Source: a virus. Taken from it: a DNA stretch of 24,733 nt. Positions 1 through 24,733 of the stretch are shown piece after piece. The position numbers and the translations under genes were made by a program. Position 1 is the first letter of the stretch; every line of letters starts with the position of its first letter. The stretch is taken from positions 1-24,733 of IMG/VR virus record IMGVR_UViG_3300021432_000096; one strand, given 5' to 3'. The notes under the pieces are model-generated. The model did no database searches, was not told where the DNA came from, and was given only the letters and a program-made list of their open reading frames with translations.

Positions 1-224
1 AAGCAGAGCAGGCGGTGCATGTAGATATGGCAAACCCGGCCGTTCCACACCGTTGCCCGGGCGTAGATACGCCCCTTGGTCGTATCGTGGCGTCGCCAGC
101 GATACCGAAGCAGCATCTCCAGATCGCCCACGTCCACGAGGACGTCTCCCCCGCTAAGCAGGCTGATCCGTGCCAGACGGCCCGGCAGCAGCTCGTATCG
201 GTTCGGCTCGCCTCGCTTACTCAT
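1..224 (-). CDS. HNH homing endonuclease, N-terminal part (cut by window end)
   Basis: An open frame starts with ATG at 224 and runs off the window at base 1 without a stop, giving 74 codons. A GGAGGAGG ribosome-binding site lies just upstream at about 228-235. The peptide contains PNRYELLPG near residue 7, LVDVGDLEMLLRYRW around residues 29-43 and IYMHRLLC at the visible end. This is the usual N-terminal half of phage HNH endonucleases, in which a small beta-domain ends in the MHR motif just before the HNH metal-binding core. It aligns over its whole visible length with the start of the HNH-AP2 gene at 21075-21608 (shared PN-x-Y, LPG, LA, GG, YRW and MHR positions), so the two are relatives. 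The HNH core itself lies outside the window, so activity cannot be judged. It sits directly after the 852-aa tail gene, as a free-standing homing gene in a late operon would. Confidence 0.8.
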   Translation of the reverse strand, partial: MSKRGEPNRYELLPGRLARISLLSGGDVLVDVGDLEMLLRYRWRRHDTTKGRIYARATVWNGRVCHIYMHRLLC

Positions 225-282
225 CCGCCTCCTCCGTCCGGGGCGTATCCTACCGATGCGCCCGGGCAGCTTCCACCACCAC

Positions 283-2841
283 CTAGAGCATCTGGACCAC
301 GGTCTCCGGCTGCACCGTCGAGGGCAGCGCTTGGAAATGCAGCGTGAAGTTCATCAGCGAGAACGCCGCCGTGTTGCTGTTCTCGAGGTAGTCGATCTGG
401 AGGTACTCCGCGAGCGCCAGGAAGATCGCTCGGAGATACTGCTTCGCCATGCTGCCTCCGAGGCGGTCCACGTCCAGCCGACTCACATCCAAGATGAACC
501 CTCCACTCGGCAGCACGGGCACCGTGAACGAGCCGCCCCCAGCGAACTGTCCGAAGACCGTCACGACAATCGACGCCGCCGTCTGGGGATGGAAGACCGC
601 ATTCAGCATGCGCCCCCGGACCACGTAGCCCTTGCCGGCCGGGGCGAACCAGCTCGTCCGATACTGGAACGGATAGGGAAGCGCCCCGGCGTCCCCGGTC
701 CCCGTATCCATCCGGAGCACGTCCCCTTGCCGGCTCCCGACCACCACCTGATCCGGGCCGGTCTCCGAGTGCGTCACGCAGGAAGCCGTATAGCCGAGCG
801 GCCACTGCTGTGGCGTCGTGCTCGTTCCGTCGCCCAGCCGGTCCACGTCCAGATGGCTCTGGTCCAAGATGAAGGCGTTCGGAGGACGTCCATCGGGCAG
901 CCGGGGTACCGACCACTCCGACCAGCCGTGGGGCTGCCCCTCCACGCTCCCCTCGAACTGATAGACTAACTGCTCGGAAGGCTCGTCATTCGAGTCCATG
1001 GCAAACCAGACCCGGAGCTGGCGGCGCTGGCGGAAGAAGACCGCATGCGTCACCGGCTGCCGCCCAGCCGTCAAGCGATCGAACTCGGCGTCGATTGGCC
1101 GGCTGATCCGCTGGCTCTCGAATCCGGACTGGAACCCGATCCACCGGCTGATCCGGTAGAACCCGTCCTGCCCGGGGAAGATCACCTCGTTCTGGTCCGA
1201 CACGATGGCCTTCTGGTTGAAGACGCCGACGCCCGTCTGGTCCTGCCGGAAGATCACCGGCTGAATGTCGAGCGACGGGGGCGTCCCCGACACCCGGAAG
1301 ATCGACCGGGCCTTGAAGACGAGGATCGAGTCGAAGGACGGGATCGTCGCCCGGGGCTTGTCCCCATCGTCGTAGTTGACGAGGATCTGGTTGTCCGGCG
1401 GCCACGCCTCCGGCTTGAGGAATCCCTCCTCCAGATCGGGCTGGTCGGAGAACACGATCACCCCGAGCGTCTGGTTGATGCCGATGAGGCTGTTCGCTCC
1501 GGGCCAGAGCGCGATCACCGACACCAGCCCGTCGGCACCCACACCGTCCGGCATCACGAAGTCGAGGAACTCCCGCATGAGGATGCCCAGGTCCACGTCC
1601 GGAATAGCGTCCACGTAGACCACCGTCAGCGTCGGCGGGTTCGGAATCTCCGCCAGGAAGTACCACGCTCCGGCGCCCCCGGCCGTGGTCCGGTAGATCC
1701 GGATCTGGTCGACCTGCGGGTCGGGGGAGCGGGTCAAGGTCAGCGCCGCGCCTTGCCCAGCCAGGGTCAGCGGCGCTGCCATTTCCGGGCTGGGTTCGGA
1801 TTCCTGTCCGGTGATGCTGTTCCGGAACTTGTAGCGCCACGTGTAGTCGCCTGTATTCGGCCCCGCTGCCACCACCGCTGGCACGGGCTCGATCGGGGGC
1901 AGTACCCCGGAGCGCTGGATGACGCTCCCGTTGTACTTCACGGGCGGCGTATTGGCCGACACGATGTGCGTCAGGTTCGCGTGCTGGACGAAGTGCGTGT
2001 CGCCCGGCACCCGCTGCGGGAAGAGCGTCACGAGCGCCCCCGGTGCGGGTGGCGTCACCGTCGGGGGCGACACCGTGATCGTCCGGGTCGAGAAGACCAC
2101 GCTGATAACGCGCCCGTGGTAGGTCGCTCCCCCGACCCCTGCTCCGGCGATCTGGATGTACTCACCCGGGAAGGGCCCTGCCGCCCCCCGGATGGTCTGC
2201 ACGTTCGTCAACGTGCCGCTCGCCGTCGTCGGCCAAGGCGCATCCACCGTCGTCGTAGGGAAGTTCTCCGGGATCCGGAGCGACGCTGCCGGCGACTGCA
2301 CCACGGTGAAGATGCCGTCCCCGCAGGCAGCGATCAGATGACTCGTCCCATTCCGGAAGTTCGACTGGAAGAGCCCATCCACGCGGGCGGTCCCGTTCAG
2401 CGGATGCCGAACGAAAATGAAGAACCCGAGCCGGGGCAGCACCGTCGACCCCGTGACCGTGATGAGGTTCCCTGCCTTCGCAGCGAGGAAGCCCAAGCTG
2501 GAATTGGTCGCCGTCCCGTCCGAGATGATGACGGTGTCGCCCACGAGAAAGCCCGAAGCATCCACCACGAGTCCCTGCATCGTGACGCCCCCGAGGGCGT
2601 CCACGTCCAAGTGGCTGACGTCGAGGATGAAGTTCGAGAGCGCCCCCGACACCCAGCCGCCGAGGGCCGTCGTCCCCCAGCCGTTCAGGTACTGGGTGCC
2701 CTGCCGCTTCCCAATGACCCCGCCGTAGAACTCGACGTTCCGGGCGATCTCGGCGTAGAGCGGGTCGAGGTCGAGGTCCTGCTTCCGGGAGAGGAGCCCC
2801 TTCCAGGCGGGCTCAAAGTCGAGCTTCTGCTTTTCTTGCAC
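283..2841 (-). CDS. Large beta-rich tail/connector structural protein
   Basis: This 852-aa protein starts with GTG at 2841, behind a GAGGT ribosome-binding site that overlaps the previous gene's stop. It has no signal peptide. The middle (about residues 330-420) reads YTWRYKFRNSITGQESEPSP followed by IRIYRTTAGG, which looks like a fibronectin-III-like domain. The stretch after it, with ILVFKARSIFRVSG and EVIFPGQDGFYRISRWIGF, resembles the beta-propeller/beta-sandwich hub of phage tail-tube and DNA-stabilising proteins (P22 gp10 or T7 gp12 type). That comparison is by style only. A 14-residue motif, FILD-x-S-x-LDVD-x-LG, occurs three times, near residues 70, 656 and 780. It follows the probable adaptor gene by 9 bases, which fits the usual order adaptor, then tail hub. 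The general role as a virion neck or tail protein is fairly safe; the exact role is not. Confidence 0.7.
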   Translation of the reverse strand: MQEKQKLDFEPAWKGLLSRKQDLDLDPLYAEIARNVEFYGGVIGKRQGTQYLNGWGTTALGGWVSGALSNFILDVSHLDVDALGGVTMQGLVVDASGFLVGDTVIISDGTATNSSLGFLAAKAGNLITVTGSTVLPRLGFFIFVRHPLNGTARVDGLFQSNFRNGTSHLIAACGDGIFTVVQSPAASLRIPENFPTTTVDAPWPTTASGTLTNVQTIRGAAGPFPGEYIQIAGAGVGGATYHGRVISVVFSTRTITVSPPTVTPPAPGALVTLFPQRVPGDTHFVQHANLTHIVSANTPPVKYNGSVIQRSGVLPPIEPVPAVVAAGPNTGDYTWRYKFRNSITGQESEPSPEMAAPLTLAGQGAALTLTRSPDPQVDQIRIYRTTAGGAGAWYFLAEIPNPPTLTVVYVDAIPDVDLGILMREFLDFVMPDGVGADGLVSVIALWPGANSLIGINQTLGVIVFSDQPDLEEGFLKPEAWPPDNQILVNYDDGDKPRATIPSFDSILVFKARSIFRVSGTPPSLDIQPVIFRQDQTGVGVFNQKAIVSDQNEVIFPGQDGFYRISRWIGFQSGFESQRISRPIDAEFDRLTAGRQPVTHAVFFRQRRQLRVWFAMDSNDEPSEQLVYQFEGSVEGQPHGWSEWSVPRLPDGRPPNAFILDQSHLDVDRLGDGTSTTPQQWPLGYTASCVTHSETGPDQVVVGSRQGDVLRMDTGTGDAGALPYPFQYRTSWFAPAGKGYVVRGRMLNAVFHPQTAASIVVTVFGQFAGGGSFTVPVLPSGGFILDVSRLDVDRLGGSMAKQYLRAIFLALAEYLQIDYLENSNTAAFSLMNFTLHFQALPSTVQPETVVQML

Positions 2842-2850
2842 CGGGCGACC

Positions 2851-3810
2851 TCAGTCGCCCCAGAGGTCGGTCCCGACCGCCGTGCTGTTCTGCCCGGAGA
2901 CCGGGTCGATGTCCTGTGCGAGCTCGGAACGCTGTGCCTGTCCGTCCTCGAAGTAGTCGCGGCTGTCCACGTCGCCCACGGCGCGCTTCAACTGCGCCAT
3001 GGCGTAGCTCACCACCATGTCGACATGGTCCGAGATCATCGGCTCGAGCAGGTCCCCGTCCGCCAGTAGCCGTGCGGGGCGGTAGTTGTACCAGAGGTCG
3101 CCCGAGAGGGTCTCCCGGAGCCCGGGGGCGATCTTCAGGAGCTGCCGCGTCATCACCGTGACGGGCGTACCCGCTGGAGGCGCCGCGACCGTGCCGAATG
3201 AGGGCGTCACCACAAGATCGGTGGCGTTGGAGACGCTCACCACCACTCCGAGATACGTGGTCGGGAAGACGCCCGTGTTGTTCGGCATCCGCTGGGCATC
3301 TCCTGACCCAACGATCTGCACCAGCATCCCTGGGGAGAACCCGACCGTGCTCACCACCTGCAGCAGATGGCTCGTCGGAACGGCACCAGTCAGGGTCGTT
3401 GCGGGTGTCGTCGCAGGGAACTGCCCGAAGAGGATGTCGTAGGCGATCTCCGAGAACGCCCCGCTCGTGGACTCCTCTTTCTCCTGGAAATCCTCGTCAA
3501 TCATCGGGCGGTACTTGAATCGGATCGACCGCGTGTTGTTCGTCCCGACCACCTTCAGGCGGTACGGGCGCCAGAAGGGCGGATCGTAGTTCCCGATGTC
3601 GTACTCGGTGACGTTCCCCGAGAACGTGAATGGCCGGGCAACGGAGAGGAACGACTGGGGGCGGACGGCGAGGATGGCCTTGATCGCCTTCCCGTAGCCG
3701 TAGTTGATGGCTTGGCGAAGTTCTAGGTCTGATACTGGACGTGTGTGGTCCAAGTAACTTCGGACCAACGAGGCCACGTCTCCTGCAGCCAAAGGAACTT
3801 GCCGGGACAC
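2851..3810 (-). CDS. Probable head-tail adaptor/connector protein
   Basis: The product has 319 aa and starts with GTG at 3810, seven bases after the previous stop; no strong ribosome-binding site is visible. The N-terminal about 45 residues (LVRSYLDHTRPVSDLELRQA and onwards) are predicted helical, with the pattern LRQAINYGYGKAI. A beta-rich body follows, with FTFSGNVTEYDI and PFWRPYRLKVVG. The C-terminal part (LLEPMISDHVDMVVSYAMAQ) is again helical. Helical ends around a beta core, a position between head and tail genes, and the family-like phrases about IP-type loading of a tail ring suggest an adaptor or stopper at the portal exit. A beta-strand insertion with repeated valines and prolines (about residues 140-225) makes it longer than small adaptors. 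I do not recognise the exact family, so the role is inferred from position and architecture. Confidence 0.55.
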   Translation of the reverse strand: MSRQVPLAAGDVASLVRSYLDHTRPVSDLELRQAINYGYGKAIKAILAVRPQSFLSVARPFTFSGNVTEYDIGNYDPPFWRPYRLKVVGTNNTRSIRFKYRPMIDEDFQEKEESTSGAFSEIAYDILFGQFPATTPATTLTGAVPTSHLLQVVSTVGFSPGMLVQIVGSGDAQRMPNNTGVFPTTYLGVVVSVSNATDLVVTPSFGTVAAPPAGTPVTVMTRQLLKIAPGLRETLSGDLWYNYRPARLLADGDLLEPMISDHVDMVVSYAMAQLKRAVGDVDSRDYFEDGQAQRSELAQDIDPVSGQNSTAVGTDLWGD

Positions 3811-3816
3811 ACTCGG

Positions 3817-4005
3817 CTACCGTCCTCGCCCGTTCTGCGTCCGGGCGCGCATCCGGCCGTTCGCAGGCGACTCGGTCGCCCGGCGATCGTAGTCGAGTGC
3901 CGACCGACTCCGCATCTGGGAGTTCATCAGGCTCTTGGCCTCCCGCTGCTGCGGGGCGCCCGTCTGGTTGCCCTGTCCGTGCGGCTTCCCGAGGTAGCCG
4001 GCCAT
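3817..4005 (-). CDS. Small basic protein of unknown function (62 aa)
   Basis: ATG at 4005 overlaps the stop codon of the preceding small gene (TGATG), so translation is probably coupled. The peptide begins MAGYLGKPHGQGNQTGAPQQ, is rich in Arg, Gln and Ser, lacks hydrophobic segments and ends NGRGR. It looks disordered. It ends 7 bases before the start of the probable adaptor. I do not recognise it. The overlap at both neighbours and the GC-ending codons are the reasons to call it a gene. A longer reading of the same frame up to 4323 is possible, but it would run through two better-supported genes. Confidence 0.55.
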   Translation of the reverse strand: MAGYLGKPHGQGNQTGAPQQREAKSLMNSQMRSRSALDYDRRATESPANGRMRARTQNGRGR

Positions 4006-4208
4006 CAGCGCCCCCGCATCCGACCGCTCCCGAGCGGGCGCATCGGCATCCGGTTCGGCGGTGTCCGCTCGAACGGGTCCCGGATCTGGTCCGGGTCCAA
4101 CGCCCGCTCCCCGGTGCCCCCGAGGGCTCCCGGCAGCCGGGGCGTCGTCGGTCCTCGAATCGCCCGGAGGGCACTCTGCGTGCCCGGCCGGGGAACGAAG
4201 CCAGCCAC
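4005..4208 (-). CDS. Small basic Pro/Arg-rich protein (67 aa)
   Basis: The proposed GTG start at 4208 uses the last base of the upstream TAG stop (TAGTG), and the stop TGA at 4005-4007 overlaps the next ATG. The peptide begins MAGFVPRPGTQSALRAIRGP, includes LGGTGERALDPDQIRDPFER, and ends with an Arg/Met-rich tail. It has no membrane segment or known motif. Its place in a chain of overlapping short genes between the capsid and adaptor genes suggests a minor structural or assembly role, but nothing in the sequence proves this. The start codon is the weak point: no separate ribosome-binding site is seen, so expression would depend on coupling. Confidence 0.5.
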   Translation of the reverse strand: MAGFVPRPGTQSALRAIRGPTTPRLPGALGGTGERALDPDQIRDPFERTPPNRMPMRPLGSGRMRGR

Positions 4209-4375
4209 TAGCGCCGTCCCTGGGTGCTCCGGCCCATGCCGCGCTTCCCGGCGCTGGTCCGGAGGAACGCCCCCCGGCTGTTGACGGCCGGCGTGGCATC
4301 CTTCCTCGGCACCGTCGGGCCACCGCCCGGCTTCGCGGTGTATCCCCTCGTCACACTCGGCTGATCTGCTGCCAT
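4208..4375 (-). CDS. Small basic protein (55 aa)
   Basis: The ATG at 4375 is preceded by a clear AAAGGAG ribosome-binding site about eight bases upstream (4383-4389). The peptide begins MAADQPSVTRGYTAKPGGGP, continues with VPRKDATPAVNSRGAFLR and ends in a run of Gly, Arg and Lys. It is strongly basic and probably disordered, like the small proteins that follow it. The good ribosome-binding site and the coupled TAGTG junction downstream support a real gene. A long reading of another frame through this region has no ribosome-binding site and unnatural composition, and I rejected it. Function unknown. Confidence 0.65.
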   Translation of the reverse strand: MAADQPSVTRGYTAKPGGGPTVPRKDATPAVNSRGAFLRTSAGKRGMGRSTQGRR

Positions 4376-4400
4376 GGTCGTTCTCCTTTGCCCTGATGAT

Positions 4401-4415
4401 GCTTATTTTATAAGC
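4401..4415. promoter_or_regulatory. AT-rich palindrome in the leader of the 55-aa gene
   Basis: Within the 53-base gap 4376-4428 there is a perfect 6-bp inverted repeat, GCTTAT-TTT-ATAAGC. It is the only strongly AT-rich stretch in this GC-rich area. On the minus strand it contains TATAAAAT, which could serve as a -10 element, but no good -35 box is seen at the expected distance. It has no following T-run on the minus strand, so it is not a standard terminator. It may be a promoter, an operator or an RNA processing hairpin; these cannot be told apart by eye. Confidence 0.3.
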
Positions 4416-4428
4416 GCCCCTAGGACAT

Positions 4429-4923
4429 TTAGCGACGTCCGCCGCGATTACGTGAGGTAAGACGCCCTGTTGGCATCCGGGGCCCGAGCTTCGCCTCGGG
4501 GCGCTCCGCATCGCGGGGCTCCGTGGCGTCTTCCCGGGGACTCTCCGTGTCTCGCCCGGAGGGGTCACGGGCGATGAGCAGGAGCGCCCGGGCACTCGGG
4601 GCGTCCCGTGTCGCCGCCTGCGTGTCCCGGTCCGTGCTCTCGCTCCGGGGGGTGATGAGGCTGCTATCGCCCCCGGTGTCTCGAGCGCCCTGATCCGGGG
4701 ACGCATCAGGGCGCTGTCCGATAGCAGCGAAGTGCTGACTGAGCCGGGGCTGCCCCTGCATACGCCCCTTGAGGGCGTTCAGGTGCCGTACCGTCTCCGT
4801 TGCATGGGCCGCCCCGTGACGGGCGTTGTAGAGGGCCGAGTCGAGGTGGTGGACCTGCGACTGGTCCGCGTCCCGAGGGGTTGGGGGCGGCATGTAGGGC
4901 GCTCCGCTGGTAGGGCCAGCCAT
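4429..4923 (-). CDS. Disordered hydrophilic protein (164 aa)
   Basis: ATG at 4923 overlaps the stop of the 62-aa gene upstream (TGATG). The N-terminal 70 residues contain VHHLDSALYNARHG and HLNALKGRMQGQPRLSQHF, which could form helices. The remaining about 95 residues are rich in Asp, Arg, Ser, Thr and Pro (for example ARDPSGRDTESPREDATEP) and are probably disordered. No catalytic motif or membrane segment is visible. Such hydrophilic tails are common in small head-associated or scaffold-like phage proteins, but I do not recognise this one. It ends 53 bases before the next start, the longest gap in this cluster. Confidence 0.6.
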   Translation of the reverse strand: MAGPTSGAPYMPPPTPRDADQSQVHHLDSALYNARHGAAHATETVRHLNALKGRMQGQPRLSQHFAAIGQRPDASPDQGARDTGGDSSLITPRSESTDRDTQAATRDAPSARALLLIARDPSGRDTESPREDATEPRDAERPEAKLGPRMPTGRLTSRNRGGRR

Positions 4924-5111
4924 CAGCGCCCCGTCCGCGTGTGGTAGCGGCGTCCGATCGAGTGAGTGGTCTTGCCGTCACGCATGGTCGCAGTATGCCC
5001 GGTCTTGAGGTTCTTTGCCTCCACCACCTTGTTGCCCCGGAACGCCAGCCGGACCTCCTTGCCACTCGGCTCGGTCTTGGTCCGGTACCGGACGCCGGGG
5101 CCGAGGGGCAT
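4923..5111 (-). CDS. Small basic beta-rich protein (62 aa)
   Basis: ATG at 5111 overlaps the stop of the preceding gene (TAATG), and its own TGA overlaps the next ATG. The peptide starts MPLGPGVRYRTKTEPSGKEV and continues with alternating hydrophobic and charged residues (VRLAFRGNKVVEAKNLKTG), which suggests a small beta-barrel or beta-hairpin fold. It is strongly basic and ends RRYHTRTGR. Similar short basic proteins near capsid genes can be minor capsid or DNA-contacting proteins, but no family is recognised. The double overlap makes a real gene likely. Confidence 0.65.
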   Translation of the reverse strand: MPLGPGVRYRTKTEPSGKEVRLAFRGNKVVEAKNLKTGHTATMRDGKTTHSIGRRYHTRTGR

Positions 5112-5644
5112 TAGAGGTCGAACCCTCCGAGGTTGGCCGCCTGCTCGGTCGGGGCGATGTCCTCGGAGAGCCCGAAGGGGCGCATCTCCTCCCCGATCGT
5201 GTCCGTCTGGTCCTTGATGTTCGAGACGCCCGGCACGTCGGTCGCCGTCAGCACCTCGTCCTCACCGAGTTCCTTCCGGAGCGCCCGGTACTCCTTCAGC
5301 CAGCCCCGCTGCACGTTCCCAGGCAGCGTCGGCTCGCCCCCACGCGCCTTCACCGCCGCGTAGTTCTGGCGGTAGGCGTAGAGGCTCCGGCGGCAGTAGT
5401 CCATCCGGACGCTCTTCGCCCGGAGGAGCGCGTCGGCATCGGACTCGCCCGGGTTGACTGCGACCAGTCCCTCGCGCCCGTGCTGGGCGAGGAGCGTCGT
5501 CGCTTCGGACTCGGGGTAGTCGGCGGCCTTACCCGCGATCAGTTGCCTGACGGCGGCCGGAAAGCGGATCTCCTCCGGACCCAGGATGGCGGGCTTCCGG
5601 ACCTCGACCCGCCCGATCGTGTTGACTGCCGACATGATTCGCAT
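5111..5644 (-). CDS. Conserved-looking phage protein of unknown function (177 aa)
   Basis: The start chosen is ATG at 5644, because AAAGGAAT lies eight bases upstream. The open frame continues further upstream, but only as Arg/Ser-rich low-quality sequence. The protein begins MRIMSAVNTIGRVEVRKPAI and has predicted helices, including AAVRQLIAGKAADYPESEA and YCRRSLYAYRQNYAAVKARG. The C-terminal about 40 residues are acidic and likely flexible. It looks like a soluble, mostly helical head or assembly factor; no known motif is visible. Its first 116 bases overlap the end of the upstream gene in another frame, which is unusual in length for this operon. Confidence 0.7.
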   Translation of the reverse strand: MRIMSAVNTIGRVEVRKPAILGPEEIRFPAAVRQLIAGKAADYPESEATTLLAQHGREGLVAVNPGESDADALLRAKSVRMDYCRRSLYAYRQNYAAVKARGGEPTLPGNVQRGWLKEYRALRKELGEDEVLTATDVPGVSNIKDQTDTIGEEMRPFGLSEDIAPTEQAANLGGFDL

Positions 5645-6179
5645 GGGGGATTCCTTTCGCCTGGAAGTGGCGCGAGGTCTTCGCGCCACTGAGCCAGTTG
5701 TCGATGACGTGCCGGAACGACTTGTCCCGACGGATGTCGTTCCAGAGCTGCTCTTCCTCCCGCCGCCGGGTGGCTTCCACCGCCTCGGCACGGGCGTTCA
5801 TCATGTCCCGGATGCCCTTGAGACCAGCCTCCTCGGCCATCCACTTCATGCGCTTCACCTTGAGGAGGGTTCGGGAATCGAGGGGGCGGAAGCTGCCGTC
5901 CTCCTCGGTCACGTAGCAGACGAGCTGCCACGTCTTCGATTGCTCCCGGGCACGGCGCCCGCACTCCTCGAGCGAGAGCGCGTAGCCGTACCGGGCAGCA
6001 TCTGCCTGCATCATCCGGGCAAGCCGCTCGACCGTGTCCTCCCAGTTCCCCGGCACCTGCAGGCGGTGGAAGACCGCCCACCGGCCCGGGGGTTCCAGGA
6101 AGTCCACGGACAGCTCCGGGTCAATGGCCTTCAGTTGGGCCACGAACCCGGAGCTGGCGGTGTAGAGGGGATGACTCAC
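5529..6179 (-). CDS. Helical phage protein of unknown function (216 aa)
   Basis: GTG at 6179 follows a GGAGG ribosome-binding site and starts nine bases after the Ig-like gene. Residues 1-175 look well folded: FLEPPGRWAVFHRLQVPGNW, then VCYVTEEDGSFRPLDSRTLL, then a long charged helix with ARAEAVEATRRREEEQLWND. After about residue 178 the composition changes to Gly/Arg/His-rich sequence. That part overlaps 116 bases of the next gene, whose reading there looks much more natural. The last about 40 residues may therefore be spurious, caused by a frameshift in the sequence or an ancestral loss of the true stop. Function unknown; it belongs to the head-proximal gene cluster. Confidence 0.7.
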   Translation of the reverse strand: MSHPLYTASSGFVAQLKAIDPELSVDFLEPPGRWAVFHRLQVPGNWEDTVERLARMMQADAARYGYALSLEECGRRAREQSKTWQLVCYVTEEDGSFRPLDSRTLLKVKRMKWMAEEAGLKGIRDMMNARAEAVEATRRREEEQLWNDIRRDKSFRHVIDNWLSGAKTSRHFQAKGIPHANHVGSQHDRAGRGPEARHPGSGGDPLSGRRQATDRG

Positions 6180-6188
6180 ACGCCTCCG

Positions 6189-6515
6189 TTACGGCGAGGT
6201 GAGCGTCAGGGCGATGTGGGTGAGCCCGGCGACGACGGCGCCCACGATGAGGCTCGCGGTCGCATCGAACACCCCCGCGTTGCCCGCGTCCACGTGGCAC
6301 GAGATGTCGGTCGAACCGACCGCCAGCACCGTCACCGGGACGGAGAGGCTGGGGGTATCGACCGTCAGGTCCGGCACTGCCGGCACCGTGGCGACGGTCG
6401 GGTCGTTCGAGGTGAGGGTGATCTTGGCGCCCGCCGGGATGGGGGCGCCGTTGATGGCGCTGTGCCCGTCGATGACTGCCGTGACGGTCGCGCCGAGCTG
6501 GATGGTGAGGGTCAT
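6189..6515 (-). CDS. Small Ig-like (BIG2-type) domain protein
   Basis: The product has 108 aa and starts with ATG at 6515 behind the strong site AAGGAGGAGG. It is almost entirely beta-strand: an alternating pattern MTLTIQLGATVTAVIDG, then AKITLTSNDPTVATVPAV, then VPVTVLAVGSTDISCHVDAG. The phrase SNDPTVATV followed by G-S-T-x-I is typical of bacterial Ig-like group 2 domains, which phages use as capsid decorations or carbohydrate-binding modules. A single domain, no signal peptide and a position among capsid genes suggest a head decoration protein. The previous 46-aa gene overlaps its start by four bases (ATGA). Confidence 0.7.
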   Translation of the reverse strand: MTLTIQLGATVTAVIDGHSAINGAPIPAGAKITLTSNDPTVATVPAVPDLTVDTPSLSVPVTVLAVGSTDISCHVDAGNAGVFDATASLIVGAVVAGLTHIALTLTSP

Positions 6516-6652
6516 ACGTCCTCCTCCTTGAGGGTCAGGGTGATGAAGCTGAGATGGTGCTTCCGGTGATGGTGCCGATGATGCCGGCGGTGACGGTGGT
6601 GGTGTTCAATCCACTCCGCCACAGCCAGCCAGAACCGCCACCAGTCGCGCAT
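6512..6652 (-). CDS. Histidine-rich mini-protein (46 aa)
   Basis: ATG at 6652 lies four bases after the previous stop, and its TGA overlaps the next ATG (ATGA). The peptide starts MRDWWRFWLAVAEWIE, a Trp-rich amphipathic segment. A run of about seventeen residues made only of His, Arg and Lys follows, and the tail is acidic and hydrophobic (FITLTLKEEDV). The third codon position is strongly GC-biased in this frame, as in its neighbours, which supports real coding. There is no strong ribosome-binding site, so coupling to the upstream gene is likely. Such a peptide could bind metals, nucleic acid or a membrane surface. No family is recognised. An alternative frame through the same bases has no convincing start. 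Confidence 0.6.
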   Translation of the reverse strand: MRDWWRFWLAVAEWIEHHHRHRRHHRHHHRKHHLSFITLTLKEEDV

Positions 6653-6656
6653 GCGC

Positions 6657-6938
6657 CTACTGCCGGAAGCCGTTGGTGGGCTCCGTGTTCGTGATCCGGT
6701 CCGTGCCCGGGTTCTTCAGCGGGAACTTCCCGGGGATCAGGTCGAGCAGCGGCCCGGTCGGCGTCTGCGACACGTCCGTCGCGGCGGCGAGGTCGAGTGC
6801 CCCGAAGGTGGCGCCCGGAAGCGTCACGCTGGAGCCGCCTGCCGCGTTGGCAAACGCCTGGAGCGCCGTGAACTGATTCTGCAGCCCCTTCTCCGCGAAG
6901 TACCACTTCAGGCTGCCGAGCAGTGCGTTGAGCGTCAT
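6657..6938 (-). CDS. Small head-cluster protein (93 aa)
   Basis: ATG at 6938 follows a GGAGG site. The N-terminal half is helical (LLGSLKWYFAEKGLQNQFTA, then LQAFANAAGG); the C-terminal half is Pro/Gly/Thr-rich and extended. It lies one gene after the major capsid protein. The segment KW-x-FA-x-GL is shared with the next upstream protein at 6948-7184, so the pair may be diverged duplicates. Likely a minor head or decoration protein by position; function not recognised. Confidence 0.7.
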   Translation of the reverse strand: MTLNALLGSLKWYFAEKGLQNQFTALQAFANAAGGSSVTLPGATFGALDLAAATDVSQTPTGPLLDLIPGKFPLKNPGTDRITNTEPTNGFRQ

Positions 6939-6947
6939 CGTGGCCTC

Positions 6948-7184
6948 CTATGGCCGGAACAGTGTCGGGGGATCGCCCGCCTGTCCTGAGTTGTGAATGC
7001 CCATCGACACGAGATTGACCCCATAGTCCGTCAGCATGTTGCCGTCACCCAGATGGGCAACGGCAGGCGGCACCGAGAGGGCGATCTTGTGCAGGATCTC
7101 CCACTCAGCGGTAAGTCCCCTCGCGAAGTAAATCCACTTCCGGTCCCGGAGGTAGTCGGTGAGCGTGATGATCGGGGTCAGCAT
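6948..7184 (-). CDS. Small head-cluster protein (78 aa)
   Basis: ATG at 7184 is preceded by GGAGG seven bases upstream. The peptide begins MLTPIITLTDYLRDRKWIYF and continues with a helix (GLTAEWEILHKIAL) and a Gly-rich end. It is the first gene after the major capsid protein, separated from it by 74 bases that carry a stable hairpin. It shares the KW-YFA-GL core with the next gene. Position suggests a head accessory protein; no catalytic motif or membrane segment is seen. Confidence 0.7.
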   Translation of the reverse strand: MLTPIITLTDYLRDRKWIYFARGLTAEWEILHKIALSVPPAVAHLGDGNMLTDYGVNLVSMGIHNSGQAGDPPTLFRP

Positions 7185-7202
7185 GTCGTTCCTCCGACTG
7201 TA

Positions 7203-7222
7203 GGGGCGGCCGAAGCCGCCCC
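7203..7222 (-). terminator. cUUCGg hairpin after the major capsid gene
   Basis: On the transcribed (minus) strand, GGGGCGGC and GCCGCCCC form a perfect 8-bp stem around a UUCG loop closed by a C-G pair, one of the most stable RNA tetraloops. It begins 37 bases after the capsid stop codon. No U-run follows, so it may act as a partial terminator, a pause site or a 3' protection element that raises capsid mRNA levels relative to the genes behind it. It is the strongest hairpin I see in the window. Confidence 0.55.
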
Positions 7223-7258
7223 GTCCAGTCCCTCGTGCGTGAGGTCTCCTCCGCCGTC

Positions 7259-8548
7259 CTAGCTGTTCAGGATGTAGCTCGAGTCGACCGTGAAGTTCCG
7301 GATCGCCGCGTTGGCGTTCGCCTGGGTCGTCCCGAAGTTGCAGATCGCCCGCATGAATCCGTAGAACACGTCACCCGCCGAGAGCGAGTCGTGCTTCAGG
7401 ATGCCGCCGGTCTGCTCCACGAACTGGAGGTCGAACAGGCCGAACTTCTTGATCGTGTCGCGCGACAGCTCCCACCACGTGTCGTCGGGGCAGTCCACAT
7501 CGACCGCCACGTCGCGCCCGTTGTACTCGAGCATCTGGAAGCCGCCGTCGAGCTTCAGGTCCGTGAAGCGCTTCTGCGGCACGAGCAACTGCAGGTAGCG
7601 GTCCCGGCCGTTGTAGCTCGTGACCATCAGGTCGATGCGCCGCCCGCTCGCGATCTCGGGGCGGTCCATGCCGATCTGGAGGAGCTGGAGCGTGATGTCG
7701 CCGCCGCCCGCGTTGAGGACCGTCGCCCGCCAGAGCGGGTTGGCGGTCCGGTCGATGTCTTGCAGCACGTTGGCACCCGGGTTGAAGATGCCGTCGTCCA
7801 CGATGGCACCCAGCCCAGTCAGCTCGGCCCCGGCGGTCCGGTGCCGGACGATCAGGTCGGTCACGACCGCGCCGGTCGGTGTGGTCGCAACAAGCGGGGA
7901 GCCTGCCCCGAGCGTCACCGTCAGGGTCGTCGGGTCGATCGCCATGATCGTGAACCCGGCGCCCGCGAAGGCGGTTCCGGTGTCCCCCGGGAAGGTGTCG
8001 CCACCGAGGCGGAGAGTCGCTCCGTCGGCACCCGCGATCACGTTCACCTGCATGCCGACACGCAGGTACTTGATCCGGTCGACCGTGGAAGCGCCGGCGG
8101 CCCAGGCACCGGTTGACGTCGCCCGCACGCCAGTTCCGTCCAGGTACGTCTGCATGTTCAGGTCCTTCAGGACCATCTGCGTGACACTCTGGAGCTTGTC
8201 GGTGAGGGTGTTGACGAAGGCGTTCGGGTTCCCCTTGCCCTTCTCGATGTCCGGGCCGGGGATGTCGAACGAACCGTAGATGAACTTGTGGCGGACCCGG
8301 CTGGTCACGTCCACGTTCAGGATCGGCTGGGGCAGCGGCGCCCGGTACCCTCGGGCACCGACGCTCTGCGTGTTCACCATCCGGGCCGGGAACTCGTAGG
8401 CGTTGCCGCCGAACCGCACCTCGCTCGTGTCGAGCTTCTTGTAGAGCATCGCAGCCAGGTTCTGCTGCTGCTCCACGCCAGGTCCGAAGACCGTCTTCAG
8501 GATTGCCGACAACTCGGAAATGTTGTCGAGAATCTGGGGGGACGCCAT
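7259..8548 (-). CDS. Major capsid protein (probable HK97-like fold)
   Basis: The product has 429 aa, starting with ATG at 8548 behind GAGGAGG. The N-terminus is helical (ILDNISELSAILKTVFGPGV). Next come VRFGGNAYEFPARMVNTQSV, the loop GARGYRAPLPQP and RHKFIYGSFDIPGPDIEKGK, which read like the N-arm, extended loop and spine helix region of phage coat proteins. NAFVNTLTDKLQSVTQMVLK fits the long spine helix and is followed by a DGTG-type turn. A beta-rich insertion lies around residues 150-230. The position directly after the portal and scaffold-like genes is the classical order for this protein. The fold assignment rests on length, pattern and context; a structure comparison would settle it. 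Confidence 0.85.
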   Translation of the reverse strand: MASPQILDNISELSAILKTVFGPGVEQQQNLAAMLYKKLDTSEVRFGGNAYEFPARMVNTQSVGARGYRAPLPQPILNVDVTSRVRHKFIYGSFDIPGPDIEKGKGNPNAFVNTLTDKLQSVTQMVLKDLNMQTYLDGTGVRATSTGAWAAGASTVDRIKYLRVGMQVNVIAGADGATLRLGGDTFPGDTGTAFAGAGFTIMAIDPTTLTVTLGAGSPLVATTPTGAVVTDLIVRHRTAGAELTGLGAIVDDGIFNPGANVLQDIDRTANPLWRATVLNAGGGDITLQLLQIGMDRPEIASGRRIDLMVTSYNGRDRYLQLLVPQKRFTDLKLDGGFQMLEYNGRDVAVDVDCPDDTWWELSRDTIKKFGLFDLQFVEQTGGILKHDSLSAGDVFYGFMRAICNFGTTQANANAAIRNFTVDSSYILNS

Positions 8549-8595
8549 CTACCGCCTCCTCATCCGCCGCGCGCCCACCCTGTGTGCGCCGGTCG

Positions 8596-9513
8596 TCAAG
8601 CCGCGCCTTCCTTGCCCCAGCCGAGTCGATTCCTCAGCTCGGCTTCGAGCACGCGGGAAGTTTTGCCGTCGAGAGCCCCGAAGTCCGGCTTCCCGTTGAT
8701 CGGCGCCTGTGCGCCGCCCCCGGGCACCGGAGGGAGCCCCTTGCCAGGTTCACTGGCCGTCCGGAGCGAGTCCATGCGCGCACGGAAATTCTCCTCCTGG
8801 GCGGCGTACCATTCGTTCAGGATCAGCGGCACCTCGTTCATCTCGGCGCCACCGTTCTTCCGCACCCACTCCAGCACGAATGCCTCGGCGTGCGGGGCGA
8901 GCTTCTCGCTGTAATTGTGTTCCTTCAGGAACGCCTTGATGCCCGTCTGCAGTTCCTGCCCGGTACGCTCCATCTCGGCGCGTTGCTGGGCTAGATGAGC
9001 GAGTTCCTGCTGCTTCGTGTAGCCACTGGAGAGCTGCGCGACCTGATCGCGCATCGCCTTGAACTCATCGAGGAACTCCTTCGGGAGTCCCGTAGCCGTC
9101 GCCGCCGTGCGTGTACCGCCCGCGTTGATGCGGGCCTCGAGCGCGTCGGCTAGGTCCGGGTTCTTCCGGAGCACGTCCGCGAGAGCGTCGTAGTCCTTCG
9201 CCCGCTGCGAGAGCGTCTGCTGCTCGGTCTGCCACTTGGTCCGCTCCGACTCCTGCGCCTTCAGGGTTTCCTGTGCGCGCTGGAGCTCGGCGGCGTACCG
9301 CTGCTTCTCCTGCTGGGCCTTCCGGTAGTCCGACCACGGGAACTGCGGCTCTTTCGGCTGGGCGGGCTCTGCGGTCTTGCCCGGCTGAGCTGAGGTACCT
9401 TCCCCAGAGGAAGGCTGCCCGCCGGCCTCCGGCGTACCGGATGGCGCCCCCGCTGGAGCAGCAGGCTCCGGTGCCGGGGTCGTTACAGGTGCTGTGCTCG
9501 GTGCGTCTGCCAT
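8596..9513 (-). CDS. Capsid scaffolding protein
   Basis: The product has 305 aa with ATG at 9513; the ribosome-binding site is weak. Residues 1-60 are a Pro/Ala/Thr/Glu-rich disordered arm. Residues 65-125 form a charged coiled coil (KAQQEKQRYAAELQRAQETL). Further helices follow, including RDQVAQLSSGYTKQQELAHL and the stretch to about residue 240. The C-terminus ends in a short basic-hydrophobic helix (VLEAELRNRLGWGKEG), as scaffolds do where they contact the coat protein. It contains no Cys. It lies between the portal and coat genes, which is the standard position. A protease domain is not seen, so it is a scaffold rather than a protease-scaffold fusion. Confidence 0.85.
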   Translation of the reverse strand: MADAPSTAPVTTPAPEPAAPAGAPSGTPEAGGQPSSGEGTSAQPGKTAEPAQPKEPQFPWSDYRKAQQEKQRYAAELQRAQETLKAQESERTKWQTEQQTLSQRAKDYDALADVLRKNPDLADALEARINAGGTRTAATATGLPKEFLDEFKAMRDQVAQLSSGYTKQQELAHLAQQRAEMERTGQELQTGIKAFLKEHNYSEKLAPHAEAFVLEWVRKNGGAEMNEVPLILNEWYAAQEENFRARMDSLRTASEPGKGLPPVPGGGAQAPINGKPDFGALDGKTSRVLEAELRNRLGWGKEGAA

Positions 9514-9643
9514 CCCATCACCACGTCACTTGCACGCCATCTGGCCGGCGTGCCCGCCGCAAGCGCGCTATTCGGGGGCGCCTGACTCCCCGCGACCGGC
9601 AGTGGTACTGGGGCAGCCGGCGTGCCCCGCAGTCCCGTCGGCC

Positions 9644-12600
9644 CTACGCCGCCGTGGCTGATGCTGCATGTCCTGCATCTTGGGAAGGTGCGGGCCCGTT
9701 TGCAACGGGCGGTCCGCCGCCCGGAGGTCCCGGGGGCGCATTGCCTGCCCCGGGCGGCCCTCCCGGACCCGGCGGGGCGCTCTGCATCTGCGTCTGCAAC
9801 TGCTGGAGCAAGGCCATCTTGTGGGCCTGATAGTGCTGCATGTAGGCCATCTTCGCCGCCGGGCTCTTGGCGTCGAACGACGGGTCCTTGATCTGCGGCA
9901 GGATATCCATGAGGTGCGTCTCGTTGTTGTCGGTCTCGTTGATCGGCACCTGCTGCCCCTGATCGAGGATGCTGTTCTCCTTCTGCTGACGGCGCCGGTC
10001 CGGGCCGATCTCGGTCTCGAAGTCCTGCAGGTTCAACCGCTCGATGATCTTCTGCCGCTGCACCGGGTCCTGCGGGTTCAGCAAGCCCTGCTCGATGCCG
10101 TCGAAGATGTTCTGGATCTCCGCCGACCGGGAGCGGGGAATGAGACTCGCCGGGTCCACGCTGACGTCCGTGTTGCCCTGCAGGTCGGTCCCCTTGAAGT
10201 ATTGCACCTGCCAATCGGACCCGGGGCCCATGATCCGGATGGTCCGCTCCTGCGGGTAGTGCTGCTGCACGAGCAGAAGCCGCTTGTGCCCCCGCTTGGC
10301 AATGGTCTGCCCCCACCGCTGGAGCCGGGGTACCGCATCCTCCTCGGCCTTCTCCTTGAGAAGGTTGAGCGCGATGCCAGACTTCACGCCCTGCGGGAGG
10401 TCCTGCACGCCCATGCGGCGGTCCTGTGCCAACTCGTCCATGGACGTGAAGCATGCCTGCCGCTCCTCGTAGATCTGGGCGGGGAGGGGCTGCCCGGGCA
10501 CGATCTGGGGCGCCGCAGCCGTCCCGATCGTGTTGTAGAAGATCCACGTCCCGGGGCGCATCTGCTGCATCGCCGGGGTGATGCCTGCACCCTTCGGAGC
10601 GATCACGTGTGGATTCAACATGGTCTTCCGGTTCAGGATGACCTGCGCGTCGATCCCGTTGATCCGCCGCTGGAGCGCCACCATGTCCTCGGCCGGCGTC
10701 CGCCCAGCAAACCGCCCGGGCACCATGTCGTACTTGAACTCGGTGTAGCTGAAATCCCCGGTCGGGGTGCCGTTCTCGTCCTGAATCGGCAGGTCGCCTT
10801 GATAGAGAAGCACCCCGTTCGCCACGATCGCCAGCAGGCCCCGGGGGAACATCTGGGAGGGCTTCTCTTCGTACCGGCGGAGCACCGCCCCGTGGGCGAG
10901 ATACTGGCTACCCCCTTGGTGGGCGCTTCCCTGCATGGACGGCCCGACCAGCGAGAGGAGGGACGATTCGAAGAAGTTGGCGGCGTCGATCCCCGTCTCC
11001 TGCCCGACGTAGGGGCCAAACTCGGGGAAGTTCCGGTCGATCCAGTCGAGGTCTGCGTAGGTCGCCTCGCCGCACCACTGGGCCTGCTCGAGCTTCGTCG
11101 CCTTCGGGTCCCAGTAGAAGTTGAAGAGCATCCGGACGTAGGTCTCGACCTCCCCTTCGGGAATCTCGTCCACAATGGGCTGCCCCGCCTGCGGGTGGGG
11201 CGCCCCCTCCTCATCCAGCTCGGGATGGGTCTCCGGCTGGAGGCTTGCCGTCATCGCCGGCTGCCCATTCGAGAAGGTCTGGGGGACCTGCCCCGCCTGA
11301 TACTGCGCCTGCCCGCAGGTCTGACAGGTCTGCCCAACCATCTGCGGGTCGGTCGTGGCGTGGCAGTTCGGGCAGACCGCCGCCGGCTTCATGGCAGGGG
11401 TCCGGATGACCTGCATCCGGGGCACCCGGAGCACCTTCCCCGCCTGCGGGTTGAAGATGTCGAGGAAGATCACTGTGCCACAGAGCGCCGCGACGAGCCC
11501 GGCTTCCTGCCGGAGCTCGTCCTCACTCGTCACGTCATCGAGGTAGGCTAGAACCTTGTCGCCCACCCCCGCCGCTTCCCGATCCTTCGGGTCCGTGGTG
11601 TTCGGGCGCACACGCCCTGCCGGGCGCACGCGGAGGAGCTGTGCCGTCATAGCGGCCAGCCGGGGCGCCATGGCGTTCGTGACGGGGGTCGGGAACCACG
11701 CGGGGGCACTCCAGCGGGTAAAGCGCCGCGTATTCTCGGAATACTCGATCCACTGGATGCCGCAGTTGTGAACGATGTAGCCATTCGCGACGAAGGTGCC
11801 CGTGGAGGTCTGGATGTCCACCACCTCGCACTCGCCCACATCCCACTCGATCGCGACAACTCGCTCCGTCGCAAGCGGCTTCGCGCAGACATCACCTGCC
11901 TCGATCACCTTTCTGAGAGCTTGGCGGAGTCGAACACTCGGAACCTGCTGAAGTACCCGGATCGTCGTCTGCGCCCCACCATGCGCGTAGATCGTCAGGC
12001 ATTCTTCTGTCCCGCTGGGCACAGGCTCGGAGAGGCTCACTCCAAGGCGTCCCATCAGGTTGATCGCACGTTCTAGGACAAGACCCGGATTCTGGCAGAA
12101 GGCGAGGCCACCACTCCCCATACGTTTCCGCGTTGGGGAAAGCCCGATGTTTTTGATCGTTCCCTCACCATCCAGGAAGCCACCGAGCCAACCGCGATCT
12201 TCAGGCGCGAGGGAAGGGCTCGGGGCATAGCCCACCACGACCAGCGAGCCCATATCTAGCTCACGGGCTTCACGCCATTCCCGTGTTCGGGGATAGTCAC
12301 CAGAACCCGGCTCCATGAGCACGCGATGGTCCGGAGTCAGAGTCAGACTGCGCCCGCTACTGAGGTGCAGCCTCAAGCAACGACGGCGTGAAGTCCGAAC
12401 GGCCTCTACCGTAGCAACTCGCCAATGCCGCTGCTCATCCCCACCCTTTGCGGCTCGACCCGGAGCACCACTCGCCTCGTCCGGAGCCAGCAGGCGGTCC
12501 CCCACTTGGAGAGCACTGATCGGAACCTCCGTGAAGTCCGACCGTAGGACGGGCGTACTCGCTTCTAGGCAGTAGAAGGCAATGGTCTCGAAGATCTGCC

Positions 12601-12796
12601 GTTCCAGCGCCCACCGGGACGTAACCCGGTTCGACCAGCTAATCCGCTCCTGCACCCGGCGAATGATCTCGTCTGCCCCGTCAGGCTTGACGGTATCGTA
12701 CCCCTCCTGCTGCTTCCGCCCCTCCCCGGCAGACCCGGAGAGGCCCACGCTCTGCTGGGATTGGTAGGAGCCGGGATTCGGGGTCTCAGCGGCCAC
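9644..12796 (-). CDS. Portal protein precursor, interrupted by an intein
   Basis: The precursor has 1050 aa and starts with GTG at 12796. Removal of residues 76-344 (the intein) would leave a 781-aa portal, the size of the large portals found in short-tailed phages. The splice joins the sequence ending FETIAFY to CGIQWIEYSENTRRF, restoring the well-known portal region where a Tyr/Gly/Gln-Trp motif follows the first helices. Later sections include PAWFPTPVTNAMAPRLAAMT and AGRTPAEDMVALQRRINGID (stem/crown helices) and a Pro/Gly-rich tail after about residue 1000. A C-x2-C-x12-C-x2-C zinc-ribbon-like cluster sits at residues 475-494. The gene lies upstream of the scaffold and coat genes. The portal makes the dodecameric DNA channel at one capsid vertex; function without splicing is unlikely because the intein interrupts the core. 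Confidence 0.9.
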   Translation of the reverse strand: MAAETPNPGSYQSQQSVGLSGSAGEGRKQQEGYDTVKPDGADEIIRRVQERISWSNRVTSRWALERQIFETIAFYCLEASTPVLRSDFTEVPISALQVGDRLLAPDEASGAPGRAAKGGDEQRHWRVATVEAVRTSRRRCLRLHLSSGRSLTLTPDHRVLMEPGSGDYPRTREWREARELDMGSLVVVGYAPSPSLAPEDRGWLGGFLDGEGTIKNIGLSPTRKRMGSGGLAFCQNPGLVLERAINLMGRLGVSLSEPVPSGTEECLTIYAHGGAQTTIRVLQQVPSVRLRQALRKVIEAGDVCAKPLATERVVAIEWDVGECEVVDIQTSTGTFVANGYIVHNCGIQWIEYSENTRRFTRWSAPAWFPTPVTNAMAPRLAAMTAQLLRVRPAGRVRPNTTDPKDREAAGVGDKVLAYLDDVTSEDELRQEAGLVAALCGTVIFLDIFNPQAGKVLRVPRMQVIRTPAMKPAAVCPNCHATTDPQMVGQTCQTCGQAQYQAGQVPQTFSNGQPAMTASLQPETHPELDEEGAPHPQAGQPIVDEIPEGEVETYVRMLFNFYWDPKATKLEQAQWCGEATYADLDWIDRNFPEFGPYVGQETGIDAANFFESSLLSLVGPSMQGSAHQGGSQYLAHGAVLRRYEEKPSQMFPRGLLAIVANGVLLYQGDLPIQDENGTPTGDFSYTEFKYDMVPGRFAGRTPAEDMVALQRRINGIDAQVILNRKTMLNPHVIAPKGAGITPAMQQMRPGTWIFYNTIGTAAAPQIVPGQPLPAQIYEERQACFTSMDELAQDRRMGVQDLPQGVKSGIALNLLKEKAEEDAVPRLQRWGQTIAKRGHKRLLLVQQHYPQERTIRIMGPGSDWQVQYFKGTDLQGNTDVSVDPASLIPRSRSAEIQNIFDGIEQGLLNPQDPVQRQKIIERLNLQDFETEIGPDRRRQQKENSILDQGQQVPINETDNNETHLMDILPQIKDPSFDAKSPAAKMAYMQHYQAHKMALLQQLQTQMQSAPPGPGGPPGAGNAPPGPPGGGPPVANGPAPSQDAGHAASATAA
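11765..12571 (-). mobile_element. Intein with LAGLIDADG endonuclease in the portal gene
   Basis: The intein is 269 residues long, in frame with the portal. It starts with Cys1 (CLEASTPVLR, block A). It has block B with Thr79 and His82 (TLTPDHRVL) and a LAGLIDADG motif WLGGFLDGEGT at intein residues 128-138. It ends with block F/G (VVDIQTSTGTFVANGYIVHN), the penultimate His268 and Asn269; the first extein residue after it is Cys. All residues needed for standard class-1 splicing are present. Only one LAGLIDADG motif is visible, so the endonuclease would act as a dimer or be a reduced form. The single-motif core resembles the free-standing endonuclease at 13907-14452 in pattern. Confidence 0.93.
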
Positions 12797-12802
12797 TGCC
12801 GC

Positions 12803-13378
12803 TCAGTAACCGAATAGCAGGCAGGTAAACGCTTCCGTGCCGCTCACCAGCGCGGTGCCGTTACTGGTCTCGGTACCGCCGCTGTTGAAGAGCTTGATCC
12901 GGAGGGTGCCCGGGCTGCCCGCCGTCGTAATGAGCACGGGCAAGCGTCCGTTGACACTCGGGCTACAGACATACCCGATGATCTGGTTGAGGCCGATGCG
13001 CCCGCGCTGGGCAGCAGTCAGGAGCGTGCCCCCCGTCGCGTAGGTGCCCCCGTTCGGATTGAACGTGGTCAGGTACTCGAAGAGGTGCCCCATGTTCATC
13101 CGGACGTTGCACTTCCCGGCGTTGGCCGCAGGCGTCGCGCTGACGCAGCAGGCCACCGGAGCACCCGCCCCGGTACAGTTAGTCGGGAGGACCACCGTCC
13201 ATCCGAAGGCCGGCAGCGTCGTCGTGGTCGTGGTTGGCGCGGCCGTCGTCGTGGTCGACGCAACCGTGGTGGTCGTCGGCGCAGCCGTCGTCGTGGTCTG
13301 TGACCACGCCCGATGAGGCGCCCCGAGGAGCACCGCCAGTACCGCCAGTCCGAGTAGGCCCTTCATCATCCGCCGCAT
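12803..13378 (-). CDS. Secreted Thr-rich stalk protein (191 aa)
   Basis: The start chosen is ATG at 13378, because GGAGGAGG lies five to eight bases upstream and a signal peptide begins at once. The frame is open further upstream, but that part overlaps two other genes. The N-terminus is MRRMMKGLLGLAVLAVLLGA, with a likely cleavage after AWSQ near residue 27. A mucin-like stretch of Thr runs with Ala/Pro/Val interruptions follows (about residues 28-57), then a beta-rich domain with six Cys after the signal (including ACC and KC), typical of a disulfide-bonded exported domain. The end of the protein overlaps no gene and lies 7 bases before the portal start. A phage protein with a Sec signal and a Thr stalk is unusual. 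Function unknown; perhaps a surface protein of the infected cell. Confidence 0.8.
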   Translation of the reverse strand: MRRMMKGLLGLAVLAVLLGAPHRAWSQTTTTAAPTTTTVASTTTTAAPTTTTTTLPAFGWTVVLPTNCTGAGAPVACCVSATPAANAGKCNVRMNMGHLFEYLTTFNPNGGTYATGGTLLTAAQRGRIGLNQIIGYVCSPSVNGRLPVLITTAGSPGTLRIKLFNSGGTETSNGTALVSGTEAFTCLLFGY

Positions 13379-13389
13379 CCTAGCCTCCT

Positions 13390-13438
13390 CCGGGTCCTTC
13401 CCGGGTTTCGTTCCCGCCCGAGCATACGCACGCTCGGG
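13390..13438 (-). other. Two small hairpins in the leader of the secreted Thr-rich gene
   Basis: Between the stop at 13450 and the start at 13378 there are two inverted repeats. CCCGAGC and GCTCGGG (13417-13423 and 13432-13438) have an 8-base loop. CCGGG and CCCGG (13390-13394 and 13400-13404) have a 5-base loop. The second touches the GGAGGAGG ribosome-binding site, so it could limit initiation. No U-run follows on the minus strand, so neither is a good terminator. This is a possible translation or mRNA-stability element only. Confidence 0.35.
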
Positions 13439-13449
13439 GGCGATTTCAC

Positions 13450-13728
13450 CTACCCTCGGTTGCCCGACATCATCTTGTCGAGCATCTCCTGCCCGTGCTG
13501 CCACTCCGCCATCGGGACTTGGCGCCCATCGACCTCCACAAACTCGTTCCCCTTCTCGTCCCGAATGATGCCCGTCGGGCCCATCGGCATCTGCCCCCGA
13601 ACCACAGCAAGAGCGGTCGGATTGGCAAGAGCAAGGAGCTTGTCCACGAGGGCGGCGTTCTGTCCCCGGAGGTAGGCCAGCTCGGAGTCCCGGGCCTGAC
13701 AACCGAGGCAGACTAGCGGTGGTGCCAC
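13450..13728 (-). CDS. Small coiled-coil phage protein (92 aa)
   Basis: The proposed GTG start at 13728 overlaps the end of the 59-aa gene by 16 bases; there is no clear ribosome-binding site. The peptide starts MAPPLVCLGCQARDSELAYL, with a CxxC pair and a short heptad-like helix (LRGQNAALVDKLLALANP). A section MGPTGIIRDEKGNEFVEVDG, typical of a short beta-hairpin, follows, then a helical end. The open frame continues upstream to 13923, but that portion is out of character and overlaps two other genes. Small proteins of this style are often found beside phage portal genes; the function is not known to me. Confidence 0.65.
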   Translation of the reverse strand: MAPPLVCLGCQARDSELAYLRGQNAALVDKLLALANPTALAVVRGQMPMGPTGIIRDEKGNEFVEVDGRQVPMAEWQHGQEMLDKMMSGNRG

Positions 13729-13892
13729 GACCGCATCGTGCGGGCGAGGGCCTTCTGGCGCTTCACCCGGGTCGAGTCGCCCGGGTGGGCCTGCAGGTCC
13801 TTCGACGGGATGTTGTGGCCGGACTTCACCCCGAGAGACCGCCTGAGACTGCCCGGTCGTTTTATGGCGTCTTGCACCCACTTCTTTGCCAT
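13713..13892 (-). CDS. Small basic phage protein (59 aa), intact copy next to a homing gene
   Basis: ATG at 13892 is preceded by GGAGG nine bases upstream. The peptide begins MAKKWVQDAIKRPGSLRRSL and continues LGVKSGHNIPSKDLQAHPGD. It is strongly basic and ends in RSWHHR. Short proteins starting with this type of W-V-x-x-AIK-x-PGSLR pattern are frequent in phage late operons and are of unknown role. The first 12 codons use A-ending codons (GCA, CAA, ATA, AAA, CGA), while the rest is GC-ending like its neighbours. A truncated copy with a similar beginning lies at 14480. This suggests that the 5' end arrived with the neighbouring homing endonuclease gene and replaced the original start. Confidence 0.75.
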   Translation of the reverse strand: MAKKWVQDAIKRPGSLRRSLGVKSGHNIPSKDLQAHPGDSTRVKRQKALARTMRSWHHR

Positions 13893-13906
13893 GCGACTCT
13901 GCCTCC

Positions 13907-14452
13907 ATGCCTGATCTATCCACAGACGCGATGGCCGGTTGGATCGCAGGATTCTTCGACGGCGAGGGTTCCGTGATTCACCGAACACAGTGCAGCGGCA
14001 AGCGACACACAACGTACTTCCTCACTGTCGGGAATACCGACCCAGTGCTGATGCACACCTGCTCCCGCTACCTGCTGGCACTCGGGATCGCACACACCGA
14101 GTTCCAAAATCGCAGGCGTCCACCACGTAAGCCATTCGCCGTTCTGCACATCTGCCGCGCAGAAGCGATCCAGCGATTCGCGAAGATCGTCCATCTCCAA
14201 GCACCCGAAAAACAGCGACGTCTCGAATGCATCCTGCGCTGGGTACAGCGCCCACGTATCTCTCGCTGGGACAAGCGCCGAGAAGCCATTGGGAACCTCT
14301 GGAAAGCCGGTCACTCGGTGCGCTGCATCGCTAACCAACTCGCAGTCAGAGGCTCCCACTCCCGCGTCAGCAATCAGATACGGCTCCTTGGGTTCACTGT
14401 GCCACCACAGGGGAAGGGGCGCAAAATCTGCCGTGATCCGGCGTGCGCTTGA
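13907..14452 (+). CDS. Free-standing LAGLIDADG homing endonuclease with C-terminal HTH
   Basis: This is the only gene on the plus strand. The chosen ATG at 13907 gives 181 aa; an upstream TTG is possible and no strong ribosome-binding site is seen. The single LAGLIDADG motif is WIAGFFDGEGS at residues 12-22. It is followed by the typical beta-strand and helix pattern (TYFLTVGNTDPVLMHTCSRY, then LLALGIAHTEFQNRR). Residues about 125-165 (REAIGNLWKAGHSVRCIANQ and following) look like a helix-turn-helix DNA-binding domain. With one motif it would act as a homodimer. It lies antisense to the operon; its start faces the intact 59-aa gene and its stop overlaps the truncated copy. Single-motif enzymes of this kind cut DNA at a long site and copy themselves into it. 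The DNA here is less GC-rich in codon choice than its surroundings. Confidence 0.88.
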   Translation: MPDLSTDAMAGWIAGFFDGEGSVIHRTQCSGKRHTTYFLTVGNTDPVLMHTCSRYLLALGIAHTEFQNRRRPPRKPFAVLHICRAEAIQRFAKIVHLQAPEKQRRLECILRWVQRPRISRWDKRREAIGNLWKAGHSVRCIANQLAVRGSHSRVSNQIRLLGFTVPPQGKGRKICRDPACA

Positions 14453-14480
14453 TCGCTTTCTGCACCCACCTTCGCGCCAT
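14394..14480 (-). pseudogene. Truncated 5' stub of the 59-aa protein gene
   Basis: ATG at 14480 has a strong AAAGGAG site about eight bases upstream. The frame reads MARRWVQKAIKR, matching the start of the gene at 13892. It then diverges into sequence antisense to the endonuclease gene and stops after 28 codons. The start codon and ribosome-binding site are in the normal place behind the upstream stop at 14499, so this is the original beginning of the gene. It may still be translated into a short peptide. A second ATG at 14498, overlapping that upstream stop, gives an unrelated short frame that I reject. Confidence 0.7.
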
Positions 14481-14498
14481 TGATCCGCTCCTTTGCCA

Positions 14499-15419
14499 TC
14501 ACGAGACCGGCACCGTCATGTAGTAGAGCGTCAGCACGACTGTTCCATCACCTAACTGCGTCGGAGTGATCGCGGTGATGTTGATGGAGAGCCCGACACC
14601 GACACTGGGCCCGTTGGCCGTACAGCCGACCGGGTTGCTGTCCGTGCCGTACTCGGTGCCGGGATTCGTGATGATGAAGCCCGTCACGGCGCCCCCACCA
14701 CCGATGCTCGTGACCTGGCCGATCGCGTCGGCGTTCCCGTAGTTCGTCACCGTGAAGAAATCATTGACGACCCAGCCCGAACCGCCAGCCGCGACCGACG
14801 CGGCTGCGATGGTGCCGACGTTCAAGGTGTGGCCGGCGCCGATGAACGCCTCCAGGCCCGTATTCGCGAACGTCGAAACGGGATCGAACAGACTTTGAGT
14901 GAACGAGAACGGAGACGGGGTGAAGGTTGTTCCGAGGTAAAAACCCGCGACATTACGATTCGCCAGGACGTTCAGGAACCCCGCCGCTGTGACAGTGATG
15001 AATCCCGTAGAGCCGACATAGCGGATTTGGATGTCGCCACCATTGAAAAGATCGTAGACGTGCGTGCCGGCGGTCAGCACATACTGCCCACCGATGGGCA
15101 CGATCAGCCTCCCCGCCCCCGGCGCCGAGAGCACCGCCCGCGGGCTTGTCGGACTGAGCGCCAGGAGCACCGCCCGGTCGAGCGTGACGGTCGCGGTCTG
15201 GATACCGCCCGTCACAGCAGGGCCTGTTGAGCCCGTCGCGCCTGTCGGTCCCGTGACGCCGGTAGCACCCGTTGGCCCGGTCGGGCCACCTGACGGTCCC
15301 GTAGGTCCCGTCGCCCCGATGCCTCCGCACCCCGACTGCCCACAGGTCGCCTGCGGAGCGGCCAAGCGGGGCACAGCAAGAGCCCAAAAGCCCAGCAACA
15401 GGAGCGTCCAACACTTCAT
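14499..15419 (-). CDS. Exported protein with a short collagen-like stretch (306 aa)
   Basis: ATG at 15419 overlaps the upstream stop (ATGA). The N-terminus MKCWTLLLLGFWALAVPRLA is a typical signal peptide with probable cleavage near residue 25. Residues about 35-68 form G-x-y triplets (GATGPTGPS and [13 protein letters not shown] type). The rest is beta-rich (TATVTLDRAVLLALSPTSPR, IVPIGGQYVLTAGTHVYDLF) and looks like a fibre or adhesin head domain, with GGGGAVTGFIITNPGTEYG-type turns near the end. A Sec-exported collagen-like protein is seldom seen in a phage structural operon. It is the fourth of four consecutive signal-peptide genes, ahead of the homing insertion. Confidence 0.8.
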   Translation of the reverse strand: MKCWTLLLLGFWALAVPRLAAPQATCGQSGCGGIGATGPTGPSGGPTGPTGATGVTGPTGATGSTGPAVTGGIQTATVTLDRAVLLALSPTSPRAVLSAPGAGRLIVPIGGQYVLTAGTHVYDLFNGGDIQIRYVGSTGFITVTAAGFLNVLANRNVAGFYLGTTFTPSPFSFTQSLFDPVSTFANTGLEAFIGAGHTLNVGTIAAASVAAGGSGWVVNDFFTVTNYGNADAIGQVTSIGGGGAVTGFIITNPGTEYGTDSNPVGCTANGPSVGVGLSINITAITPTQLGDGTVVLTLYYMTVPVS

Positions 15420-15862
15420 TTCACGGGCACCCCGGTATCGTAGGTCACGGTCACGGTGCCCCCGCCAGAAATAGCAGTAATATTCGCTTCATACATACAT
15501 TGCGGGTCCCGGATGCTCACCGCCGCGTTGCCCGGGCCAGTGACCGTCATCGAGGAGTTCTGCACGGGTGCCCAGCCGGCGTTGTTGCAGTTGATGTCGA
15601 TCTCGACCGTGGCGCTACCCGCCGTGTTGTTGATCGTGAAGACGATGCCCCGGAAGAAGCCCCCCTTGCAGACGGCGGTGCCGTCCGCGAGCTTCGAGAG
15701 GAGCCCGGTGCAGACCATGTTCGCCCCGGCGCCCGTAATCGTCTGGAAGGCCAGCAGGCCATCCGTATGCCGGGTGCCGTCGAAGACCGTCGGGGGCACG
15801 ACCGCGTAGCCGGGCACCGCGAGGAGCAGCCCCAGCACCATCCACCGCATCCACCGCATCAT
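15416..15862 (-). CDS. Exported beta-rich protein with four Cys (148 aa)
   Basis: ATG at 15862 follows a good AAAGGAG site. The N-terminus MMRWMRWMVLGLLLAVPGYA is a clear signal peptide. The mature part has four Cys (MVC, AVC, INC, QC) spaced as for two disulfides, and beta-rich segments such as GIVFTINNTAGSATVEIDIN and GGGTVTVTYDTGVPV. This pattern fits a small secreted beta-sandwich. No enzyme motif is seen. Its stop overlaps the next start. Neighbouring genes also encode exported proteins, so they probably act together at the cell surface. Confidence 0.8.
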   Translation of the reverse strand: MMRWMRWMVLGLLLAVPGYAVVPPTVFDGTRHTDGLLAFQTITGAGANMVCTGLLSKLADGTAVCKGGFFRGIVFTINNTAGSATVEIDINCNNAGWAPVQNSSMTVTGPGNAAVSIRDPQCMYEANITAISGGGTVTVTYDTGVPVK

Positions 15863-15904
15863 GGGTCTACTCCTTTACGCCCGCCCAGGGGCGCTTTCCA
15901 CTCA

Positions 15905-16357
15905 CTAAGATATTCCCATCTCCGCTTCGCAATCGATCACCAGTGCCGTCGCCGTGCCCGACCCGCCCACGATGAACTTGTTGGTATCGCCAGAATCGAG
16001 TCGCAGGAGCCCGTACCAGTCGAAGGCACTATTCGCTGCCACGGAGAGGGCCGTCCCGATGATCTCCGTCCCGGCGACGTTCCCGGCGCTCGCCCCCTTG
16101 TAGAGGGAGAAAGTCGCGGCGGAGCCGGTTTTGTTCACGATCCGACAGTGCCGGATGATGTAGAACGTGTTGGTCGTTTGCTCCGGCACGCCCGTCCCAC
16201 CGGTGGTCGTCGGGGGACTAAAGATGTTGGTCGTGAGTGTGCTGCTCAAGGTGACGGGGCCGAGCGTCACGATCTTGTTCGGCGCGGCCAGGGCCGCGGT
16301 GGCGAGCCCCCACCCGAGCAGACTCACCAGCAGCAGGTTCTTCGTCAGATTCTTCAT
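15905..16357 (-). CDS. Exported small beta-sandwich protein (150 aa)
   Basis: The start chosen is ATG at 16357, because AAGGAG lies seven bases upstream and a signal peptide begins there; an upstream in-frame start would overlap the collagen-like gene. The N-terminus MKNLTKNLLLVSLLGWGLAT ends in ALAAPN, a standard signal peptidase site. The mature domain is beta-rich (VTLGPVTLSSTLTTNIFSPP, YIIRHCRIVNKTGSAATFSL) with two Cys that could pair. It shares general size and strand pattern with the next two exported proteins. Function unknown. Confidence 0.8.
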   Translation of the reverse strand: MKNLTKNLLLVSLLGWGLATAALAAPNKIVTLGPVTLSSTLTTNIFSPPTTTGGTGVPEQTTNTFYIIRHCRIVNKTGSAATFSLYKGASAGNVAGTEIIGTALSVAANSAFDWYGLLRLDSGDTNKFIVGGSGTATALVIDCEAEMGIS

Positions 16358-16376
16358 CACATTCTCCTTATGCAGG

Positions 16377-18916
<2,540 letters not shown>

Positions 18917-18920
<4 letters not shown>

Positions 18921-19930
18921 GGCTTCGCGGCACCCGGGTCCACGGGCCGCGCCCGGGCAGCCTGCCGGAGCGACACCTGCCGCAGCTCCTCGGCCTGATC
19001 TGCCAGCGCCTTCTCCTGCAGGGCTAGCGCATCCGCCTTGTCCTTCGCGACCTGCTCGGCTGCCGTGAGCCTGCCCTGCCCGGCATCCACAAGGGCCTCC
19101 CGGGCCGTTGCCGCCCGCTCCCGGAGAGACAGCGCCTCGGTCCGGCGGTCGTACTCCGCGACCTGCTCTGCATGGGCGACCCGCCCATGGGCCAGCGCGT
19201 CGGCAGCCTTCGTGTGCGCCTCCTGCGCGAGCGCAAGGGTGCGCTCCTTGGCGTCCACAAGCTTCTCCCGGTCGCCCATCTTCCGCTCGCGGTCCGTGAT
19301 CATGTGCTCCCGGGCCAGCACGTCCGCTGCTCGGGCAACCTGAGCACTGTTACGCTCCTCGGCCTCCTGCACGGACTTCTCCCGGGTCACGACACCCGTC
19401 TCGCGGGCCCGCAGGTCCTCCGCCTTTTGGAGTAGCTGCCGCTGGAGCTTCTCGGCATCGTCCATGGCGGCATGGGCGTCTGCTACCTCCTGCCGGTGGC
19501 GCTCAAGAAGCGCATCGTTCGCCCGTATCTGCCCTTCCAGATTCGTCAGAGCGATCTGCGCCGCCGGCACGCGGGCGAGGATCTCCTTGCCCGCCCGGAG
19601 CTCGGCTAGCCCGGCGTCGATGCTCGCCTGTACCGCCCCGTGGTCACGCTCGGCCTTCTCCTTGGCCGCCTGCAGGTCCGTCATCTCCCGCTGCGCGGCA
19701 AGGTGGCGCTCGGACACATCCTTCAGGGCGGCTTCCTGCCGCTCCGTATCCTTCCGGGCCTGCTCAAGCTTCTCACCCCACGCCGCGTACTGCTGGCGGA
19801 GCTGCCCCTCCTTCTCTTGCAGGGCCTGGTCGAGCTCCTGCAGACGCAGTTCCTTCCGGGTCCGTTCGTTCTCCGCCCGGAGCGCAGCGGCGTCTTGACG
19901 GTCCTTCTCGGCGTGGTCGTCGTACGTCAT
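18917..19930 (-). CDS. Long coiled-coil protein (337 aa)
   Basis: The start chosen is ATG at 19930, four bases after the previous stop and behind GGGGTGA; an in-frame start at 19966 would overlap that gene. Nearly the whole chain is charged alpha-helix, for example [20 protein letters not shown] and [19 protein letters not shown], with repeated Arg/Glu/Gln/Ala heptads. It has no membrane segment or signal peptide and only a short Pro-rich end. Possible roles are a rod-like fibre part, a chaperone for the fibre gene just behind it, or an internal scaffold. A tape-measure role is less likely because of its modest length and lack of hydrophobic segments. Confidence 0.7.
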
Positions 19931-19934
19931 GGTC

Positions 19935-20348
19935 TCACCCCATCGCGACTTTGAGGGCGATCGCAATCCCCGTCGCGTTCGTAAAGAAGATGTCGAAGAT
20001 TTGTACCCAGTCCCAGTCCTGCACTTCGCCCGGGTCTATCGTATAGACATCGCCCGTCGGGTCGTTCAACCGGATCGAGATGGTCGCGTTCCCCTCCGTG
20101 TTCCGGATAGAAAGCCGCTGCGCCCACGAGAGCACTCCGAAGGCACCCGACGCCCGGGCACACGAGCAGGCAATCGCGTGGTTCACCACCGTCTTGATCG
20201 AGACGTTGGCGACGGGGCTGGGGATCAGGAACTCGTGGTTCTCGTAGACACGGACGAGCCGCCCCGCCTGGATGCGATCGGATTCCTCGGAAAGAACCGC
20301 CCGTCCCTTGTTACCTCTTGTCTGTTGCCCGAAAACCGCGACGCTCAT
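19935..20348 (-). CDS. Small beta-rich structural-type protein (137 aa)
   Basis: ATG at 20348 overlaps the peptidase stop (ATGA). The chain begins MSVAVFGQQTRGNKGRAVLS and continues with beta-strand segments (RLSIRNTEGNATISIRLND, then VYTIDPGEVQDWDWVQIFDI). The ending FFTNATGIAIALKVAMG suggests a compact sandwich. It resembles small receptor-binding or fibre-base proteins in composition, and the phrase about a ring of N-x-T-x-x-x-I-x-L strands is common in such proteins. No exact family is recognised. No signal peptide is present. Confidence 0.65.
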   Translation of the reverse strand: MSVAVFGQQTRGNKGRAVLSEESDRIQAGRLVRVYENHEFLIPSPVANVSIKTVVNHAIACSCARASGAFGVLSWAQRLSIRNTEGNATISIRLNDPTGDVYTIDPGEVQDWDWVQIFDIFFTNATGIAIALKVAMG

Positions 20349-20701
20349 GCCCGTCCTTGGAACTCCAAGCTGAAGTGATCCCCGTCGACCGTCTTGAAGT
20401 CACCGCCCCAGCGGCAGAGCGGGTGCAGCGTCTTCCAGAAGTCTGCCAGCGGGCGAAACGCCTCAGCGTCCGTCTGCCAGATGCCATCCTTGAAGAGGTT
20501 GAAGTCGATCGCCAACCGCTCGATGTGCAGCGAGTGCAGGATGCCCGTCCCATGTGCCACATCCCACGCCGCCTGCTGTGGCGTCCGCCACGCCTCTCCG
20601 AATGTGAGCTGGTAGCCATGGGCATCTGCCCACTGAATCAGCTTCGCTACCAAGAGCGGAAAGAACCGCTGTAGCTCGCCTTCGCTAAGATCGACCGTCA
20701 T
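20345..20701 (-). CDS. M15-family peptidase, probable endolysin
   Basis: The product has 118 aa; the ATG at 20701 overlaps the previous stop (ATGA). It carries the zinc peptidase pattern of the M15 family. His59 and Asp66 lie in LHIERLAIDFNLF, corresponding to the SxHxxGxAxD motif, and Asp106 and His109 lie in VDGDHFSLEF, corresponding to the DxxHxE-type second motif. Phage members cut L-alanyl-D-glutamate or D-Ala-D-Ala bonds of peptidoglycan and serve as endolysins. It has no signal peptide or wall-binding domain, so release would need a holin, which is not obvious here. It stands between structural genes, an arrangement also seen in other short-tailed phages. Confidence 0.88.
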   Translation of the reverse strand: MTVDLSEGELQRFFPLLVAKLIQWADAHGYQLTFGEAWRTPQQAAWDVAHGTGILHSLHIERLAIDFNLFKDGIWQTDAEAFRPLADFWKTLHPLCRWGGDFKTVDGDHFSLEFQGRA

Positions 20702-21078
20702 GCTGCCCTCATCCGCTCCCGTTCACGTTGGAGCAACTGCCGGATCGCCCGCGCCAGCCCCTCCGCCGTGATGTCGGGCAGCGTCGATTCCACGATGTAC
20801 CGGAACGTGTAAGGCCACGGGCACCCCGCGTTCTTCGCCCGCTCCCCGTCCACGTCCTCGATCCACGCGAGCACATTCAGCGCCAGTGCCCGCTCGATCT
20901 TGCCCGGGCCGAGTCCCCGCAGGAGATCCACCAGCATGTTGTCGAGCACACTGACGCGCAGCGCCTGCGCCGGGCCGCCGAGCCCGATCGTCTTGTGCAT
21001 CGCCCGCCACTGCACGGGCATCATCGCATCCAACTGGAAGCGGTAGTCCAAGTCGCGGAACTCTGGAACCGCTCTCAC
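20698..21078 (-). CDS. Helical protein of unknown function (126 aa)
   Basis: GTG at 21078 overlaps the stop of the HNH gene (GTGA), and its own stop overlaps the peptidase start. The peptide begins MRAVPEFRDLDYRFQLDAMM and has several helices, including ALRVSVLDNMLVDLLRGLG and IERALALNVLAWIEDVDGE. It ends with a basic helix. Its place directly before the endolysin could suggest a lysis partner, but no clear transmembrane helix is visible, so a holin assignment is not supported. Unknown function. Confidence 0.7.
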   Translation of the reverse strand: MRAVPEFRDLDYRFQLDAMMPVQWRAMHKTIGLGGPAQALRVSVLDNMLVDLLRGLGPGKIERALALNVLAWIEDVDGERAKNAGCPWPYTFRYIVESTLPDITAEGLARAIRQLLQRERERMRAA

Positions 21079-21608
21079 TGCAATACCTTCGTCGGGAAGT
21101 TCAACGAAGCAAACTCACCATGGGCACTACGAGCTGCTTCATCATAGGCCAGCGCCGCCTCCTCCGCTGTCGCAAAGAGGCCGATGTGCCGTCGCTTGCC
21201 ATCGACACGTATCAGGGCGGCGTACCGGCCACAGTGCTTCCAGTAGGTGACTCCGTGATACCCACTCGTGTTGTTGGACTGACGCTTTCGATTCCTCATG
21301 TTTTGAGCATGCGTCGCCAGTCGGAGGTTAGACCGTCGGTTATCCAACCCATCTCGGTTAACGTGATCTACGATCATCCCCACGGGAGCACCCATGATGA
21401 TTCGATGCATCCCCAAAGTCACCCCATGGACCGAGTGACTAACCGCGTAACAGGCCCCTGACCTGTCGCGTCGCACATTCCAGCGATACGGCGAGACAAG
21501 ATGTACGTCCGCCGCGTCAAGAATGGCCCGCACGCCGCCGGCCATCAGCACTACAGCAAGACCACCGGGCAGGTAGAGGTACTCATTCGGCCTGATTCGA
21601 CGCTTCAT
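21075..21608 (-). CDS. HNH-AP2 homing endonuclease
   Basis: The product has 177 aa; ATG at 21608 follows AGAGGGG and overlaps the previous stop (ATGA). The N-terminal about 70 residues form a beta-domain that ends in GMHRII. The HNH core follows: IVDHVNRDGLDNRRSNLRLA, with the catalytic His in DHVN and Asn/His positions in LDNRRSNLR. The C-terminal AP2-type DNA-binding domain runs from SGYHGVTYWK to about residue 170 (GLFATAEEAALAYDEAARSA). This is the standard architecture of free-standing HNH homing endonucleases in phages; they nick or cut a site in sister phages and copy themselves there. It is joined by overlapping codons to both neighbours, so it is likely co-transcribed. A relative begins at 224. 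Confidence 0.93.
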   Translation of the reverse strand: MKRRIRPNEYLYLPGGLAVVLMAGGVRAILDAADVHLVSPYRWNVRRDRSGACYAVSHSVHGVTLGMHRIIMGAPVGMIVDHVNRDGLDNRRSNLRLATHAQNMRNRKRQSNNTSGYHGVTYWKHCGRYAALIRVDGKRRHIGLFATAEEAALAYDEAARSAHGEFASLNFPTKVLQ

Positions 21609-21775
21609 TTGCCCCTCTTCGGATGGCGCATGAGCGGCGGGGTTCGTTTCAGGGCAGTCTGGTTCCTGAAACCACGTCGCGCTTTGAAGCTGCCCGGGTC
21701 GCGCAGCTTCGGGTATCTGGGTTTCAGCAGACTCGCCAGCTCCGAGATACCCGCCTTGATCGGGGGGTGCGCCAT
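21605..21775 (-). CDS. Small basic protein (56 aa)
   Basis: ATG at 21775 has a strong GGAGGAG site eight bases upstream, and its TGA overlaps the HNH start (ATGA). The peptide begins MAHPPIKAGISELASLLKPR, continues with DPGSFKARRGFRNQTALKR and is strongly basic. It has no membrane segment. The ribosome-binding site and overlap make it a good gene candidate. Function unknown. Confidence 0.65.
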   Translation of the reverse strand: MAHPPIKAGISELASLLKPRYPKLRDPGSFKARRGFRNQTALKRTPPLMRHPKRGK

Positions 21776-21777
21776 GG

Positions 21778-21924
21778 TCAGCTCCTCCGGGTAAAGACCC
21801 GGTTCAGCTTCCGCATCTCCGCCGCCGAGCGCGGCTCGATGCTCCGTTGACTCTCGTGGCGCGGCTGCTGCTGCGCCCGGGGTCGCGTCTCGATCTTCCG
21901 CTTACTGATCGGGTCTCTTTTCAT
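21778..21924 (-). CDS. Small basic protein (48 aa)
   Basis: ATG at 21924 overlaps the stop of the large Thr-rich gene (ATGA). The peptide begins MKRDPISKRKIETRPRAQQQ and is rich in Arg, Lys and Gln; it ends KLNRVFTRRS. The stop lies two bases before the next start. It looks disordered and may bind nucleic acid or the preceding protein's product. A longer frame reading through the Thr tract is a shadow. Confidence 0.55.
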   Translation of the reverse strand: MKRDPISKRKIETRPRAQQQPRHESQRSIEPRSAAEMRKLNRVFTRRS

Positions 21925-24733
21925 ACGAGGGTTGTGGTGGTCACGCACCGCCGACACCGCTTGCCCCGGCAGGGGCGCGTGGTGGTCGTCACGGTGCTGG
22001 TGGTGGTGGTCGTCGTCGGAACCGTCGTCGTGGTGCTCGTCGTGGTGGTGGAGGTTGTAGTCGTCGTGGTCGTGGTTGGCAGCGTTATCGTCGTGGTGGT
22101 CGAAGTGGTCGTTGTAGTCGTCGTGGTGGTCGTCGTGGTTGTGGTTGTCGTGGTCGAGGTGGTGGTGGAAGTCGTTGTCGTGGTGGTTGTGGTGGTAGTC
22201 GTCGTGGTCGTCGTGGTTGTGCTGGTCGTCGTCGTGGTCGTGGTGGTGGTTGTGGTCGTCGTGATGCAGGTACAGGTTCCGACCACGTCCGCACAGACCT
22301 GACCCATCGGGCAATCCCCGACACAGGCCGGGTCCACCGCACCCGCGCACGAACTCCCAATGGTGGTCGTGGTCGTGGAGGTCGTCGTGGTCGTGGTTGT
22401 GGTGGTCGAGGTGGTGGTCGTCGTGGTGGTTGTTGTCGTCGTGGTCGTGGTCGTGGTGCTGGTGGTGGTCGTGGTAGTCGTCGTGGTCGTGGTCGTCGTC
22501 GTCGTGGAAGTGGTGGTCGTCGTGGTCGTTGTCGTTGTCGTTGTCGTCGTCGTCGTGGTGGTGCTGGTGGTTGTCGTCGTCGTTGACGTCGTGGTGGTGG
22601 TCGTGGTCGGCGGCACTTCGTCGTTCTCCAGCGCCAACGTCCGCGTGGTGCCCGGCACCAACACCTGCCGAAGGAACGTCGGTGCCGCCGGAGTCGTGAA
22701 GTCGTAGACCTCCACGCCCTGATTCGCGGACGCATGCGTGAGCGCCGGCACCGTCCCAAAGAGGAGTGCCGGACTCGTCCCGAAGGCGAGCAGCGCCGAC
22801 TCTGTCCGACCAGCAATCGACCCGAGGATCGTGACCGCCCCAGGCGTGGTCGTGTCCAGCGCCCGGATCGTCGTCAACCCGTCGTAGACATAGGCCCGGT
22901 TCGGGACCGTCGCATTCGCCACCACGGTCGCCGCCGTCGCGAACGTCCCGAGAAGCGTCGGGGCATTTGGGTTGGTGATGTCGACCGTCAGGAAGTTCGT
23001 CGTGGCCGCGAGGTAGGCCCGCGTGCCGGCGAGCGCCACGTCCGTCACCGCCGTCGCGGTATTCAGGCTGCTCGCGATGAAGGGGAAGGGCGGGTTCCCG
23101 ACATAGACCACCTGGAAGCCGGGATTCGTGCCCCCCGTCGCGATGTAGGCGTAGTTCCCCGTGACGCGGAGCACCTCGCCATTCGCCACCGTCACGCGCC
23201 CAAGGATGGCCGGGCTCGACGGCGTGGTGACGTTGATCGTCACGAGATCGGTGTGAGCCGGGTTCCCCGAGACCACCTCCAGCGCGTAGGCCGTGTTCCC
23301 GACCACAGCCATCCCCCTCAGAATCCGGTTGACCGCCATCGCGCCCGCGAGCGTCGGGGCATGGGGATTGGTTGCGCTCCCCACGTTCAGCTCGGGGAAG
23401 ACCAAGCTCCCTGTTGGCACCGGGGCCACGAGCGACGGATTGACTCCGATCCCGAAGCTCTCCGTGAGGCCGTAGCGATGCGTCAGGAGTGCCGGAGAGG
23501 TCGGGCTCGACACATCATAGGCGACGAGCCCCTGCTGTAAGGAGGCGTTCGGACTCGCCAGCAACGCCACGTTGTTCGGTGCCGCCGCGACACGCAGAGC
23601 ATTGTAGCCCCGCGCCACTCCCTGGAGCGACGGGCTCGAGAGATTCGACACGTTGACCGTCCGGAAGCCGTTCGCGTCCGTCCCGCTCACCGTGTAGAGC
23701 GTCGTGCCCTGCAGGGAGACCCCGACCGGCGCGAAGCCGCCCGCCGTGAAGGTGCTAAGCAGGATCGGGTTCCCGTTCCCGGTCACGTCAAGGATACGGA
23801 GGCTGGCCGAGTCCCCAACGAACGCCGTGGCTGCGTGACCACCTGACGAGCCCGTCACAGTGATGCCCTCGGCATCCGTTGTCGCCAGCGTCCCGGTGAG
23901 GGTCGGCACCGTCGGCGTCGCCGCGCTGGCGATCCGAACTCCCGAGGTGCCGAGAGCGAGGTACAACGTCGTCCCGGACAGCACCATGTCCTGACAGCCG
24001 TTCGGGAGCGCCACAGAGCCCATCACGGTCGGGCTCGACGGGTTACTCAGGTCGATTACCTGCAACGCCACCGTCGCCGGGTTCCCGGGCGTCGTCTTCA
24101 CGGAGTAGCCCCGGTTCCCGTTGGTCGCAGCGCAATGATAGACGCCCGCGAGGCTGCCCTTCGTGATCGGCGTTGCGGGCGTCGTCACGTCGACTACCGT
24201 GAGACCGCCCGCACCTTGTGCATTCAAGGACAGCGTACCCGAGACGGACACGCGGTCCCCCGTGAAGGGCGGATTCGCTCCTCCAAGCGGTGTCAGTGTG
24301 ACCGGGCTCCCGATGCTAACCGTAGAGAGCCCGAACTGATCGGAGGCGACATAGGCCCGATTCGCCCCCTGATCTACGATGACATCCTCGGCCTGCCCGA
24401 CATTCGGGACGAAGCCGACGAGAGCCTGCGGGCTCGTCAGGCGGATGACGTCGACTACGGCGGCGGAGTCGCTGGCGTAGATGACTGGGCCAAGGATGGT
24501 GGTGCTCGTAGTGGTACTGGTGGAAGTGGTGGTCGTGCTTGCAGCGGTGGTGGAAGTCGTGGTGCTGGTCGTGGTCGTCGTAGAAGGAACGGTGGTAGTG
24601 GTGCTAGTGGTTGTCGTAGTCGTGGTGGGCGGCACGGATGATGTGGTCGTGGTCGACAGAAAGGTCGTCGTCGTAGACGAACCCCCAGTCGTCGTGGTGG
24701 TCGTGCCCCCGCCGGAGGTCGTCGTGGTCGACG
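21921..24733 (-). CDS. Giant Thr-rich, mucin-like LVIVD beta-propeller protein (5' end outside window)
   Basis: The frame is open to the window end at 24733, so the true start lies outside; 936 residues are visible. In order they are a Thr/Ser stalk with Gly-rich breaks (24733-24497) and a beta-propeller of about 625 residues (about 24494-22620). A second Thr/Ser stalk (22614-22364) is followed by a six-Cys module (IGSSCAGAVDPACVGD, then CPMGQVCADVVGTCTC). A third stalk follows, and then a Cys-rich tail (RPCRGKRCRRC). In the propeller a motif of the form N/T-P-x-x-P-x-x-x-G-x repeats about twelve times (for example NPSSPTVMGS, TPSSPAILGR, NPNAPTLLGT), as in LVIVD repeats. Such proteins are secreted or surface proteins in bacteria; Thr runs are potential O-glycosylation stalks. 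It is followed by a 48-aa gene overlapping its stop. Confidence 0.75.
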   Translation of the reverse strand, partial: STTTTSGGGTTTTTTGGSSTTTTFLSTTTTSSVPPTTTTTTTSTTTTVPSTTTTTSTTTSTTAASTTTTSTSTTTSTTILGPVIYASDSAAVVDVIRLTSPQALVGFVPNVGQAEDVIVDQGANRAYVASDQFGLSTVSIGSPVTLTPLGGANPPFTGDRVSVSGTLSLNAQGAGGLTVVDVTTPATPITKGSLAGVYHCAATNGNRGYSVKTTPGNPATVALQVIDLSNPSSPTVMGSVALPNGCQDMVLSGTTLYLALGTSGVRIASAATPTVPTLTGTLATTDAEGITVTGSSGGHAATAFVGDSASLRILDVTGNGNPILLSTFTAGGFAPVGVSLQGTTLYTVSGTDANGFRTVNVSNLSSPSLQGVARGYNALRVAAAPNNVALLASPNASLQQGLVAYDVSSPTSPALLTHRYGLTESFGIGVNPSLVAPVPTGSLVFPELNVGSATNPHAPTLAGAMAVNRILRGMAVVGNTAYALEVVSGNPAHTDLVTINVTTPSSPAILGRVTVANGEVLRVTGNYAYIATGGTNPGFQVVYVGNPPFPFIASSLNTATAVTDVALAGTRAYLAATTNFLTVDITNPNAPTLLGTFATAATVVANATVPNRAYVYDGLTTIRALDTTTPGAVTILGSIAGRTESALLAFGTSPALLFGTVPALTHASANQGVEVYDFTTPAAPTFLRQVLVPGTTRTLALENDEVPPTTTTTTTSTTTTTTSTTTTTTTTTTTTTTTTTTSTTTTTTTTTTTTTTTSTTTTTTTTTTTTTTTTSTTTTTTTTTSTTTTTIGSSCAGAVDPACVGDCPMGQVCADVVGTCTCITTTTTTTTTTTTTSTTTTTTTTTTTTTTTTTSTTTSTTTTTTTTTTTTTTTTTSTTTTITLPTTTTTTTTSTTTTSTTTTVPTTTTTTSTVTTTTRPCRGKRCRRCVTTTTLV
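21975..22263 (-). repeat. Third Thr/Ser-coding tract
   Basis: A near-continuous run of ACN codons with scattered TCN/AGC codons, forming an imperfect trinucleotide microsatellite (GTC/GTG/GTA units on the plus strand). Period three keeps the frame when units are lost or gained. Confidence 0.85.
22364..22614 (-). repeat. Second Thr/Ser-coding tract
   Basis: An imperfect trinucleotide tract encoding about 84 residues, nearly all Thr with single Ser at intervals. It separates the beta-propeller from the six-Cys module and would be a rigid stalk. On the plus strand it produces long Val-rich open frames that are artefacts. Confidence 0.85.
24497..24733 (-). repeat. First Thr/Ser-coding tract, cut by window end
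   Basis: A Thr/Ser tract with Gly-Gly-Gly and SS breaks that reaches the window end, showing the protein continues outside. It precedes the beta-propeller. Confidence 0.8.

Follow-up and report, generated by a model that had tools for sequence, protein, structure and literature searches.

The predicted portal protein gene of an uncultivated tailed phage is interrupted by a complete intein of 269 codons, which very probably splices and carries a predicted single-motif LAGLIDADG homing endonuclease. The phage is a bacterial virus known from environmental DNA alone, and the whole stretch of its DNA that was analysed (IMGVR_UViG_3300021432_000096, 24,733 nt) is called the window here. The minus-strand open reading frame at positions 9644-12796 starts with GTG and is translated into a precursor of 1050 amino acids. 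The intein (11765-12571, minus strand) corresponds exactly to precursor residues 76-344. It is preceded by an N-extein of 75 residues ending in ...ETIAFY (12572-12796, minus strand) and followed by a C-extein of 706 residues plus the stop codon, starting with CGIQWIEY (9644-11764, minus strand). The two flanks joined without the insert code for a 781-amino acid protein. A sequence-only reading of this DNA had placed a complete intein with all its splicing residues in a portal protein; translation shows the placement to be correct to the base, and profiles, residues and predicted fold bear out its identity.

The extein flanks match PHROG portal family 156 in a profile search (1.2e-11). Removal of the insert improves the match to the Pfam family P22_portal from 3.1e-4 to 1.2e-5, the alignment then spanning the junction. 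The joined portal of the window alone reaches 24.5 bits, slightly under the cut-off of 26.1, and the profile is matched by seven of the eight aligned portals, the best at 6.2e-13. The major head protein, co-located with the portal, is 62-75% identical in the relatives, which also have further head genes of the same area in common. Profile match and head-gene neighbourhood thus both identify the host protein, at the level of sequence, as a P22-like portal. Comparison of the portal profile with solved structures yielded no portal match, no prophage copy of the portal was confirmed among 84,980 genomes and an Rfam scan of the window gave no match.

The C-extein codes also for a zinc-ribbon-like insert of the form C-x-x-C ... 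C-x-x-C (11315-11374, minus strand) whose four cysteines are all invariant in eight portals. Elsewhere in the window, the translation of a predicted virion protein gene (286-2841, minus strand) displays three copies of a motif F-I-L-D-x-S-x-L-D-V-D-x-L-G. Two other minus-strand genes code for a collagen-like protein with Gly-Pro-Thr repeats (16377-18920) and for a large protein that contains very long runs of threonine (21921-24635), which are perhaps fibres or surface proteins.

The insert has the full set of class 1 splicing residues. Cys1, the first nucleophile (12569-12571, minus strand), is invariant in 28 aligned inteins, as is His82 of the block B motif TPDH, which also provides Thr79 (12326-12337, minus strand). 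Block G ends in His268-Asn269 (11765-11770, minus strand) and is followed by the second nucleophile Cys+1, the first residue of the C-extein (11762-11764, minus strand). An NCBIfam model of intein-bearing proteins matches residues 1-269 at 8.6e-14, and the Pfam families Intein_splicing (8.3e-7) and Hint (2.2e-4) are also found, both under their curated cut-offs. The AlphaFold2 model, built on the intein and 28 related inteins (pLDDT 88.7, pTM 0.85), has a Hint fold that superposes on the splicing domain of the Mycobacterium tuberculosis RecA intein (2in0) with a Z score of 19.4 and an rmsd of 1.8 over 133 residues. Structure comparison by Foldseek and VIA-align likewise groups the model with inteins, among them the endonuclease-bearing TliVMA intein (E 8.4e-10). 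Together with a best tblastn match of 5e-16 to phage records, the NCBIfam and Hint-fold scores put the intein signal far beyond chance.

Portals that lack the insert complete this picture. Those of seven viral contigs (L002-L008), 772-792 residues long and 52-57% identical, run uninterrupted through the junction, and four more (L047, L049, L050 and L052; 49-53% identical) are also devoid of the insert. Because the reading frame of the gene continues through the segment, it could in principle be a permanent, folded part of the portal that is never spliced out. Its entire absence from eleven portals at 49-57% identity, the full splicing residue set and the predicted intein fold make this reading extremely improbable. 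The splicing residues and the predicted fold point instead to class 1 splicing.

The sequence-only reading had described the insertion site as conserved. This holds for the G-I-Q-W sequence just after the +1 position, which is invariant in 11/11 intein-free portals; distant portals from Microbacterium phage Shocker and an uncultured podovirus have G-x-Q-W at the same place. It does not hold for the +1 residue itself, which is C, A, S, N, E or L in the intein-free relatives, so that only the cysteine-bearing subset suits the intein of the window. A cysteine is native at this position in L002, L004, L005 and L006. An AlphaFold2 model of the L005 portal (pLDDT 40) was unusable for placing the site in the portal structure. 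The joined site is spanned by the 29 bases GCCTTCTACTGCGGCATCCAGTGGATCGA, an exact copy of which is present in one of the eleven intein-free portals, that of contig IMGVR_UViG_3300047160_003727. This copy is a candidate for the target expected for homing of the intein. No allelic intein at the same portal site was found in the collections searched.

Residues 121-226, approximately, form a single mixed helix/strand domain of LAGLIDADG endonuclease type in the AlphaFold2 model (11894-12211, minus strand). It holds the only LAGLIDADG motif of the intein, GWLGGFLDGEG, at residues 127-137 (12161-12193, minus strand). Two residues of the endonuclease, E136 and Q160, do not vary across all 28 related inteins. 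None of the Pfam LAGLIDADG profiles reached E 1 in the window intein; LAGLIDADG_3 is matched by three of its relatives (L009, L012 and L019). Single-motif LAGLIDADG enzymes usually act as dimers. The presence of only one motif implies that the enzyme would need either to dimerise or to have a degenerate second half, and palindromy at the insertion site, which a dimeric enzyme of this type might favour, is not above background.

Base composition suggests that the intein is a recent arrival from another genome. Its third-position GC (GC3) is 0.651 compared to 0.877 for the portal, 0.859-0.937 for every 807-base stretch of the extein and 0.926 for the head protein gene, and similarly low values are found in two other homing-endonuclease genes of the window. 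The first is a free-standing LAGLIDADG_3 gene (13886-14452, plus strand; Pfam 1.6e-10, GC3 0.667) that lies on the opposite strand, 1.1 kb upstream of the portal start, and is possibly a related mobile element. The second combines HNH_3 and AP2 domains (21075-21608, minus strand; GC3 0.640). We rejected the idea that the intein gave rise to the free-standing LAGLIDADG gene, as the two match in the 13-residue motif only. This gene, divergent from a small conserved gene of the head region, has also a weak helix-turn-helix match and gave no match in phage records. It is conceivable, though improbable in our view, that the intein shares its foreign origin with both the free-standing LAGLIDADG gene and the HNH-AP2 gene (at 21 kb) and moves with them as a single set. 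The free-standing enzyme would then cleave DNA close to the portal gene in rival phages that lack the intein and so promote its spread along with the flanking head genes. No donor of the intein can be named, since its best identity to other inteins is 33-35% and in a tree of 25 inteins its branch is long and its placement unresolved.

Homing is suggested by three features, namely the endonuclease domain, the empty targets and the foreign composition, and on balance we favour an active embedded endonuclease. A less probable reading, to be taken seriously nonetheless, is that the intein splices while its endonuclease is inactive or never acts on the portal site. The element would then persist because its precise loss is rare and its decay would kill the portal. 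The single LAGLIDADG motif, the lack of a palindromic target and the lack of a close allele in the collections searched are in line with such inactivity. The retention of E136 and Q160 in a domain predicted with high confidence, the recent arrival suggested by the low GC3 and the existence of an exact empty target in another phage speak against it.

The element is thus best described as a putative mobile class 1 intein; it occupies a P22-like portal gene, and its sequence includes a predicted LAGLIDADG homing endonuclease of the single-motif kind. Splicing would follow translation of the precursor: Cys1 would attack the Tyr-Cys bond, the chain would be handed to Cys+1 and Asn269 would cyclise, releasing a portal joined as ...AFY-CGIQW.... 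At the DNA level, cleavage of intein-free portal genes by the endonuclease at the joined site would be followed by repair that copies the intein in. Because a conserved sequence motif adjoins the site, it is plausible that virion assembly depends on splicing.

Searches for relatives gave 137 full-length matches by tblastn against phage records, the best of which are Gordonia phage portal inteins that align over all 269 residues. The closest inteins are 24-35% identical and reside in other phage genes, including the Gordonia phage portals. The proteins that host relatives of the intein are metallophosphoesterases, a methylase-like protein, terminases, a polymerase, a helicase, RecA and another portal; relatives are also present in a few bacterial genomes. 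Single-sequence search of viral contigs revealed no close copies, relatives being found there by family profile only. Terminase-like inteins of cluster C1 mycobacteriophages are 28-29% identical to the window intein over its full length, but are inserted in a terminase-like protein. A cluster C1 terminase intein, which probably falls in one group with the C1 terminase matches found here (probably Pham3880-g), spliced in a reporter and left visible precursor (PMC5050341); its splicing counts in favour of splicing by the window intein. The visible precursor, and a position beside G-x-Q-W that would tie portal function to splicing, are compatible with conditional splicing, by which the intein would control virion assembly in the manner of a switch. 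We found no regulatory feature, however, and this role is unlikely.

Portal inteins are uncommon, as the sequence-only reading had stated, but they have already been described. Six were counted in cluster C1 mycobacteriophages by Kelley et al. 2016 (PMC5050341), the GenBank annotation of phage JayJay includes an 'intein-containing portal protein' and tblastn implies their presence in 17 Gordonia Woesvirus-type records. The Woesvirus-type intein of Anamika gp8 is of the same family as that of the window: it aligns end to end with 31.8% identity, has a single LAGLIDADG motif and interrupts a portal gene. Its host protein is however a Mu-like portal (Pfam Portal_Mu, PHROG 113) rather than a P22-like one, and the insertion follows about residue 349 instead of lying in the N-terminal G-x-Q-W motif. 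The C1 portal (PORT) inteins (PMC5050341) likewise have an endonuclease motif and reside in a portal gene, but in the example examined, JayJay gp96, the portal family is unrelated (PHROG 2833 type), the site is ...IRHW / CRLFY... and the intein sequence is distant. A cluster C1-type portal gene with two inteins was also observed in viral contig L016 (2879-6706). No earlier report of an intein at the portal site of the window was found in the part of the literature covered.

The novelty lies in where the intein is inserted: the N-terminal G-x-Q-W motif of P22-like portals joins the few sites from which portal inteins are known. The window and contig IMGVR_UViG_3300047160_003727 provide a matched pair from different phages, in which the portal gene of the first bears the intein and that of the second contains the exact target in its empty form. 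The occurrence of this intein family in phage terminases, portals, polymerases, RecA and helicases supports repeated jumping of its members between packaging and replication genes.

Follow-up and report, generated by a model that had tools for sequence, protein, structure and literature searches.

A LAGLIDADG homing endonuclease gene between two divergent 5′ ends of a small virion-type gene in a metagenomic phage

Organization of the locus

The DNA analysed here is a stretch of 24,733 bases from one metagenomic virus record (IMGVR_UViG_3300021432_000096), called the window below, and the finding rests on this single contig. All genes around the locus are on the minus strand except for a plus-strand homing endonuclease gene (HEG), the only gene found here that opposes the surrounding ones. 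Read in the minus-strand sense, the gene order is a collagen-like gene, a stub of a small gene, the antisense HEG, an intact small gene and a gene of the 93-amino-acid class.

The collagen-like gene (14499–15419, minus strand), recognized by a weak match to Collagen, lies upstream of the stub. Directly 3′ of its stop follows a leader of 18 bases (14481–14498, minus strand) with a good Shine-Dalgarno sequence, AAAGGAG, ahead of the start codon of the stub (AAAGGAG-CGGATCA-ATG). The stub begins with the ATG at 14480 and comprises 12 codons (14445–14480, minus strand; MARRWVQKAIKR), after which the frame continues into unrelated codons (TPDHGRFCAPSPVVAQ) and a stop, making a dead end of 28 amino acids in all. 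The free-standing HEG (13907–14452, plus strand) encodes a LAGLIDADG protein of 181 amino acids, and its stop codon TGA (14450–14452) lies inside the stub, antisense to stub codons 10–11. A HEG stop codon made of stub sequence is what would be expected for an insertion into that gene. The HEG start codon is abutted by the leader of the intact copy (13893–13906, minus strand), in which a good Shine-Dalgarno sequence at 13901–13906 again precedes the start (GGAGGC-AGAGTCGC-ATG). The intact small gene (13713–13892, minus strand) runs from the ATG at 13892 to a stop ending at 13713 and encodes a protein of 59 amino acids (MAKKWVQDAIKRPGSLRR...) starting with MAKKWVQDAIKRPGSLRRSLGVK..., which has the motif of a family resembling the fusellovirus protein VP2. 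Its stop is overlapped by the next gene of the operon, that of the 93-amino-acid class (13450–13728, minus strand), whose homologues mark synteny in the relatives.

The original prediction, made from the letters of the window, placed a plus-strand LAGLIDADG gene between a truncated start at 14480 and an intact gene start at 13892, and this anatomy was confirmed. It also stated that a divergent 5′ end restores the open frame, and the downstream copy is indeed complete: it has a ribosome-binding site of its own, and its 5′ end has diverged synonymously. If the break is placed between codons 12 and 13, the inserted segment would be 588 bp long (13857–14444).

The two 5′ ends

The codons of the stub are ATG GCG CGA AGG TGG GTG CAG AAA GCG ATC AAG CGC, and those of the intact 5′ end (13857–13892, minus strand) are ATG GCA AAG AAG TGG GTG CAA GAC GCC ATA AAA CGA. 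As had been predicted, the two peptides agree at 9 of 12 positions and the codons differ; at the nucleotide level 24 of the 36 bases are the same. The best 12-residue match in 60 codon-block shuffles of the window was 6/12, so that the match between the two ends is not due to chance, and both belong to the same family. Where the residue is kept and the codon is degenerate, the two copies differ in six of seven codons; the probability that six such codons all differ is 0.0018 if both copies are drawn randomly from the codon usage of this phage. Among unrelated phages, the best matches of the W-to-R stretch were 21/24 for the stub and 19/24 for the intact copy, in a comparison limited to 36 bases.

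The leader of the stub (14488–14499, minus strand) holds a 12-mer, ATGGCAAAGGAG, that agrees at 11 of 12 positions with the start of the intact copy (13881–13892, minus strand). The window contains only two 12-mers of this type (0.05 expected), and none was present in 144 Shine-Dalgarno leaders of the relatives.

Codon usage changes within the intact gene. The third position is G or C in 7 of the first 12 codons and in 46 of the 48 afterwards, and codons 13–59 fit the codon usage of the phage (P 0.96), whereas codons 1–12 fit it poorly (P 0.00045). The cumulative log-likelihood ratio of phage-like against HEG-like usage reaches its minimum exactly at codon 12, where the homology to the stub ends. 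Several ordinary gene starts of this phage, however, are also rich in codons ending in A or T. Among 20 starts ranked by log-likelihood ratio, that of the intact gene is the oddest, i.e., the most HEG-like, but narrowly (-5.58 against -5.11 and -3.95), and in codon likelihood other native starts reach P values of <0.0005, 0.0005 and 0.003 compared with 0.0003 for the intact start. Unusual codons are thus frequent at the gene starts of this phage, which weakens the codon argument: the shift noted in the original prediction is real, but a usage as odd is found at other native starts. As decisive proof of foreign origin codon usage was therefore rejected and the change point discounted; the shift at codons 12/13 is suggestive of only the first 12 codons being foreign.

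The homing endonuclease gene

The HEG product matches LAGLIDADG_3 (PF14528) with 41.7 bits (E 1.4e-10), above the curated cut-off of 22.5, and carries one LAGLIDADG motif (AGWIAGFFDGEG) together with a C-terminal region resembling a helix-turn-helix (HTH_38, E 0.057). At 59.7% its GC content is lower than that of most of the phage, as is its GC3 of 67%, and neither a promoter nor a ribosome-binding site was recognized for it. The AlphaFold model computed without an alignment had a pLDDT of 56, too low for a structure search, and a search of solved structures gave no convincing relative. Relatives of the HEG were found neither in IMG/VR, searched with peptide patterns and a degenerate motif pattern, nor in GTDB genomes, phage records or plasmids; no second HEG-bearing example is present in these collections, so that the HEG is at most presumed to be mobile. 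When the nucleotide sequence of the region was compared with phage records, the sole match was to collagen repeats. One weak match to the HEG (E 0.49), adjoining a family member in L066, turned out to be the reverse strand of an ordinary gene.

Intron and intein explanations were rejected. Rfam gave no group I intron match at the gathering threshold on either strand, the HEG is antisense to the small gene and not in frame with it as an intein would be, and the second copy of the 5′ end has its own start.

The window contains two further homing-type genes. The portal gene includes an intein of 269 amino acids (CLEAS...VHN; 11765–12571, minus strand) with a LAGLIDADG motif of its own, inserted at FY^CGIQW. 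None of the portals examined in relatives is interrupted by an intein, and the HEG and the portal intein have only the motif in common and are not close copies. A gene for a homing-type endonuclease of 177 amino acids with HNH_3 and AP2 domains (21075–21608, minus strand) is located between structural genes and is the third of the kind within 25 kb.

The small gene in related viruses

Searches with the portal and capsid proteins yielded 19 relatives; the MCP search in GTDB genomes gave no match. In three of the relatives (L014, L024 and L156), which are nearly identical to each other and are probably one phage species, the whole small gene lies directly before a homologue of the same downstream gene, and there is neither a HEG nor a second start. 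The prediction of a HEG lying antisense in the 5′ end of an otherwise uninterrupted gene is thus borne out by a gene that is single and uninterrupted in relatives, but not as far as the empty-site junction: the small protein of these viruses is only 45% identical to that of the window, so that the junction between stub and body cannot be fixed at the base level, and the limits of the 588-bp segment are drawn from the two 5′ ends instead of from a close empty-site relative. No pair of close relatives with and without the HEG was found.

The closest phage, L021, with a portal 74% and a capsid 83% identical to those of the window, has a different small gene in the slot before the 93-amino-acid gene, and the same is true of L007–L009. 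The genes that occupy this slot in the relatives are different small, mostly basic genes (L021 about 250–460, L007 338–514, L008 6716–6931). Such differences even between near relatives indicate that the slot is prone to gene exchange, i.e., a variable cassette position.

The motif KW(I/V)QKAIKRPG is the hallmark of a small basic protein that is very common in viruses, and it is shared with fusellovirus VP2. About 100 members of the family were read out among the matches listed in a degenerate-pattern scan of IMG/VR. Each of these loci has a single copy and none has tandem copies, an argument against an old duplication; HEG-free viruses with both copies in tandem, named in the original prediction as the observation that would overturn it, did not appear. 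The same loci were inspected for homing-type motifs near the family member, and the only case was in L002, where an HNH endonuclease gene (4162–4641) is located directly 3′ of the small gene.

With PF25632, the VP2 family, the small protein of the window scores 18.6 bits, below the cut-off of 27, and over residues 3–22 only, which does not place it in that family; the N-terminal motif KWVQKAIKRPG is nevertheless common to the two, over 20 residues. From its likeness to VP2, a role of the small protein as a DNA-binding protein of the virion is probable. The common small protein of tailed-phage contigs and fusellovirus VP2 have this N-terminal motif in common (L090, near 407, minus strand; L144, 3843–4064); L144, which we take to be SSV1, carries the family motif as VP2. 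One family member, in a record of 618,736 bases, matches PF25632 along the entire protein (E 6.9e-16, with the TTG start entered as M), which hints that proteins of archaeal and bacterial viruses are linked.

Possible origin of the arrangement

The reading that we prefer, and to which we would give slightly better than an even chance, is that a LAGLIDADG HEG inserted antisense between codons 12 and 13 of the small virion-type gene and left behind both a stub and a recoded 5′ end. The original first 12 codons would have stayed upstream as a dead stub, and the gene body would now be read from another 5′ end, situated between the HEG and codon 13 and consisting of a new ribosome-binding site and 12 recoded codons. 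The likely route would be that a break made by the endonuclease was repaired from the sequence of a diverged homologue, so that the HEG and the divergent 5′ end may have entered together. Because the target would be split and the replacement recoded, both should resist the enzyme, presumed here to be active; the carrier should thus be protected against self-cleavage and still make the small protein. More generally, and this we put forward tentatively as the less probable proposition, a phage HEG might take a recoded 5′ end of the target gene along when it moves, a single insertion both repairing the broken gene and giving immunity to further cutting.

The main rival explanation, which we regard as rather unlikely, is the replacement of the whole gene: another phage would have had the HEG upstream of an intact MAKK-type gene, and a cassette exchange would have brought in the HEG and this whole gene, the resident gene losing its body in the event and being reduced to the stub. 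The variable slot of L021 and L007–L009 fits such an event, as do phage nuclease genes reported at the boundaries of genetic exchange (PMC10448857), and the codon shift that would separate codons 1–12 from the body is not diagnostic. Against this, it is codons 13–59 that fit the usage of the phage very well and codons 1–12 that do not, and the stub ends exactly at the codon where usage changes. An old tandem duplication, in which the HEG invaded the upstream of two side-by-side paralogues and the remainder of that copy was deleted, seems improbable; synonymous differences in a conserved protein would suit two long-lived genes, but two copies occur in none of the about 100 family loci, and an extra deletion of exactly codons 13–59 of the first copy would be needed.

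Two further alternatives appear very improbable. The new 5′ end could have been made locally, without a donor, from the leader and the stub of the phage itself, and the rare 12-mer of the stub leader, with its 11/12 match to the intact start and its absence from the leaders of relatives, points in this direction. That match was noticed post hoc, however, and overlaps the ribosome-binding site, the alignment continues only with a gap of 19 bases, and codons 7–12 still differ at every codon. Least probable by a small step is an assembly artefact joining two related phages in one contig: the record is a single metagenomic one and the junctions occur in no second contig, but the operon order, the frame of the HEG and the two ribosome-binding sites show no irregularity, and in a chimera a join within homologous stretches would be more likely than the observed series of stub, HEG and second start.

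Comparison with known mobile elements

The usual insertion sites of free-standing homing genes lie between genes or within a gene, which is then split. In phages, gene splitting is known for mobE in nrdA of Aeh1 and for mobA in the topoisomerase gene of T4 (reviewed in PMC2988022), which like the HEG described here are free-standing and lie within phage coding sequence. These two, however, are HNH and not LAGLIDADG genes, and both halves of their targets are needed and assemble as separate polypeptides, whereas at the present locus the downstream part again has a complete N-terminus, the upstream one being a dead end of 28 amino acids.

A close parallel comes from the mobile ORFs (mORFs) of fungal mitochondria, which replace the 3′ ends of genes, namely atp6 in Allomyces and atp6, atp9, cox2 and nad3 in Glomus (PMC3630166); the original prediction likewise pointed to fungal mitochondrial genes such as atp6. 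Both there and here a LAGLIDADG gene lies in a protein gene, the displaced native end is kept and a divergent replacement end continues the frame. The stub, the HEG and the second 5′ end are found in this order, and the element-free relatives with 45% protein identity have the gene uninterrupted. The two ends are 67% identical in DNA and 75% in protein here, compared with 63.5% and 91% for Glomus atp6 (PMC3630166). The fungal mORFs differ in that they concern the 3′ (C-terminal) end and mitochondria, with transfer supported by related taxa and transcripts; the present element concerns the 5′ end of a phage gene, has its HEG in antisense and is known from one example.

In the mitochondria of Tremella fuciformis, introns carry duplications of the N-terminal part of the host gene (PMC7315562), so that a version for the 5′ end is not new in principle. 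In both systems the N-terminal gene part is present twice, the second time as a divergent homologue, which in Tremella is carried by a mobile element. The Tremella elements are predicted introns of mitochondria, for which carriers and non-carriers were compared within the species, whereas Rfam detected no intron at the present locus. The original prediction knew of no phage case involving the 5′ end in antisense orientation; our literature searches, covering open-licence papers, likewise revealed no phage in which a gene end had been replaced, but the 5′ version as such has the precedent in Tremella.

If the preferred reading, the insertion of a HEG together with a recoded 5′ end, is correct, a strategy of fungal mitochondria would extend to phages, in the form of a 5′-end, antisense counterpart of the fungal atp6 elements. 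A HEG with a substitute gene end could enter the most conserved and most dependable target without killing its carrier, and the abundant viral protein family targeted here, with its nearly invariant N-terminal motif, would be an attractive homing site. The reading would also offer a mechanism by which phages exchange gene ends in a patchwork fashion, and it would account for a gene start that has diverged synonymously although the gene is otherwise conserved.

Other probable structural genes of the window

Three minus-strand genes of the window (14499–15419, 16377–18920 and 21921–24635) encode two collagen-like proteins with long Gly-X-Thr/Pro runs and one protein with very long threonine runs, which are probably fibre-type structural proteins.
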